Below are positions 1 to 64,000 of a stretch of 64,000 nt of DNA, one piece after another. Source of the stretch: Jannaschia donghaensis (lineage in GTDB: Bacteria > Pseudomonadota > Alphaproteobacteria > Rhodobacterales > Rhodobacteraceae). Numbering within the stretch: the stretch's first letter is position 1; each line of letters starts with the position of its first letter. Location: assembly GCF_001403795.1 (NCBI RefSeq), contig NZ_CXSU01000012.1, positions 546,216-610,215 of the forward strand, in the 5' to 3' direction. A model generated the notes under the pieces. It was not told the DNA's origin and did no database searches. It saw only the letters and a list, made by a program, of their open reading frames with translations. The position numbers were made by a program, and so were the translations under genes.

Positions 1-410
1 AACAGCCAGAACGATAGGTTGTTGAGGCGCGGAAACGCCATGTCCGGCGCACCGATGTGCAGCGGCATGAAGTAGTTGCCGAAGCCGCCGAAGAGCGCGG
101 GGATGACGACGAAGAACATCATCAGGATGCCGTGGCCGGTGATCAGGACGTTCCAGAGGTGTCCGTTCGGGGTACATTCGCCGGCTGCGGCCGCAGTCAT
201 CCGCGCGCCTTCCAGGCACATGTACTGGACACCTGGGTCCATCAGCTCCAGCCGCATGTAGACGGTGAAGGCCACCGAGATGAAACCTGCGAATCCGGAG
301 ACGAACAGGTAAAGGATCCCGATATCCTTATGATTTGTGGACATGAACCAGCGCGTGAAGAAGCCGGGCTTCTCGTGCGTGTCGTGTCCGGCGTGTGCAG
401 CGTCAGCCAT
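1..410 (-). CDS. ctaD: Cytochrome c oxidase subunit I (aa3 type), N-terminal part
   Basis: This is the catalytic haem-copper subunit of the terminal oxidase in the inner membrane. About 136 codons are present and the gene runs off the left edge. The reading frame starts at the ATG complementary to 408-410, with a GGGGAG ribosome binding site about 8 bases upstream. The protein opens with a short His-rich cytoplasmic tail, then the family signature [11 protein letters not shown] and a first membrane helix. A second helix follows with the motif GHGILMMFF, which contains the low-spin haem a ligand histidine, and then [22 protein letters not shown]. These are highly conserved subunit I segments. 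Between helices 1 and 2 is a short periplasmic loop with two cysteines, common in roseobacter homologues. No other oxidase gene is visible in the window. Confidence 0.95.
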
Positions 411-711
411 GCGGTCGCTCCCCGTGACGTGAAATCGATTCTGCGACGAAGTGGGAGTCACCGCGTCGTTACTCCGGCGTTCTAGCCATCGTGGCCGCCC
501 GCGGCAACGGCACAAGAGGTCGCGCGGGCCGGGAAAATTGACGCAGGCGACGCGCCACGCCCGATGCTGGCGCATGACCATCAGGAAAGATCTGCCGGAT
601 GGGTCGGCATTGTTTCCTGGTCTTGAACCGCGCGGTCACTTTACGGGCCAAAAACCGCCCGTGTGATCCATCAAATTACGTTCGAGATCAATTACGAACG
701 GGTTTTTCTAA
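411..711. other. Intergenic region between divergent ctaD and the acidic-protein gene
   Basis: Roughly 300 bases without a convincing gene. It should hold the two divergent promoters, but I cannot point to a clear -35/-10 pair. It contains two small inverted repeats: ACGGGC/GCCCGT at 643-648 and 657-662, and CGTTCG/CGAACG at 679-684 and 695-700. Open frames here show no family resemblance and no good ribosome binding site. Confidence 0.5.
679..707 (+). promoter_or_regulatory. Hairpin plus T-run just before the acidic-protein start codon
   Basis: A 6-bp stem (CGTTCG/CGAACG, loop of 10) is followed by GG and five T. It ends four bases before the ATG at 712. The shape is terminator-like, yet it sits in the leader of the next gene and occupies the space where a ribosome binding site should be. 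It could be an attenuator or a translation-controlling hairpin, or simply chance. The stem is short, so confidence is low. Confidence 0.25.
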
Positions 712-1689
712 ATGACGAGTTACACATATCAGATCGAAGGCGGCGGTGTTCTTATCGATGTCGTCGTTACCGAAGAGAACGGCGGCCTGCGCTTCGAGCT
801 TGCGGTCGACGAGAGCACAGGGTTCACCGGCGATCTGAACGCCTTGTATCTCGACATCGCGGACGAAACGCTCCTCGATGGTCTGACGATCGAAGGCAGC
901 GATGTCACCGGGATCCGATTGGATGAGGATTCGGTCACGAAGGTCGACAATTTCACCAACATGAACGGCGAGGCCATCAAGGAGGCCGGCAAGTTCGATA
1001 TCGGCGTTCAGTTCGGCACCCAGGGCATGTCCACCGATGACATCCAGTCGACGTCCTTCTTCTTGAGCCACGACACAGAAACGTTGTCGATCGACGATTT
1101 CGCCTCGCTCGACAACGGCGTGCGCCTGACTTCGGTGGGCGAAGTGGACGGCGACCGGGAGGATTCGCTCAAGATCGTCGGGACCGCCGACGTCGAGGAA
1201 GTGCCGTCGGAGGAGCCCGACGCTCCGGTCGACGAAGACCCCGTCGTCGACATCGATCCGCCCGTCGAGGAGCCGACCGACCCGACCGATCCTGACATGC
1301 CAGATGGCGGCGTCATAGAAGCCCCCGACTTCCCGCCAGAAGAGCCCGAGATCGTCGTGATCGGGGAGGACATTCCGGCCGATGAACCGACCTATCCAGA
1401 AGACCCCTATGGTCCGACGGACGAAGACTTCATCGAGATCGGATATGAAGAACCGGCTGGCGAAGACGGATACATCTTCGAGTTCGACGAGGAGACGTTC
1501 TCGGAAGGTGACGTCACCGTTCTGACGGCCCCCGAGTTCGGCCCCGAGGAAGATATCTTCCCGCCATTGGCGCCCGAAGAGACGGACGAGCAGTTCCTGG
1601 CCGAGATTTCGGTCCCGATGGAGGACGTCGTCGCGTCCGAGGAGATGCAAGAAGAGCCCGCCGCGGATGCGGACTGGCTGATCGCCTGA
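712..1689 (+). CDS. Acidic Pro/Glu/Asp-rich protein of unknown function
   Basis: A 325-residue protein with no signal peptide and no membrane segment. Residues 1 to about 160 form a domain-like segment rich in beta-type sequence (FELAVDES, LYLDIADETLLDGLTIEG, FDIGVQFGTQG, TSFFLSH, GVRLTSVGE). I have seen similar segments in large repeat-containing secreted proteins of roseobacters, but this comes from memory, not a search. Residues 160-325 are extremely acidic and proline-rich, with repeated EEP, DEDP and PEEPE-type runs, and probably disordered. There is almost no Lys or Cys, and the calculated charge must be strongly negative. The start is the ATG at 712, but no strong Shine-Dalgarno sequence precedes it. 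Function is unknown; an extracellular or calcium-binding role is only a guess. Confidence 0.75.
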   Translation: MTSYTYQIEGGGVLIDVVVTEENGGLRFELAVDESTGFTGDLNALYLDIADETLLDGLTIEGSDVTGIRLDEDSVTKVDNFTNMNGEAIKEAGKFDIGVQFGTQGMSTDDIQSTSFFLSHDTETLSIDDFASLDNGVRLTSVGEVDGDREDSLKIVGTADVEEVPSEEPDAPVDEDPVVDIDPPVEEPTDPTDPDMPDGGVIEAPDFPPEEPEIVVIGEDIPADEPTYPEDPYGPTDEDFIEIGYEEPAGEDGYIFEFDEETFSEGDVTVLTAPEFGPEEDIFPPLAPEETDEQFLAEISVPMEDVVASEEMQEEPAADADWLIA

Positions 1690-1701
1690 CACGAAAACCG
1701 G

Positions 1702-1719
1702 CGCAGCCATTGGGCTGCG
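1702..1719 (-). terminator. Hairpin between convergent genes, likely terminator of the PKS operon
   Basis: A perfect 7-bp stem CGCAGCC/GGCTGCG with the loop ATTG. On the minus strand it is followed within a few bases by TTTT, so it fits termination of the PKS-methyltransferase transcript better than of the plus-strand gene. It lies in the 42-base gap between the two stop codons. Confidence 0.5.
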
Positions 1720-1731
1720 TCGGACCCGAAA

Positions 1732-2226
1732 TCAGGGGCGCAGCGACGCCAACGCCCGGTTTTCTGCCGGAATGCGAATGCCGAACAAAAGTGCCGCGTT
1801 CAGCACCGAAAAGATCACCGCGATCCAGGGCAGGCCAAGAACCAGCGGCGTCACCGCGATTTCTGCAATCACCACCGCATAGTTGGGATGCGGAAGAACG
1901 CGGAACGGACCCCCGAGGACCAGCGGCTCATCGATGACGATGATCCGCGTCGTCCACCGCGGCCCCAGCGTCGCAAGGACCCAGATGCGCAGACCCTGCA
2001 GCACCGCGAACAGGGCCAGCCACCCGAGATGCAGCGGCTGATCCCAACCCCAGATCACCAACGCGCCGATCCAGGCGGTGTGCAGCGCGACGATCGCCGG
2101 ATAATGGCCCGGCGCGTGTTCGACCGCACCACGGGCCAGCAGGCGCGCGGTGTTGCGTTTGGCCAGCACGAGTTCTCCCAGACGCTGGACGATCACGAAG
2201 GTCAGAAAGAGAATCGCGCCGGTCAT
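1732..2226 (-). CDS. Isoprenylcysteine carboxyl methyltransferase (ICMT)-family membrane protein
   Basis: A 164-residue integral membrane protein with four or five hydrophobic segments. The C-terminal half carries the ICMT/PEMT-type signature: TLGPRWTTRIIV, then GPFRVLPHPNYAVVIAE and a final helix ending IPAENRAL. The NY after the HP motif and the E in PAENRAL are the conserved cofactor-binding positions of this family. The ATG overlaps the stop of the upstream type III polyketide synthase by four bases (ATGA), so the two are translationally coupled. From the known Bacillus pairing of a type III PKS with an ICMT-like enzyme, the likely job is O-methylation of an alkylpyrone made by the neighbour. 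The product itself cannot be read from sequence. Confidence 0.85.
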   Translation of the reverse strand: MTGAILFLTFVIVQRLGELVLAKRNTARLLARGAVEHAPGHYPAIVALHTAWIGALVIWGWDQPLHLGWLALFAVLQGLRIWVLATLGPRWTTRIIVIDEPLVLGGPFRVLPHPNYAVVIAEIAVTPLVLGLPWIAVIFSVLNAALLFGIRIPAENRALASLRP

Positions 2227-3272
2227 GCCGCGATCCTGACGGGAACGAAGGATGCCGTGAACCCGGGCCCAAGGGCGGTCAGCAGGAAATGCCCCGTCCG
2301 GGTCGTATGGCGGGCAGCGTCGAGAACGAACAGCACCGTAGGCGCACTCATGTTGCCGTGGTCGCGTAGCACATCGCGTTCCAAATCGAGCGTGCCATCG
2401 GGCAAATCGAGCGCCGCTTCCAGTGCGGTGATGACCTTCGCGCCGCCGGGGTGGCAGATCATCCCGTCGAAATCGTCCTTGGTCATGTTCAGGGCCGCCA
2501 GCGCGGCGTCGCGTGCGTCAGCCATGTGTGTGCGGGCGAAGGCGGGGATAGAACGGTCGAAGACGACGCCCAGTCCTACGTCGTCGACGTCCCAGCCCAT
2601 GATCTCCAGCGTGTCGGGCCAGATGTGCTGCACGCCAGGCTCCAGGGTGATCCGGGCCATCCCTTCGGTCGACAGACAGGCCGCTGCAGCCCCGTCACCG
2701 AAGAGGACGGTGGCGATGATGTCGGACTTCTCAAGCCGGTCGGTGCGGAACGACGGCGTGCAGGCCTCCACGACGACCAAAAGCACGCGGCATCCGGGAC
2801 GGCCGTGCGCCAGTTGCGCCGCGATCGACAGACCCGATGCGCCGCCCGCGCAGCCCAGGCCGAAGACCGGAACGCGCATGACGTCCTGGCGGAATCCCAT
2901 CGTTTTCCACACGACGGCATCGAAGGTTGGCGTGGCCACGCCGGTCGATGTCACGGTGACGATGACGTCCACGTCACGCGCGGCCCAGCCCGCATCGGAC
3001 AACGCCCCGGTCGCGGCGTCGGTGAACATTGCGGCGCAGCCGTCGTGCCAGATGCGATTGCGCTCTGCCCAGCCGTGGGCGGCGTCGTCGAACCATTCGA
3101 GTGGCGCGACGGAGCGTCGCCGCTCGATCCCGGCCTGAACGAAGGTCGAAAGCAGGCGCGCGAACTGCGGATATTTGGGTCCAAGGATCGCTTCGGCACG
3201 CGCCTGCACCATGGTCTGGGGCAGATCGTGAGGTGCCAGTGCCGTGGCGAGGCCGTGAAGGTTCACTGTCAT
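2223..3272 (-). CDS. Type III polyketide synthase (chalcone/alkylpyrone synthase family)
   Basis: A 349-residue homodimer-type condensing enzyme that extends acyl-CoA starters with malonyl-CoA. The catalytic triad is visible: Cys141 in GLGCAGG, His274 in ICHPGG and Asn307 in HGNMSAP. The C-terminal GPGF motif (ALGPGFTASF) is also present. Length fits the family (350-390). I chose the ATG at 3272. An upstream in-frame TTG adds only four residues, and neither has a strong ribosome binding site. The gene lies 84 bases downstream of lipB on the same strand and overlaps the methyltransferase gene that follows. A perfect 13-bp palindrome lies about 75 bases upstream. The pair probably makes a methylated alkylpyrone or resorcinol lipid, which is inference from the gene pairing. 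Confidence 0.9.
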   Translation of the reverse strand: MTVNLHGLATALAPHDLPQTMVQARAEAILGPKYPQFARLLSTFVQAGIERRRSVAPLEWFDDAAHGWAERNRIWHDGCAAMFTDAATGALSDAGWAARDVDVIVTVTSTGVATPTFDAVVWKTMGFRQDVMRVPVFGLGCAGGASGLSIAAQLAHGRPGCRVLLVVVEACTPSFRTDRLEKSDIIATVLFGDGAAAACLSTEGMARITLEPGVQHIWPDTLEIMGWDVDDVGLGVVFDRSIPAFARTHMADARDAALAALNMTKDDFDGMICHPGGAKVITALEAALDLPDGTLDLERDVLRDHGNMSAPTVLFVLDAARHTTRTGHFLLTALGPGFTASFVPVRIAA

Positions 3273-3346
3273 TGGTTTGTGCAATTCATGACACCGGGGA
3301 CGCCCGCCGGCCCTCGACAGGTGGCGTGACGACGCGAACAGTCAAA

Positions 3347-3359
3347 TGACGCAGCGTCA
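3347..3359. promoter_or_regulatory. Perfect 13-bp palindrome, possible operator before the PKS gene
   Basis: TGACGC-A-GCGTCA is a perfect inverted repeat (6+1+6) that overlaps the lipB stop codon and sits about 75 bases before the PKS start. The size and symmetry suit a dimeric regulator, but no cognate regulator is encoded nearby. It might instead be a chance repeat. Confidence 0.25.
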
Positions 3360-4007
3360 GCTGAAATGCCGCGAAAACGTGCCTTTGAGCGCCGCATCCA
3401 GATCGTCCATCGTCACCGGCAGGCCCAGATCGACAAGCGACGTGACGCCGTGGTCCGTGATGCCACATGGAACGATGCCGTCGAAATGGCTCAGCTCGGG
3501 CTCCACATTGATCGACAGGCCGTGATAGCTGACCCATTTGGACAGGCGGATGCCGATCGCGGCGATCTTGTCTTCGCGTATCGTGCCATCGGGCAGGGGG
3601 GCCTTGTCCGGACGCTCGATCCAGACGCCGACGCGACCGGCGCGGATGTGGCCGGTCAGACCGAGTTCGGCCAGCGCGGCGATCACCCATCCCTCCAATT
3701 GCGCGACGAAGGCGCGCACGTCACGTCCGCGCGCGCCGACATCTAGCATGCAATACGCCACGCGCTGTCCCGGCCCGTGGTAGGTATATTGCCCGCCGCG
3801 CCGCGCCTCGAACACAGGGAAACGATCCGGGTCCGTCAGATCGGCGGGTTTGGCGGATGTCCCGGCGGTATAGAGGGGCGGATGTTCCAACAGCCAGATC
3901 GCCTCGTTCGCGGTGCCGGCCTGGATGGCCGCGACCCGTGCCTGCATCTGCGCCAATGCATCGGGATAGGCGACGGGCGCGTCGGAGGTGATCCAGTCGG
4001 GTTGCAT
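3357..4007 (-). CDS. lipB: Octanoyltransferase (lipoate biosynthesis)
   Basis: LipB transfers octanoate from acyl carrier protein to lipoyl domains in the cytosol, the first step of lipoate synthesis. The 216-residue product carries [12 protein letters not shown] (70-81), the catalytic Lys147 in DKIAAIGIR and the catalytic Cys181 in [12 protein letters not shown], all typical of the family. I chose the ATG complementary to 4005-4007 (MQPDWIT...). The frame stays open for another 77 codons upstream, but those would be read through the antisense of tRNA-Leu and match no LipB sequence. The gene is followed after 84 bases by the PKS gene on the same strand. Confidence 0.95.
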
Positions 4008-4150
4008 CGGATACCTTGGGATTCGGGGACGGGTCGGGGGGCCTGTTTGCGCCGGGACGGGGCGAAGCGCAAACTCCGGCACGTGCCGCGTAAAAACCGC
4101 TTCCCTTTCCAGATCGGCGCGGCTATCCCGCGCCCACCTGACGGACGACT

Positions 4151-4237
4151 GCGGTCGTGGCGGAATTGGTAGACGCGCAGCGTTGAGGTCGCTGTGAGGT
4201 AACACTCGTGGGGGTTCGAGTCCCCCCGACCGCACCA
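4151..4237 (+). tRNA. tRNA-Leu (anticodon GAG)
   Basis: An 87-base class II tRNA including an encoded CCA (4235-4237). The acceptor arms GCGGTCG (4151-4157) and CGACCGC (4227-4233) pair perfectly, with A4234 as discriminator base. The anticodon stem CAGCG/CGCTG encloses the loop TTGAGGT, so the anticodon at 4185-4187 is GAG, which reads CUC and CUU. The D-arm has AATTGGTAGA. The long variable arm is typical of leucine tRNA, and the T-arm is GGGGG-TTCGAGT-CCCCC. It stands alone and is followed by a terminator. Confidence 0.97.
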
Positions 4238-4256
4238 CGTCCCTCGGGTCTTCAAG

Positions 4257-4274
4257 CGCCGCCTTCGGGCGGCG
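4257..4274 (+). terminator. Rho-independent terminator of tRNA-Leu
   Basis: A perfect CGCCGCC-TTCG-GGCGGCG hairpin with a stable UUCG tetraloop, followed by TCTTGCGTTT. It lies 20 bases after the tRNA CCA. The T-run is interrupted, but hairpin and position fit. Confidence 0.75.
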
Positions 4275-4283
4275 TCTTGCGTT

Positions 4284-5156
4284 TCAGGCGGTGCGCTGGC
4301 CCAGCTTGCGCCAACCAGGGCGCGTGTCCGTCAGCTTGATCTCTCCGTGTCGCTCCGACCCCTGGCGCAGGCAGGCCTCGCGCAGGATCTCGATCCCGGC
4401 GTTGGCATCCTTGGGCAGCGATGCCCCGTCCAGCGGCCGTCCGAAGCTTAGGTGATAGGGTTGCACGTCCTTGTTCAGCGTCTCGTGGAACAGGGTTATG
4501 TCGCGCAGCGTGGGGTGCATGGCGTCGAAAGCATAGAACATCGCCGAATTGCGCGCCCGGATGTGCAACGGAATCACCGGAAGTTCGAATTTCCGCGCGA
4601 TCATCGCGGCCGACGCCATCCAGGGGCGTTCGTGCAGACGCAGACCGCTCCGCTTGGCCAGACGACCCGATGGGAAGATCACGCCCATGCGCCCCGCCTC
4701 CAGGGCGGTGCGGGTCAGTTGCATCGTTTCGCGCGTTTTCGAAACCGTGCGTTTGTCTTCACGCCATTCCACGGGGACGATGATGTCTGCGAATTGCGGC
4801 AGCACCTTCAGGATGTCGCTGTTGGCGTAATAAAATGCGTCCGACCGCCGGGTCAGCAGCTGATCCTGCAGGACGATGCCGTCGGCGATGCCCGTGGGAT
4901 GGTTGGTCACGATCAGGGCCGGTCCGTCGGTCGGCACATTTTCCAGACCGGTGGCGGTCACGCGCCGCGCAATGCGGCGGGCAAGATCGGCCATGATATC
5001 GGCGACGGGCAGGTCGATATACGTCGTCCCGATCTCGATCGACCGCTCGTAGGCCAGCATCCGGTCCAGAACCGCCCGCGCCGAGCGGGCCGACAGGGTC
5101 GGCTCGAACAGCCAGGGGGCGCGTTCGGCGATCAACGGGTCGACTCGGTCACGCAT
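4284..5156 (-). CDS. PlsC-type lysophospholipid acyltransferase
   Basis: A 290-residue acyltransferase of the glycerolipid family. The active-site block is TNHPTGIADG (His86, Asp92), which has five residues between His and Asp, as in the hemolysin-like/OlsA-type branch, rather than the usual four. A second block, FPSGRLAK (161-168), corresponds to the glycerol-phosphate-binding FPEG/FPSG motif, and LPVIPLHI is the third. There is no clear membrane helix, so it is probably peripherally attached. It may acylate lysophosphatidate or an amino-lipid. The start is the ATG at 5154-5156. It lies downstream of an SDR gene on the same strand, and a possible short frame overlaps its first codons. Confidence 0.85.
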   Translation of the reverse strand: MRDRVDPLIAERAPWLFEPTLSARSARAVLDRMLAYERSIEIGTTYIDLPVADIMADLARRIARRVTATGLENVPTDGPALIVTNHPTGIADGIVLQDQLLTRRSDAFYYANSDILKVLPQFADIIVPVEWREDKRTVSKTRETMQLTRTALEAGRMGVIFPSGRLAKRSGLRLHERPWMASAAMIARKFELPVIPLHIRARNSAMFYAFDAMHPTLRDITLFHETLNKDVQPYHLSFGRPLDGASLPKDANAGIEILREACLRQGSERHGEIKLTDTRPGWRKLGQRTA

Positions 5157-5236
5157 GGCGCTGTCTCGGTTTGCGATGTGTCAGGGGGATGAAACCCTGC
5201 CCAGTATTGCGGCAGATAGCGGTCCGGTGCGGGCAT
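5132..5236 (-). CDS. Possible 34-residue small protein overlapping the acyltransferase start
   Basis: A short open frame (begins MPAPDRYLPQYWAGF, ends at TGA 5132-5134) fills the gap between the SDR and acyltransferase genes and overlaps the latter by 25 bases. The composition looks protein-like (aromatic-rich YLPQYWAGF), but third-position GC is only about 60 percent, below the neighbours, and no clear ribosome binding site is present. A GTG two codons upstream is an alternative start. It may be a coupling leader peptide or a chance frame. Confidence 0.25.
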   Translation of the reverse strand: MPAPDRYLPQYWAGFHPPDTSQTETAPCVTESTR

Positions 5237-5278
5237 TTCCACATCGTTCTGGCCAATCGGGCAAGAACCCGCTTTGCG

Positions 5279-6010
5279 CTACCGGCCGCCCGACACGTCC
5301 AGAATGCTGTCCGTGACGTAAGATGCCTGGTCGCTGAGCAGCCACAGGATGGCGCGTGCGACCTCCTCCGCCGTGCCCGCGCGACCCATGGGAACCTGCG
5401 GGGCAAGGCGGTCCACGCGGTCGGGCTGCCCGCCCTTGCCGTGGATCGGCGTCTGGATGATGCCAGGGCGCACGGCCGTCACGCGAATGCCGTCCGGGGC
5501 CAGTTCTTGGGCCAGACCTTTGGAAAACACTTCCAGCCCACCCTTGGTCGCGGCGTAATCGACATATTGGTTCGGACTTCCGAACCGGGCTGCAGCGCTG
5601 CTGACGTTGACGATGGCCGCCCCGCGCTTCATCCGGCGCGCCGCCTGTCCTGCGACCAGGATCGGCGACGTCAGGTTGATCGCCACCATCCGGGCCACAC
5701 GGGCGGCGGTGAAGTCGCTGACCTTGGCGGCCACGTCCACGATGCCGGCGTTGTTGACCAGACCGTCAAGGCGGTCGTGGTCGCGGTCGAAGGCGGCGAA
5801 CAGATCCGCGACGTTGTCCGGGTCCGACAGATCGGTGCGGATCAGCGTGACGCGCGCGCCTCGATCCCGGGCCGCCTGCGCCGATTTCTCCGCGCCGTCG
5901 ACATTGCCGTTGAAATGCAGCGCCAGATCGTGATTGTCGGCGGCCATGCGGGCCGTCGCGGCCCCGATACCCGACGATGCGCCGGTGATGAGAAGGGTCT
6001 TTCGGGTCAC
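5279..6010 (-). CDS. Short-chain dehydrogenase/reductase (classical SDR)
   Basis: A 243-residue NAD(P)H-dependent oxidoreductase with a Rossmann fold. Visible motifs are GASSGIG near residue 10 (cofactor binding), NNAG near 87, the catalytic Ser in VNVSSAAA, and the catalytic YxxxK in VDYAATKGG. The ending DVSGGR is typical of the FabG-like group. The start is a GTG at 6010 that overlaps the stop of pepN by four bases (GTGA), so it is translationally coupled to the aminopeptidase gene. The substrate cannot be told. Confidence 0.9.
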   Translation of the reverse strand: MTRKTLLITGASSGIGAATARMAADNHDLALHFNGNVDGAEKSAQAARDRGARVTLIRTDLSDPDNVADLFAAFDRDHDRLDGLVNNAGIVDVAAKVSDFTAARVARMVAINLTSPILVAGQAARRMKRGAAIVNVSSAAARFGSPNQYVDYAATKGGLEVFSKGLAQELAPDGIRVTAVRPGIIQTPIHGKGGQPDRVDRLAPQVPMGRAGTAEEVARAILWLLSDQASYVTDSILDVSGGR

Positions 6011-8553
6011 GATTTCAGCATCCGGTCCAGCATTTCCGAAAGATCACGGCTCAGGTCCGGCGTCGCGGCCATGCGCTCCAACTGCGCCCGCATCAGATCC
6101 TGGCGGTCGGCGTCGTACCGTTTCCAGCCATCGAAGGCCGTGGACAGGCGCGCGGTCATCTGCGGGTTCGATTTGTCGAGGTAGAGCAGCCAGTCGGCCA
6201 GAAACTCATAGCCCTTGCCGTTCGGGTTATGGAATCCGGCCGGGTTGCCCGCCGTCAAACCGCCGATCAGCGCGCGGAAGCGGTTGGGGTTCGACGCATC
6301 GAAATCGTCGTGCCGCGTCAGGTCATCGGCCAGGTGCACGGCGTCGCGGGGCGGGGTATTGGCGATTTGCGCCATGAACCACTTGTCCATGACCAGACGG
6401 TCGTGCCGCCACTCCTCCTCGAACCGCGCGGCGATATCCGGGTCGCCCGCATCCAGCAGGCAAACGAAGGCGGCCATCCGGTCGGTCATGTTGTCGGCCG
6501 CGTCATACGCCGCCCGTGCGGCAGCGCCGCCGTCGAGGAACGTCTGGAAGCCCAGCAGCTTGCCGGCCAGGGCGCGTTTGCCCGCATCCTGTGCCTTGGG
6601 ATCGTAGGGTCCGGGCGTGGCCATCGCGATGCGCAGCTGCGGCAGTTCGGCCTGCAGACGCGTGGCGATCGCAAGCTGCGCGGCCCGGCGCACGGCATAG
6701 ATGCGGTCCGGGTCCGGCACGATGCCCGCCGTGTGCAGCGACTGCGCCATGTCGTCTTGCGACGGCAACGCCAGGGCCAGCGCCCGGAAAGCCGGATCGG
6801 CGAAGGCGTCGGTGGCCAGCTTTGCCACGGCGTCCAGCCACGCGTCGTCGAAATTCGCATCTTCGGTGATGGCGTGCATCAGCCGGTCCTTGGCCAGGAC
6901 GCGCCCGGCTTCCCACCGGTTGAAGGGATCGGTGTCGTGAGCCAGCAGGGTCAGGCGGTCTGCGTCCGATCGCTCCAGCTCAAGGATCACGGGGGCGGAA
7001 AATCCGCGCAGGATCGACAGGACGGGTCTTTCGGACAGATCGAACGACAGGCTGTCGGTCCTGTCCGTCAGGACGTGCACCTCGGTCTTGCGGATTTCCA
7101 TGCCGTCGCGGTCCAGCAAGCCGAAGGCGATCGGGATGGGCATTGGTTTCTTGCCGGTCTGACCAGGAGTGTCGGGAACAATCTGTTCAAGATCAATCCG
7201 GTACGTGCCGTCGTTGAAGTGCTCGGTCACAATCAGTCTGGGGGTTCCCGCCTGTGTGTACCACAGCTTGAACTGCGTCAGATCGCGGCCCGTCGCCTCC
7301 TCGAAGCAGGCCAGCCAATCCTCGATCGTCGCGGCGTCCCCGTCGTGACGTTCGAAATAGAGCGCGCACCCTTTGGAATAACCTTCGGATCCGACGATCC
7401 GGTGCAGCATCCCAATCAGTTCCGCCCCTTTTTCGTAGATCGTCGCGGTGTAGAAATTGTTGATCTCCACAAAGCTTTCGGGCCGCACCGGATGGGCCAG
7501 CGGGCCGGCATCTTCCCGGAATTGGCGCGCGCGCAGGGACAGCACGTCGCCGATGCGTTGCGTGGCGAAGCCGCGTTCGTCCTGACTGAACTGCTGATCG
7601 CGGAACACGGTCAGCCCCTCCTTCAGGCACAGTTGGAACCAGTCGCGGCAGGTGATGCGGTTGCCGGTCCAGTTGTGAAAATACTCATGGGCGACGATGC
7701 GTTCGATGTTGGCGAAGTCGGCGTCGGTCGCGGTGTCGGAACTGGCAAGAACGTATTTGGAATTGAAGATGTTCAGTCCCTTGTTCTCCATCGCGCCCAT
7801 GTTGAAATCGTCGACGGCGACAATGTTGAACACCGATAGGTCATAGGCGCGCCCATACACCCGCTCGTCCCATTCCATCGAGCGTTTGAGGCTGTCCATC
7901 GCGTACTCCGTGCGCGTCTCGTCGCCGGGGCGGACCCAGACGTTGAGCACCACATCGCGCCCTTCGGATGTGGTGAAGCTGTCGGACGTCGCCACCAGAT
8001 CGCCGGCCACCAGTGCGAACAGATACGTCGGCTTGGGCCACGGGTCGTGCCATTTACCGCGCGAACTTTCGTCCCCGTTCGACAAAAGTACCGGCAGGTC
8101 CGACGTGATGGTAACGTCGTAGGTGGCCATCACGTCGGGACGGTCCAGCATGTAGGTGATGCGGCGAAACCCCTCGGCCTCGCATTGGGTGCAATACATG
8201 CCGCCCGACATATACAGTCCTGACAAAGCCTTGTTCGCCTGCGGCGCAATCTCGACTTCGGTCTCCAGCGTGAACGCGTCGGGGACATCGTAAAGTGTCA
8301 GTGTGGTGTCCGTCGTGGCATAAGCGTCGGCGTTCAACGTCTCACCATCGATAGAGATGCCTTTGAGCGTGAGCATCTCACCGTTCAGGACCATGTTGCC
8401 GGAACCCTGCCGCTTGCAGGTCAGGCGCGCCGAGACCACGGTCGCCATCGGCGCAAGGCGGAACCGAAGGTCCACATGCGTGACGGTCACCGGCACCGGG
8501 GCATAGTCCTTGAGATAGACGGTCTGATCCTGCTGGGGGGTTGCGTCACGCAT
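6007..8553 (-). CDS. pepN: Aminopeptidase N (M1 metallopeptidase)
   Basis: An 848-residue cytosolic zinc aminopeptidase, close to the length of E. coli PepN (870). The exopeptidase motif GAMENKG is at 253-259. The zinc site is HEYFHNWTGNR (His289, Glu290, His293) with the third ligand Glu312 in LKEGLTVFRD, giving the canonical HExxH-18-E spacing. The N-terminal YLKDYAPVPV and the CTQCEAEGFRRITYMLDRPD block are typical of the bacterial PepN subfamily. The ATG at 8551-8553 follows AAAGGAGA. It is the first gene of a pepN-SDR pair, with the acyltransferase gene further downstream on the same strand. Confidence 0.97.
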   Translation of the reverse strand: MRDATPQQDQTVYLKDYAPVPVTVTHVDLRFRLAPMATVVSARLTCKRQGSGNMVLNGEMLTLKGISIDGETLNADAYATTDTTLTLYDVPDAFTLETEVEIAPQANKALSGLYMSGGMYCTQCEAEGFRRITYMLDRPDVMATYDVTITSDLPVLLSNGDESSRGKWHDPWPKPTYLFALVAGDLVATSDSFTTSEGRDVVLNVWVRPGDETRTEYAMDSLKRSMEWDERVYGRAYDLSVFNIVAVDDFNMGAMENKGLNIFNSKYVLASSDTATDADFANIERIVAHEYFHNWTGNRITCRDWFQLCLKEGLTVFRDQQFSQDERGFATQRIGDVLSLRARQFREDAGPLAHPVRPESFVEINNFYTATIYEKGAELIGMLHRIVGSEGYSKGCALYFERHDGDAATIEDWLACFEEATGRDLTQFKLWYTQAGTPRLIVTEHFNDGTYRIDLEQIVPDTPGQTGKKPMPIPIAFGLLDRDGMEIRKTEVHVLTDRTDSLSFDLSERPVLSILRGFSAPVILELERSDADRLTLLAHDTDPFNRWEAGRVLAKDRLMHAITEDANFDDAWLDAVAKLATDAFADPAFRALALALPSQDDMAQSLHTAGIVPDPDRIYAVRRAAQLAIATRLQAELPQLRIAMATPGPYDPKAQDAGKRALAGKLLGFQTFLDGGAAARAAYDAADNMTDRMAAFVCLLDAGDPDIAARFEEEWRHDRLVMDKWFMAQIANTPPRDAVHLADDLTRHDDFDASNPNRFRALIGGLTAGNPAGFHNPNGKGYEFLADWLLYLDKSNPQMTARLSTAFDGWKRYDADRQDLMRAQLERMAATPDLSRDLSEMLDRMLKS

Positions 8554-8628
8554 GGAAGTCTCCTTTGGCGTGGAAGCTAGGGTTGGTCGCGGACGCCCGC
8601 CACCCTAATTCCGCGACAGGGGGATGAC

Positions 8629-8796
8629 ATGGCCAAGATGCGACGCAAGGGCGATCTGCCCACCAAGACCTGCGCGACCTGCGGGAAGCCGTTCACCTGG
8701 CGCAAGAAGTGGGAAGCCGTCTGGGACGAGGTCAAGTATTGTTCCGACCGGTGCCGTCGGCAAAAAAACTTGCCCGACGCTGGTAAGAATACTTGA
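8629..8796 (+). CDS. DUF2256 family small zinc-finger-like protein
   Basis: A 55-residue protein. It contains two CxnC knuckles, TCATCGKPF (Cys15, Cys18) and YCSDRC (Cys38, Cys42), joined by the [13 protein letters not shown] segment. This is the DUF2256 signature as I remember it. The four cysteines suggest a single structural zinc. The start is ATG 8629, with an internal ATG at 8638 as alternative. The ribosome binding site is GGGGGA. It sits in the leader of the malate synthase gene and is read in another frame from it. Members I recall are often near photolyase/cryptochrome genes, which are absent here. Function unknown. Confidence 0.88.
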
Positions 8797-8863
8797 CCAA
8801 TTTTTGTTGCCGATAGGAAACGCGCGCGCTAGGTCCGCTGCAACATTGCATCGGAGGACCGCC

Positions 8864-10996
8864 ATGACCCGCATCACCAAGAACGGACTTCAGGTCGCCA
8901 AGGTCTTGGCGGATTTCGTGGACGACAAGGCTCTCAAGGGCACCGGGGTCTCGTCCGCGAAGTTCTGGAAGGGGTTTTCGGACATGGTCCACGACCTTGC
9001 CCCCAAAAACGCGGACTTGCTGACCAAGCGGGCCGAGATTCAGGGCAAGATCGATGCCTGGCACAAGGACTGCGCTGGCAAGCCGCACGATGCCGCCGCC
9101 TACAAGACGTTCTTGCGCGAAATCGGTTATCTGGTGCCCGAAGGTGCCGATTTCGAGATCGATACCGCGAATGTCGACCCTGAAATCGCACAGGTGCCGG
9201 GACCGCAGCTGGTCGTGCCGATCACCAACGCACGCTATGCGCTGAACGCTGCGAATGCGCGGTGGGGCAATCTCTACGATGCGCTTTATGGGACCGATGC
9301 GATCGGCGATCTGCCGACGGGCAAGGGCTACGACGCGGCACGTGGCAAGCGTGTGATCGCCTGGGGCAAGGATTTTCTGGACCGTGCCGTGCCGCTTGCG
9401 TCGGGAAAGTGGGCGGATGTCACAGGTATCGACGCAACCGACGATGCGCTGAAGATCGAAGGGGCCGGTCCCTTGAAGGATGTCGCCACCTACAAGGGCT
9501 GGGTGAAGGATGGGGATACCCTGCGCGTCCTGCTGCGTCACAACGGTCTGGGGCTCGTTTTGGTCGTCGCCCGCGACGGCGGCATCGGCGCGACCGATCC
9601 GATGGGGCTGGATGCGATCCACGTCGAATCCGCCCTGTCCGCCATCATGGATTGCGAGGATTCCGTCGCCTGCGTCGATGCCGAAGACAAAGTGGGGGCC
9701 TATGCCAACTGGCTGGGCCTGATGCGCGGCGATCTGGAGGAAAGCGTATCGAAGGGCGGCACGTCGTTCATTCGCAAACTGAACCCGGACATGGAATTCA
9801 ACGGGCCCGACGGCGTCGTCACCGCCAAGGGTCGCGCCGTCATGTTGATCCGCAACGTGGGCCACCTGATGACCAACCCGGCGATCCTGATGAAGGACGG
9901 TGGTGAAATCCCCGAGGGCCTGATGGACGCGGCGATCACGACGCTGATCGCGATGCACGACCTAAAACGCGACGGCGGCAATTCGGTCACCGGCTCGGTC
10001 TATGTGGTCAAGCCCAAGATGCACGGGCCGGAGGAAGTGGCCTTCGCGGACGAGATCTTCACCCGCGTCGAAGGCTTCCTGGGGTTGCCCGCGAACACCG
10101 TCAAGCTGGGCATCATGGACGAGGAGCGGCGCACCTCCGCAAACCTCAAGGAATGTATCCGGGCCGCCAAGTCGCGTGTGGCCTTCATCAACACCGGTTT
10201 TCTCGACCGCACGGGCGACGAGATCCACACATCGATGGAAGCCGGGCCGATGCTGCCCAAGGGCGAGATGAAGGCCACGCCGTGGATCAACGCGTACGAG
10301 GATCGCAACGTCGACATCGGGTTGGCCTGCGGGCTGAAGGGCCGCGCGCAGATCGGCAAGGGCATGTGGGCCATGCCCGATCTGATGCAGGACATGCTGG
10401 AACAGAAGATCGGCCATCCCCGGTCCGGCGCGACCTGCGCGTGGGTTCCGTCACCGACGGCCGCGACGCTGCACGCGACGCATTATCACGACGTCGACGT
10501 CCTGGCGCGGCAGGAGGAGTTGAAGAGCGATGGCGCGCGCGGCACGCTCGATGATCTGCTGACCATTCCCGTGATGGAAGGACGCAACCTGTCGGACGAC
10601 GAGGTGACAGCGGAGATCGAGAACAACGCGCAAGGCATCCTTGGATACGTCGTGCGCTGGGTCGATGCGGGCGTCGGATGTTCCAAGGTCCCCGACATCA
10701 ATGATGTTGGTTTGATGGAGGATCGTGCGACCTGCCGAATTTCGTCGCAGGCGCTGGCCAATTGGCTGCATCACGGCGTCGTCAGCCACGACCAGGTAGA
10801 GGCGGGCCTGCAGAAGATGGCGGCCAAGGTCGACGCGCAGAATGCGGGCGACCCCACCTACACCCCGATGGCCCCCGGCTTCGACGGCATCGCCTACAAG
10901 GCGGCACAGGACCTGATCTTCAAGGGCCGCGAACAGCCGTCGGGCTATACCGAGCCGGTTCTTCACCGCCGTCGCCTTGAACTTAAATCTTCCTGA
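8864..10996 (+). CDS. glcB: Malate synthase G
   Basis: A 710-residue enzyme that condenses glyoxylate with acetyl-CoA to malate, close to E. coli GlcB (723). Recognisable blocks are [16 protein letters not shown], the catalytic-arginine block [46 protein letters not shown], and the catalytic-aspartate region around [13 protein letters not shown]. The ATG at 8864 follows GGAGG at 8853-8857. The frame extends 80 codons further upstream, but that stretch overlaps the DUF2256 gene and has no family match. The next gene is a GlcG-like protein, as in glycolate/glyoxylate loci. Confidence 0.97.
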
Positions 10997-11020
10997 ACGA
11001 CGCTCCGCAAAGGATTAAAA

Positions 11021-11449
11021 ATGCCTGAAATCGCCCTGCGCCGCGCGCGCCAGATCATCAAGAATACCTTGGCCAAAGGCCGCGAGATGGAGTTGAAGCC
11101 GCTGTCGGTCGTCGTTCTGGATACGGGCGGTCACGTGAAGGCTTTCGAGCGGGAGGACGGGGCCGCCCCCGGCCGTTTCGCCATCGCCCACGGCAAAGCA
11201 TATGGTGCCATCATGCTGGGCATGGCCGGCAAGGCGCAGATGGCAAGGGCCGAACAGCAGGCATATTTCATGGCGGCGGTGAACGGCGTTTTCGGCGGAC
11301 AGGTCGTGCCGGTGCCCGGCGGAATCCTGGTACGGGACGGCAAGGGCAACCTTGTCGGGGCCATCGGTGTGACGGGCGACACGTCCGACAACGACGCCGT
11401 CGCTGGCCTGGCGGGGATCGAGGGCGCGAACCTGACCGGCGAAGCCTGA
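11021..11449 (+). CDS. GlcG/HbpS family protein
   Basis: A 142-residue protein of the GlcG (DUF336) family. The pattern is typical: an N-terminal helix, LSVVVLDTGGHVKAFEREDGA, AHGKAYGAIMLG, VPVPGGILVRDGKGNLVGAIGVTGDTSDNDA. Members bind haem or small ligands, or are of unknown role in glycolate operons. An AAAGGA site precedes the ATG by about seven bases, and the gene follows glcB by 24 bases on the same strand, so it is probably co-transcribed. A role in glycolate/glyoxylate use is inference from context. Confidence 0.88.
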   Translation: MPEIALRRARQIIKNTLAKGREMELKPLSVVVLDTGGHVKAFEREDGAAPGRFAIAHGKAYGAIMLGMAGKAQMARAEQQAYFMAAVNGVFGGQVVPVPGGILVRDGKGNLVGAIGVTGDTSDNDAVAGLAGIEGANLTGEA

Positions 11450-11570
11450 CGCATTTCGCACCGCCGGCGTCCGGGCGGGAAATTGTGCATTCCCGCAAGG
11501 GGGTGTCTGCCGTCACAGGGCTATGAACGCACGCACGGGGCAGGTATTGTCCCGCAACGCGGAGGATTTC

Positions 11571-12344
11571 ATGCGCCCGATCGTCGGCATCATCTCGAAC
11601 CACTATATGATCAACGACCAATATCCCGCCCATGCCAACGGCAGCATGAACACCGAAGCCGTGTCCCATGTTTCCGGTGCCATTCCGTTGACGTTTCCGG
11701 CCGATCCATCGGTCGTGGCGGTGGATGAACTGCTGGAGGTGTTCGACGGATTCCTGTTCACCGGCGGACGTCCGAATGTCCACCCCGAGGAATACGGCGA
11801 GGCCGAGACCGAGGCGCATGGCACCTTCGACCGAAATCGCGACCGCGTGGCCCTGCCGCTGATCCGCGCCGCCGTCGATCGGGGGCAGCCGGTCCTTGGC
11901 ATCTGTCGTGGCTTTCAGGAGGTGGCGGTCGCCTTCGGGTCGACGCTGCACCCCGAGATCCGCGATTTGCCCGGGCGCGACAATCATCGCATGCCCCCCG
12001 ACGGGACGCTGGAGGAGAAGTTCGCCTTGCGCCATCCGGTCCGTCTGACGGATGGGGGGCCATTTGCCCGTCTGATGGGTGGGACGGAAGTGCAGACCAA
12101 TTCGTTGCACGGCCAAGGGATCGACGTCGCGGGGCCGCGCGTCCGCATCGACGGCACCGCGCCGGACGGCACGGCGGAGGCGATCTGGATCGAAGGTGCC
12201 ACCGGCTTCGTCCTGGCCGTTCAGTGGCACCCGGAATACAACGCAGGCGACGACCCTGTGTCGCGCCCCTTGTTCGAAGCCTTCGGCGAGGCATGCCGCA
12301 CTTGGCGGGCAGGACGCGCACAGGCGATGCGGCGGGCGGGCTAG
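11571..12344 (+). CDS. Class I glutamine amidotransferase-like hydrolase (PuuD/gamma-glutamyl-GABA hydrolase family)
   Basis: A 257-residue peptidase C26-type enzyme. The nucleophile is Cys112 in LGICRGFQE and the remaining triad is His220 and Glu222 in QWHPEY. It also has FTGGRPNVHPEEYG and NSLHGQGID, which match gamma-glutamyl-gamma-aminobutyrate hydrolases of the putrescine pathway. I chose the ATG at 11571 because GGAGG lies six bases upstream. An ATG 16 codons earlier lacks a ribosome binding site. The gene ends in a three-base overlap with the convergent amidohydrolase gene. Substrate is uncertain, since no other polyamine gene is nearby. Confidence 0.88.
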   Translation: MRPIVGIISNHYMINDQYPAHANGSMNTEAVSHVSGAIPLTFPADPSVVAVDELLEVFDGFLFTGGRPNVHPEEYGEAETEAHGTFDRNRDRVALPLIRAAVDRGQPVLGICRGFQEVAVAFGSTLHPEIRDLPGRDNHRMPPDGTLEEKFALRHPVRLTDGGPFARLMGGTEVQTNSLHGQGIDVAGPRVRIDGTAPDGTAEAIWIEGATGFVLAVQWHPEYNAGDDPVSRPLFEAFGEACRTWRAGRAQAMRRAG

Positions 12345-13219
12345 AACCCGTAAAGCCTGGCGGGGTTGTCGACCAGAACCGCCTGGCGTGTCGCGGCATC
12401 GGGGCAGGCACGGTCGAACACGTCCAGCGCCGTTCCCCCGTCGACACGAACCGCGCCACCCAGCATGATCTGCGGCCAATCGCTGCCCCAAAGGCATTGC
12501 GCCGGATTTGCATCCAGCAATGCCTTGGCGAACGGGTCCAACGCGTCGAAGGGCGCGTCGGTCAGGCGGTACGGTGCCGACAGTTTGACGTGGACATGTC
12601 CCGCTTCGACCAGGGGCAACAGGGATCGAAAGCCTGCATCGTTTATGCCACGAGCGATGTCTGGCCAGGCGAAATGGTCCAGAACGACCGGGACCGGCAT
12701 CGCGGCGATGCGCGCGGCAAGGTCTTCGATATGCCGGTCCGCCTGCAACAGCATCTGGACGTGCAGACCCCGGTCGGCCAGCCGGGGTGCCATCGCCTCC
12801 ACCCCGTCCCACGTCAGCACGCCGCCATGGACATAGTTGAGGCGAACGCCGCACAACCCCTGCGGCATCAGCGCATCCAGGTCCGCATCTGTCGCCTCAT
12901 CGGGGAGGAGCGCGATGCCCCGCGCGTGGGCCCGCCCCAAGGCCGCGACCGCCCGCGCCGTGATCGAATTGTCGGTCCCATAGACGATGGATTGGACGAC
13001 GACCGTTCGGGTGATGCCCAGCCGGTCCATCTGCGCGCGGTAGGCGGCCAGGTAGCGGTCGAAGTCCCAATCCGTCGCCGGCTCCTCCACCCGTGCGGGC
13101 CACATCGGCCCGTCGGACGGCCCGCCCAGCATGTGGATATGCGTATCGCAGGCCCCGGTCGGGGCGCGGGCGGCCGGGGCGGTGGCGGGAAGCGGCGGGT
13201 CGGAACGGGGCAGGGCCAT
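12341..13219 (-). CDS. Amidohydrolase family protein (PDC lactonase-like)
   Basis: A 292-residue TIM-barrel metal hydrolase of the amidohydrolase-2 group. The metal/active-site motifs are CDTHIHMLGG at about 24-33, VVLDHFAWPD, and LWGSDWPQ near the C-terminus. The last two are typical of 2-pyrone-4,6-dicarboxylate lactonase and related sugar-lactone hydrolases. It starts with an ATG preceded by AAGGA and lies 18 bases after the DNA ligase gene on the same strand. Its position in the ligase operon may be incidental. The substrate is unknown. Confidence 0.85.
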   Translation of the reverse strand: MALPRSDPPLPATAPAARAPTGACDTHIHMLGGPSDGPMWPARVEEPATDWDFDRYLAAYRAQMDRLGITRTVVVQSIVYGTDNSITARAVAALGRAHARGIALLPDEATDADLDALMPQGLCGVRLNYVHGGVLTWDGVEAMAPRLADRGLHVQMLLQADRHIEDLAARIAAMPVPVVLDHFAWPDIARGINDAGFRSLLPLVEAGHVHVKLSAPYRLTDAPFDALDPFAKALLDANPAQCLWGSDWPQIMLGGAVRVDGGTALDVFDRACPDAATRQAVLVDNPARLYGF

Positions 13220-13237
13220 CGGAGTCCTTCGAGAATG

Positions 13238-14836
13238 TCAGCCGTATTGGTCCAGCATGGCCAGCAGATCGTCGTGGGTGTTCGCCTCCTGCACCGGTTT
13301 GTCGGGGCGCCAGCGCAACATCCTGGGAAAGCGCAGGGCAACGCCGGATTTGTGGCGCGTGGATTTCTGGATGCCCTCGAACCCGATCTCGAACACATGT
13401 TCGGGCGGCACGCGACGGACCGGGCCGAACCGTTCCAGCGTGTTGCGCCGCACCCAATAGGTGATCTTGTTGAACTCCGCATCCGTCAGGCCGGAGTAGG
13501 CCTTGGTGAAGGGCACCAGTTCGTTCCCCTTCCAGACCGCGAATGTGAAATCGGTATAAAGGTTCGCGCGGCGACCGTGTCCGGCCTGTGCATAGATCAT
13601 CACCGCGTCGATCGACAGCGGGTCAAGCTTCCACTTCCACCAGTCGCCCTTCTTGCGGCCAACGTGATACGGGCTGGCCGCGCGCTTGAGCATCAGGCCT
13701 TCCGCCGCGGCCGCGCGTGCGTCGGCGCGGATCGGGGCCAGGTCCGACCAGTCGGCGAAATCCACGACAGGGGACAGGGCGACGGGGGCCTGCGGGGCGA
13801 TGCCGTCCAGCATCTTCTCCAGCCGGGCGCGGCGATCCGCGAAGGGCAGGGCGCGCAGATCCTCGCCATCTTCTTCCAGCAAATCATAAGCGCGCAGGAT
13901 AACGGGCGCTTCGGCCAGCAGCTTTTTCGGGACCGTCTTGCGCCCGATCCGGGCCTGCAGGGCGTTGAAGTTGCGCGGGCGCTGCGCCTCGGCGTCCCAG
14001 ACCAACACCTCGCCGTCCAGAACCGTGCCGTCGGGCAGGAAGTCGCGCGCGCGGGCGAATTCGGGGAAGCGGTCGGTCATCAACTCCTCCCCGCGCGACC
14101 ACAGGAAATGCTGGCCGCCCCGCAGGATCAGCTGACCACGGATCCCGTCCCATTTCCATTCCGCGAGCCAATCCTCGGGCGGTCCAAGATCGGACGGATC
14201 CCCCTCCACACCATAGGCCAAACAGAAGGGATAGGGCCGGCTGAGCGCCGCTTCGGGGTCGGGCGCGGTGATGAGGCCAGCAAAGGTCGTGGTGCCCGGT
14301 GCCCAGTCGCCCATCAGGCGATGGGCCAGTTCCGCCTCCTCGATGTCCGTGGCGCGCGACAGGGCGCGGGTCATCAGTTTCTGACTAACGCCCACGCGAA
14401 ACCCGCCGGTGATAAGCTTGTTGAACACGAAGCGTTCAGTCCCGGCCAACTGATCCCACGCTTGCAGGATCGCAGCCTTGCGCGCGGGCTCCTCCTCGGC
14501 CGACAGGCCACGGATCATGTCGATCCAGTCCGATAGACTGCGATCGGCGGTCTGCGCCGGGTCCGGCAGGACCAGATGGATCGTTTCCGCCAGGTCGCCG
14601 ACCACATCGTAGCTGGCTTTGAAAAGCCACATCGGCAGACCGGCCAATTCGGCGGCCCATTCGGACAGACGGCTTGCGTTGACCGTCCGCTTGGGCCGCC
14701 GCCCGGACAGAAGCGCGATCGTCCAGAGCTTGTCCCGATCGGGCGCATCCTCGAAATACGCGGTCAGGGCGGCGGTCTTCACCGTCGTCTTGGTGGTTTG
14801 ATCCAGCGCGGTGAACAGGGTGGCGAAACGCTTCAC
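13238..14836 (-). CDS. ATP-dependent DNA ligase (damage-response LigC/LigB type)
   Basis: A 532-residue ligase. The nucleotidyl-lysine is Lys228 in EWKWDGIRGQ, the KxDGxR motif. Further motifs are VLDGEVLVWD (III), a middle EGLMLKRAASPYHVGRKKGDWWKWK block (IV/V), and an OB-fold C-terminus ending FPRMLRWRPDKP. The N-terminal region (1-200) is the DNA-binding helical domain. The start is GTG 14836, which overlaps the esterase stop as GTGA. Known relatives occur with an MBL exonuclease, an Lhr-type helicase and a PdeM-like phosphoesterase in a DNA repair cluster. Here only the exonuclease is present, two genes upstream. The ligase seals nicks in the cytosol during damage repair. Confidence 0.95.
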   Translation of the reverse strand: MKRFATLFTALDQTTKTTVKTAALTAYFEDAPDRDKLWTIALLSGRRPKRTVNASRLSEWAAELAGLPMWLFKASYDVVGDLAETIHLVLPDPAQTADRSLSDWIDMIRGLSAEEEPARKAAILQAWDQLAGTERFVFNKLITGGFRVGVSQKLMTRALSRATDIEEAELAHRLMGDWAPGTTTFAGLITAPDPEAALSRPYPFCLAYGVEGDPSDLGPPEDWLAEWKWDGIRGQLILRGGQHFLWSRGEELMTDRFPEFARARDFLPDGTVLDGEVLVWDAEAQRPRNFNALQARIGRKTVPKKLLAEAPVILRAYDLLEEDGEDLRALPFADRRARLEKMLDGIAPQAPVALSPVVDFADWSDLAPIRADARAAAAEGLMLKRAASPYHVGRKKGDWWKWKLDPLSIDAVMIYAQAGHGRRANLYTDFTFAVWKGNELVPFTKAYSGLTDAEFNKITYWVRRNTLERFGPVRRVPPEHVFEIGFEGIQKSTRHKSGVALRFPRMLRWRPDKPVQEANTHDDLLAMLDQYG

Positions 14837-15696
14837 GGATGGGCCCTCAGAAAGTCGGCCATGCGTGCGATGGCGCGATCGGCCTTGGGCGTTCGTCCGG
14901 CGAACAACTGCCAGACATGGGGCACGCCTTCGGTTTTCTCCACCTCGACCCGCGCGCCGCCGGCCCGCAAACGGTCGGCCAATGCGTCGGTGTCCGTCTC
15001 CAGCAACTCACCCTTGGCACATTGGAAAAGGGTCGGCGGTCCCCCGGCGTATTCGCCATGGACCGGAGAGACGCGAGGATCGCGCGGATCGGCGGTACCG
15101 ACATAAGCCGCGACGACGCGGTAAAGGACCGACAGCGGAAACAGCAGTTCGTTCGACGCCGTCGGCACCGCGCGCGCAGGATCGAGGTCGCCGGCGGGCG
15201 ATGCCAGGATCATGCAGGTCGGGGCCGTCCCGTCGCGCAGCAGATCGGCCAGCGTGACGACCGCAAGGCATCCCCCCGCGCTGTCTCCGCCAAGGGCGAA
15301 GGGCCCATCGACCGCAAGCCGGCGCGCAACGGCCAGGCAATCGTCGGGCGCGGCGGGATACGGATGTTCTGGGGCCAGCCTGTAGTTCGGCAGGACGATG
15401 CGATAGCCGGACAGGCGTGCCAGCGCGGCTGCCATGCCTGAATAACTGCGGGCGGAGCCGAGGACGAAGCCGCCACCGTGCAGCCAAAGAAGCGTGCCCT
15501 CAGGGTTCGGCGGGGTCACGACTTCGCAAGGGACGCCGGCGATATCCTCCGACCCGTAGTCGACCCCCGGCAGGGGAAGGGTGGGTGCCGTAAGGCGAAA
15601 CGCCTGCCGGTGGATGGACCAGGGCAGGGGCAATCGCAGCACCTGCTTGACGACGCCGCGTGATACCAAGGCAAGACCCCGGTCGCGCCACGTCAC
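14833..15696 (-). CDS. Alpha/beta hydrolase (hormone-sensitive lipase-type esterase)
   Basis: A 287-residue HSL-family esterase. It has the oxyanion motif HGGGFVLGS (73-81), the nucleophile elbow GGDSAGG with Ser139, a likely acid in ELLETDTD and the catalytic His260 in GVPHVWQLF. It also has YRLAPEHPYPAAPDD, a hallmark of the family. The start is a GTG overlapping the exonuclease stop (GTGA), and its own stop overlaps the ligase start in the same way. It is thus embedded between two DNA repair genes and must be translated with them. Nothing in the sequence links it to DNA. It probably hydrolyses short-chain esters or lactones. Confidence 0.9.
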   Translation of the reverse strand: MTWRDRGLALVSRGVVKQVLRLPLPWSIHRQAFRLTAPTLPLPGVDYGSEDIAGVPCEVVTPPNPEGTLLWLHGGGFVLGSARSYSGMAAALARLSGYRIVLPNYRLAPEHPYPAAPDDCLAVARRLAVDGPFALGGDSAGGCLAVVTLADLLRDGTAPTCMILASPAGDLDPARAVPTASNELLFPLSVLYRVVAAYVGTADPRDPRVSPVHGEYAGGPPTLFQCAKGELLETDTDALADRLRAGGARVEVEKTEGVPHVWQLFAGRTPKADRAIARMADFLRAHP

Positions 15697-16694
15697 GCCG
15701 CATCCTCATCATCGACCAATTCGTCCCCGAATTCGGTTTGCACGATCTGCGCGTCGTAGCCCTGACTTTCCAGCCACTGACGAAAGGTGGCGGTGTAGCC
15801 ATGGGTGGCGAAGATGCGCGTGGCTCCGGTTTCCGCGATCGCGGCGTTCAGACCCTTCCAGTCGGCATGATCGCTGACGACGAACCCCCGTTCGGTCGCG
15901 CGGCGGCGGCGCACCCCGCGCAGGGCCATCCATCCGGAGGCGAAGGCGGACGACATCGGACCGAACCGGCGGGCCCACCGCCCGTCGAGGGCCGACGGCG
16001 GTGCGATAAGAAGGGCACCGGGATGCATCTTGGGATCGGTTTCGGGGGTCACGCGTACCGTTTCGGGCAGCGTCAGACCCTGACCGCGAAGGACGTCATT
16101 GGTATTTTCGACCGCCGCATGGGTCAGGATCGGACCGAGGCCCGAATCCACCATGGTCAGCAGGCGCTGCGCCTTGCCCAGACTATAGGCCCCGATCGCG
16201 CTGACCCTGCCCTCGGCGGCATTGGCCTGCCACCATGCGTTGATTTCGGCTGCCAGGACGGCTTCCGGTTTCCAGTCGAAGACCGGCAGGCCGAACGTGC
16301 ATTCGGTGATGAAGGCGTGACACCTGACGGGCGCGAATGTCTCGGACAATCCGTCGGGTGTGGTCTTGTAATCGCCCGAGGCGACCCAGACCTCGCCTTT
16401 GTGCTCGACGCGGACCTGCGCGCTGCCCGGCACGTGGCCGGCGGGGTGGAAACTGACGGTGACACCGTTGATGTCGCGTGTTTCGCCGAACTCCATCGTC
16501 TCGATCGTGATGTCGCCCAAGCGGTGGCGCATGACAGGGGCGGCGGCGGCACTCGTCAGATAGCGGCGGTGGCCGGGATAGGCATGGTCGGCGTGACCAT
16601 GGGTGACGAGCGCGCGGTCAACGGGCCGCCACGGATCGATGTGGAAGCCGCCGGCCGGACAGAAGATACCTTCGTCGCGAAATTCAAGAACCAT
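15693..16694 (-). CDS. Ligase-associated MBL-fold DNA exonuclease
   Basis: A 333-residue metallo-beta-lactamase/beta-CASP-like nuclease. The zinc motif THGHADH is at 31-37. Later metal and structural motifs are PAGHVPGSAQV, VASGDYKTTPDG, FITECTFGLP and FVVSDHADWKGL, followed by IFATHGYT. This is the pattern of the exonuclease that accompanies the ATP-dependent ligase in bacterial damage-response clusters. It is the first gene of the operon exonuclease-esterase-ligase-amidohydrolase. ATG 16694 is preceded by GGGGA. No SOS box is visible upstream. Confidence 0.93.
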   Translation of the reverse strand: MVLEFRDEGIFCPAGGFHIDPWRPVDRALVTHGHADHAYPGHRRYLTSAAAAPVMRHRLGDITIETMEFGETRDINGVTVSFHPAGHVPGSAQVRVEHKGEVWVASGDYKTTPDGLSETFAPVRCHAFITECTFGLPVFDWKPEAVLAAEINAWWQANAAEGRVSAIGAYSLGKAQRLLTMVDSGLGPILTHAAVENTNDVLRGQGLTLPETVRVTPETDPKMHPGALLIAPPSALDGRWARRFGPMSSAFASGWMALRGVRRRRATERGFVVSDHADWKGLNAAIAETGATRIFATHGYTATFRQWLESQGYDAQIVQTEFGDELVDDEDAA

Positions 16695-17040
16695 TCCCCG
16701 GACTTAGGGCCGGGACCGGGTCACGACCACCACGCATATTCAGAATCAGCCCCCATGGGCACGCGGAATTGGCACCGGAGTGTGGCGATTCCGTGCGGTC
16801 GGAACCACCGCAGGATGCGCTCGGCCATTCAGTTTCGCCATATCTTGGACACGATATCGCCGCGAAGCTGGCATCGTGTCGCCGTTTTGGACAATCCCGA
16901 CAAGGATTTGCCACATTACTCCGTCAGAATTGCCTCAATTGGTAAGGGTGTTGGTTATGAATTTCTGTTTCAATGGTTTGAAATCTGGTCCCGTATGCCT
17001 GGGCGATACGATGGCGCAGATCCACGGAGAGGCGGTCAAC
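16695..17040. other. Intergenic region with no clear gene
   Basis: About 345 bases between the exonuclease start and a possible small plus-strand gene. It must contain the minus-strand promoter of the repair operon. I find no GTTC-N7-GTTC site and no strong inverted repeat. An ATG at 16957 could extend the small downstream frame to 53 codons, with AAGGG eight bases before it. Confidence 0.5.
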
Positions 17041-17118
17041 ATGGGCCATGTGGGTGTGGCAATGATCTGCGTCATCCTTGTCGCGATCTTGGTGTTCGTC
17101 TTCCGCTCCCCGGCCTAA
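17041..17118 (+). CDS. Possible 25-residue membrane peptide
   Basis: A short frame with a good GGAGAGG ribosome binding site eight bases upstream of the ATG. The product (MGHVGVAMICVILVAILVF plus six residues) is one hydrophobic helix of about 17 residues ending in FRSPA, as in small single-pass membrane proteins. An in-frame ATG at 16957 would give 53 residues with two extra cysteines. It ends four bases before the stop of the convergent FliG-like gene. No homologue is known to me; it could be a chance frame. Confidence 0.35.
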   Translation: MGHVGVAMICVILVAILVFVFRSPA

Positions 17119-17122
17119 ACGG

Positions 17123-18160
17123 TCAGTCTTCCGGCACGACGAGGGACAATTCGCCGTCGTCCTCCATCTGGCGGACGACGGCGACGACGGCCCCCAGCGC
17201 GTCCTCGTGTTCCTCCGGCGACGGCGCATCACGCTCTTCGATTTCTTCTCGGATCTGATCGGCCATTCGTTTCGAGATCGATCCAAGGATAAAATCGGAC
17301 ACCGGGGCCTGATCGGGGGACAGGCCGGCAAGGGCGGTTACAAGAACGGCATTGTCCACATTGCGCATGACGCGGGGCATGTCGCGCGGCGAGATGCGAT
17401 CGGGAATATTCTCGAAACTAAAGACGACGGCCCGGACGCGATTTGCAAAATCGGGGTTCGATTCCTCCAATTTGTCGAGGATCGCGCGTCGAATGCCCGA
17501 TGTGGCCGCGTTGAGGATGTCGCCGACCCGTTTCACGCCGTCCGTCTCGAAAGCGGGTGCGGGGCGGGCCGACGTCTCCCGACCCAGCGCCATGCCGATC
17601 TGCGCAACCGCGCCGGGGGCGACGTCGTCGGTCCGGGCGAAGGCGGCCGCAAGACGGTCCGCCCTGTCGGGTGCCAGAACTTTCATCAGATCAGCGGCCC
17701 GCGCCGGCGGCAACTTGGACAACAGGATCGCGCCGACCTCATCGGTTTCGTGCTGGATCAGTTCGGCCAGCGCCTCCACCTCCAGATTTGCGATCTGGGC
17801 CCAGGGTCCTTTGCCCGGCGGGCCGTCGATCCCCATCTCCGCGCCCAGTTCGTCAAGGATGTCCATCGACAATTGGGATTCGAGCAAGGCCAGGATCTGC
17901 GCCGGATCACGCGGAAAGTGCAGGCCAATGCTGTCGAGTTCCGCGGCGAATTCTGCCACGATATCGGCCAGCGTCTCCCGGTCGATGAATCGCAGATCGG
18001 CCATGTCGCGGACCAGCTGTCGCTGTTGCGCGGGCGGAAGTTCCCGCAGGCCGGGATCGGCCCCGCCGGACACCAGAAGATGAACGACGACAGCCGCTTT
18101 CTGACGCCGGTTGAGCGTCGATTGCATGGGACGCCCGGCAATGGGGGGATGAAACGACAC
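17123..18160 (-). CDS. FliG-like protein (orphan flagellar motor switch homologue)
   Basis: A 345-residue protein with the three-domain layout of FliG. It has an N-terminal helical domain (QKAAVVVHLL...), a middle segment (AELIQHETDEVGAILLSKLPP, matching the EHPQ region) and the C-terminal domain VGDILNAAT...FSFENIPDRISPRDMPRVMRNVDNAVLVTALAG...GSISKRMADQIREEIEE. The acidic pair preceding the conserved Arg of the torque helix in E. coli FliG (DDR) is replaced here by Ser257-Pro258-Arg259. No other flagellar gene lies in the window. The start is GTG 18160 with a GGAG site; an internal ATG 11 codons later is an alternative. It may be a second, divergent FliG or have another function. Confidence 0.8.
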   Translation of the reverse strand: MSFHPPIAGRPMQSTLNRRQKAAVVVHLLVSGGADPGLRELPPAQQRQLVRDMADLRFIDRETLADIVAEFAAELDSIGLHFPRDPAQILALLESQLSMDILDELGAEMGIDGPPGKGPWAQIANLEVEALAELIQHETDEVGAILLSKLPPARAADLMKVLAPDRADRLAAAFARTDDVAPGAVAQIGMALGRETSARPAPAFETDGVKRVGDILNAATSGIRRAILDKLEESNPDFANRVRAVVFSFENIPDRISPRDMPRVMRNVDNAVLVTALAGLSPDQAPVSDFILGSISKRMADQIREEIEERDAPSPEEHEDALGAVVAVVRQMEDDGELSLVVPED

Positions 18161-18287
18161 GACAGGACTCCGACCGGGGCAGGTGTCCTATCTGTGCACT
18201 TGAAACGTTAAGAAGCCGTTGCGGCAGGCAGATCCGCAACGGCGTCAAGGTCGTCCGCCCTCCGGCAATCGCCGAACCTGCGAGCGG

Positions 18288-18722
18288 TCAGAACTCGGTG
18301 GGGTAGGCGTTGTAGCAGTTTGTTTCATTGCTGACCCAATTGGTGCCTTCGTTGCATTCGCCCAGTTCGAGGGTGTCAACGCCGGGCGCTTCGCTCGACG
18401 CCAAGGATCCGCTGGTGTCCAGCGTCAGAACCGCGTCGCCGTTCTCGTCGGTGGATACCCGACCGACCAGCGTATGTTCCGCATCGGCCGCCTGACCGTT
18501 TGCGGCCGCATTGGCGAGCAGGGCTTCGATTTCTTCGACCGTGGCACCGTCGAAGACCAGGCTGTCACCGTAAGCATCGGCAACGCTGGTGGTGTCATCT
18601 TCGGGTGTTTCGTTCTCAGCGGCGATAGCGGTCGTTTCACCGTCGTCACCGACGGACACGAATTTTTGGGCGTAGGCGATGCCGGGGGACAGCATCACAG
18701 CAAGGGCGAGAATACGGATCAT
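18288..18722 (-). CDS. Small secreted acidic protein of unknown function
   Basis: A 144-residue precursor with a clear signal peptide (about 18 residues, ending AYA before QKF). The mature part is acidic and Thr/Glu-rich. It contains a central VEEIEALLANAAANG helix and two late cysteines (GECNEG, ETNCYN) that could form a disulfide. GAGGT precedes the ATG by about eight bases. A plausible promoter lies upstream on the minus strand (TTGCTG, 16 bases, TAGGAT). It stands alone between the FliG-like and argC genes. I do not recognise a family. Location is probably periplasmic or extracellular. Confidence 0.75.
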   Translation of the reverse strand: MIRILALAVMLSPGIAYAQKFVSVGDDGETTAIAAENETPEDDTTSVADAYGDSLVFDGATVEEIEALLANAAANGQAADAEHTLVGRVSTDENGDAVLTLDTSGSLASSEAPGVDTLELGECNEGTNWVSNETNCYNAYPTEF

Positions 18723-18790
18723 GGTTAAGAACCTCGGGTTTGGCAGACCAGCATCCTATCGCCCGTATATGCGGCAGCAATTGGATGGCT

Positions 18791-19702
18791 TTATGTCAGC
18801 CCGGCGGTTTCTTTGGCCCCGATCATGACGTTCAGGTTCTGAACGGCCGTGCCCGATGCGCCTTTGCCCAGATTGTCGAGGATCGCGATGACGGTGACGC
18901 GCCCTGCACCATCACCCTGCACCGAAAGCTCCATCCGGTTGGTGTCACGCAGGGATTGCGGATCGACCCTCTCTCCGGGCTGCACGACACTGACGAAGGG
19001 GTCGCCGGCATAGAAGTCGCGCAGCGCCGCTTCGATGCGGGCATGACCCGCAATGCCGCCGGGAAGAAGATCGGCATGCAAGTGCAGCTGCACCGCCATG
19101 CCTTGCGCGAAATTCGCGACCATCGGCTGAAACAGCGGTTTCCGCGTCAGGCCGCCGTAGCGCATGATTTCCGGCACGTGCTTGTGATCTTGTCTCACTG
19201 CATAGAGGAACAGGTCGGGTGCGGTGCCGGTATCGTAGTCAGCGATCATGCTCTTGCCGCCACCGGTATAGCCGGACACGCCCGTCAGCGTGACGCCCGC
19301 ATCTGCCGGCACGATGCCCGCGTCCGTCAGGGGGCGCAGCATGGCGATCGATCCGGTGGCATAGCAACCGACGTTGGCGACGCGGCGGGCATCCCGGATG
19401 CGGTCACGCTGACCCGGCAGCTCGGGCATGCCGTAGATCCAGCCGTCGGCAATGCGGTGCGCGGTCGAGGCGTCGATGATCCGGGTGTCGCCCGCGATCT
19501 TGACGGCGGCGCGTGCGGCATCGTCGGGCAAACACAGGATCGCGACATCGGCCTGGGCGAACGCGTCGGTGCGGGCGGCTGTGTCCTTGCGCAGATCGGG
19601 GTCGATCGAGATCAGGTGGATATCGTCACGCGCCAGCAGCCGCTCGCGGATCTGCAGGCCCGTCGTGCCGGCTTCGCCATCGATGAATACGGATGTGGTC
19701 AT
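18791..19702 (-). CDS. argC: N-acetyl-gamma-glutamyl-phosphate reductase (type 2)
   Basis: A 303-residue NADPH-dependent enzyme of arginine synthesis. It reduces N-acetylglutamyl phosphate to the semialdehyde. The N-terminus [14 protein letters not shown] is the nucleotide-binding motif of the short, type 2 form. The catalytic Cys113 is in [10 protein letters not shown], and [11 protein letters not shown] is also conserved. I chose the ATG complementary to 19700-19702, because the open frame extends 58 codons further upstream without family match. The SnoaL-like gene lies 67 bases upstream on the same strand, with no obvious link. Confidence 0.95.
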
Positions 19703-19769
19703 GGGATATACCTTTCTTGTGGTCGGCGCGGGATACGGCGTCGCGCCGGTCCGTGCAACGGCCCTTGCG

Positions 19770-20735
19770 TCAGCGCAGGATGTCGTGACCCATCTGTCGC
19801 GCCAGATCGACGTAGTCGAGCAGGACCCAGTTCTCGGCGATCCGACCGTCCGCACAGCGGTAGAAATCCATGACACGCAACGTCAGCGCCCTGTTCGTGG
19901 CCCGAAGCCCCAGATAGTCGCCCCGGTGCGTCATCGTCATCGAAGGCCAGCCCGAGACGGCGGCGTAATTTCCATCACCGATACGGCAGTAGTGGTTGCC
20001 GCCTTTGCGATCGGGGAAGGCCGACAGGAATGGCGCGCGGTGATCTTTCTTGAACCCGTCCCACCGAAAGTTGGAGCCGACACCACCAGGTCCGTACCAC
20101 AGCATATCGTCTGCCCAGGTGCCGCCCGTGCCGGTCTGACCGTCGGACTCGCCCGTTTTCGGGTCATAGACGTGCAGGTCGCCCAGCATCCGCTCGACCA
20201 GACGCAGGCTGCTGGCTCCGTCGCCGGTATCCGGGCAAACCCCGTCGTGGGTGGCGGGCCCGGGAAACAGAAGTTCGGTGCCCAGACGTTCGGGGAAGGG
20301 CTGTCGGCCCGCTTGGTGCATCAGGTCCGGCAGATCGAATATGACGCGGGATTGTGCGATCTGGCCGGTGTCATCCAGCCGGTGAAACTCACCATAGCGC
20401 AGAAACGCCAGCCGCCCCGACGGTGCCACGCCCCAAAGCGGCCCGTCGTGGGTGCCGACGATGTGGCCGAACCCCGCGATCCAGGTCGTGCCAGTGTCCC
20501 GGCTGTTGATGCCGCCGATAACCAACTCGGGCCGCCGATGCGCGCCGGTCAGGGCCGACCGGATCGGCTGAACGACGCGCTCTACCACCGCGTCGCGTCC
20601 GGTCACGGTGTCGACGGGCGCGTTCATGTCCCAGGCGACATCGGGGGCAAGACAGACCGAAGCCGCCCTGGTCGGGTCGGAAGCGGCGAAAAGCGCGGCA
20701 AGACCCGCGGCCGTCGCGGTGCGTTGATCGGTCAT
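19770..20735 (-). CDS. SnoaL-like/NTF2-fold double-domain protein
   Basis: A 321-residue protein with two SnoaL-type (polyketide cyclase-like) modules. The first spans about residues 10-150, and the second about 185-310 with [26 protein letters not shown] near its end, which is the classical C-terminal strand of this fold. In the family the cavity can bind small hydrophobic or sugar-like ligands; no catalytic role can be assigned. ATG 20735 is preceded by GGGAGGG. It diverges from the ABC importer operon that starts at 20950, an arrangement suggesting a shared substrate. Confidence 0.8.
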
Positions 20736-20949
20736 CGAACCCTCCCGAAGATTCACCTTGCGCTATTCGCGATCCGGCGGATAGCGTCCTTGCAAGCGTA
20801 TGCACGCGCCCGATCCTAGACCCGAACGGCGGAAAGGGAAGCGCATTCGCGCTGGAAAAAGAGACCTGCGCCGGACAGTATCCGCGCAGGTGGTCGCACC
20901 GCCGCAAAGTCGGGCGCCCACACGCACAGCGATCGACAGGGAGAATGAT

Positions 20950-22170
20950 ATGCTGATCCGTAAACTGGCCCTTGCTGGGGCCTTCGCACTGAGCGCCACG
21001 ACCGCCATGGCCGCCTGCTCGTTCGAAAACGACGTCGAAGTGAAGACGTTGTCCGCCGGGTTCGAGGCCTGGAAGGCCGTGACCGACGCCATGGCCGAAT
21101 GCGGCAACGTGCAGGCGGAGCTGGACCAGGAATTCCGCACCAAGCAGCCCGCGGCCTTTGCGGCCAACCCGTCCCTTTACGCAGTGGGGGGCGTGTCCAA
21201 CGGCACGATCACGCCGCTTCTGAACGAAGGCACGATCCGGCCCTTGGATGATCTGGTCGAAAAATATGGCCAGAACCTTTCTCCGAACCAGCTGATCCGC
21301 GTGGACGGTCAGGTCATGGCCATCGCCATGATGGTGAATACGCAGCACATGATGTACCGCTCCGACATCTTCGAGGAGCTGGGTCTGGACGCGCCGGTAA
21401 CCTACGACGACGTGCTGGACGCCGCCGCCGCGATCCAGGAGGCGGGGGTCGTCGACTATCCGCTGGGGGCGACGATGCAGTCGGGCTGGAACCTGGCACA
21501 GGACTTCAACAACATGTTCCTGGGCTATGGTGGGACGTTCTACAACGAGGACAGCACGCCCGCCGTCAATTCCGAAGCCGGACTGAAGGCTTTGGAGACG
21601 ATGAAAGCCCTGACCGAATACATGGACCCGGAGTATCTCATCTCCGATTCCACCTACGTTCAGCAACAGTTCCAGCAGGGCAAGATCGCCATGGCGAATC
21701 TCTGGGGGTCCCGCGGGGGCGCGATGGATGACCCGGCCGAAAGCCAGGTCGTCGGCAAGGTCGGCTCCTCCGCCGCGCCGATCGCCGAGGAGGGCAACGC
21801 GCCCGCCACGACGCTGTGGTGGGACGGGATCGTGATCGCCAAGAACATCACCGACGAGGAGGCCGACGCCGCCTTCCGCGTCGCGATGGAGGGGTTGGAC
21901 AGCGAGATGGTGCAGGCCAACAACGGGGCCGCGATCTGGCTAGTCTCGGGTTATGAGCCCAACGACATGGCGATGGGTGCCATCGCGACGGCCACGGCCG
22001 ATCCCGCGCCGGTCAGCTACCCCTCGACCAGCCAGATGGGTCTCATGCACACCGCCATCGGCAACGAGTTGGACGCCTTCTTCACCGGTGGCCGGTCCGC
22101 CGAGGAAACGCTGGCGGCGATCGAGGAGAGCTACACCTCCGCCGCCAAGGAAGCCGGTCTGTTGCAATAA
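20950..22170 (+). CDS. ABC transporter substrate-binding protein (family 1, sugar type)
   Basis: A 406-residue periplasmic binding protein. The signal peptide is about 21 residues (MLIRKLALAGAFALSATTAMA). The mature part has the family 1 fold pattern: a first lobe with FEAWKAVTDAM, a NTQHMMYRSDIFEELGL segment (standard for sugar-binding members), and FQQGKIAMANLWGSRGGAM. It resembles carbohydrate or polyol binding proteins. GGGAG precedes the ATG. The longer upstream frame lacks a signal peptide. Two permease genes follow after an internal terminator. It delivers ligand to the permease pair; ligand unknown. Confidence 0.93.
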   Translation: MLIRKLALAGAFALSATTAMAACSFENDVEVKTLSAGFEAWKAVTDAMAECGNVQAELDQEFRTKQPAAFAANPSLYAVGGVSNGTITPLLNEGTIRPLDDLVEKYGQNLSPNQLIRVDGQVMAIAMMVNTQHMMYRSDIFEELGLDAPVTYDDVLDAAAAIQEAGVVDYPLGATMQSGWNLAQDFNNMFLGYGGTFYNEDSTPAVNSEAGLKALETMKALTEYMDPEYLISDSTYVQQQFQQGKIAMANLWGSRGGAMDDPAESQVVGKVGSSAAPIAEEGNAPATTLWWDGIVIAKNITDEEADAAFRVAMEGLDSEMVQANNGAAIWLVSGYEPNDMAMGAIATATADPAPVSYPSTSQMGLMHTAIGNELDAFFTGGRSAEETLAAIEESYTSAAKEAGLLQ

Positions 22171-22189
22171 GCGACCGCCAGAAATCCTG

Positions 22190-22227
22190 AAGGCCCGACG
22201 TTCCCTGGAATGCCGGGCCTTTTCTTT
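22190..22227 (+). terminator. Rho-independent terminator within the ABC operon
   Basis: An 8-bp stem AAGGCCCG/CGGGCCTT (22190-22197 and 22214-22221), with a short inner GTTCC/GGAAT helix and a TTTTCTTT tail. It lies 20 bases after the binding-protein stop and before the permeases. Partial readthrough would give more binding protein than permease, a known feature of such operons. Confidence 0.85.
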
Positions 22228-22356
22228 GTGCCGTGAAATCCGGCGCGTCGCACTGCCACGCGCGGTCCGTCTGCCGAAGGCTGCTATTTTCGTGACAGCG
22301 CCTGACTACGTATGCAAGGTTGGGAGCAGGGAGCGCCGGTCGGTTGGGGGGCCACG

Positions 22357-23373
22357 ATGAAGTTCAAGACTTTCGCCATGTTCGTCGGGCCGTCGGTCTT
22401 TCTGATGCTGCTGTTCATCGCTTTCCCGCTGATCACGGTGCTCATCAATTCCTTCCAGGTCACGCAGCCCGTGTTCACCACGCAGGAAATCGAAACCTGT
22501 ACCCCCGGCTTTCTGACGCAGACCTGCACCACCGAGGTGAAGACGATTCCGGTGCTGGGCGACGACGGCTCCCCCATCACGACGACGCAATGGGTCGGCT
22601 TGTCGTCTTATGCCAACGTGCTGGGCGGTGACCGGTTTACGCGGGCGCTGGCGGATTTGAACATGGGCGCGATCCTTCAGATCGATTTCTGGAAGGCGTT
22701 GCGGTTCACCCTCACCTTCACCCTCGTCACGCTGCCCTTCGTCTTGGGCTTGGGTCTTGCGATCGCGGTGGTCGTCAACAATGCGACCAAGGCGGTGAAG
22801 GGGCCGGTGATTTTCATATCGCTTCTGCCGTTCATCATCACGCCGGTCATCGGGGCGCTGTCGATCCGTTGGCTTTTCTATGGCGATGGCATCCTGACCG
22901 TATGGCTGGAACTGTGGTTCGACACGGATTTGTCCATTGCGGCCAACGGTTGGGCGGTCGAATTCCTGATGATGTTCTACCGCATCTGGCACGTGGCACC
23001 CTTTGCCTTCGTGATTTTCTACGCCGGTCTTCAGACGGTCAATCAGGACACGCTGGAATCGGCGATCATCGATGGCGCGTCCCGCTGGGAACGGCTGCGC
23101 TTCGTCGTCATCCCGCACCTGATGCCGCTCATCGTGTTCATCACGCTGATTCATCTGATGGATGCTTACCGCGCGTTTGAGGAAGTGATCGGATTTTCAT
23201 CGGAAAGTCAGCGCATCACACTGCAATACCTGACCTACGATTACCTGAGGCCGGACGACGCCGGAAACCGACAGATCAGCTCGGCCTCGGCCTCGGCGAT
23301 GCTGACGATGATCGGCGTCGTGATCTTGCTGGCGGCCCCGCTGCGGCGCACGTGGCGTGATCACCGTGGATAA
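22357..23373 (+). CDS. ABC transporter permease (MalF/UgpA-like)
   Basis: A 338-residue inner-membrane permease. The cytoplasmic EAA-type motif is SAIIDGASRWERLRFVVIPHL, which contacts the ATPase. A first helix (FVGPSVFLMLLFIAFPLITVLI) is followed by an unusually long periplasmic loop of about 90 residues containing cysteines (ETCTPGFLTQTC), then five more helices. I chose ATG 22357 (GGGGGG upstream) over an ATG 15 codons earlier. No ATPase gene follows in this operon. Confidence 0.92.
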   Translation: MKFKTFAMFVGPSVFLMLLFIAFPLITVLINSFQVTQPVFTTQEIETCTPGFLTQTCTTEVKTIPVLGDDGSPITTTQWVGLSSYANVLGGDRFTRALADLNMGAILQIDFWKALRFTLTFTLVTLPFVLGLGLAIAVVVNNATKAVKGPVIFISLLPFIITPVIGALSIRWLFYGDGILTVWLELWFDTDLSIAANGWAVEFLMMFYRIWHVAPFAFVIFYAGLQTVNQDTLESAIIDGASRWERLRFVVIPHLMPLIVFITLIHLMDAYRAFEEVIGFSSESQRITLQYLTYDYLRPDDAGNRQISSASASAMLTMIGVVILLAAPLRRTWRDHRG

Positions 23374-23395
23374 TTCGATGAAGGAGGTCTGAGCC

Positions 23396-24559
23396 ATGTC
23401 CGACGCATCCGTCCCACGCGCCATGCGGCAACCGGTCTCGCTCCGACTGGCGTCGAACCTGTTCCTGCTAGTGTGGCTGACACTGGCCGCATTCCCGTTG
23501 TTCTGGGTGCTGGCGATGTCGTTCAAATCGCCGGTCGACGCCTTCTCCTCTTCGGCGACGGATGTCCTCTTCGGGCCGCGCACATTGTCTGACGGCAATG
23601 GGTTGTCCATCGTCGATATCGTCCTGGGCATCGCGATCGCATGGCTGTCGGTCAAGGCCGCGACCAAGTGGTTGATGCCCATGGCAGCGGGGGATGGAAC
23701 GCTTCAGAAGATCTTTTCCTGGATGGTGATCGCGCTTGGCTTTGCGATCCTGTTCATCATCGGGTTCTTCTTCGTGGCCCCCTGGATCGCCGCGCCGCTG
23801 GAGGCATTGCTGGGGTCGTGGGGCCAGCCGATCCTGGGTCTGACGACGCAGCATTACGAAGCGGTCTGGGTCGAAAACCGGTTCTACGAGAATTTCCGCA
23901 ACTCCATGATCGTGACCTTCGGCGTGGTCACCGTGTCGCTGACGGTGGGCACGCTGGCGGGGTACGGACTGGCCCGATCGGGCAGCACGTTTGCGTTCTG
24001 GATCCTGATAATCGCGTTGATCTTCAGGGCCTTGCCGCATTCGGTGCTGGTCGCGGGGTACATGCCGGTGTTCATCAATTCGGCCGAACTTCTGCGTCCG
24101 ATCCTGGGGGAGAATGCGCCGACGCTTTACGGCCAACCCCTTGCCGTCATTGCGGTTCTCGTGTCGATCAATCAGCCCTTCACGATCTGGATGCTGCGCA
24201 GCTTTTTCCAGAACATTCCCGTCGATCTGGACGAAAGCGCGCGGGTGGATGGATGCACCCACTTTCAGGCTTTCCGCTGGGTCATCATGCCGGTGATGTG
24301 GCCGGGTGTGATCACCACGGGCCTGTTCAGTTTCCTGTTGGCCTACAACGATTTTCTGGTCACGTCGCTGCTGCTGGATGCGTCGAACCAGACCATGGTT
24401 CCGGCCATCGCGAGCTATTTCAACCGCGAGACGACGACCACCGATCAGGTCGAGGCGATTGCCGCCGCGGTCAGCATCACGGCACCGCTTTTCCTGCTGG
24501 TGATGATCTTCCAGCGGCAGATCGTGTCGGGGCTGACGGCGGGGGCCGTGAAGGGGTGA
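23396..24559 (+). CDS. ABC transporter permease (MalG/UgpE-like)
   Basis: A 387-residue permease, longer than the usual 280. The extra length is an insertion at about 60-150 that adds two membrane helices and a loop between helix 1 and the first core segment. The core motifs are NSMIVTFGVVTVSLTVGTLAGYGLARSG and the EAA loop DESARVDGCTHFQAFRWVIMPVMWPG. The start has a near-perfect AAGGAGGT ribosome binding site. It completes the permease pair. The operon ends here, so the ATP-binding subunit must come from elsewhere. Confidence 0.92.
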   Translation: MSDASVPRAMRQPVSLRLASNLFLLVWLTLAAFPLFWVLAMSFKSPVDAFSSSATDVLFGPRTLSDGNGLSIVDIVLGIAIAWLSVKAATKWLMPMAAGDGTLQKIFSWMVIALGFAILFIIGFFFVAPWIAAPLEALLGSWGQPILGLTTQHYEAVWVENRFYENFRNSMIVTFGVVTVSLTVGTLAGYGLARSGSTFAFWILIIALIFRALPHSVLVAGYMPVFINSAELLRPILGENAPTLYGQPLAVIAVLVSINQPFTIWMLRSFFQNIPVDLDESARVDGCTHFQAFRWVIMPVMWPGVITTGLFSFLLAYNDFLVTSLLLDASNQTMVPAIASYFNRETTTTDQVEAIAAAVSITAPLFLLVMIFQRQIVSGLTAGAVKG

Positions 24560-24986
24560 ACGACAGTCGCAATGGCATCGAATTTCAGGGGTGACGCACG
24601 GGTGATCTACGTCACCCGTATCGGATCGCACCGTTTTGCATCTATCGAGGCACTTCTGTGCGTTTGAATCTGTCCCCGGACATGATGGTATGACGCGCGC
24701 CGGGAGCTTCGTTGATCGACAGCCGCCAGACGGAGCGACGAGGGCGCAAAACCACTGGTCCGATTTTGAGAGTAGGCGCCGTAAGCGTCCTGCAGGTCGC
24801 CCGGACGAGGTCGTCACCAAGATGTCGCAGGTCGAGCCGACATCGCAGCAGGTTTGCGATATATCGACGGTCTGAGTGCAATCTGCCGGGCTGGCCCCGG
24901 TCTAGGGGCCGCGGGCGGATTGCCGCGGACGTCGGGTCGGACGCTTGGCCGTTGCGCGCGCCATTCCGGCGGCGTAACCCGAGGCC
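24560..24986. other. Long intergenic region between the ABC operon and ymdB
   Basis: A 427-base stretch without a convincing gene. It contains the alternative hairpins at 24588-24619 and a GGCCCC-GGTCTA-GGGGCC hairpin at 24893-24910. The rest is high-GC and has no obvious family match. A structured RNA is possible, but I cannot confirm one by eye. The ymdB ribosome binding site (GAGG) is at its right end. Confidence 0.5.
24588..24619. promoter_or_regulatory. Mutually exclusive inverted repeats after the ABC operon
   Basis: The repeat GGGTGACG at 24589-24596 pairs with CGTCACCC at 24610-24617. The overlapping ACGGGTGA (24598-24605) pairs with TCACCCGT (24612-24619), both 8 bp. The right arm can pair with only one of the two left arms at a time. 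There is no T-run, so it is a weak terminator candidate. It could be an operator with three copies of a GGGTGA-like half-site. Confidence 0.3.
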
Positions 24987-25799
24987 ATGCGTATTCTATT
25001 TCTTGGCGACGTCATGGGCCGCACGGGCCGCACCGCGATAACCGAGCGTCTGCCGGGCCTGCGGGCCGACTGGCGGCTGGATGCCGTGGTCGTGAACGGG
25101 GAAAATGCGTCGTCGGGCCGGGGGCTGAACGCCAAGCAGGCCAAGGCGATTTTCGACGCGGGGGCCGATGTCGTCACGTTGGGCGACCACGCCTTCGACC
25201 AGAAGGACATGATGCAGGCGATCGAGCATGATCCGCGCATCCTGCGCCCCATCAATTTCGCCAAATCGGCACCGGGCAAGGGATGGCGGGTGTTCGATAT
25301 CGCGGGGCGCAAGATGCTGGTGGCGCAGGTGCTGGGGCAGGTGTTCATGTCGCGGACCTACGACGATCCGTTTTCCGCGATCGAGCCTGTGCTCAAGGCG
25401 CACCCGCTGGGCCGCGCGGTGCAAGCGACGCTGGTCGACGTGCATTGCGAAGCCACGAGCGAGAAGATGGCGATGGGTCATTTTTGCGACGGGCGGGCCA
25501 GTGTCGTCGTCGGCACGCACACCCATATCCCGACGGCCGATGCCTGCATCCTGCCCAAGGGCACGGCGTTTCAGGCCGATGCGGGCATGTGCGGCGACTA
25601 CGATTCAGTGATCGGGATGGAGAAGACAGAGCCGATGCGCCGCTTTATCACCGGCATGACCCGCGACCGGTTCGAGCCGGCGAGCGGGGAGGCGACGCTT
25701 TGCGGTCTGTTCGTCGAAACCGACGACGCGACCGGACTTGCGCGCGAGGTCGTGCAGGTGCGCCAGGGCGGCCGTTTGTCGCAATGCGGGCCGGAGTAG
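24987..25799 (+). CDS. YmdB-family metallophosphoesterase (TIGR00282 type)
   Basis: A 270-residue binuclear metal phosphodiesterase. Conserved metal-ligand motifs are FLGDVMGRTG (8-16 region), VVNGENASSG, TLGDHAFDQKD, VDVHCEATSEK and GTHTHIPTAD. This is the pattern of B. subtilis YmdB, which hydrolyses cyclic nucleotides. The ATG has GAGG a few bases upstream. An SLC13-type transporter gene follows after seven bases on the same strand, so the two are probably co-transcribed. Its role in the cell is not established by sequence. Confidence 0.9.
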   Translation: MRILFLGDVMGRTGRTAITERLPGLRADWRLDAVVVNGENASSGRGLNAKQAKAIFDAGADVVTLGDHAFDQKDMMQAIEHDPRILRPINFAKSAPGKGWRVFDIAGRKMLVAQVLGQVFMSRTYDDPFSAIEPVLKAHPLGRAVQATLVDVHCEATSEKMAMGHFCDGRASVVVGTHTHIPTADACILPKGTAFQADAGMCGDYDSVIGMEKTEPMRRFITGMTRDRFEPASGEATLCGLFVETDDATGLAREVVQVRQGGRLSQCGPE

Positions 25800-25806
25800 C
25801 CGCGCC

Positions 25807-27588
25807 GTGACGTGGATCGACCTGCCGCCGGGCAGCGAAGCCTGGGTGACCATCGGTGTTCTGGCGGTGATGCTGGCGCTGTTCGTGCGCGAGGTCTATC
25901 CCACCGAAGTTGTCGCGATGTCGGGCGCGGCGTTCCTGCTGGCCATTGGCGTCCTGCCTTACGACGAGGCGGTGCAGGTCCTGTCGAACCCCGCGCCCTG
26001 GACCATAGCGGCGATGTTCCTGCTGATGGGGGCGTTGGTGCGGACCGGCGCGCTGGATTGGTTCACGCGCTATGCCGAAGGGCAGGTGGGCACGCGGCCG
26101 CGGTTCGCGATTGGCGTGTTGTTGTTGTTCGTGCTGGTGGCGTCTGCCTTCGTGGCGAACACGCCGGTCGTCGTCGTGATGATTCCGGTGTTCGTGCAAC
26201 TGGCGGGCAAGATGGGTCTGGCGCCGTCGAAGCTGCTGATCCCGCTGTCGTATGCGTCGATCCTGGGCGGGACGATCACCTTGATCGGGACGTCCACGAA
26301 CCTTCTGGTCGACGGTGTCGCGCGGGCGCAGGGGATGGAGCCGTTCACCATCTTCGAAGTGTCGCCGCTGGCCATTCCCGTGGCGATTGCGGGAATGGCG
26401 TATCTGTATCTGATCGGGCGGCATCTTCTGCCTGAGCGCACGTCGATGGCGGCGATGCTGGGGGGGGCGCGGAAGTCGGCCAAATTCTTCTCCGAAGCGG
26501 TCATTCCACCGGAGTCCAACTTGATCGGGCGCGAGGCGCTGGATGTGCAGTTGTTCAAGCGGGAGGGTGTGCGCCTGATCGACGTGGTGCGCGGGGATGC
26601 GTCGCTGCGGCGCAATCTGAAGACCGTCACGCTGGAAGTCGGGGACCGGGTCATCCTGCGCACGGAGATTGCGGAGCTTCTGACGTTGCAGCGCAATCCG
26701 GATCTGAAGCGGCTGGATCAGGTGGGATCGGTGGAATCCACGACCGTCGAGGTTCTGATCACGCCGGACGCCAAGATGGTCGGGCGCCGGTTGGGCAACC
26801 TGCGCCTGCGTCGCCGATACGGCGTCTATACGCTGGCGCTGCACCGGCGGGACCGCAACATGTCGGGACAACTGGACGACGTGGTGGTCCGGGTGGGCGA
26901 CACGATCCTTCTGGAAGGCGCGGACGAGGATATCAGCCGTTTGTCGCAGGATCTCAATCTGGTGGAGGTCAGCCAGCCGCGCGAACAGGCGTTCCGGCGC
27001 GAACGCAGTTGGATTCCGATCCTTGCGGTCGCGGGGATCGTGGCGCTGTCGGCGCTGAACCTGGCGCCGATCTTCGCGTTGGCGATCATCGGGGCGGTCA
27101 TCGTCCTGCTGACCCGCAGCGTCGACGCGGACGAGGCGTTCGGCTTCGTCGACGGGCGGCTGCTGGCGATGATCTTCTCGATGCTGGCCGTGGGGGCCGC
27201 GTTGCAGGCGTCGGGGGCGGTGGAGTTGATCGTGACGTCTGTGGCACCGTGGCTGAGGACATTGCCGCCCTTTGGCCTGATCTTGGCGATCATGGTGCTG
27301 ACGATGGTGCTGACGGAAACGGTCAGCAACAACGCGGTGGCGGTGGTTGTCACGCCGGTCGCCATCGCGCTGGCCCAGACGCTGGGTCACGACCCCCGTC
27401 CATTGGTCGTGGCGGTGATGGTGGCGGCGAGTTGTGCCTTTTCGACACCCATCGGCTACCAGACGAACATGCTGGTCTATGGTCCGGGCGGATATCGGTT
27501 TACCGACTTTGCACGGGTGGGAATCGGGTTGAACGTTCTGGTTGCCCTCGTGTCGTCGGCGTTGATCCCATTGATCTGGCCTTTGTGA
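25807..27588 (+). CDS. SLC13/DASS-type anion transporter with two RCK_C domains
   Basis: A 593-residue inner-membrane transporter. Hydrophobic helices fill residues 15-205. Two TrkA-C/RCK_C domains lie in the centre (about 220-300 and 305-390: TVTLEVGDRVILRTE and DVVVRVGDTILLEGA are their cores). A second membrane half follows to the C-terminus. SNNAVAVVVTPVAIALA and FSTPIGYQTNMLVYGPGGY are the substrate and sodium-site signatures of the family. The substrate may be sulfate, dicarboxylate or another anion. I start it at GTG 25807, with GGAG upstream, eight bases after ymdB. The RCK_C modules may sense a ligand in the cytosol. Confidence 0.9.
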   Translation: MTWIDLPPGSEAWVTIGVLAVMLALFVREVYPTEVVAMSGAAFLLAIGVLPYDEAVQVLSNPAPWTIAAMFLLMGALVRTGALDWFTRYAEGQVGTRPRFAIGVLLLFVLVASAFVANTPVVVVMIPVFVQLAGKMGLAPSKLLIPLSYASILGGTITLIGTSTNLLVDGVARAQGMEPFTIFEVSPLAIPVAIAGMAYLYLIGRHLLPERTSMAAMLGGARKSAKFFSEAVIPPESNLIGREALDVQLFKREGVRLIDVVRGDASLRRNLKTVTLEVGDRVILRTEIAELLTLQRNPDLKRLDQVGSVESTTVEVLITPDAKMVGRRLGNLRLRRRYGVYTLALHRRDRNMSGQLDDVVVRVGDTILLEGADEDISRLSQDLNLVEVSQPREQAFRRERSWIPILAVAGIVALSALNLAPIFALAIIGAVIVLLTRSVDADEAFGFVDGRLLAMIFSMLAVGAALQASGAVELIVTSVAPWLRTLPPFGLILAIMVLTMVLTETVSNNAVAVVVTPVAIALAQTLGHDPRPLVVAVMVAASCAFSTPIGYQTNMLVYGPGGYRFTDFARVGIGLNVLVALVSSALIPLIWPL

Positions 27589-27619
27589 CGATCAAATGGA
27601 ACTGCCATGGGAGGCCATC

Positions 27620-28033
27620 ATGCGCCCCGTCCTTCTTCTTTTGCCGCTTGCGATCGCGGCGTGTCAGCCGATCCTGCCCGGCGCGTCCGGGGCGGCGGCG
27701 AACATCCCCCCGGGCGAGGTGCGCGTCGCATCGGTCGCCGCGACACCAGCACGGGTGACCCTGCGCCTGTCGAACGGCAAGCGCTGCGTGGCTGAACGCC
27801 CCGAGGGCGTGCCCGGCAACTGGTCCGGCGTCACATCCGGCGAGGATTGCGGATATCGGCTGCCGTTTGCGGTGACCTTCAAGCAAGGGGCCGTGCCCCA
27901 GCGTTTCACCATCGAGGCGGCACCGGCGGGCACTGGTCCGCGCGCGGAAGTTTATGTTACCGATATCGACGGTGTTCGTCGGCTGTTCGCCGCGCCCCTG
28001 GGGTCGAACGTGCGGTTCGAAACGCAAGCCTGA
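27620..28033 (+). CDS. Small lipoprotein of unknown function
   Basis: A 137-residue precursor with a lipobox (residues 12-15, IAAC, Cys15) after a short hydrophobic signal (RPVLLLLPLAI). The mature domain has two cysteines (KRCVAE, GEDCGYR) that likely form a disulfide. I chose ATG 27620 because GGGAGG lies upstream; an ATG eight codons earlier lacks one. It follows the SLC13 transporter after 31 bases. No family is recognised. Confidence 0.8.
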   Translation: MRPVLLLLPLAIAACQPILPGASGAAANIPPGEVRVASVAATPARVTLRLSNGKRCVAERPEGVPGNWSGVTSGEDCGYRLPFAVTFKQGAVPQRFTIEAAPAGTGPRAEVYVTDIDGVRRLFAAPLGSNVRFETQA

Positions 28034-28038
28034 CGGGT

Positions 28039-28061
28039 ATGGCGGGCTATTCGCCCGCCAT
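28039..28061. terminator. Hairpin between convergent genes
   Basis: A perfect 9-bp stem ATGGCGGGC/GCCCGCCAT with a five-base loop. The stop codon of the minus-strand gene lies in the stem-loop. There is no T-run on either side, so intrinsic termination is doubtful. It may serve as a 3' stabilising hairpin for one or both transcripts. Confidence 0.4.
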
Positions 28062-29036
28062 CAGCGTCCGGGGCTGTTGGCCGATGGGCGACGGCTCCAG
28101 GTCGCCAGGGGCCTTGCGCCCCTCGGCCGCCAGGCGCGACAGGGCGGCGTTCAAGCGCCGGCGCGCGGCCTGACCCGCGCCTTTGCGCACCATGTGACCG
28201 GCGACCAGTGCCGACAGCCAGGGCCGATCCATCCGGTCGGTCTTGCGCATCAGGCCCATCAGCCACGTTCCGTTCTGCCGCCGCCCGCGCCACAATTGTG
28301 CGAAGCGCAGGGGTGTCAGCGCCCCGCTTTCGGCCCCCGCCAGCAGACGGTCGAGGATGCCCGTCTCCTCCAACCGCGCCTGGATGTCGGCACCCGCGTG
28401 ATACGCCGCGATCCGGGTGACGTGGCTGCCCTGAAACAGGCTGGCGTGCATCGCGTCCGCCGCCTCGGTCGGGTCGGTCACGACGTAGACCCGTGCCGCG
28501 GCGTCGATCATCCGCGCGGCATTGCCGTAGCGCGGCCCGAAGGGCAGGGACCAGGCCGACCGGAACCGCTGCTCCCACGGGGCGATGGCACGGTCGAGCG
28601 TGGCATAGGGCTGCATCACGAAGACGGTGGACCCCGGCGCCGCAACGCTGTGAGCCGCCGCACCGTAGGCCCCCATGCCACCGCCGACGAAGACCACGGA
28701 ATCGTAGTCGTCGAAAAACCCGTCGTCGGTCAGCGTGTCGAAATAATCGTGCAGGTCGTCGTCGCGGAACCACGTCCGGCCTTCGGCCATGATGTCGAGA
28801 GTTGCCCAGTCGCGCTTGCGGGCCAGACCCGTGCTGACCGGCAGACCGCCGGCGCGCCCACGGGTCGCGTCCAGCCCTTCGAATGAGACGATGAGCGTGT
28901 CGCTGTCTTCGGCGGGGCGGAACAAGGCCAGGTGATCGTCACCGATCTGCCGCAGATACCCGGCATCGCCCGCCGCAGCGAGCAGGGCATCGCGGTGTTC
29001 GGCGCGGGTCATCGGCTGCGTCTTTGGATCGGGCAT
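28047..29036 (-). CDS. Alpha/beta-hydrolase-like protein of unknown function
   Basis: A 329-residue protein. The core DSVVFVGGGMGAYGAA (about 112-127) has the shape of an alpha/beta-hydrolase nucleophile elbow, but the nucleophile position (GxSxG) is Gly120 instead of Ser. Related roseobacter proteins I recall have GASMG there and often carry a misleading PAPS-reductase name, so that name should not be used. I chose ATG 29036 (AGAGGA upstream); an ATG eight codons later is possible. A glycosyltransferase gene diverges from it. It could be a pseudoenzyme or a binding protein. Confidence 0.7.
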   Translation of the reverse strand: MPDPKTQPMTRAEHRDALLAAAGDAGYLRQIGDDHLALFRPAEDSDTLIVSFEGLDATRGRAGGLPVSTGLARKRDWATLDIMAEGRTWFRDDDLHDYFDTLTDDGFFDDYDSVVFVGGGMGAYGAAAHSVAAPGSTVFVMQPYATLDRAIAPWEQRFRSAWSLPFGPRYGNAARMIDAAARVYVVTDPTEAADAMHASLFQGSHVTRIAAYHAGADIQARLEETGILDRLLAGAESGALTPLRFAQLWRGRRQNGTWLMGLMRKTDRMDRPWLSALVAGHMVRKGAGQAARRRLNAALSRLAAEGRKAPGDLEPSPIGQQPRTLMAGE

Positions 29037-29192
29037 CAGAATCCTCTGGCCTGGGGCATTAACGTTAAGATAACCCGGCCAGCCTCCGGTTTCAGGCAAA
29101 AAAAGGTCGCGATTGCTTGATATTCGTGCCGCATTGTCCCCGTATCGGCAATGATGATGGCGCTGGCGGATGATTTGCCGGACTGGAGAGAC

Positions 29193-30242
29193 ATGGCAAA
29201 CGCCCCGCAGATCACCGTGGTCACCTGCGTTCGTGACGAAGGTCCGTTCATCGTGGATTGGATCGCCCATCTGCGCGCGCTTGGCGTCGGGCGAATTTTG
29301 GTGTTCACCAACGACTGCCGCGACGGGACGGAGACGCTGTTGGAGGCGTTGGCCCCTGCCGGTGTCAGCCATGTGTCGCAAGGCAACATTCTGGGGTCGG
29401 GCAAGACCCCGCAGTGGCGCGCGATGGCGGCGGCCTGGGACCATCCCGCCTGCGCGACGGCCGAGTGGCTGGCGCATCTGGATGTCGATGAATATCCCGC
29501 GCTGGACGGCTTTGATACATTGCACGATCTGGTCGCATCCGTTCCCTGCGCGCAGGCCATCGCGCTGCCGTGGCGTCTGTTCGGCTGCGCCGGGCGGATG
29601 CAGCCGGGGCAGGGGGCCACGCCCGAACGGTTCGACCGCGCGGCCCCGGTCGGATTGGCGTATCCGGCGCTCGGGTCGTTCTTCAAGACGCTGTTCCGCC
29701 GCGACGGGCCGTTCATGGGCTTCGGCATTCACCGGCCCCGGCAATCGGCGGCCCCTGCGTTCTTCGACGATACCGGCACACGCGACGACGCCTTGGGCGA
29801 AGCGGCGCAGCGGATCCTTTTGTGGCGGGGGGGCACGGTGCCCCAGGGGCGCAGGGTGCAACTCAACCATTATTCCACACGGTCGATTCACGAATTTCTA
29901 GTCAAACGGGCCCGGGGCCTGCCCAACCATACGGACAAACCCATCGACCTAGAGTATTGGGTCGAACGGAATTTCAACGAGACGCGTTGCACCATGATCG
30001 ACCACCATCTTCTCGCGATGCGGACCGAAGCCACGGACCTGCGCGCCCTGCCCGGTGTCGCGGAAGCGGAGGCGGCGACGCGGGTGTGGCACGGCGACAT
30101 GCTGCGCCGGATCTTGGCCACACCGGACGGGGCGCGTCTGTGCGGGCGGCTGGTCCTTGCCGCGAACAGCCGCGCGCCGGACCCGCGGCTGGGGCGCGCC
30201 CTTCTGGATCAATACGCGCGGGCGCAGGCGGCCGCGTCGTGA
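29193..30242 (+). CDS. Glycosyltransferase-like protein (GT2/GT92 type)
   Basis: A 349-residue GT-A-fold protein. The nucleotide-sugar part is VVTCVRDEGPFIVDWIAHLRALGVGRILVFTNDCRDGT (10-46), followed by the metal-binding DVDEY (97-101). The acceptor half includes FKTLFRRDG and LNHYSTRSIHEFLVKRARG. I chose ATG 29193 with GGAGAG upstream over an ATG 14 codons earlier without one. It overlaps the next gene by four bases (GTGA), and that gene contains a closely related module. The pair may glycosylate a polysaccharide or protein; no substrate can be told. Confidence 0.82.
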   Translation: MANAPQITVVTCVRDEGPFIVDWIAHLRALGVGRILVFTNDCRDGTETLLEALAPAGVSHVSQGNILGSGKTPQWRAMAAAWDHPACATAEWLAHLDVDEYPALDGFDTLHDLVASVPCAQAIALPWRLFGCAGRMQPGQGATPERFDRAAPVGLAYPALGSFFKTLFRRDGPFMGFGIHRPRQSAAPAFFDDTGTRDDALGEAAQRILLWRGGTVPQGRRVQLNHYSTRSIHEFLVKRARGLPNHTDKPIDLEYWVERNFNETRCTMIDHHLLAMRTEATDLRALPGVAEAEAATRVWHGDMLRRILATPDGARLCGRLVLAANSRAPDPRLGRALLDQYARAQAAAS

Positions 30243-32491
30243 TCGAGACGCGGGCCCTCGGGGCGCAGGTGATCGACGGGACGACCGTGTTAGAGGCGAT
30301 CGGCGATGGGACCGGATTGCGCGTGTTTCTGGGCGCGGGCACCGATCCGAAGGCCATCGCCGCGCGGGACGGGGTGGTGCCACGCACGGCGACGTCGGTG
30401 AACAAGTCGCTGATGGTGCTGGCGGAGTGGCCCGGCGGGGCCCGCGCCGCGCTGCCCCTGCGGGACACATCGGTCGACATCGCAGTGACCGCGCCCGAGC
30501 CGGAATTGTTCAACGGCGCACGCGTCCTGCTGGCCGCGCGCAATGGAGAGACGCCTGCGTTGGTGCACGACTGGCTGCGTCACCACGTAGAGACGCAGGG
30601 CGCGGATGCCGCCCTGATCCTGGACCGCACGCGCCCGGACGAGGCGGGTCTGGCAGAGCCGCTGCGCGCGTTGATGGATGCCGCGCCGATTGCGGGTCTG
30701 GGGCGCGTGATCGTCGTCACCTGCCCCTTGCCACTGGGCAGTGATGCCACGAGCGACCGGCATCCGTTGCAGGCCCCGGATGCGCCGGGCAAGGACCGGA
30801 TGGCGGTGCCCAAGCCGGACCCCTGGACCGCGCCGCTGGCCCAGATGATCGTCTGGGAGGCGCTCCGCTGGCGGTTCCTGAGCCGGGCGCGCGCTGTCGC
30901 ATTTTTGGACGTATCGGACCTGCTGGCACCCGCACCGCTGGGCCGTCGGGCCTTCGATCTGATCGACGGGGCGCAGGCGGGGGTGATCGCGCTGGTGGGG
31001 CGGCGGATCTATCCTTGGCGGGTGCGCAAGGGGCGCGCGCCGACGTTCGGCGATCATGTCTGCGACCAGTTCGACAACCCGTCGGGCAATCGCCGCTGGG
31101 TCTGCGCGCCCGGCCGCGTGCCCGCCGACGCGCCGTTTCGCCTGGTGCGCGTCGGCGGCCAGAAGCCCGCAGCACGCGACGTGGCGTTCTTTTACCGTGC
31201 GATGGGCGCGCGCCATTCCGAGGATCAGGGGATGCCGCTGGCCCCGAAGGCCGGTCTGGTGGTCGACGACGATCTGCTGACCTTGTCGCGCGATGTCTTC
31301 GGGTTCGACCCGGTTCTGCCACCCGTCAGCGACGTCCCGGCCGCGCGGGGCCTGCCGGCGGCGGTGCCGGGGCGCACGGCCATCGTGACCTGCATGAAGA
31401 ACGAGGGGCCGTTCATCCTGGAATGGATCGCCTATCACCGGGCGATCGGGGTCGATGATTTCATCGTCTACACCAACGATTGCACCGATGGCACCGACGC
31501 GATGATGGACCTGTTGCAGGACCACGGCATCCTGGCGCACCGGGAGAATCCGTTCCGCACGATGGTCGACATGAAGCCGCAGCACGCGGCGCTTGAAGCG
31601 GCGGAGGCGGAGCCGATCATGGCGCGCGCGGCCTGGGCCATCTGCATGGATGTGGATGAATTCATCAACATCCATGTCGGGGGCGGTCATCTGCGCGATC
31701 TGTACCGGGCGGTCGGCGACGCCAACATGATCTCGATGACGTGGCGATTGTTCGGCAATTCCGACCTGCACGACTTTGCGGATATGCCGACGCCCGCGCG
31801 GTTCGACCGGTGCGCGCCGCAGCTGATCCGCAAGCCGCATCAGGCGTGGGGGTTCAAGACGCTGTTCCGCAACACCGGCATCTATCGCAAGATGGGGGTG
31901 CACCGGCCCAAGGGGTTGAAGCCCGACCTTTGGGAGCAGATTTCCTGGGTCAACGGATCGGGCGAGCCGATGCCCAAAGAGATGCTGCGCACCGGCTGGC
32001 GGTCGTCGATGGAGACCTATGGCTATGACCTGGTGACGCTGAACCATTATGCCGTGCGCGACGCCGAGAGCTTTCTGGTCAAGCGGGACCGCGGTCGCGT
32101 GAACCACGTAGAGCGCGATCAGGGGCTGGGATACTGGTTTCGCATGAACAACAACACCGAGCGCGATACGTCGATTCAGCGGATGCTGCCCGCGCTGGAG
32201 GCCGAGATGGCGACCCTAAGGTCCCTGCCGGGCGTGGCCGAACAGCATGACAGATGTGTCGCGGCGCACCGGGCGCGCATTGCCGAACTGCGCGCCGGCG
32301 GTGCGTTCGCCGCCTTCTATGCGGAGATCACCGGAGAGCGGATGGAGCGGCTGAGCCGGATGCACCGACATTTCGGAGCCAACGTCTTCCTGGCCGGTCC
32401 CGACAGCGTCCCCGAGGCGATCTGGCGGGATCCGGCACCGGCCGACGACCTGTTCTTCACCGTGGGCGACGTGGACGAGACGGCCCACTAA
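30239..32491 (+). CDS. Two-module glycosyltransferase-like protein
   Basis: A 750-residue protein. The C-terminal module (about 380-700) has VTCMKNEGPFILEWIAYHRAIGV, the metal motif DVDEF (471-475), FKTLFRNTG and LNHYAVRDAESFLVKRDRG, and is a paralogue of the upstream gene product. The N-terminal module (about 95-265) shows the same order of segments (VLLAARNGETPALVHDWLRHHV, then FLDVSDLLAP), but the metal motif is degenerate, DVSDL at 224-228. It starts at a GTG overlapping the upstream stop. The N-terminal module is probably inactive and may act in binding. This gives three related modules in two overlapping genes. Confidence 0.82.
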   Translation: MIETRALGAQVIDGTTVLEAIGDGTGLRVFLGAGTDPKAIAARDGVVPRTATSVNKSLMVLAEWPGGARAALPLRDTSVDIAVTAPEPELFNGARVLLAARNGETPALVHDWLRHHVETQGADAALILDRTRPDEAGLAEPLRALMDAAPIAGLGRVIVVTCPLPLGSDATSDRHPLQAPDAPGKDRMAVPKPDPWTAPLAQMIVWEALRWRFLSRARAVAFLDVSDLLAPAPLGRRAFDLIDGAQAGVIALVGRRIYPWRVRKGRAPTFGDHVCDQFDNPSGNRRWVCAPGRVPADAPFRLVRVGGQKPAARDVAFFYRAMGARHSEDQGMPLAPKAGLVVDDDLLTLSRDVFGFDPVLPPVSDVPAARGLPAAVPGRTAIVTCMKNEGPFILEWIAYHRAIGVDDFIVYTNDCTDGTDAMMDLLQDHGILAHRENPFRTMVDMKPQHAALEAAEAEPIMARAAWAICMDVDEFINIHVGGGHLRDLYRAVGDANMISMTWRLFGNSDLHDFADMPTPARFDRCAPQLIRKPHQAWGFKTLFRNTGIYRKMGVHRPKGLKPDLWEQISWVNGSGEPMPKEMLRTGWRSSMETYGYDLVTLNHYAVRDAESFLVKRDRGRVNHVERDQGLGYWFRMNNNTERDTSIQRMLPALEAEMATLRSLPGVAEQHDRCVAAHRARIAELRAGGAFAAFYAEITGERMERLSRMHRHFGANVFLAGPDSVPEAIWRDPAPADDLFFTVGDVDETAH

Positions 32492-32497
32492 GTCCCG

Positions 32498-33487
32498 TCA
32501 CGGGGCGCATATTTCCCGCAAAGCCTGCCACGGCGTGTCCTCCATCGCCGGGGGCATCTGAGACGGGGGGGCTTCCCCGATCTGACGGTTTGTCGCGCGC
32601 GCGAACGGTTCCCAATTCAGGCGCGCGGTCGCGAAGGCGGGTCGCAGGGCCTCGGCGGACAGCCGGGCCGGGTCGTCGAGGATCAGGCGTTCGACGTGAT
32701 CCGCGATGGCGGCGGCGGGCACCTCGCCGGTGATCAGCATCCGCGTCAGGTTCACGAAGCCCATCTGATCCAGGAACCCCTCCAACGGGGCCTGCATCTG
32801 CGCGGCGGCTTGCGTCGACAGGACGTGACCGGCGGCAACGTCCGGGTCGTCCTGTCCGACAAGGATCCGGTCGGACAGCACGATCAGATCGCCGGGCAGG
32901 GCGATGGTCGGTTGCGGCAGATCGCGCAGCACGACCAGTTGCACGGGGCGGGTCGGGAACAGGCGGTCGCGGAACTGACCCAGACCTTCGACCCCGGTCG
33001 GGTTGGCGCAGGGCGCCCCCGTCAGGCCGGTCAGTTCACCCAGCATCGCGGTTCCGATTTCGGCCCGCTGCGCCGTGGGGATCAGGATAGCCGCCTGTTT
33101 GCGCAGCGCGCCGGGCAGCCATAAAAGGCCAAGGCCCAGAAGAAATCCCATCACCAATCCGAAGGTGACGCGCCGCAACGCGCCGGGGCGGCTGCGCCCC
33201 TTTTCCACGGCTGTCATCACCCGGTCCAAGGCGGTGATCATCTCCGGCTCCTCCACCTCCAGCTGTTCGTCGCTGTCGGTATCGGGCGCATAGCGGGCCG
33301 GCATCTCTCCGGGGTTGAGGCGCACCAGGGCGGGCAGGGACCAATGCGACAGGGCGATTCCGGACCGGTCTTCGATCACCAGTTCGGCGTCGCCGACCGT
33401 GATGTAGACGGCGCGGCGCTGCTCCTCGCGGCTGGCCCGCCAGAGGCCCGGAGCCTCCAGCCGGTCAAGGCCGTCGAGGGCCGTCAT
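32498..33487 (-). CDS. Membrane-anchored protein with degenerate M48-like domain
   Basis: A 329-residue protein with a cytoplasmic N-terminal part (1-105), one membrane helix (about 108-126) and a C-terminal domain. The latter contains IALPGDLIVLSDRILVGQDDPDVAAGHVLS, which resembles the LPGG...L...DELAGVLAHE segment of M48 metalloproteases. The zinc-binding HExxH is missing: only His221 remains. It is therefore probably a pseudoprotease or a structural relative. It starts immediately after the stop of the acyl-CoA ligase gene on the same strand. The function is unknown. Confidence 0.65.
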   Translation of the reverse strand: MTALDGLDRLEAPGLWRASREEQRRAVYITVGDAELVIEDRSGIALSHWSLPALVRLNPGEMPARYAPDTDSDEQLEVEEPEMITALDRVMTAVEKGRSRPGALRRVTFGLVMGFLLGLGLLWLPGALRKQAAILIPTAQRAEIGTAMLGELTGLTGAPCANPTGVEGLGQFRDRLFPTRPVQLVVLRDLPQPTIALPGDLIVLSDRILVGQDDPDVAAGHVLSTQAAAQMQAPLEGFLDQMGFVNLTRMLITGEVPAAAIADHVERLILDDPARLSAEALRPAFATARLNWEPFARATNRQIGEAPPSQMPPAMEDTPWQALREICAP

Positions 33488-35110
33488 TCAGACGTTCCCC
33501 CGGACCCGTTCGCGCAACACGAACTTCTGGATCTTGCCGGTCGAGGTTTTGGGCAAGGAGCCGAAGGTCACCGATTTGGGCGTCTTGAATCCGGCCAGCC
33601 GGTCGCGGACATGGGCGATGATCTCGTCTTCCGTGCTGTTGCAGCCGTCGCGCAATTCGACGAAGGCGTGGGGAACTTCGCCCCATTTGTCATCCGGCCG
33701 TGCGACGACGGCACACAACGACACGGCGTCGTGGTGCATGATCGCGCCCTCGACCTCCACCGAGCTGACGTTTTCGCCGCCCGAGATGATGATGTCCTTG
33801 GCGCGGTCGCGGATCTGGACATAGCCGTCGGGGTGCTTGACGCCCAGATCGCCCGACCGGAACCAGCCGCCGGCGAAAGCCTGCGCCGTGGCGTCGGGGT
33901 TGGCGAGGTAGCCCTTCATCACCGCGTTGCCCCGCATCGCGATTTCGCCCTGCGTTTCCCCGTCGGCGGGCACGGGGGTGCCATCTTGGGCGAAGACCTC
34001 TACGCCTTCCATCATCGGATAGGCGACGCCCTGACGGGATTTCATTGCCGCCTTGTCGCCGGCATCCAGCGCGTCCCAATCGCCCGGCTGCCAGACGTTT
34101 TCGACGACGTGGCCATAGGTTTCGGTCAGGCCGTAGACATGGGTGACGTTGAACCCCAGCGTCTCCATCCGGGCCAGGGTCGCGGCGGGGGGCGGGGCAC
34201 CGGCGGTATAGACCTCGACCTGTTGATCGAACGTCCGACGCTCGCCTTCGGGCGCATTCACCAGCGCGTTGAGGACGATGGGCGCGCCGCCGAAATGGGT
34301 CACGCCTTCGTCGGCCAACGCACCGAAGATCGCCGGCGCGGTCACGTCGCGCAGGCACACCACGGTGCCGCCCACCAGCGGCATCATCCACGCGTGGCAC
34401 CAGCCGTTGCAGTGGAACAGGGGGACCACGACCATCAGCCGGGGATAGAGCACCATGCGCCAGCTGACGACGGTGCCCATGGTCATCAGATACGCACCCC
34501 GGTGGTGATAGACGACGCCCTTGGGGCGCCCCGTCGTGCCGGACGTATAATTGAGCGCGATGCTTTCCCATTCGTCGTCGGGCAAAATCCAGTCGAACGT
34601 CGGGTCCGCACGGATCAACTCGTCTTCGTACACCGGGTGCCGACCCGACGCCGGGAAGCCCGCGTCGGGCACCTCGATGATTTGTGGCGGGGGGGTCACG
34701 TCGGCGCAGGCGGCTTCGGCCAGATCGAGGAACTGACTGTCGACCAGGACGATCTTCGCGCCGCCATGACCCAGGATATAGGTGACGGTGCCCGCGTCGA
34801 GACGGGTGTTGATCGTGTTGAGCACCGCGCCGCAGGCGGGGACGCCGAAGCTCGCCTCCACCTGGGCGGGGACGTTGGGCAAAAGCGTCGCGACGACATC
34901 GCCCGGCACGATGCCCAGGCCAGCCAGCATCGCCGCCTGCCGGGTCACGCGGTCGTGGTATTGCGCATAGGTCCAGCGGGTGTCGCCATAGACCAGCGCC
35001 TCCCGATCAGGCCAGATGCGCGCGGCGCGGGCAAGATGCGACAGCGGTGTCAGGGCGACGTGGTTGGCCGCGCAGCGCTCCAGCCCCGTCTCGTCTTGCA
35101 ACCAGCCCAT
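33488..35110 (-). CDS. Acyl-CoA synthetase (AMP-forming, medium/long-chain type)
   Basis: A 540-residue ANL-superfamily enzyme that activates a fatty acid with ATP and CoA. The P-loop is YTSGTTGRPKGVVYHHRG, the A5-type motif is VYGLTETYGHV, and the hinge/A8 region is SGDLGVKHPDGYVQIRDRAKDIIISGGENVSSVEVE. The C-terminal lysine motif TSTGKIQKFVLR is intact. I chose ATG 35110 with GGGGGA upstream; a GTG six codons earlier is possible. It probably feeds beta-oxidation, whose operon is 3 kb away. The DMT transporter gene diverges from it. Confidence 0.92.
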   Translation of the reverse strand: MGWLQDETGLERCAANHVALTPLSHLARAARIWPDREALVYGDTRWTYAQYHDRVTRQAAMLAGLGIVPGDVVATLLPNVPAQVEASFGVPACGAVLNTINTRLDAGTVTYILGHGGAKIVLVDSQFLDLAEAACADVTPPPQIIEVPDAGFPASGRHPVYEDELIRADPTFDWILPDDEWESIALNYTSGTTGRPKGVVYHHRGAYLMTMGTVVSWRMVLYPRLMVVVPLFHCNGWCHAWMMPLVGGTVVCLRDVTAPAIFGALADEGVTHFGGAPIVLNALVNAPEGERRTFDQQVEVYTAGAPPPAATLARMETLGFNVTHVYGLTETYGHVVENVWQPGDWDALDAGDKAAMKSRQGVAYPMMEGVEVFAQDGTPVPADGETQGEIAMRGNAVMKGYLANPDATAQAFAGGWFRSGDLGVKHPDGYVQIRDRAKDIIISGGENVSSVEVEGAIMHHDAVSLCAVVARPDDKWGEVPHAFVELRDGCNSTEDEIIAHVRDRLAGFKTPKSVTFGSLPKTSTGKIQKFVLRERVRGNV

Positions 35111-35189
35111 GAAATCCCCCCGTTGCACCGACCCGTATTGGCCGGATAGTGCAGGGGCCTGCGGGCGAGAACAAGGGGAGGCGGTCAGG

Positions 35190-36092
35190 ATGGAAACGAA
35201 CAGGCCACTCGCCTCGGCGGGGGTGATCCTGACGGCGATGGCGATCCTGGCGTTCGTGGATCAATACGTGTCGGTCATCGCCGAAACCTCCAGCTTGTGG
35301 ACGTTTCATCTGCTCCGCTCGGCCATGATGTTTGCGCTGGCGGGGGCGTTCGTCGCGGTGGCGCGGCGGCGGTTGCGGGTGCACAATTGGCGCGGTCTGC
35401 TGGGGCGGTCGGCGTTCAATTCGACGGCGATGATGATCTATTTCGGATCGCTGGGCTTCATGCCCGTGGCGCAGGCGGCGGCGGGGCTGTTCACCGCGCC
35501 GATCTGGATCCTGCTGTTTTCGGTCGGCCTGTTCGGATTGCGGGTGGGGCCGGTGCGGATCGCGGCGGTTTTCATCGGCTTCGTCGGTGTCCTTCTGGTC
35601 CTGTCGCCGGATCTGTCCGAGGTGACGCCGCTGACCTTCGTGCCGGCGGCGGCGGGGGCATTCTATGCCGTGTCGGCCATCGCCACGCGCGAATGGTGCC
35701 CGCGCGAACGCGCGCTGGAACTGACGCTGGGCATCTTTGCGTTCCAAGCGTGCTGGGGTCTGGGTGGGGTGTTGCTGACCGGGGGGGGCGATACGTTTCT
35801 GACGCGCGGCTGGGTGATGCCGACGCCGGAAATCTGGGGCCTTCTGGTGATGCAGGCCGTCGGCAGTCTGACCGGGGTCGTCCTGCTGGTGCGGGGTTAT
35901 CAACTTGCCGAGGCATCGCTGGCCAGCGTGTTCGAGTTTTCCGTCCTGTTGTTTTCGGCCCTGTTCGGCTGGCTTCTGCTGGGCCAGGTGCTTGGGCCGC
36001 TGGGCCTTGCCGGTCTTGGCCTGATCGCGCTGGCCGGAAGCCTGATCGCGCTGCGCGGTCGGACCGGGGCCGGGAAGGTCCCCGTCACATGA
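35190..36092 (+). CDS. EamA/DMT-family membrane transporter
   Basis: A 300-residue inner-membrane protein with about ten hydrophobic helices in two EamA repeats. Each has the typical start of helix pattern (GRSAFNSTAMMIYFGSLGFMPVAQA and GYQLAEASLASVFEFSVLLFSALFGWLLLGQ). It likely exports a small metabolite; the substrate cannot be told. ATG 35190 follows GGGGAGG. The frame is open further upstream without family match. Its stop overlaps the start of the sulfotransferase-like gene by four bases (ATGA), so the two are translationally coupled. Confidence 0.88.
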   Translation: METNRPLASAGVILTAMAILAFVDQYVSVIAETSSLWTFHLLRSAMMFALAGAFVAVARRRLRVHNWRGLLGRSAFNSTAMMIYFGSLGFMPVAQAAAGLFTAPIWILLFSVGLFGLRVGPVRIAAVFIGFVGVLLVLSPDLSEVTPLTFVPAAAGAFYAVSAIATREWCPRERALELTLGIFAFQACWGLGGVLLTGGGDTFLTRGWVMPTPEIWGLLVMQAVGSLTGVVLLVRGYQLAEASLASVFEFSVLLFSALFGWLLLGQVLGPLGLAGLGLIALAGSLIALRGRTGAGKVPVT

Positions 36093-36739
36093 TCCTGTCG
36101 CCGGGGCGCGGATATGTCTTCGTCCACGCGCCAAAGACCGGGGGCACGGCCATGGCCCTGGCGTTGGAGGCGCGGGCGATGGCCGACGATATCCTGATCG
36201 GCGACACGCCCAAAGCCGTGCGCCGGCGCACGCGGTTGAAGGGTGCGCGCACGGCGGGACGGCTGTGGAAGCATTCAGCGCTGGCTGACGTGCGCGGGCT
36301 GATCCCGGATGCCGATCTGGACCGACTGACGCCCGTCATGCTGGTGCGCAATCCATGGGATCGCATGGTCAGCTATTATCATTGGTTGAAGGTGCAGGCC
36401 TTCGACAACGCGGCGGTGTCACTTTCCAAGTCCCTGTCGTTCGGTGATTTCGTTGCCCATCCGGCCATCGGCGACAGTTTCAGGCGCAATCCCTATGCCA
36501 GCTATGTCGCGGGAGGCGCGACGCCGATTTTCATTCGGCTGGAGCATCTGGACAGTGACCTGACACCGTTCACCGATCTTTTGGGTTTCGATCTGGACCT
36601 GCCCCGCGCGAATGCGTCGAGCCGTGCGCGCGATTGGCGAGGGTACTACGACGGGCCGACCCGCGACCGCGTGGCGGAAATCTGCGCAGAGGATGTATCG
36701 GCGTTTTTATACCGCTTCGACCCGCACGATTCGGCGTGA
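36089..36739 (+). CDS. Sulfotransferase-family protein
   Basis: A 216-residue protein. The N-terminal VFVHAPKTGGTAMALAL is the 5'-phosphosulfate loop of PAPS-dependent sulfotransferases, and LVRNPWDRMVSYYHWLKVQA is the 3'-phosphate-binding segment. Later IRLEHLDSDLTPF and RDWRGYYDGPTRDRVAEICAEDVSAF are typical of the roseobacter group. It is shorter than many family members but has both cofactor motifs. It starts at ATG 36089 overlapping the DMT gene. Possible substrates are a carbohydrate or lipid exported by its partner; that is inference. Confidence 0.85.
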   Translation: MILSPGRGYVFVHAPKTGGTAMALALEARAMADDILIGDTPKAVRRRTRLKGARTAGRLWKHSALADVRGLIPDADLDRLTPVMLVRNPWDRMVSYYHWLKVQAFDNAAVSLSKSLSFGDFVAHPAIGDSFRRNPYASYVAGGATPIFIRLEHLDSDLTPFTDLLGFDLDLPRANASSRARDWRGYYDGPTRDRVAEICAEDVSAFLYRFDPHDSA

Positions 36740-36850
36740 TCCCGCTTGTCGCGCGGGATGCCGCGAAGTCGTGCCTGTGCGCAGGCGGTCACACGGCAAG
36801 GTCATGGCGGTGTCTGCCGCAAACACCCCAAGGGACGAAAGAAACCCAAA

Positions 36851-37417
36851 ATGTCGGACCAACGCATCTTTACTCATGACGCTTTCCCGGTGATCGCGCC
36901 GATCGCGCTGCGCTTTACGCCCGGCACCTGTCTGGCGACGCCGGATGGCCCGCGTGCCGTCGAAACATTGATCGTCGGCGACCCTGTCGACACCCGGGAT
37001 GGCCCCAAGCGTATCGCGCGGTTGGACGTCGTTCGCCGTCCGCGCAGCGAATGGACCTATGATCGCGACGCCTGGCCCATCCGGGTGCCGGTCGGGTCGC
37101 TGGGCAACGCGCGCCCGATGCGGTTGTCCCCCGATCAGCGGATCCTGTTGTCGGGGGACACCGTCGCGCGCGTGTGTGCGGTGCGGGAGATTTCGGTGGC
37201 GCTGCGCGATCTGATCGGTCTGCGTGGCCTGATCGGAGAGCGGCCCCTGGCGGATCTGCGGTATCACGGGTTGTCGTTCGGCATTCCGGCCGTAATCGAA
37301 GCCGAGGGTGTCCCCTGCGAGATCGAGGCGGGGGACGCGGCCATCGTCGCGCAAGAAATGGCGCGGGCCGCGTTCCAGGAGATGCACGCCGCCGGAGAGC
37401 CGCCGCTGAAACGCTAG
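36851..37417 (+). CDS. Hint-domain-like protein lacking catalytic residues
   Basis: A 188-residue protein made almost entirely of a Hint-like fold. The signature FTPGTCLATPDGPRAVETLIVGDPVDTRDG (22-51) matches bacterial Hint domains, but the nucleophile Cys that normally precedes FTPGT is Arg21. The later SPxHR motif reads SPDQR (Gln96), so the His is also lost. Autoprocessing is therefore unlikely. It may be a non-processing relative. I chose ATG 36851; only a weak AAGGGA-type site lies about 20 bases upstream. Confidence 0.75.
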   Translation: MSDQRIFTHDAFPVIAPIALRFTPGTCLATPDGPRAVETLIVGDPVDTRDGPKRIARLDVVRRPRSEWTYDRDAWPIRVPVGSLGNARPMRLSPDQRILLSGDTVARVCAVREISVALRDLIGLRGLIGERPLADLRYHGLSFGIPAVIEAEGVPCEIEAGDAAIVAQEMARAAFQEMHAAGEPPLKR

Positions 37418-37418
37418 T

Positions 37419-37784
37419 TCAAGGTCCAGCTTTCTTCGGAGGATCGACCGCGTTCTGCTGCATCACCAGGATATTGCCGCGGATGAACAGGTGCTTGCAG
37501 TCGGTCTCGACCTGCAGCCCGTCCAATCGGGTGCGGTGGCAGAGCGCTTCGTTGTTCCAGACCCAGCCGCCCGACACGGTGGCCGCGTCCTTGCGCCCGC
37601 CGATCCCGCCATTGGCCGCAAAGACCATCGTGCCGCCGAAATCATCGACCAGCGTGCGGTCGGCGATCAACTGGCGGAACGCGCCTTCCGAGCGGATGCG
37701 GGTGAAGTCGAGCGCCTGCGCCGCGGTGGCACATGCGAGGCCGGCCAGCAGCGCGGCGGTAAAGATCGGTCGGATCGGTTTCAT
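37419..37784 (-). CDS. Small periplasmic protein with two cysteines
   Basis: A 121-residue precursor with a signal peptide of about 24 residues (cleavage likely after AQA). The mature protein includes FTRIRSEGAFRQLIADRTLVDDFG and two cysteines (ALCHRT, TDCKHL) that could form a disulfide. It is tail-to-tail with the Hint-like gene. No enzyme motif is seen. Several roseobacter genomes have similar small proteins, from memory. A role is unknown. Confidence 0.72.
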   Translation of the reverse strand: MKPIRPIFTAALLAGLACATAAQALDFTRIRSEGAFRQLIADRTLVDDFGGTMVFAANGGIGGRKDAATVSGGWVWNNEALCHRTRLDGLQVETDCKHLFIRGNILVMQQNAVDPPKKAGP

Positions 37785-37880
37785 GTCCCGTGTCCCGTTT
37801 GTTCGGTGGGCTTCGGGATCGACCTTGTCACCGGATTGGGGCCAGATCGTGAAACAGTCGGGACGCTTGCGCGAAACAAT

Positions 37881-37908
37881 CGGGGCGGCGCATCGCAGCG
37901 CCGCCCCG
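37881..37908 (-). terminator. Terminator of the beta-oxidation operon
   Basis: A perfect 10-bp stem CGGGGCGGCG/CGCCGCCCCG with an 8-base loop. On the minus strand it is followed by ATTGTTTCG. It lies 23 bases after the fadB stop. The stem is very GC-rich, and it is the only such structure in the gap. Confidence 0.7.
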
Positions 37909-37930
37909 GATTTTCGCGGTGTCGGTCGCG

Positions 37931-40123
37931 TCAGGCGGCGGCGCGGGCAGTCCCATCGTAGAAGACTTCGCCGTTGTCGGCCATCTTGCGCAGCAGATCC
38001 GGTGTTTTGAACCGATCGCCGTGTTTGGCGGTCAGCGCCTCGCAGGTTTCCGCCGCCCAAGCCGATCCGACGATGTCGAGCCAGCTGAAGGGTCCGCCCG
38101 ACCACGGCGCGAAGCCCCAGCCCAGGATCGCCCCGACGTCGCCTTCGCGGATGTCCTCCAGCACGCCTTCCTCCAGCGCGCGAACGGCTTCCAGCACTTG
38201 CGCGAACATCAGACGGTTCTGCACCTCGTGCAGGTCGGGTTGATCGTCGGCCAGCGGATAGCGGGTGCCCAACTCCTCCCAAAGACCCTGACGCTTGCCC
38301 TTGTCGTCGTAGTCGTAGAAGCCCGCGCCGTTCTTCTTGCCCAGACGGTCGGCGTCCTTGAAGGCGAACAGCACTTCGTCGACGGCCCCGTCGGGATACG
38401 CATCGCCCATGGCGGCCTTGGTTGCGACGGCGATCTTCACGCCCAGATCGATGGAGGTCTCATCCACCAGTTGCAGCGGACCGAGCGGGAAGCCGAGCTG
38501 CTTGGCCGCGTTTTCGATTAGCGAGGGGGAGACCCCTTCGGCGACCATGCGGATGCCTTCGTTGATGTAGGGAATGATGCAGCGGTTGGCGTAGAAGAAC
38601 CGTGCGTCGTTCACCACGATGGGCGTCTTGCGGATCTGGCGCACGAAATCGAGCGCCTTAGCCACGGCGACGTCGCCCGTCTGCTTGCCCTTGATGATCT
38701 CGACCAGCAGCATCTTGTCGACGGGCGAGAAGAAGTGGATGCCGATGAACTGCTCGGGGCGGACGCTGGCCTTGGCCAGTTCGGTGATCGGCAAGGTGGA
38801 GGTGTTGGTGGCGAAGATGCAGTCGTCGCCCACGATGGCCTCGACCGCCTTGGTCATCTCGGCCTTGACGCCGACATCCTCGAACACCGCTTCCACGATC
38901 AGGTCGCAGCCCTTGAGCGCCTCGAGGTCGGTGGTCGCCGATATACGCCCCAGAACCTCGTCCTTCTTCTCTGCCGTGACCTTCTTGCGGGACATGCCCT
39001 TGTCCAAGATCCCCTCGGCATAGCCCTTGCCCTTGTCGGCGGCGGCCTGTTCGCGGTCGATCAAAACGACTTCGATACCGGCGTTGGCCGAGACATAGGC
39101 GATCCCGGCCCCCATCATGCCCGCGCCCAGGATGCCGACCTTGGACACCTTCTGGTCCGGCGCGTCGGGACGGTTCGCGCCCTTTTCCAACGCTTCCTTG
39201 TTGATGAAGAGCGAACGGATCATCGCCTCGCTGCTGGGGTTCATCAGAACGTGGGTAAACCAGCGCGCCTCGATCTTGAGCGCGGTGTCGAACGGCACCA
39301 GCGCGCCTTCGTAGACAGCCGAGAGCAGTGCCTTGGCAGCGGGAAACGCCCCTTGGGTCTTGCCGTTGACCATGGCGGACGCGCCGACGAACGTCATGAA
39401 GCCGGCGGGATGGTAGGGCGCGCCGCCCGGCATCTTGTAGCCTTTCGCATCCCAGGGCTTGAGGATGTCGGCATCCGTGGCCGACAGGACCCAGGCGCGG
39501 GCGTCGGCCATCGGATCGGCGCTGACCTCGTCGATCAGACCGGCCGCCTTGGCTTTCTTCGGATCGCTCAGCTTGCCCTCAAGAAGGAAGGGCGAGGCCG
39601 CCATGGCCCCCAACTTTTTGGACAGGCGCGTGGTGCCGCCCATGCCTGGAAAGATGCCGACCATGATTTCGGGCAGGCCGATCTTGGCCTTGGGGTTGTC
39701 GGCGGCGAAGATGCGGTGGCAGGCAAGCGGAATTTCGAACCCGATGCCCAGCGCGGTGCCCGGAAGGACGCAAGCGACAGGCTTGCCGCCCTTGTTGGTC
39801 TTGGGGTCCATGCCCGCGCGTTCGATCCGGCGCAGGATGCCGTGGGATTTCATCAACCCGTCCATCATGCCCTGCGCGGGGTCGTCGCCGGACATCGCCT
39901 TCATCTTGGCGATGACGTTGAGGTCCATGCCGCCGGCAAAGCTGTCGGGCTTACCGCTGGTGATGACGATGCCCTTCACATCGTCGTCGGCCAGTGCATC
40001 GGTCACGCAGGCGTCCAGGTCGTCCCAGCCTTCCAGGCTGAGGACGTTCATGGACTTGGCCTTCACGTCCCAGGTGATGGTCGCGACGCCGTCGGCGTCT
40101 TTGGTCAGGGTAAAATCGGTCAT
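37931..40123 (-). CDS. fadB: Fatty acid oxidation multifunctional enzyme (enoyl-CoA hydratase / 3-hydroxyacyl-CoA dehydrogenase)
   Basis: A 730-residue enzyme. The hydratase/isomerase half (1 to about 190) has SFAGGMDL and the active-site PEIMVGIFPGMGGTTRLSK. The dehydrogenase half has the NAD loop VGILGAGMMGAGIAYVSANAG and the HFFSPVDKMLLVEIIKG motif with its catalytic His. It carries out the two middle steps of beta-oxidation. ATG 40123 and 40126 are adjacent; I chose 40123 because GAGAG spacing is better. It is the last gene of the operon after three unusual paralogues. Its partner thiolase is the gene at 41586-42797. Confidence 0.94.
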   Translation of the reverse strand: MTDFTLTKDADGVATITWDVKAKSMNVLSLEGWDDLDACVTDALADDDVKGIVITSGKPDSFAGGMDLNVIAKMKAMSGDDPAQGMMDGLMKSHGILRRIERAGMDPKTNKGGKPVACVLPGTALGIGFEIPLACHRIFAADNPKAKIGLPEIMVGIFPGMGGTTRLSKKLGAMAASPFLLEGKLSDPKKAKAAGLIDEVSADPMADARAWVLSATDADILKPWDAKGYKMPGGAPYHPAGFMTFVGASAMVNGKTQGAFPAAKALLSAVYEGALVPFDTALKIEARWFTHVLMNPSSEAMIRSLFINKEALEKGANRPDAPDQKVSKVGILGAGMMGAGIAYVSANAGIEVVLIDREQAAADKGKGYAEGILDKGMSRKKVTAEKKDEVLGRISATTDLEALKGCDLIVEAVFEDVGVKAEMTKAVEAIVGDDCIFATNTSTLPITELAKASVRPEQFIGIHFFSPVDKMLLVEIIKGKQTGDVAVAKALDFVRQIRKTPIVVNDARFFYANRCIIPYINEGIRMVAEGVSPSLIENAAKQLGFPLGPLQLVDETSIDLGVKIAVATKAAMGDAYPDGAVDEVLFAFKDADRLGKKNGAGFYDYDDKGKRQGLWEELGTRYPLADDQPDLHEVQNRLMFAQVLEAVRALEEGVLEDIREGDVGAILGWGFAPWSGGPFSWLDIVGSAWAAETCEALTAKHGDRFKTPDLLRKMADNGEVFYDGTARAAA

Positions 40124-40150
40124 CATGCTCTCTTCGCGGGTTTGATTTGA

Positions 40151-40573
40151 TCAGGCCTCGTCATCGACGGCATAGCGGGCCTTGCGCAGGGTCGCGCGCA
40201 CGCCCCGGCCGAGCCAGACGTCGTGATGTTTCAGCAGACTGGCCTCGCTGGAATAAGGCTCGATGAGGTGGCTGGCGCCGTCGAGGACATAGACGCGGTG
40301 AAACCCGTCTATCCGATCCTCGTCGTCGCCGGTGAAGGCGGCCGCGATGGCCACCCGGTGATACCCGGTCGCGCCCATTTCCTGTAGGCGGTCGCGGAAC
40401 TTCGTGGCCCACTCGATCAGGGTCGCGGGGCTGTCGACGGTCGTGACTTCTTCGTCGACCAGCAACTCGTGCGGATAGGTCATCAACCGGGTCACCGCCT
40501 CGAAGTCACGGATCCAGATGAGGTGAGAGACCTGATCCAGGTGGTCCTGATAGATTTCGAGTGCAGTACTCAT
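40151..40573 (-). CDS. Fad-operon paralogue 3 (NTF2-like fold, unknown function)
   Basis: A 140-residue protein, one of three tandem paralogues. Shared pattern: IYQDHLDQVSHLIWIRDFEAVTRLMTYPHELLVD, FRDRLQEMGATGYHRVAIAAAF, DRIDGFHRVYVLDGASHLIEPYSSE. The other two have GATAFHR/GATGYHR and YLTDPYxCxM at the same positions. The pattern and size suggest an NTF2/SnoaL-like fold. It lies 27 bases upstream of fadB. I chose ATG 40573 with AAGGG upstream. It is the most divergent copy (FTGDDEDRID instead of FDPxDxxRI). No catalytic residue can be named. Confidence 0.8.
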   Translation of the reverse strand: MSTALEIYQDHLDQVSHLIWIRDFEAVTRLMTYPHELLVDEEVTTVDSPATLIEWATKFRDRLQEMGATGYHRVAIAAAFTGDDEDRIDGFHRVYVLDGASHLIEPYSSEASLLKHHDVWLGRGVRATLRKARYAVDDEA

Positions 40574-40678
40574 GCCGAAGCCCTTCGAGTGACGCGTCCG
40601 GCGACACATTTGCCACGCCGTGTAGCCGGGGTCACACCCCAACGGACGGGACGGGCGCAGGGGCTGGGGACGCGGGCG

Positions 40679-41140
40679 TCAATCATGGGTCAACTGGTTC
40701 ACGGGACGGTTGCGAATATTGTCGCGGTGGTAATAGGCCATGCCGCTGTTGCGGACCGAAACCCTGATCGCATCGGCCAGCCAGCGCCCGTCCGCTTGCT
40801 GAACGATCGACATCGCGCAGTCGTAGGGGTCGGTCAGATAGCTTCCGCCCCGCATGACATAGGTTCGGTGGATACCGATGATCCGATTTTCGTCGTTGGG
40901 ATCGAACCGCGCCTCGCGGCACAAACGGTGGAAGGCGGTCGCCCCCAGCGCGCTGAGGCTTTCGCGAAACGCCTCGGCGTCCTTGCTCTGCTCCTCGGGG
41001 TTGGAGATGATCCGGTCGGCTTCGGGCAGGTGGATCACATGCGGATAGAACAGCATGGCGGCCACGCCATCCGCTTCGCCGTTCCAAAGATGGCCGGAGA
41101 CGAGGTCGAGATGGGTCTGATATGTCGTGCGGGCGGTCAT
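40679..41140 (-). CDS. Fad-operon paralogue 2 (NTF2-like fold, unknown function)
   Basis: A 153-residue protein. It has YQTHLDLVSGHLWNGEADGVAAMLFYPHVIHLP, LSALGATAFHRLCREARFDPNDENRIIGIHRTYVMRGGSYLTDPYDCAM and a last strand WLADAIRVSVR. Clearly homologous to its neighbours on both sides. ATG 41140 overlaps the stop of paralogue 1 by four bases (ATGA). The longer upstream frame is antisense-like and dismissed. The gap to paralogue 3 is 105 bases, the only loose junction within the trio. Confidence 0.82.
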   Translation of the reverse strand: MTARTTYQTHLDLVSGHLWNGEADGVAAMLFYPHVIHLPEADRIISNPEEQSKDAEAFRESLSALGATAFHRLCREARFDPNDENRIIGIHRTYVMRGGSYLTDPYDCAMSIVQQADGRWLADAIRVSVRNSGMAYYHRDNIRNRPVNQLTHD

Positions 41141-41586
41141 TGAATTTGCCCCTCGCGGTTTTCGGGATGGGCCTTGGCACTGGGGATGCCGTGGCGCAGC
41201 GGCGGAACGACGATATCGGCGATCATCCACTCCGCCCCTTCGTGGACCAGGACCATTTCGCAATTATACGGGTCGGTCAGGTAGTTCCCGCCCCGCAGGA
41301 TGTATGTCCAATGCCCGCCGGTGATCCGATGGCGGTCCAGCGGGTCGAAGCTGGCATGCTCGCACACCCGGTGATAGCCGGTCGCGCCAAGCCCATCCAG
41401 GTGATCGCGGAACCGGGCCGCCATGACAGCGAAATCGTCGGGGCCGTCGTATTGCCGGTTGCCGTCGGAAAATCGGATGATGTGGGGAAAGCGGTTCACG
41501 GCAATAATGGTCTCATAATCGCGGTCCCACAGCGCACGGGACACCAGGTCGAGGTGTGCCTGATAGATGTCCCGTGCGTCTTGCAT
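41137..41586 (-). CDS. Fad-operon paralogue 1 (NTF2-like fold, unknown function)
   Basis: A 149-residue protein of the same family. It shows IYQAHLDLVSRALWDRDYETIIAVNRFPHIIRF, FRDHLDGLGATGYHRVCEHASFDPLDRHRITGGHWTYILRGGNYLTDPYNCEM and EWMIADIVVPPLR. The ATG at 41586 overlaps the fadA stop by one base (TGATG), and its stop overlaps paralogue 2. It is thus strongly linked to fatty acid oxidation. A thioesterase- or isomerase-like role of the NTF2 type is conceivable, but there is no evidence beyond fold-like pattern and context. Confidence 0.82.
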   Translation of the reverse strand: MQDARDIYQAHLDLVSRALWDRDYETIIAVNRFPHIIRFSDGNRQYDGPDDFAVMAARFRDHLDGLGATGYHRVCEHASFDPLDRHRITGGHWTYILRGGNYLTDPYNCEMVLVHEGAEWMIADIVVPPLRHGIPSAKAHPENREGQIQ

Positions 41587-42797
41587 CAGACGCGCTCGAT
41601 GATGGTGGCGGCGCCCATACCGGATGCGACGCAGAGCGTGGCAAGACCCGTGCCCTTGCCGGTCCGCTCCAACTCATCCAGCAGGGTGCCGATGATGATC
41701 GCGCCGGATGCGCCAAGGGGGTGCCCCATCGCGATGGCCCCGCCGTTCACGTTGACCTTCGCGTGATCGACATCGAACGCCTGCATGAAGCGCAGCACGA
41801 CCGAGGAGAATGCCTCGTTCACTTCGAACAGGTCGATGTCGTCGATGGACATGCCCGAATCCGCCAAAATCTTCTGCGTGGCCGGGACGGGACCGGTCAG
41901 CATGATGGTCGGATCGGTCCCGATCTTGGCGGTGGCGCGGATGCGCGCGCGGGGCGTCAGGCCCCATTTTTCCCCGAATTCCTTATTGCCGATCAGGACC
42001 CCGGCAGCGCCGTCCACGATGCCGGATGAATTGCCTGCGGTGTGGATGTGGTTGATGCGCTCAAGGTGCGGGTATTTCATCATGGCGATCTTGTCGAAGC
42101 CGGGCATGGTGGTGCCCATCGCCTCGAACGCGGCGTTCAGGCTGCCCAGCGACTGCATGTCGGTGCCCGGCCGGATGTATTCGTCGTGATTCAAGATGGT
42201 CAGGCCGTTGATGTCCCGAACCGGCAGGATCGACTTGTCGAAGCGCTTATCCTCCCAGGCGGCGACGGCGCGCTTCTGGCTTTCGACGGCCAGGGCGTCC
42301 GCGTCGTCGCGGGTGAAGCCGTATTCGGTGGCGATGATGTCGGCCGAAATGCCCTGGGGCACGAAATAGCTGTCCATCGCGATCGACGGATCGACCGCGA
42401 TCGCCGCGCCGTCGGACCCCATGGGCACACGGGACATGCATTCGACGCCGCCCGCGATATAGCCCATGCCCGCGCCGCCGCGGACCTGGTTGGCGGCCAG
42501 GTTCACCGCCTCCATGCCCGACGCGCAGAACCGGTTGATCGACAAGCCGGGGATGCGTTCGTCCAGACCCGACGCAAGAACGGCCGTCCGTGCCAGGCAT
42601 CCGCCCTGTTCCATCACCTGCGTGGCGTTGCCCCAGATCACGTCTTCGACCGCGTGCCCCTCGAATCCGTTGCGGTCCTTCAGCGCATCCAGCACGCCGG
42701 CCGACAGGCGCGCGGCGGTCACCTCGTGCAGCGATCCGTCCTTGCGGCCCTTGCCGCGGGGCGTTCGGATCGCGTCGTAGATATAGGCTTCGGTCAT
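41586..42797 (-). CDS. fadA: Acetyl-CoA C-acyltransferase (3-ketoacyl-CoA thiolase)
   Basis: A 403-residue thiolase, the last step of beta-oxidation. The nucleophile is Cys91 in NRFCASGMEAVN. Other active-site blocks are VNEAFSSVV, GGAIAMGHPLGASGA (His) and CVASGMGAA (the second Cys). ATG 42797 follows GGAGAAC. It is in the operon after a GST gene and is translationally linked to paralogue 1. Together with fadB and the acyl-CoA dehydrogenase it covers all steps from acyl-CoA onward. Confidence 0.96.
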   Translation of the reverse strand: MTEAYIYDAIRTPRGKGRKDGSLHEVTAARLSAGVLDALKDRNGFEGHAVEDVIWGNATQVMEQGGCLARTAVLASGLDERIPGLSINRFCASGMEAVNLAANQVRGGAGMGYIAGGVECMSRVPMGSDGAAIAVDPSIAMDSYFVPQGISADIIATEYGFTRDDADALAVESQKRAVAAWEDKRFDKSILPVRDINGLTILNHDEYIRPGTDMQSLGSLNAAFEAMGTTMPGFDKIAMMKYPHLERINHIHTAGNSSGIVDGAAGVLIGNKEFGEKWGLTPRARIRATAKIGTDPTIMLTGPVPATQKILADSGMSIDDIDLFEVNEAFSSVVLRFMQAFDVDHAKVNVNGGAIAMGHPLGASGAIIIGTLLDELERTGKGTGLATLCVASGMGAATIIERV

Positions 42798-42817
42798 GGT
42801 GTTCTCCGGGGGGTATT

Positions 42818-43450
42818 TCAGGCGCGGTCGCTGGGGCGTCCGGGCATCAGGTCATAGGGATGTTTCCAGCCGGGCAGGGCGGCGATGCGCCCCAGCCAGG
42901 CGTCGATGGCGGGGTATTCGGTGCGGTCGAACCCAAAGGGTTCGGGGTAGTAAAGGTATCCACAGCACGACAGATCGGCGTTGGTCACGCCGTCGCCGAC
43001 GATCCAGGCGCGTCCGTCCAGGTGGCGGTTCAAGGTGTCATAGGCGGATTTCAGGCGGGCCTGGGTGAAGGCGATCACCTCGGCGGGCCGTTTGTCTTCG
43101 GGCAGGAAGTTCATCAGGAACCGCAGCATTCCGGCCTGCGACGACAATTTGTGATTGTCCCACAGGACCCAGCGCAGCACTTCCAGATGTTCGCCCGGCG
43201 CGCCGCCATGTTTGCCGGTTTTTTCGGTGACATAGGCCTGGATCGCTCCCGATTGCGACAAGCGGATATCGCCGTCCACCAGAACGGGAGCCTCGCCCAT
43301 GCCGTTTTCCGCGCGCCATTCGGGGGTGCGGGCCTGACCGCCGAAGAAATCGACGAACACCGGCTGCCAGTCGACGCCCGCCAGTTCCAGCGCCAGCGCC
43401 GCCTTGTAGCTGTTCCCGCTTTCACCGAAGCAGTGCAATTCCATCGTCAT
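42818..43450 (-). CDS. Glutathione S-transferase family protein
   Basis: A 210-residue GST-fold protein. The thioredoxin-like N-terminal domain has ESGNSYKAALALELAG, APVLVDGDIRLSQSGAIQAYVTEKTG (cis-proline and the ES/QSGAI glutathione-binding motif), then an all-helical C-terminal domain with WIVGDGVTNADLSCCGYL. ATG 43450 follows GGAGG. It lies between the small protein and fadA in the beta-oxidation operon. A role may be protection against reactive acyl or aldehyde compounds; that is inference. Confidence 0.88.
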   Translation of the reverse strand: MTMELHCFGESGNSYKAALALELAGVDWQPVFVDFFGGQARTPEWRAENGMGEAPVLVDGDIRLSQSGAIQAYVTEKTGKHGGAPGEHLEVLRWVLWDNHKLSSQAGMLRFLMNFLPEDKRPAEVIAFTQARLKSAYDTLNRHLDGRAWIVGDGVTNADLSCCGYLYYPEPFGFDRTEYPAIDAWLGRIAALPGWKHPYDLMPGRPSDRA

Positions 43451-43491
43451 GGTGCCTCCTCCCGAAGCGCCGGTCTGGTGGAGAGAGCCTG

Positions 43492-43710
43492 TCAGCTCTT
43501 CTCCTGTCGTCTTGCCAGCATCGCCTTATGCAGTTGCAGGCGGTGGGGCAGGTTGTCGCCGTTGGTCACGCTTTCGAAGTTTTCGAACAGGAACGACAAC
43601 GCCTCTCCTTCGTCCAGCCCTGCCTCGCCTGCGAATTTTTTCAAACGTCTATATCCGGCTTCGGACATTTGCGCCGGAAAGCGGCGGGTAAGGCGTTGGG
43701 CACGGGCCAT
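43492..43710 (-). CDS. Small basic protein in the beta-oxidation operon
   Basis: A 72-residue protein, basic at the start (MARAQRLTRRFPAQMSEAGYRRLKKFAGEAGL) with a helical middle (DEGEALSFLFENFES) and a basic end. I chose ATG 43710 with GGAG upstream. An ATG 18 codons earlier would overlap the acyl-CoA dehydrogenase gene and lacks a ribosome binding site. The start region looks like a ribbon-helix-helix N-terminus (RFPAQMSEAGYRRLKKFA), which is a tentative thought. Between the acyl-CoA dehydrogenase and GST genes. Confidence 0.68.
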   Translation of the reverse strand: MARAQRLTRRFPAQMSEAGYRRLKKFAGEAGLDEGEALSFLFENFESVTNGDNLPHRLQLHKAMLARRQEKS

Positions 43711-43760
43711 CGATACTCCGGTGTTCTGTCGACCCATCATGGGCCGACAGAACGGGATCG

Positions 43761-45539
43761 TCAAAAGGCGGTCGACTCCAGCGCCATCACGGTTTCGGGA
43801 CCAGTTTCGATCCGGGCCAGATGCATCTTCGTCGCCGGCAGTTGACGCGCCATGTAGTAGCGGCCCGTCGCGATCTTGGCTTCCAGAAAATCGCGGTCAG
43901 CCCCGTCTTCCTTGAGCGCCTCGCCCGCGGCCTTGGCCATCTTGGCCCACATCAGGCCCAACGCGACATGACCGAACATGGTCATGAAGTCGTAAGATCC
44001 CGACAGGGCCGCGTTCGGGTTCTTCATGCCGTTCTGCATGAAATACATGCCGGCGGCCTGCAGATCCTTCGACGCGGCCTTGAGCGGTTCCAGATAGCCC
44101 GCCTTGAGGACTTCGTCGTCGGCGTTGTCCTTGCAGAAGGATTTCACCATGTCGAAGAAGGCCATGACGTGCTTGCCGCCGTCCTGCGCCAGCTTGCGCC
44201 CCACAAGGTCGAGCGCCTGAACGCCGTTGGCCCCTTCGTAGATCATCGCAATCCGGGCGTCGCGGGCGAATTGGGACATGCCCCATTCCTCGATATAGCC
44301 GTGGCCGCCATAGACCTGCTGCGCGTTGGTTGCCATCTCGAAGCCCTTGTCGGTCAGGAACCCCTTGATGATCGGCGTCAGCAGCGAGATCAGGCCATCG
44401 GCGTCCTTGTCCTCGTTGCGGTGGGCGCGGTCGATCATCATCGCACCCCAGAACACGAAAGCGCGCGCGCCTTCCACGAAGGACTTCTGGTCCATCAGGT
44501 TGCGACGGATATCGGGATGCACGATCAGCGGATCGGCGGGGCCGTCGGGGTTCTTGGTGCCCGTGACGTCGCGCCCCTGAAGGCGGTCGATCGCATATGC
44601 CAACGCGTTCTGATACGCGATCTCGCCTTGGGCGTACCCTTGCAGACCCACACCCAGCCGTGCCTCGTTCATCATGGTGAACATGGCGCGCATGCCTTTG
44701 TGCGCATCGCCCAGCAGATATCCCTCGGCCTCGTCATAGTTCATGACGCAGGTGGAATTGCCGTGGATGCCCATCTTCTCCTCGATCTTGCCGACCGAGA
44801 CACCGTTGCGCGCGCCGAGGTTGCCATCCTCGTCCACCAGCACCTTGGGCACGATGAAGAGCGAGACGCCCTTAATGCCTTCGGGGCCGTCCTTGATCTT
44901 GGCAAGAACCAGATGGACGATGTTGTCGGCCATGTCGTGGTCGCCGGCGGAGATGAAGATCTTCTGGCCGGTGATCTTATACGACCCGTTATCCTGGGGT
45001 TCGGCCTTGGTGCGCATCAGACCCAGGTCGGTGCCGCAATGCGGCTCCGTCAGGTTCATGGTGCCGGTCCATTCGCAGGTGACCATCTTGGGCAGCCACT
45101 TCGCCTTCTGCGCGTCCGTGCCGTGGGCGTGGATCGCGGAATAGGCCCCATGGGTCAGGCCCTGGTACATGTTGAAGGCCATGTTGGCCGACGACAGGAT
45201 CTCGCCCACGCCGGTCTGCATCAGATAGGGCAGGCCCTGGCCGCCATATTCTTCATCGCAGTCCAGCGCGGTCCAGCCGCCGTCGCGGACCTGGTCGAAG
45301 GCTTCCTTGAAGCCGTCGGGGGTGCGCACGATGCCGTTTTCCAGAACGCAGCCCTGCGTGTCGCCGACGGCGTTGAGGGGGTGCAAGACGTCCTGCGCCA
45401 GCTTGCCGGCCTCCTCCAGAACGGCACCTGTGAAATCGCGGTCCAGTTCCTCGTATCCCGGAATATCCTGGGTCGAAGCCTTCAGAACATCGTGCAGTAC
45501 GAACTGCATGTCCTTCGTCGGAGCGGTATAGCTGGGCAT
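43761..45539 (-). CDS. Acyl-CoA dehydrogenase (long, DmdC/AcdA-like)
   Basis: A 592-residue flavoprotein, longer than ordinary acyl-CoA dehydrogenases because of a C-terminal extension. Motifs include [19 protein letters not shown], the flavin-binding [17 protein letters not shown], a central [23 protein letters not shown] block, and the catalytic-base region [19 protein letters not shown]. The family includes the 3-methylmercaptopropionyl-CoA dehydrogenase DmdC of roseobacters. This copy lies in the fatty acid operon, so an ordinary medium/long-chain acyl-CoA is more likely. It could also be a DMSP-pathway enzyme. ATG 45539 follows AGGAGGA. Confidence 0.93.
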
Positions 45540-45587
45540 TGTCTCATCCTCCTAAAGACGGTGCGGGGTGAACCCGCTTATTTCGGC

Positions 45588-45605
45588 GGGGGCGCGAACG
45601 CCCCC
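45588..45605 (-). terminator. Hairpin between merR and acyl-CoA dehydrogenase genes
   Basis: GGGGGCG-CGAA-CGCCCCC is a stable 7-bp hairpin in the 79-base gap after the merR stop. No T-run follows on the minus strand, so it may be an attenuating or stabilising element rather than a full terminator. It would allow merR and the dehydrogenase to be expressed at different levels. Confidence 0.4.
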
Positions 45606-45618
45606 GGTGTTCGGTCCC

Positions 45619-46014
45619 TCAACCGGCCTTGCGGCCCTGTATCTGGTTCATCATCTTGGCACCCCAGCTCAACTGCTCCTCCAGGTCGTCGATCGCGGTG
45701 TCGAGTTCGGCGCGCTGGGCCTTCATCGAGTCCAGACGTTCCTGGCCGATCTCGTAGGAGCGGGCCAGCTGCGTGTACTGATTGTCGCCCAACGTATAGA
45801 GGTCCAACAGCTGCCGGATATCCTCCAGCGAAAAGCCGAAGCGCTTGCCGCGCAGGATCAGCTTGAGCCGCGCGCGATCCCGGCGCGTGAACCAGCGGCG
45901 CTGCCCCTCGCGTTGCGGGAACAGCAGTTCCTTGGCTTCGTAGAACCGAAGCGTGCGGGGCGTGACGTCGAAGGCGTCACACATCTGGCGGATGGTCATC
46001 AAATCGTCGGGCAT
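45619..46014 (-). CDS. MerR-family regulator (copy 1) heading the beta-oxidation operon
   Basis: A 131-residue regulator. The winged-helix domain is MTIRQMCDAFDVTPRTLRFYEAKELLFPQREGQRRWF, with RLKLILRGKRFGFSLEDIRQLLDLY next. A C-terminal coiled coil (ERLDSMKAQRAELDTAIDDLEEQL) should make it a dimer. Members of this branch control fatty acid or branched-chain acyl-CoA degradation. The metal-binding cysteines of metal-sensing MerR proteins are absent. I chose ATG 46014 with AAGGA upstream; the 42 codons before it have no family match. It is followed by the dehydrogenase, and an array of half-sites precedes it. Confidence 0.9.
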   Translation of the reverse strand: MPDDLMTIRQMCDAFDVTPRTLRFYEAKELLFPQREGQRRWFTRRDRARLKLILRGKRFGFSLEDIRQLLDLYTLGDNQYTQLARSYEIGQERLDSMKAQRAELDTAIDDLEEQLSWGAKMMNQIQGRKAG

Positions 46015-46083
46015 CCCGGTTTCCTTTGTCTGCATCGTCGTTGGGGCGCAGATGCGGACGTTGAGAGATCGATACAACCACCG

Positions 46084-46132
46084 GTGACGTTTACGTAAGC
46101 AGGACGTCACGTCATCTATAAGTTGACGTAAC
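46084..46132. promoter_or_regulatory. Array of ACGT half-sites, likely MerR-type operator
   Basis: Within about 50 bases there are five copies of an ACGTMA-like half-site: TGACGT (46085-46090), ACGTAA (46093-46098), ACGTCA (46104-46109), ACGTCA (46109-46114), TGACGT (46124-46129). The first two form an imperfect palindrome TGACGTTTACGTAA, similar to the motif I recall for LiuR-type MerR regulators. It lies 70-120 bases upstream of the merR start, in the operon promoter region. It is the best candidate operator for the MerR pair. Confidence 0.6.
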
Positions 46133-46224
46133 GAATGCAAAGGTAACCCTTGGGCAAGTGAAATTATAAATCTTCATCACGCTGAAGTCTTGGGCAGCTC
46201 CGCTGGAAGGTGCCTCCTCGATGA

Positions 46225-46602
46225 TCAGGTCTTTGAATCGAGTTCCGCCCGGACGCGGTCGCGCAGCGCGGCGAGTTCGGAGATCGCGTCTTCCAGATCG
46301 CGTTTGCGCTCGTCCAGCTCGCGCAGCTGACCCTCCGCCAGATCGATCCAGGCCTGCTTCTGAGTCCGCCCCTCGGGGTCAGCATCGTAGAGTTCTAGCC
46401 ATTGCCGGATCTCCTCCAGCGAAAAGCCGAATTTGCGCCCCCGCAGGATCAGCGTCATCCGCGCCACATCGCGCGCGCCGTAAAACCGGGCACGACCTTC
46501 GCGTGCCGGTGACAGCAGTTCGATGTATTCGTAATGGCGCAGCGTGCGCGGCGTCACATCGAAACGCGCGCACATCTGTTTGAAGTCGATCCTATCGGTC
46601 AT
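46225..46602 (-). CDS. MerR-family regulator (copy 2)
   Basis: A 125-residue protein homologous to copy 1. It has FKQMCARFDVTPRTLRHYEYIELLSPAREGRARFYGARDVARMTLILRGRKFGFSLEEIRQWLELYDAD and a coiled coil (RELDERKRDLEDAISELAALRDRVRAEL). ATG 46602 lies 96 bases from the divergent thioesterase start. It is upstream of the operon-leading copy on the same strand, separated by the half-site array. Two tandem MerR regulators may cross-regulate or form mixed dimers; this is inference. Confidence 0.9.
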   Translation of the reverse strand: MTDRIDFKQMCARFDVTPRTLRHYEYIELLSPAREGRARFYGARDVARMTLILRGRKFGFSLEEIRQWLELYDADPEGRTQKQAWIDLAEGQLRELDERKRDLEDAISELAALRDRVRAELDSKT

Positions 46603-46698
46603 CGCGTCCTCCCCCAAGGCGCAGTCTGGCACGATGACGACGGCTCTGTCTATTGCGTGGCCTTGCGGCAGGGGGCGGGACGCGGCAAGGCTGCTGCC

Positions 46699-47151
46699 AT
46701 GACAGATACGCCCGATCCCGACACCGCCCGCGCCCGCGCCGCCCATCAATTCATCCAGGCTCTGCCGCATTGCCGCGCGCTGTCGATGACGGTGCAGGAT
46801 GTCGGGGCCGGCGAGGCGACGGTCGCCATGCCCTGGTCGGCGCAGATCGTCGGCGACCCGCGCACCGGGGTCGTGCATGGCGGCGCGGTTTCCGCCCTGA
46901 TGGACACAACCGGGGGCGCGGCCGTTCTGTCCCACCCGACGGCCCCGGTTTCGACGGCGACGATGGACCTGCGCATCGATTACATGCGCGCGGCCACGCC
47001 CCACCAGACGATCACGGCCCGCGCCGTGTGCCATCATGTCACGCGGTCGGTCGCCTTCGTGCGGGCCGAAGCCTTCGATGAGGAAACGGACAAGGGCCCG
47101 GTTGCCGTCGCGAACGGGGCCTTCACCCTGGACCGGGGCACGCGCACATGA
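46699..47151 (+). CDS. PaaI-type hotdog thioesterase 1
   Basis: A 150-residue hotdog-fold thioesterase. The signature GVVHGGAVSALMDTTGGAAVL contains the conserved Gly-Gly and Asp of the PaaI/YdiI group, followed by DLRIDYMRAATPHQTITARAVCHH. It hydrolyses acyl-CoA thioesters; the chain is unknown. ATG 46699 has AAGG upstream. The next gene overlaps by four bases, so the pair is co-translated, and the gene diverges from merR copy 2. Confidence 0.88.
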   Translation: MTDTPDPDTARARAAHQFIQALPHCRALSMTVQDVGAGEATVAMPWSAQIVGDPRTGVVHGGAVSALMDTTGGAAVLSHPTAPVSTATMDLRIDYMRAATPHQTITARAVCHHVTRSVAFVRAEAFDEETDKGPVAVANGAFTLDRGTRT

Positions 47152-47651
47152 AGACGCCGGAGCCGATCCAGATCATCAAGCAGCGCCGCGATGCCGCACT
47201 GCACGCCCTGGTGTCGGGTGTGCCCTATATCAAATTCCTCGATATCACTTTCGACCGGCGTGGGGACGAGCTGACCGGTGTTCTGCACTACGACCCCAAG
47301 CTGATCGGCAACCCGATGCTGCCGGCCCTGCACGGCGGGGTCACGGCCGCGTTCCTGGAGGTGACAGCCATCGTCACGCTGTCCTGGGCCCTGATCTGGG
47401 ATGATCTGGAATCCGGGCGGATCGACGGAGAGGCGTTGACGCCCGAAACGCTTCCGCGATTGCCCAAGACGATTGATTTCAGCGTCGATTACCTGCGCGC
47501 GGGCCTGCCGCGCGACGCCTATGCCCGGGCGCGCGTGAACCGCAGCGGGCGACGGTATTCGTCCGTACATGTCGAGGCTTGGCAGGACAATCGCGACCGT
47601 CTGTTCGCCCAGGGAACGGGTCATTTCCTGATGCCCCCGCGCGGGGAATGA
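47148..47651 (+). CDS. PaaI-type hotdog thioesterase 2
   Basis: A 167-residue hotdog protein. It has FLDITFDRRGDELTGVLHYDPKLIGNPMLPALHGGVTAAFLEVTAIVTLSW and KTIDFSVDYLRAGLPRDAYARARVNRSGRRYSSVHVEAW. The catalytic Asp/Glu position after LHGG is Glu. Overlaps thioesterase 1 (ATGA) and the MATE gene (ATGA). The two hotdog proteins may form a heteromeric enzyme, which is inference from overlap. Confidence 0.86.
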   Translation: MKTPEPIQIIKQRRDAALHALVSGVPYIKFLDITFDRRGDELTGVLHYDPKLIGNPMLPALHGGVTAAFLEVTAIVTLSWALIWDDLESGRIDGEALTPETLPRLPKTIDFSVDYLRAGLPRDAYARARVNRSGRRYSSVHVEAWQDNRDRLFAQGTGHFLMPPRGE

Positions 47652-48994
47652 CGCCACCGGATCTGACGAACCGCCGCATCCTGAAGATCGCCGTGCCGGT
47701 CGTGCTGTCGAATGCGACGGTGCCGATTTTGGGGGCGGTCGATACTGGGGTCGTGGGCCAGATGGCGCAGGCCGCTCCGATCGCCGCTGTTGGGGCGGGG
47801 GCGATCATCCTGTCGTCCGTCTACTGGATCTTCGGGTTCTTGCGGATGGGGACGACGGGACTGGCGGCGCAGGCCATCGGGGCCGATGACCGGGCGGAGC
47901 TGGTCGCGCTGCTATCGCGCGCCTTGCTGATCGGCGGGGCGGCGGGTGTCGCCCTGATCGCAGTCCAGGGCGCGATCATGGCCGGGGCCTTCCGCGTGGC
48001 ACCCACGACGCCGGAGGTGGAGGCGCTGGCCCGCGATTACATGTCGATCCGCATCCTTTCGGCACCGGCCGCCATCGCGATCTACGGTATCACCGGCTGG
48101 CTGATCGCGCAGGAACGCACGGGCGCGGTCCTGGTCCTGCAACTGGCGATGAACGGGGCGAACATCGCGCTGGACCTGTGGTTCGTGCTGGGCCTTGGCC
48201 TCGGCGTGCCGGGGGTGGCCTGGGCCACGTTCATCGCGGAATGGACTGGCGTGATCCTGGCCCTTTGGTTTTGCCGCGAGGCCTTCGTCGGCCCGGCATG
48301 GCGCGACCGCGCGCAGATTCTGAATCCCGCGCGCCTGCGCCGGATGGTGGCCGTGAATACCGACATTCTGATCCGGTCGATCCTGTTGCAGGCCACCTTC
48401 GTGTCGTTCCTGTTGACGGGCGGGGTCTTCGGCACCGCGACGCTGGCCGCCAATCAGGTGCTGTTGCAATTCGTCTATATCACGTCCTACGCGCTCGACG
48501 GGTTCGCCTTCGCGGTGGAGGCATTGGTGGGGCGTTTCTTCGGGGCCGGGGACCGCGCGCGGCTGCGCCGGGCGGTCCGGCTGTGTGGGTGGTGGGCGCT
48601 TGGCACGTCCATGGGGCTGGCAGTGTTCTATGGTATCGCGGCCCAACCCTTGATCGAGGTCATGGCCAAGGCCGGGGACGTCCGGGCCGTGGCGGCGGAA
48701 TATCTGCCCTGGGTCTGGCTGATGCCACTTCTGGGGGTCGGGGCGTTCATGCTCGACGGTGTCTTCATCGGCGCGACGCGCACGCGCGATATGCGCAACA
48801 TGACGGTTCTGAGCTTCGTGGTCTATCTTCTGGCCCTGTTCGCGCTTGTCCCGTGGTTGGGCAACCACGGGCTCTGGGCCGCGCTGATGGTGTCGTTCGT
48901 GGTGCGGGGGGGCACGCTGGCGTGGAAATATCCCGCGCTTGTGGACGCAGCCCTTCGCCAGTCTCCGCCTGATCCGGATCCTGTAAAGGCCTAG
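47648..48994 (+). CDS. MATE-family efflux transporter
   Basis: A 448-residue inner-membrane protein with about twelve helices. Typical MATE segments are [23 protein letters not shown] at the start and [42 protein letters not shown] in the second half. This is the DinF-like branch. It exports organic cations or peptides by an ion gradient; the substrate is unknown. ATG 47648 overlaps the thioesterase stop. The stop overlaps the convergent pyrD stop by three bases. Confidence 0.9.
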
Positions 48995-50031
48995 AGCCAG
49001 CGCTCCCGATCGGTGCCGACGGCCTGTGCCACGGTATCGAAGCCGTCGCGGGCGAGCAGCGCATCGAGGCCCCGCGCGATCTTGCCCGGCAGCGAGATGC
49101 CGCCATAGACCAGTGCGGTATAAAGCTGCACCGCCGTCGCCCCGGCGCGGATCTTGGCGTAGGCCTGCTGCGCGGTGGCGACGCCGCCGACACCGACAAG
49201 TGGCAGATCGGTCAGGGTGGACAGGCGCGCCAGCGTCCGGGTCGATTTCACGAACAACGGCTGACCCGAAAGGCCCCCGGCCTGATCGCGTTGGGACGAC
49301 GCAAGATCGGTCCGGTCCAGCGTCGTGTTGGTGGCGATGATCGCGTCGATGCCGCGCGCCGCACGGGCCACGTCGGCCAAGTCGGTTTCGGTCAGATCGG
49401 GCGCGATCTTCAGAAAAATCGGGATGCGACGAGGCAGGGCGTCGCGGGCCGTGACGACGCCCGCCAGCAGTGCCGCCAAGGCGTCGGCCCCCTGCAGGTC
49501 GCGCAGGCGTTCGGTGTTCGGGCTGCTGACGTTGACGGTGGCGAAATCGATATGGCCGCCGCAGGCCGTTAGGACCCGCGCGAAATCCTCGGCCCGATCG
49601 GCGCTGTCCTTGTTGGCGCCCAGGTTCAGCCCGACAATCGCGCCCTTCGGGCGGTTGGCCAGACGGGCGGCGATCGCCTCCATCCCGTCGTTGTTGAAGC
49701 CGAAACGGTTGATCGCGGCCGCATCCTCGGTCAGGCGGAAAAGGCGGGGTCTGGGGTTGCCGGGCTGGGGCCGGGGGGTCGCCGCGCCGACCTCCAGAAA
49801 TCCGAAGGCGCAGCGGGCGAGGGGGGCAAGCGCCTCGGCATTCTTGTCGAAGCCGGCGGCCAACCCCACGGGGTTCGGCAAGTCCAATCCGGCCAGATCG
49901 GTCCGCAGGCGCGGCGACGTCACGGGGCCGCCGCGCGGGCCCAGCCCCGCATTCAAGGCAGAGAGGGCCAGCCCATGCGCGCGTTCGGGATCGACGCGGC
50001 GCAGAAGGGCCAGCCCCGCCGCTTCGATCAT
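48991..50031 (-). CDS. pyrD: Dihydroorotate dehydrogenase (quinone, class 2)
   Basis: A 346-residue FMN enzyme of pyrimidine synthesis, membrane-associated through its N-terminal helical segment ([26 protein letters not shown]). Motifs include [34 protein letters not shown], the catalytic Ser in [17 protein letters not shown] and [33 protein letters not shown] 50031 overlaps the DUF952 stop by four bases (ATGA). Confidence 0.95.
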
Positions 50032-50363
50032 GTCAGGCCCGCCGGGAAGTCGTGCGCGCCATCGACCAGCGGCAGCGGTTGCGCCCAGGCCACCTGATCC
50101 ATCCGCAAAGGCGCGTAGAGATGCGGGAATTTTGCCCCGCCGCGCGACTCCTCCCAGCGCAGGTTGTCGGCGACGGCCGCATCCTCCACGCCGATCAGCC
50201 ATAGCCCCTCCGCCTGGGCGAAATGCTTCGCCGCAGTCTCCGCCACCTGGTCGGCGGTGGAGAAGTGGATATAGCCGTCGTCACGGTCGATGGGCGCACC
50301 CAATGTGGTGCCATCGGCCTTGAGCGCCTGCCATTCGGGCGTTTTGAACAATTTGTAGATCAT
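50028..50363 (-). CDS. DUF952 family protein
   Basis: A 111-residue protein of the DUF952 family. It shows [71 protein letters not shown], all characteristic of the family. I chose ATG 50363; an upstream TTG would add 12 residues. It is coupled to pyrD by overlap, an arrangement I have seen in roseobacters. Function is unknown. Confidence 0.88.
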
Positions 50364-50481
50364 GTGAGCGCAGATGCCCCCGACATCCCGCTGCGTCAAG
50401 TCGCGCCGTTGTTATATGGCTTTGACAAGCCGGGGCGACCTGCGCACGATCCGGGTCATCAAACCTAGGGGGTTCAAAGAA

Positions 50482-52035
50482 ATGAAACGATTCCTGACAG
50501 CAACGGCGGCGCTGGCGCTGACCACCGGCATGGCAAATGCCGAGTATTCGCTGACGATCCTGCACACCAACGATTTCCACGCGCGGTTCGAGCCGATCAG
50601 CAAATACGACGGTCCCTGCTCGGCCGAGGACAACACCGCGGGCGAATGTTTCGGCGGGACGGCCCGTCTGGTGAACGCGGTCGAGGCGGCGCGCGCGCGG
50701 AGCAACAATTCGATCCTCGTGGACGGCGGCGATCAATTCCAGGGCACGCTGTTCTACACCTATTACAAGGGCAAGATGGCGGCCGAGTTCATGAACGCGC
50801 TCGGCTACGACGGCATGACCGTCGGCAACCACGAATTCGACGACGGCCCGGAGGTTCTGGCCGGCTTCGTGGATGCGATCGATTTTCCCATTCTGATGTC
50901 CAATGCCGATATCTCGGGTGAACCCGCCCTTGCGGACAAGATCGCGAAATCGACTGTAATCGAGCGGGGCGGCGAACGGATCGGCATGATCGGCCTGACG
51001 CCGCAGGACACCGACGAGTTGGCATCGCCCGGTCCGAACATCATCTTCACGGCCCCCGCCGATGCGGTGCAGGCCGAGGTCGACAAGCTGACCGCTGATG
51101 GCGTGAACAAGATCATCGTGCTCAGCCACTCGGGCTATGGCGTCGATCAGGACGTTGCGGCGAACACCACTGGCGTTGACGTCATCGTGGGCGGCCACTC
51201 CAACACGTTGCTGGGCGACATGGAGGGTGCGGAGGGTGCCTATCCCACGATGGTCGGCGAGACGGCGATCGTACAGGCCTATGCCTATGGCAAGTTCCTG
51301 GGCGAGTTGAACGTCACGTTCGACGACGACGGCAACGTGACCGAAGCGGCGGGTCAGGCCCTGATCGTCGACGCCACCGTCGAGGAGGACGCCGACACCG
51401 TCGCCCGTATCGCCGAATTGGCGCTTCCCTTGGACGAGATCCGCAACAAGGTCGTTGCACAGACGGATCAGCCCATCGGGGGTGACCGCGACGTGTGCCG
51501 CGCGCAGGTCTGCGAAATGGGCGTTCTGATCGCCGACGCGATGCTGGCGCGGGTCGCCGACCAGGGCATCGACGTGGCGATCCAGAACGGTGGTGGTATC
51601 CGTGCGTCCATCGACGCGGGCGAAGTCACCATGGGCGACGTCCTGACGGTGCTGCCATTCCAGAACACCCTGTCGACCTTCCGGGTCGACGGCGCGACGA
51701 TCCTGGCGGCGCTGGAGAATGGCGTGAGCCAAGTGGAGGAGGGCGCTGGCCGGTTCCCACAGGTGTCCGGCCTGACCTTTGCGTTCGATGCGAGCGCCGA
51801 AGCCGGATCCCGCGTCAGCGACGTGATGATCGGTGGCGAACCGCTGGACCCGGCCAAGGTCTATGGCGTCGTGTCAAATAACTATGTCCGCAACGGCGGT
51901 GACGGATACGACATGTTCGTCGACGCGGATGACGCCTATGATTTCGGGCCGGACCTCGCGGATGTGACTGCGGAATTCCTGGCTGAGAACGGACCCTACA
52001 CGCCGTTCACTGACGATCGCATCAACGTCAAATGA
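50482..52035 (+). CDS. Secreted 5'-nucleotidase/UshA-family phosphoesterase
   Basis: A 517-residue periplasmic enzyme. The signal peptide is about 20 residues (ending ANA before EYS). The metallophosphatase domain shows LTILHTNDFHARF (25-36), SILVDGGDQFQGTLFY, MTVGNHEFDDGPEVL and VGGHSN. The C-terminal 5'-nucleotidase domain has IAIQNGGGIRASIDAG-like and FQNTLSTFRVDG, VVSNNYVRNGGDGY. It releases phosphate from nucleotides or related compounds. ATG 50482 follows AGGGGG. A strong terminator follows, so it is monocistronic. Confidence 0.92.
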   Translation: MKRFLTATAALALTTGMANAEYSLTILHTNDFHARFEPISKYDGPCSAEDNTAGECFGGTARLVNAVEAARARSNNSILVDGGDQFQGTLFYTYYKGKMAAEFMNALGYDGMTVGNHEFDDGPEVLAGFVDAIDFPILMSNADISGEPALADKIAKSTVIERGGERIGMIGLTPQDTDELASPGPNIIFTAPADAVQAEVDKLTADGVNKIIVLSHSGYGVDQDVAANTTGVDVIVGGHSNTLLGDMEGAEGAYPTMVGETAIVQAYAYGKFLGELNVTFDDDGNVTEAAGQALIVDATVEEDADTVARIAELALPLDEIRNKVVAQTDQPIGGDRDVCRAQVCEMGVLIADAMLARVADQGIDVAIQNGGGIRASIDAGEVTMGDVLTVLPFQNTLSTFRVDGATILAALENGVSQVEEGAGRFPQVSGLTFAFDASAEAGSRVSDVMIGGEPLDPAKVYGVVSNNYVRNGGDGYDMFVDADDAYDFGPDLADVTAEFLAENGPYTPFTDDRINVK

Positions 52036-52076
52036 CATAGGTCAAATTTCGCTGGACATTTTTCGGCGAAGGTACT

Positions 52077-52109
52077 GGGGAAGCGGGATTTTTTTCCGCT
52101 TCCCCTTTT
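52077..52109 (+). terminator. Rho-independent terminator of the 5'-nucleotidase gene
   Basis: A perfect 10-bp stem GGGGAAGCGG/CCGCTTCCCC with a 9-base T-rich loop, followed by TTTTCTTTC. It lies 41 bases after the stop codon. The best intrinsic terminator in the window. Confidence 0.93.
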
Positions 52110-52253
52110 CTTTCTCGAAAATTCGATTTAGCGTCATCGCCTGATTGTAAGGGCATTCAGACTGGTTCCTACATTTGCTGCCGCTGGGATCGCCCTGCGA
52201 TAAGTTTCGCCAAAGTGAGTTCGTTCCCGCCGACGAAACCGAGGATTCCAACG

Positions 52254-53348
52254 ATGCTTGCACCGATCCCAGCCAATCAGAGCGCCCGACTTGCCGCCAT
52301 CAAGCGGTACGATCTGGGAACTGCGGCCCACGACGGGGCATTCGACGGTCTTGTCGAACTTGCCGCGCAGATATGCCAGTGTCCCATCGCGCTCGTCTCC
52401 ATCGTGCGCGAACTGGATCAAAAGTTCGAGGCGGTCTGCGGACTCGACTTCGATTCCACGGGGCTGGAATCGTCGATCTGCAGTCATGCGATCCTGAATG
52501 ATGGCATCCTGGAAATCCCGGACACCCGGCTGGACATGCGCACCAAGGACAATCCGTTGGTTACCAATGAAGAGGATCCGATGCTGTTCTATTCCGGGGC
52601 TCCGATCGCAACGAAGACGGGCGTTTCGCTCGGCTCTCTTTGCGTGCTCGACCGGCGGCCCCGGCGTCTGGGCGACACAGAGCGGCGGGCGCTGCGCATC
52701 CTGGCCGATCAGGTGATGCAGCGTCTGGAACTGCACGAGGCGTTGCGCAATCAGGACGCCATGCGGCGCGAAGTGGATCACCGGGTCAAGAACAGCCTTG
52801 CCAACGTGTCCGCGATGACACGGATGGCGGCGCGGCGGGCAACCGTCGAGGTCCGCGAAGCCCTTGGTGCGGTGGAGCGTCGGATCGACGTGATCGTCGC
52901 ATTGCACGACGATCTATACCGCGCCGAGGATCCGGACGCACCGATCGACATCAAGGACTATCTGATGCGTATCGCGACCCATCTGCGCAACATTGCCCCC
53001 CCGGGCGTTGAGATCGACATGGATTTCGAGAGTGTCGCGATGGTTGCACGGCGCGCCTCCGCGCTGGGTATTTTGGTGAACGAGATGATCTCGAACGCCT
53101 TCAAACATGCCTTTCCCGACGGGCGGACCGGTCGTGTCAGCATCGTGGGACACCGGACGAAAACGAACGACTATCGCATCTGCTGCACGGACGACGGCGT
53201 CGGTGTGGCCGGGCAGGCCCATAAAGCTCCTGGCCTTGGCAAACGCATCATGGAGGCGTCCGCCTCCCAGATGGACGGAACTTTGACAACCGCCGACCTT
53301 GGGCATGGGTTCAAGGTCTCGCTGGAGTTTCCGGTCCCTACGTCCTAG
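52254..53348 (+). CDS. GAF-domain sensor kinase of the HWE/HisKA_2 family
   Basis: A 364-residue cytoplasmic kinase. A GAF domain spans residues 15-160 (LAAIKRYDLGTAAHDGAFDGLVELAAQICQCPIALVSIV...). The phospho-acceptor is His176 in DHRVKNSLANV, and the ATP-binding domain has ALGILVNEMISNAFKHAF (N box) and DDGVGVAG (G box), with GLGKRIMEASASQMDG. The signal sensed is unknown; the family often acts in light or general stress response pathways. I chose ATG 52254 with GAGGA upstream. The next gene yedK follows after nine bases. Confidence 0.88.
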   Translation: MLAPIPANQSARLAAIKRYDLGTAAHDGAFDGLVELAAQICQCPIALVSIVRELDQKFEAVCGLDFDSTGLESSICSHAILNDGILEIPDTRLDMRTKDNPLVTNEEDPMLFYSGAPIATKTGVSLGSLCVLDRRPRRLGDTERRALRILADQVMQRLELHEALRNQDAMRREVDHRVKNSLANVSAMTRMAARRATVEVREALGAVERRIDVIVALHDDLYRAEDPDAPIDIKDYLMRIATHLRNIAPPGVEIDMDFESVAMVARRASALGILVNEMISNAFKHAFPDGRTGRVSIVGHRTKTNDYRICCTDDGVGVAGQAHKAPGLGKRIMEASASQMDGTLTTADLGHGFKVSLEFPVPTS

Positions 53349-53357
53349 GGGTCGCCG

Positions 53358-54029
53358 ATGTGCGGACGCTATGCCCTGACGCTCCCGCAGGACGCGATGG
53401 TGCAGCTGTTCGCGGCGACGCCCTCGAACGATGTGCCGGGCGCGCCGCGCTGGAACGTTTGCCCCACCGTGCAGGTGCCCGTCGTCACCGCGGACGATAC
53501 CATCCGACGGATCGTGTCGATGCGGTGGGGATTTCTGCCCCATTGGTATGATACGCCCACCTCCGGTCCCCTGCTGATCAACGCGCGGGCCGAGACCATC
53601 GCCAACAAGCCGGCTTTCCGCGATGCCTGCCGCGCCCGTCGATGCCTGATCCCGGCAACCGGATTTTACGAATGGACGAAGGCCGGGGACGGAACGCGGT
53701 TGCCGTGGTATTTCCACGATCCCGCAGGCGAGCCGATCGTATTTGCGGGCATCTGGCAGGAGTGGGGCCCGGACGCTTTGGCGACCTGCGCCATCGTCAG
53801 CTGCGCCGCCGGGCCCACCATGGCCGACATCCACCACCGGGAGCCGGTCACGCTGGCCCCACAGGACTGGGGGTTGTGGTTGGGCGAGGAGGGGACGGGC
53901 GCGGCGACATTGATGCGGGCCGCACCTGAAGGGCGACTGGTCCGGCATCGCGTATCGCGGGCCGTGAACTCCAACCGGGCAGAGGGTTCGGACCTCATCG
54001 ATCCGCTGATCGACGACGAAGACGTCTGA
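53358..54029 (+). CDS. yedK: SRAP-family abasic-site DNA-protein crosslink protein
   Basis: A 223-residue protein. It forms a thiazolidine crosslink with abasic sites in single-stranded DNA through Cys2 (MCGRYAL). All other key residues known from E. coli YedK are present at the same numbers: Asn75 in INARAE, Glu105 in GFYEW and His160 in IHHREP. It follows the HWE kinase gene by nine bases. No SOS box is seen in front, despite the family name SOS response-associated. Confidence 0.95.
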   Translation: MCGRYALTLPQDAMVQLFAATPSNDVPGAPRWNVCPTVQVPVVTADDTIRRIVSMRWGFLPHWYDTPTSGPLLINARAETIANKPAFRDACRARRCLIPATGFYEWTKAGDGTRLPWYFHDPAGEPIVFAGIWQEWGPDALATCAIVSCAAGPTMADIHHREPVTLAPQDWGLWLGEEGTGAATLMRAAPEGRLVRHRVSRAVNSNRAEGSDLIDPLIDDEDV

Positions 54030-54235
54030 GCCGTCAGTCGGACGATCCAGGGCCGGAATATGGTGCGGCCCGCACAATTGTACGGGCCGACCAGACGTCT
54101 AGGGAGAGAGAGACGACGATCGCGGTACCGGAGGATCGTAAGGGGAGGATTGATCGACCCCGGGACCGGACTTCATCTCGGGTTACAGGATGCCGACCGA
54201 ATGTGGCGCGATTGGGGCGACTATAGGGTGATGTC

Positions 54236-54267
54236 GGGACAATCCGGTGTCCGCACCGAATTGTCCC
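54236..54267 (-). terminator. Hairpin downstream of thrS
   Basis: GGGACAAT/ATTGTCCC (8 bp) surrounds a second short stem GGTG/CACC with the loop TCCG. It starts 18 bases after the thrS stop on the minus strand. No strong T-run follows. It could be the 3' end of the thrS transcript. The 54030-54285 gap has a second repeat CGGCCCG/CGGGCCG at 54066-54072 and 54083-54089 on the yedK side. No gene is seen in this gap. Confidence 0.45.
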
Positions 54268-54285
54268 CGATCTGCCAACAGACCG

Positions 54286-56232
54286 TTACCGAAGGTCGGG
54301 GGCCGTCGCCTCCATGCCCAGATCGGCTGTTACGGTGTCGAGCTCGATGACCTGCGTTGTCTTCTCGCCCAACCGGCGCAGCGTGACTGTCCGGTCTTCC
54401 ACTTCCTTGCGCCCGATGGCGAGGATGACGGGCACCTTGGCCAGGGAATGCTCCCTCACCTTGTAATTGATCTTCTCGTTGCGGATGTCCGCACTGGCGC
54501 GGACGCCGGCCTTGGTCAGCGCCGCGACCACCTCGTGCACGTAATCATCGGCCTCCGACACGATGGAGGCGACGACCACTTGTTGCGGGGCCAGCCAGAA
54601 GGGCAGGCGACCGGCGGAGTTTTCGATCAGGATGCCGATGAACCGCTCGAAACTGCCCAAGGTCGCGCGGTGCAGCATGTAGGGGCGGTGCTTGCCGCTG
54701 TCTTCGCCAATATAAGTCGCGCCAAGGCGTTCGGGCAGGTTCGGATCGACCTGGAACGTGCCGCATTGCCAGACGCGCCCGATGGCATCGGTCAGGTAGA
54801 AGTCAAGCTTGGGGCCATAGAAACTGCCGTCGCCTTCTTCGACTCGGTATGGGTTGCCGGTCGACTTGATCGCCGCTTCCAACGCGCCTTCGACGTGGTC
54901 CCAGGATTCGTCGCTGCCCACCCGCTTTTCGGGGCGTGTGGCGAAGGCGATGTCAAAACTCTCGAACCCCAGATCGGCGTAGGTTTCGGTCAGGAAAGCG
55001 ATGAATTTCGCGCATTCGTCCTGAATCTGATCTTCGGTGCAGAAGATATGCCCGTCGTCCTGCGTGAAGCCGCGCACACGCATTATGCCGTGCAACGCAC
55101 CGGAGGGTTCGTAGCGCGCGCATGATCCGAATTCAGCCATGCGCAGCGGCAGGTCGCGGTAGGATTTCAGGCCTTGGTTGAAGATCTGGACGTGGCACGG
55201 GCAGTTCATCGGCTTCAGGGCATTGATCGCCTTTTCGCGCGCATGCTCCTCGTCGACTTCGACGATGAACATGTGATCCTGGTACTTGTCCCAGTGGCCC
55301 GACGCTTCCCATAGCTTGCGGTCCACGACCTGCGGGGTGTTCACCTCGACATAGCCGCCCGCGCGCTGGCGGCGGCGCATGTAGTCCTGCAGCGTGGTAT
55401 AGATGGTCCAGCCATTGGGATGCCAGAACACCTGACCGGGCGCTTCTTCCTGCATGTGATACAGGTCCATCTCGCGGCCCAGGCGACGGTGATCGCGGGC
55501 CTCCGCCTCCTCCAAAAATTGCTGATGCTTCTTCAGGTCGTCGCGATTGCGAAAGGCCACGCCATAGATGCGCTGCAACTGCGGCCGGGTGTTGTCACCC
55601 AGCCAATAGGCCGAGGAGACGCGGGTCAGTTTGAACGCATCCGCCGGGATTTGCCCGGTGTGCTGCAGATGCGGGCCCCGGCACATGTCCTGCCAATCGC
55701 CGTGCCAGTACATGCGGATCGGCTCGTCGCCCGGAATGCGGTCGAGGAGTTCGATCTTATAAGGCTCGTCCGTGTCGGTGTAATGCTGGCGGACGCGGTC
55801 GCGGTCCCAGATTTCGGTGCGCACCGGGTCGCGGGCGTTGATGATCTTCTTCATCTCGGCTTCGATGGCCCCCAAGTCTTCGGGGGTGAACGGCTCCTGA
55901 CGGTCGAAGTCGTAGAACCAGCCGAAATCGCGGACCGGGCCGATGGTGACCTTCACGTCCGGAAACACGGTCTGCACCGCGCGCGCCATGACGTGGGCCA
56001 GATCGTGGCGGATCAACTCGAGCGCGGGCGCTTCGTCCTGCATCGTGTTGATCGCGATCGAGGCATCCGCTTCGATGGGCCAGGCCAGATCGAAATGTTC
56101 GCCGTTCACGGTGGCGGAGATAGCCTTTTTCGATAACGATTTGGAGATGTCGGCGGCGACTTCGCCGGGCGTGATCCCGGCGGGTACGTCGCGCGAATTG
56201 CCATCGGGAAAGGTGAGGGTGATCTGGGACAA
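54286..56232 (-). CDS. thrS: Threonyl-tRNA synthetase
   Basis: A 648-residue class II synthetase. Domain order: N-terminal TGS domain (1-60), editing domain with [12 protein letters not shown] (76-87) and the [16 protein letters not shown] region (174-189), the catalytic core with the zinc Cys344 in PMNCPCH, and [31 protein letters not shown], then the anticodon-binding domain. The start is TTG 56232, preceded by GGAGG eight bases upstream. The next upstream in-frame candidates add a non-family extension that overlaps guaB region. No leader attenuator is seen. Confidence 0.95.
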
Positions 56233-56362
56233 GATGCTGTCCTCCGTCGTTTTGGCGCCTACGAAGCGCCCGGTTGCGGGGTATGTGTGGGGGCCTTTTG
56301 GCGGGCGGACGCCGGGCTGTAAAGGGCGTGGCGCGGGGGTTGCCCTTGCGGCGGACCCATGA

Positions 56363-57850
<1,488 letters not shown>

Positions 57851-57865
57851 CCGGCGGGTTCCGCG

Positions 57866-59041
57866 ATGACCCCCGGCGCACGCGTTCAGGCGGCGATCGA
57901 GGTTCTGGACATCGTATTGTCCGGCGTCGCGGCAGAGCGCGCGCTGACGACTTGGGGTCGGAGCAGTCGGTATGCCGGATCGAAGGACCGCGCCGCCGTC
58001 CGTGACCACGTTTTCGACGCGCTGCGCCGCCTTCGGACGGGTGCCTGGGCAGGTGGCATCGCGCATATGCCGAAGGAATGCGATGCCCGCGCGGTCATGG
58101 CCGGCGTGCTATTGGGGCAAGGGGCCGATCTGGGGGCCCTGTTTTCCGGACAGGGCCACGCACCCGCGCCGCTGGAAGAGGTCTCGCCACCCGACGGTAC
58201 GCTATCCCGCGCGGCGCAATTGGATATCTCCGACTGGCTTCTTGAGATTTTCGAGCGGGATCTGGGGGAAAATGCCGACCCCGTGCTGACCGCTTTGCGC
58301 GACCGCGCGCCCGTCTTTCTGCGCGCCAATACGGCCAGAATTTCGCGCGATGCGCTCCAGACGGTCTTGGCGGACGAGGGCGTGGAGACGGTCTTGGACG
58401 ATACCGCGCCGACCGCGCTCCGCCTGACCGGCCCGGCGCGGGGATTGACGAATTTGCCGTCGTTTCAGGATGGTTTGTGGGAATTGCAGGACGCGGGATC
58501 GCAGGCTCTCGTCGCGCGGTTGCCTGACATGGAGGGCGCGCGCGTCTTGGACCTGTGTGCCGGGGGCGGGGGCAAGGCCCTTGCCATGGCAGCTCGGGGC
58601 GCCGCGTCGGTCTTCGCCCATGATGTCGACGCGGCCCGAATGCGCGACATCCCCATGCGAAGCGCCCGCGCAGACGTTGAAATCACGCAGCTTTCGACCC
58701 CTGAAGATGTGGCTCCGTTCGACGCGGTGGTGGTCGATGTCCCCTGTTCCGGCAGTGGCAGTTGGCGGCGCGCGCCGGATGCCAAGTGGCGTCTGACACA
58801 AGGCCGCCTGACCGAACTGACGGTCCTGCAGGACGAGATTCTACGCCGGGCCATTGCCCTGGTCCGGCCCGGTGGCTGGATCGGATACATGACGTGTTCG
58901 GTGCTGGCCTGCGAAAATGCGGAAATCGCCGATCGCGTCGTCGCATCCGACCCCGACATCACGCTCGAAGACCGGTGGTCTTGCTTGCCAACGGCCGGCG
59001 GCTGCGACGGATTCCATCTGAGCGTTTTGCGACACGGCTAG
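57866..59041 (+). CDS. RsmB/NOP-type RNA (cytosine-C5) methyltransferase
   Basis: A 391-residue S-adenosylmethionine-dependent methyltransferase. SAM-binding LDLCAGGGGKALAMAA and the active-site DVPCSGSGSWRRAPDAKW (releasing Cys) and MTCSVLACENAEI (nucleophile Cys) are intact. The N-terminal part resembles the NusB-like domain of RsmB. It probably methylates 16S rRNA C967-like positions, but a tRNA role cannot be excluded. Its start follows GGCGGG. It is co-directional with guaB. Confidence 0.9.
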   Translation: MTPGARVQAAIEVLDIVLSGVAAERALTTWGRSSRYAGSKDRAAVRDHVFDALRRLRTGAWAGGIAHMPKECDARAVMAGVLLGQGADLGALFSGQGHAPAPLEEVSPPDGTLSRAAQLDISDWLLEIFERDLGENADPVLTALRDRAPVFLRANTARISRDALQTVLADEGVETVLDDTAPTALRLTGPARGLTNLPSFQDGLWELQDAGSQALVARLPDMEGARVLDLCAGGGGKALAMAARGAASVFAHDVDAARMRDIPMRSARADVEITQLSTPEDVAPFDAVVVDVPCSGSGSWRRAPDAKWRLTQGRLTELTVLQDEILRRAIALVRPGGWIGYMTCSVLACENAEIADRVVASDPDITLEDRWSCLPTAGGCDGFHLSVLRHG

Positions 59042-59068
59042 CCAGCCGGGCCGGGCCTGCTAGTGTCG

Positions 59069-59084
59069 TTAAGGCGACATTAAC
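59069..59084. promoter_or_regulatory. CtrA-like box upstream of cckA
   Basis: TTAA-GGCGACA-TTAA-C matches the full CtrA consensus TTAA-N7-TTAAC known from Caulobacter and relatives. It is about 80 bases upstream of the cckA start, in the promoter region between the methyltransferase stop and cckA. It suggests direct control of cckA by CtrA. Confidence 0.7.
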
Positions 59085-59164
59085 ACTTATTTTGCATAGA
59101 TACTCGGGCGATTCTCGGGCGAAAAGTGCTCGGTTCGTCCATTGGATGGAGGCGGGGAAAGACG

Positions 59165-61930
59165 TTGGAAGATCGGCTACAGACCCTGCGACAACTGCGG
59201 ACCGGCTCCGGACTCCTGTTGATCTGTGCTTTGGCGGCGGCCGGTGCGTCGTTCTGGTTTGGGCAGGCCGGTCCCGACATGCTTATCCTGACCGCCGCGG
59301 TCAGCCTGTCGTGTGTTGTGGTCTTGGTGCACCTGGGCACCTTCATCGTGTCGTCGCGGGCGACGCGTCGCCTGCGGATCGTCATGGATTTTCTCGAACA
59401 CGACAGCGCCCCGGGGTTCTGCACCTCGGAAGAGGGGCGCATTCTGTCTCAGAATACCGCCGCGAAGGAACGCTTCGGGCAGCAGGTGGGCGGCACGATG
59501 ACGCGCGCGTTGGAGTCGCTGTTCGCCAACCCCGATGCCGTCGTTCACAGGCTGCGCCTCGCCGCTGAGGAGGCGAAGACCGGCGCACGCGAAGACGTCG
59601 TCACACGCCGGGGCCACGTCCGGGTCGCCGTTCACCGGATGCCGGCTGGATATCTCTGGCGCCTTGAGGATCTGGTCGATCGGCCCAAGCGGACGTCCGA
59701 CGGTCTCGGCCTCCCGATCCTGACGTTCGGCGCGTCCGGCACGATCCTGTACATGAACGAAGTGTTGCGTGGCATGGTTGGGCAAAGGGTCACGCGCCTG
59801 GCCGATCTGTTCGAATCCATCCCGCTCAGCAACGGCGGCCTCAATCGCATTATGACGAAGGACGGTCCTCAGTCGGCCCGCATCCTCTTGTCAGATGCGG
59901 TGAACGGCCGGCAGGAGGTTTTTGTGCTGCCCGCCGATGAGCAGCCCGACGATCAGGTCGCGCTCGACACGCTGCCTGTCGCGCTCTTGCGACTGGATGC
60001 GAACGGCAGTGTGATCTTCGCCAATCGCCTCGCAAGGGATCTTCTCCCGGCCATCGCCACCACGTCCGAGCGCCGGCTCGCCGCTCTTGTCGAAGGCCTG
60101 GGTCGCAGCGTGCGCGAGTGGGTCAGCGAGGCGGCGGCCGGTCGTGGCCTCTACCGCGCGGAGGTCGTTCGCGTTACGGGCGCGGAGGTCGAAACCTATC
60201 TCCAGATCACGCTGGGTCGTCCGGTCGGCGATGCGGACGGGGGCCTTCTGGCAGTCGTCAACGATGCGACGGAACTCAAGACGCTGGAGGCGCAATTCGT
60301 CCAAAGCCAGAAGATGCAGGCCATCGGTCAGCTGGCGGGGGGCGTCGCGCATGACTTCAACAATCTTCTGACCGCGATCTCCGGACATTGCGATCTTCTG
60401 ATGCTGCGCCACGGTGAAGGGGACGAGGACTACGCCGATCTTACTCAGATTACGCAGAATGCGAACCGCGCGGCCGCGCTTGTCGGTCAATTGCTGGCAT
60501 TCTCGCGCAAGCAGACTTTGGAGATGCGACCGATCGACCTGCGCGACACGCTTGGCGATCTGGCCCATCTGCTGAACCGTTTGGTCGGAGAACGTGTGAT
60601 ATTGCGCCTTCACCACGATCCGGCCCTGATCCCGATCCGCGGTGATCGTCGACAACTGGAACAGGTTTTGATGAACCTGGTCGTCAACGCCCGCGACGCC
60701 ATGCCGACCGGCGGAGAGATCCTGATCTCGACGGAGTGTCGGTATCTCGACAGTCCCGTCAGACGCGACCGCGTCACGGTTCCCAGTGGGCAATACGTCG
60801 TGGTGTCCGTCACCGATCAGGGAGAGGGAATTTCTCCCGATAATCTGAGCCGCATTTTCGAGCCATTTTTCACCACCAAGCGTCCGGGCGAAGGCACGGG
60901 GCTGGGTCTCAGCATGGCCTACGGCATCGTCAAGCAATCCGGCGGCTACATCTTTGCTGATAGTCCCCCGGGGGAAGGAACGCAATTTAGTTTGTTCTTC
61001 CCGGCACTTGGTGAAGAGAGTCTGCTGGAACTCGAGAAATCGGTTGGGCACCCCGTGCCGCTCGCCGAGCAGCCCCATGACATGGCGATCTCATCTGACA
61101 TGTTCTCCGGCAGTTTGGACGCCCAGCAGGAGAACCCACCTGGCCCAAAAGATCACGAACCGACCGTCACGGCTCCGGCGGTTGATGACTTGGCCAAGGA
61201 CGACGCTTTTGATGCGGATCCAGACGAGATTTCTGCCGACGTGCAGGACGATGAAAACGAGATTAACCAAGTGGTCGGCATGGCTTCGGAAGGGCCACTG
61301 GTCGATGAGCCACATTCAGACGCATTGAAACGTGACGCACCCGGAAACGACGGCGACATGGGGGAAAATCATGCGGCCGGCGATGATCCGGATGGTGACG
61401 ACCTAGCGTATTTGCTCGACAAAGTGCTGTCAGGGGGCGGCGAAATGGATCAAAGCGACGATATCGACCCCGTACCCGCTGCGGAGCCGGCCTCGGTTTT
61501 GCAATCTCAGGACAAAACTCCAACAGCGTCGGGGCGATCGGCGGACTGGAGCGAAACCGAACGAAGCCGCCCTGTCGTCTTGCTGGTCGAAGACGAGGCG
61601 CCTGTCCGGGCCTTCGCATCGCGGGCGCTGCGACTGCGAGGCTACGAAGTGCACGAGGCGGAAAGCGCGGAGGCCGCTTTGGCCCATCTGGAAGACCAGA
61701 CGCTGAACGTGGATGTCTTCGTTACCGATGTGATGATGCCGGGCCTAGACGGGCCGACGTGGGTCCGTCAAGCGATGAAAGACCGGCCGGATGTTCGCAC
61801 GATATTTATCTCGGGATACACCCAGGATGCGCTTTCGGAGACGAGTGTCCCGGTCCCCAATTCTGTATTTCTTCCGAAACCCTTCTCGCTGGCAGATCTG
61901 ACGCGCACGGTGGAGCGCGCGTTGAGTTAA
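59165..61930 (+). CDS. cckA: Hybrid sensor histidine kinase/phosphatase of the CtrA pathway
   Basis: A 921-residue membrane kinase. Two N-terminal helices (about 15-35 and 40-65), a PAS-like region (85-380), the HisKA helix with His396 in [17 protein letters not shown], the ATP-binding domain (480-610: [29 protein letters not shown]), and a C-terminal receiver domain (about 803-920) with Asp855 in FVTDVMMPG and LPKPFS. Between the ATPase and receiver domains lies a linker of about 180 residues rich in Asp and Glu, much longer than the few tens of residues usual in CckA. CckA phosphorylates CtrA and CpdR via ChpT. I chose TTG 59165 with GGGGA upstream; GTG 59126 is an alternative (934 residues). 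Confidence 0.92.
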
Positions 61931-61948
61931 AACACTGCGGCTGTACGG

Positions 61949-62524
61949 TTAGAGGGCTGACCAAAGCTCAAAATCTGCGCCGCGCCCGGTTTCGAGTGCT
62001 GCGCGGGTTTGTCTCGACAGCGTAAGATCGCCATCGGGCGAGACATTCGCACGGCCCACCTCGACCGGTTGCCCGAGCCTGTCGCGAAGAAAGTCGATAA
62101 GATCGGACGGGCGGTCGTAGCGGAACAGATGGTCAACGCCGCCCTCTAGAAAGGCGGCCTGTGATCCGACCTTGGCGCAGGCCGGCGGATTGTCTTGCAG
62201 ATAGGCCTGCACGAAGGCATCGAACGTCATCCCGGCGGTGGAATTTTCCTGGCCGGCAAGGGCATCGCGACCTCTGTAACGGTACCAGCTGCCCAGCCAG
62301 TCGACTGGCTCCCGCATTACAGCAACAAGGGACAAAGGGCGTTTGCCTTTTTGTTCGAAAAAGCCGGATAAGTCCCTGCGGTACTTTCTGACGGTGCAAT
62401 GCTTCAAACCAGGGGGGTTCACGATGGCCGCGTCGGCCGAGGAGGCAAGCGCGTTCTCAAGAGCTGTTGTTCCCGTTTTCGGCACGGCGAGAAGGGCAAG
62501 ACGCGGCTTCCAGAATATCAACAT
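61949..62524 (-). CDS. Sulfotransferase-family protein beside recA
   Basis: A 191-residue protein. It has the phosphate-binding loop LLAVPKTGTTALENALAS near the N-terminus and MREPVDWLGSWYRYRGRD, the 3'-phosphate-binding segment of PAPS-dependent enzymes. It is short and has no obvious signal peptide. From memory, relatives at this place in other roseobacters carry unrelated names such as gamma-glutamyl kinase, which the sequence does not support. It diverges from recA, sharing a 183-base region with two SOS boxes, and is convergent with cckA (18 bases). Confidence 0.78.
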   Translation of the reverse strand: MLIFWKPRLALLAVPKTGTTALENALASSADAAIVNPPGLKHCTVRKYRRDLSGFFEQKGKRPLSLVAVMREPVDWLGSWYRYRGRDALAGQENSTAGMTFDAFVQAYLQDNPPACAKVGSQAAFLEGGVDHLFRYDRPSDLIDFLRDRLGQPVEVGRANVSPDGDLTLSRQTRAALETGRGADFELWSAL

Positions 62525-62613
62525 CGCGGGCGCGCTCCCTGTTCGTGCGTTTCGTCAACGCTTTGGTAACCATCTCGCATCAAGATCGGTGCAAGTCCAA
62601 GGGGCTTGCAAAT

Positions 62614-62628
62614 GTTCTAACTTTGTTC
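62614..62628 (+). promoter_or_regulatory. SOS box 1 (LexA site) of recA
   Basis: GTTC-TAACTTT-GTTC is a perfect match to the alphaproteobacterial LexA site GTTC-N7-GTTC. It lies about 80 bases upstream of the recA start, in the expected promoter zone. Confidence 0.88.
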
Positions 62629-62643
62629 CAAATAAGTCATAAG

Positions 62644-62658
62644 GAACAATACAAGAAC
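62644..62658 (-). promoter_or_regulatory. SOS box 2 (reverse orientation) of recA
   Basis: GAAC-AATACAA-GAAC is the same consensus on the opposite strand (GTTC-TTGTATT-GTTC), starting exactly 30 bases after box 1. It is 50 bases upstream of recA. A second LexA dimer could bind about three helical turns from the first on the same face. Confidence 0.75.
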
Positions 62659-62707
62659 GATAACCCGATTGCCGCGCCGGCGGCAGCATGTAACAAGGTC
62701 GAAAATC

Positions 62708-63778
<1,071 letters not shown>

Positions 63779-63804
63779 TCGGCTGCGAAGAACAAGATGC
63801 AAGG

Positions 63805-63835
63805 AAAGGGGGCCGCGATCGCGTGCCCCCTTTTT
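63805..63835 (+). terminator. Rho-independent terminator of recA
   Basis: AAAGGGGGC/GCCCCCTTT (9 bp) with an inner self-complementary CGCGATCGCG loop, followed by TTTTTC. It lies 26 bases after recA. Confidence 0.92.
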
Positions 63836-63914
63836 CATGGGCGGTCCGATCCCGCGCCTTGTCCCTTATCGGACGCGCGGCTAGGACGGGCGCACGCCGG
63901 CGAGGAGGATCACC

Positions 63915-64000
63915 ATGGCCAGTCTGAACGATATCCGAAGCACCTTTCTGGACTATTTCGCCCGCAACGGTCACGCGACGGTCGAAAGCTCTCCGCTTGT
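63915..64000 (+). CDS. alaS: Alanyl-tRNA synthetase, N-terminal end
   Basis: The first 28 codons are present before the window ends. The start [19 protein letters not shown] followed by [10 protein letters not shown] is the highly conserved AlaRS N-terminus. GAGGAGGA precedes the ATG. The recA-alaS order is standard for the group. Confidence 0.95.

Follow-up and report, generated by a model that had tools for sequence, protein, structure and literature searches.

The enzymes of beta-oxidation are among the best known in biology, and in many genomes of one bacterial family two of their core genes are separated by fast-changing accessory genes. In a stretch of 64,000 nucleotides from Jannaschia donghaensis (the whole of the DNA analysed here, referred to as the window), three such genes stand between fadA and fadB. 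This raises the question of what kind of proteins they encode, how widely they occur at this position, and what they might do beside two core enzymes.

The fad gene run and its three small genes

All genes of the run lie on the minus strand. The first enzyme gene encodes an acyl-CoA dehydrogenase (43761..45539; Acyl-CoA_dh_C, 4e-35) and is followed by a small ORF of 90 aa with a TTG start (43492..43764), which overlaps the dehydrogenase gene by 4 nt and had no match in a Pfam search, and by a glutathione S-transferase-like gene (42818..43450; GST_N, 1.2e-10). Next come fadA (41586..42797), three small genes referred to as copies 1, 2, and 3, and fadB (37931..40126). The fadA product is an acetyl-CoA C-acyltransferase (thiolase) that scores 673.9 bits against NF006090, above the curated cut-off of 514. 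The fadB product is a multifunctional enoyl-CoA hydratase/3-hydroxyacyl-CoA dehydrogenase, an alpha subunit of the FadJ/FadB type whose best score of 555 bits lies under the curated FadJ cut-off of 869. Copy 1 (41137..41586, 149 aa), copy 2 (40679..41140, 153 aa), and copy 3 (40151..40573, 140 aa) were found to be correct in coordinates, frames, and strands as given by the original prediction, which had placed three tandem paralogues between fadA and fadB.

From the dehydrogenase gene to fadB, the junctions measure -4, 41, 20, -1, -4, 105, and 24 nt. The copies had been proposed to be co-translated with the beta-oxidation enzymes, and the overlaps behind this proposal are real, being 1 nt between fadA and copy 1 and 4 nt (ATGA) between copies 1 and 2. 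Copy 3, however, comes after a 105-nt gap and is separated from fadB by 24 nt. Since only two junctions of the copies overlap, two of the three are directly coupled, not all three. A purine-rich, SD-like sequence precedes copy 2, copy 3 (GAAGGG), and fadB. No obvious sequence of this kind precedes copy 1, which overlaps the fadA stop and whose start may resemble an arrangement for termination-reinitiation. The G+C content of the copies (61.7-63.1%) is near that of the window (64.4%), so base composition gives no mark of recent import.

Scans of the sequence for promoters and terminators gave results near chance (2 promoter-like sites vs. 1.4 in shuffles, and 6 terminator-like sites vs. 3.8 in shuffles, sd 2.1), and an Rfam search led nowhere. 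Upstream of the run, a gene for a MerR-family regulator (45619..46140, minus strand; MerR_1, 2e-15) adjoins a second one (46225-47037, minus strand); both are upstream of the acyl-CoA dehydrogenase gene and are possible controllers of the fad gene run. On the plus strand of the window, the ORF at 36746-37417 contains a stretch that resembles by eye a Hint/Hedgehog-type autoprocessing domain, and a similar stretch is present at L116:2125-2472.

The three copies are 34-41% identical in pairwise comparisons. Their Smith-Waterman scores are 294, 232, and 228, whereas 500 shuffles of each pair reached at most 50, 50, and 51, which rules out a chance resemblance. When the whole genome was searched with copy 1, copy 2 (E 1.0e-33) and copy 3 (E 3.1e-24) were recovered, and no fourth copy was detected at E<=10. 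The residue pattern by which the paralogues had been recognised is real but is not the same in all three: GATGYHR occurs in copies 1 and 3 and becomes GATAFHR in copy 2, while GGxYLTDPY occurs in copies 1 and 2 and is replaced by GASHLIEPY in copy 3.

Predicted fold and relation to described families

An NTF2/SnoaL-like fold had been guessed from the residue pattern, and structure prediction bears this out for copies 1 and 3. The AlphaFold model of copy 1, made from an alignment of 27 sequences, has a pLDDT of 90.9 and a pTM of 0.82, and its elements are H4-20, H24-29, E31-39, E42-46, H49-65, E70-81, E84-98, E107-116, and E119-126. The model of copy 3 (alignment of 12; pLDDT 88.9, pTM 0.82) has the same element order. 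Both thus display the helix-helix-strand-strand-helix-four strands order of the NTF2 cone, which is assigned to copy 2 by homology. Foldseek comparison of copy 1 with the PDB yielded 372 matches at E<=0.001 (best E 1.4e-6), and the 50 of these that were listed are mostly NTF2, SnoaL, KSI, or cystatin-like entries and designed NTF2 folds. With VIA-align, the best match of both copies is 5iep (copy 1, Z 15.0, rmsd 2.5; copy 3, Z 15.6, rmsd 2.6; 120 aligned residues each). CaMKII hubs, NTF2, scytalone dehydratase, and designed ligand binders are among the fold matches listed. The structure search therefore placed copies 1 and 3 in the NTF2 fold rather than in unrelated folds, and we are very confident of this assignment.

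The copies share the predicted fold and element order with the NTF2-like superfamily (SnoaL, ketosteroid isomerase, scytalone dehydratase, NTF2, and the CaMKII hub), with Z scores up to 15.6 over 107-133 aligned residues among the matches listed, but in the same matches they are only 5-17% identical to its members. Pfam gave no match for copies 1 and 2 and, for copy 3, just PF21535 at 14.7 bits, under the cut-off of 27; among 27 family members, one weak SnoaL_3 match (E 0.21) was obtained. At E<=1, NCBIfam matched none of the three copies. Neither collection thus has a model that reaches its cut-off, and the copies belong to no described Pfam SnoaL/NTF2 family. Sequence searches of solved structures returned no match in a first run and, in a second, nothing better than E 0.2 (phosphatases, endonuclease VIII, and others). 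Among the literature matches listed, as far as titles and the opening lines of abstracts go, no paper deals with these genes, and one concerns hot-dog-fold proteins. Copies 1-3 are hence members of an undescribed stand-alone NTF2-like family with a well-known fold.

SgcJ, SgcE6, ActVI-ORFA, and Aln2 of polyketide and enediyne clusters are also among the fold matches listed and are, like the copies, small stand-alone cones. They are encoded beside thioester pathways, in operons of a type other than fad, and their identity with the copies is 6-17%.

NTF2-like and cupin genes in the fadA-fadB slot

With copy 1 as the query, 16 of 60 genomes matched, namely 16 of the 20 Jannaschia genomes (its own included) and none of the 40 others. 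These 16 genomes carry one to three copies, and each of the 28 matched places is flanked by fadA and fadB on the same strand. In the other four Jannaschia genomes, the slot contains a divergent NTF2-like gene (G012; tblastn E 5e-6 to 1.2e-5 against the three copies), a cupin (G011), a DUF559 gene (G005), or nothing (G007). A scan of named genomes gave five loci, those of Jannaschia marina, J. faecimaris, J. helgolandensis, Hasllibacter halocynthiae, and Rhodalgimonas zhirmunskyi.

A profile built from 27 sequences extended the family to 80 of 295 Rhodobacteraceae genomes, the window's own included; FadB gave a match at E<=1e-170 in 282 of the 295 genomes. Of the 80 positive genomes, 69 (40, plus 28, plus that of the window) have an NTF2 gene on the same strand as fadB and no more than 4 kb upstream of it. 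The remaining 11 have matches elsewhere or on another contig only. At least two of these (G228 and G182) have fadB fragmented at contig ends, so that placement cannot be judged, and among the slots read in G280, G032, and G085 (L127-L129), that of G032 holds a cupin, and the other two are empty, with a short gap (G280) or a gap of 133 nt (G085). Eight genomes with a slot copy have off-slot matches as well, a further twelve in all. Rarity of these NTF2 genes in fad operons, which would have spoken against the original prediction, is ruled out by these counts, and their association with the fadA-fadB slot is well supported; we hold it with the same high confidence as the fold. In a class-wide sample, one of 240 genomes matched, which is the window's own. 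As far as sequence matches tell, the family is confined to Rhodobacteraceae in the samples searched, which also sets it apart from the wider NTF2-like superfamily.

When 20 positive slots were inspected, fadA was present on the other side in all of them; 11 contain a two-domain NTF2 ORF, and 8 contain a cupin, which is fused to an NTF2 domain in 2 of these 8. Between 0 and 4 NTF2 domains were detected in the slot across the bacterial family. The expansion to three copies, on which the original prediction had laid weight, is thus real but not special to this genome, and cupins occupy the same position.

The concentration of a cupin family in the fadA-fadB slot is new here, as is the formation of tandem arrays by both the NTF2-like and the cupin genes. 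Relatives of the slot cupin were found in 118 of 295 genomes at E<=1e-15. For 39 of the cupin-positive genomes, placement relative to fadB was not possible; in the 79 whose fadB position was known, a cupin lies within 4 kb upstream of fadB in 61, 14 of which have two or more cupins in tandem, and the 18 others have off-slot cupins by weaker matches only (rank 83 or lower by E-value). The window's genome has no cupin of the slot family at E<=1e-15. Slot cupins match Pfam Cupin_2, and one of them (L067) matches PDB 3i7d ("sugar phosphate isomerase") over residues 1-152 of 155 with E 5.9e-60. The cupin of 3i7d, a relative of the slot cupin, has a fold unrelated to NTF2, although the slot cupin is sometimes fused to an NTF2 domain. 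Natural cupin-NTF2 fusions in the fad slot were seen at L061:814-1842 (minus strand) and L077:1135-2157 (plus strand); such fusions directly link the two slot families.

Across 180 genomes with a known fadB place, a set enriched for NTF2 carriers because one part of it consists of those carriers and the four Jannaschia genomes, 67 have a slot NTF2 gene, 61 a cupin, 24 both, and 76 neither. Co-occurrence in 24 genomes is what independence would give (67 x 61 / 180 = 22.7). In addition, the slot was read in 40 profile-negative genomes, which come from the upper part of the fadB match list and are not a random draw. It is empty in 27, with a gap of up to 154 nt, and the 13 filled slots hold 9 cupins, 1 NADAR gene, 2 NTF2-looking ORFs, and 1 unassigned gene. 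The two NTF2-looking ORFs fall below detection by the profile: L080 reached E 6e-4 with a broad profile, and L148, recognised by eye, is 25% identical to L080. The NADAR-domain gene (L147:284-820, minus strand; Pfam 9.6e-48) fills the slot in one relative, and in one Jannaschia genome the slot is taken by a DUF559 (endonuclease-like) gene (L107:3712-4128, minus strand).

Divergence, conserved residues, and possible roles

The family tree was built by a quick method that left 44 of 91 inner branches open, and only small clades were used. In four related Jannaschia species, copies 1, 2, and 3 form separate clades (SH-aLRT 99, 96, and 99%; 3, 4, and 3 rows); the clades of copies 1 and 2 are sister groups (SH-aLRT 85), and copy 3 falls with genes that are the single or the second copy in other species (92). 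Since the genes group by copy, the array appears older than the four species, with members gained and lost. In J. helgolandensis, the first copy is shortened and decayed (L028; L101:3574-3879, plus strand), and copies 2 and 3 are intact.

Protein identity between orthologues is 47-55% for copy 1, 67-86% for copy 2, and 61-69% for copy 3, compared with 88-95% for fadA/fadB; copy 1 is the fastest-changing of the three and copy 2 the best conserved. For the same species pair, the dN of the copies exceeds that of fadA or fadB by a factor of 1.7 to about 11. The dN/dS ratios are 0.19-0.32 for copy 1, 0.10-0.17 for copy 2, and 0.20-0.25 for copy 3, compared with 0.04-0.11 for fadA/fadB, values that are rough in that many dS estimates of the copies exceed 1 and that the fadB and some fadA pairs come from partial genes. 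Ratios of 0.10-0.32 indicate that the copies are maintained proteins under purifying selection. Spurious ORFs are ruled out, as dN/dS is well under 1 and the decayed L028 shows what loss looks like.

The explanation that we hold to be the most likely, with a little less than even confidence, is that the copies are ligand-binding accessories of FadAB and not classical NTF2-fold enzymes. The original prediction had suggested an accessory role in which binding or isomerisation of thioester, enoyl, or hydroxyacyl compounds would be a putative function. NTF2-like and unrelated cupin families would fill an accessory slot between fadA and fadB, and each NTF2 cone would bind a small hydrophobic ligand without the chemistry of classical NTF2 enzymes. 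Judging by gene position, the most plausible ligand would be an intermediate or by-product of beta-oxidation that is of the acyl or hydroxyacyl type. Because they are encoded in one gene run with FadA and FadB, the proteins may work next to the FadAB complex, where they would hold, protect, or report on intermediates; ligand binding at the complex is a tentative step, to which we give somewhat less than an even chance. The occurrence of tandem copies and of NTF2-NTF2 fusions points to possible homo- or hetero-dimers, in which the cavities may differ. That the NTF2-like family is found mostly at this one slot suggests that it may have a dedicated helper role in fat breakdown. If their role is to retain or monitor acyl intermediates, the copies could account for the way in which these bacteria deal with unusual lipids, such as algal, branched, or oxidised fatty acids, and they would offer a compact, testable module with which fatty acid oxidation could be tuned.

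A precedent for non-catalytic, operon-linked NTF2 ligand binders is available. In PMC3924330, the NTF2-like domains DUF3828, DUF3887, and DUF4878 are proposed to bind ligands without catalysis and possibly to regulate their neighbours via fusion or operon linkage. The same paper describes secretory signals or lipoboxes for these domains, whereas the Jannaschia copies begin at helix 1 and have no such signal by eye.

Residue conservation was compared among 28 Jannaschia rows (the decayed copy apparently included), 67 other slot rows, and 20 off-slot rows. In each of the three groups, 85-100% of the domains retain P34, R73, and W120. From the alignment, W120, P34, and G90 look structural, and R73 would be the best candidate among the polar residues for contact with a ligand. 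It is also conceivable, though unlikely, that the family consists of enzymes, a novel group of isomerases, hydratases, or dehydratases with the NTF2 fold that act on unusual (branched, unsaturated, or hydroxylated) acyl-CoA intermediates, with R73, H92, and D13 or D23 as working residues and with duplicates serving different substrates. Such enzymes would suit an operon shared with beta-oxidation enzymes, and the fold matches of copies 1 and 3 include scytalone dehydratase (1idp; Z 13.0 and 14.0), bile-acid 7-alpha dehydratase (4l8p; Z 12.9 and 13.4), and a putative ketosteroid isomerase (3hx8; Z 14.2 and 15.4). In the Jannaschia rows, D13, R73, and H92 are conserved at 96-100% and D23 at 82%. 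However, D13 and H92, both at 96% in Jannaschia, fall to 80% and 62% in the other slot rows and to 47% and 53% off-slot (D23: 84% and 75%), and fast divergence is unusual for an enzyme of a core pathway.

The position of the catalytic residue also bears on this alternative. NTF2 enzymes of the scytalone dehydratase, BaiE, and LinA type use a helix-1 Asp plus a His in the sheet; the catalytic Asp lies at the end of helix 1. By alignment offset (model 1..133 = chain 12..155 for 1idp; 1..133 = 14..150 for 4l8p, or 1..132 = 16..149 with copy 3), the Asp position falls at about residues 20-22 here. In Jannaschia, residue 20 is either W or L, and the other slot copies often have L, M, or W there; residue 21 is variable, and residue 22 is R or G; the conserved D23 (82-84% in the two slot groups) adjoins. 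With D23 so near, the residues found at 20-22 favour ligand binding over classical chemistry only tentatively.

Another account, which we regard as improbable, treats the fadA-fadB junction as a permissive landing site, where small genes become coupled to an active operon and turn over and where NTF2 and cupin proteins have no role in fatty acid oxidation. The 27 empty slots among the 40 profile-negative genomes fit this account and count against an accessory role, because they show that FadAB occurs without a slot gene. The 11 positive genomes with matches only elsewhere or on another contig also count against such a role. The fast divergence, the losses, the decayed J. helgolandensis copy, and the seemingly independent presence of NTF2 and cupin genes are likewise in line with it, and the single-genome NADAR and DUF559 genes indicate that part of the pattern could reflect a permissive insertion site. 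On the other hand, 9 cupins and 2 NTF2-looking ORFs account for most of the 13 filled profile-negative slots, both families are found mostly at the slot when random landing would scatter them, and the fusions together with purifying selection argue for function.

It is very unlikely that the copies are purely structural partners (assembly or dimer subunits resembling the CaMKII hub) that shape FadAB and bind no metabolite, since, for all that the listed fold matches include the CaMKII hub and NTF2, that tandem and two-domain forms suit oligomers, and that the genes lie between those of two subunits, the copies are absent from genomes whose FadA is 73-87% identical, and they change while FadA and FadB barely do, when interface proteins would be expected to be more constrained.

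With regard to the preferred reading of a ligand-binding accessory, a bolder and rather doubtful form of it would describe FadAB of Rhodobacteraceae as a complex with exchangeable specificity or quality-control modules, for which NTF2 cones and cupins are swapped, multiplied, and fused at a single genomic slot, each tuned to a different awkward acyl intermediate. If this were true, the central complex of a core pathway would have dedicated accessory proteins.

Relatives of the copies outside the slot sit at varied places, and their neighbours, read by eye, gave no function. Those at L112:2749-3831 and L113:3022-3492 (both minus strand), which include one tandem pair, lie antisense between genes that resemble ribosomal-protein genes by eye, and they represent a different subfamily with "RTGxALLxGDF"- and "PYPVFS"-like patterns.
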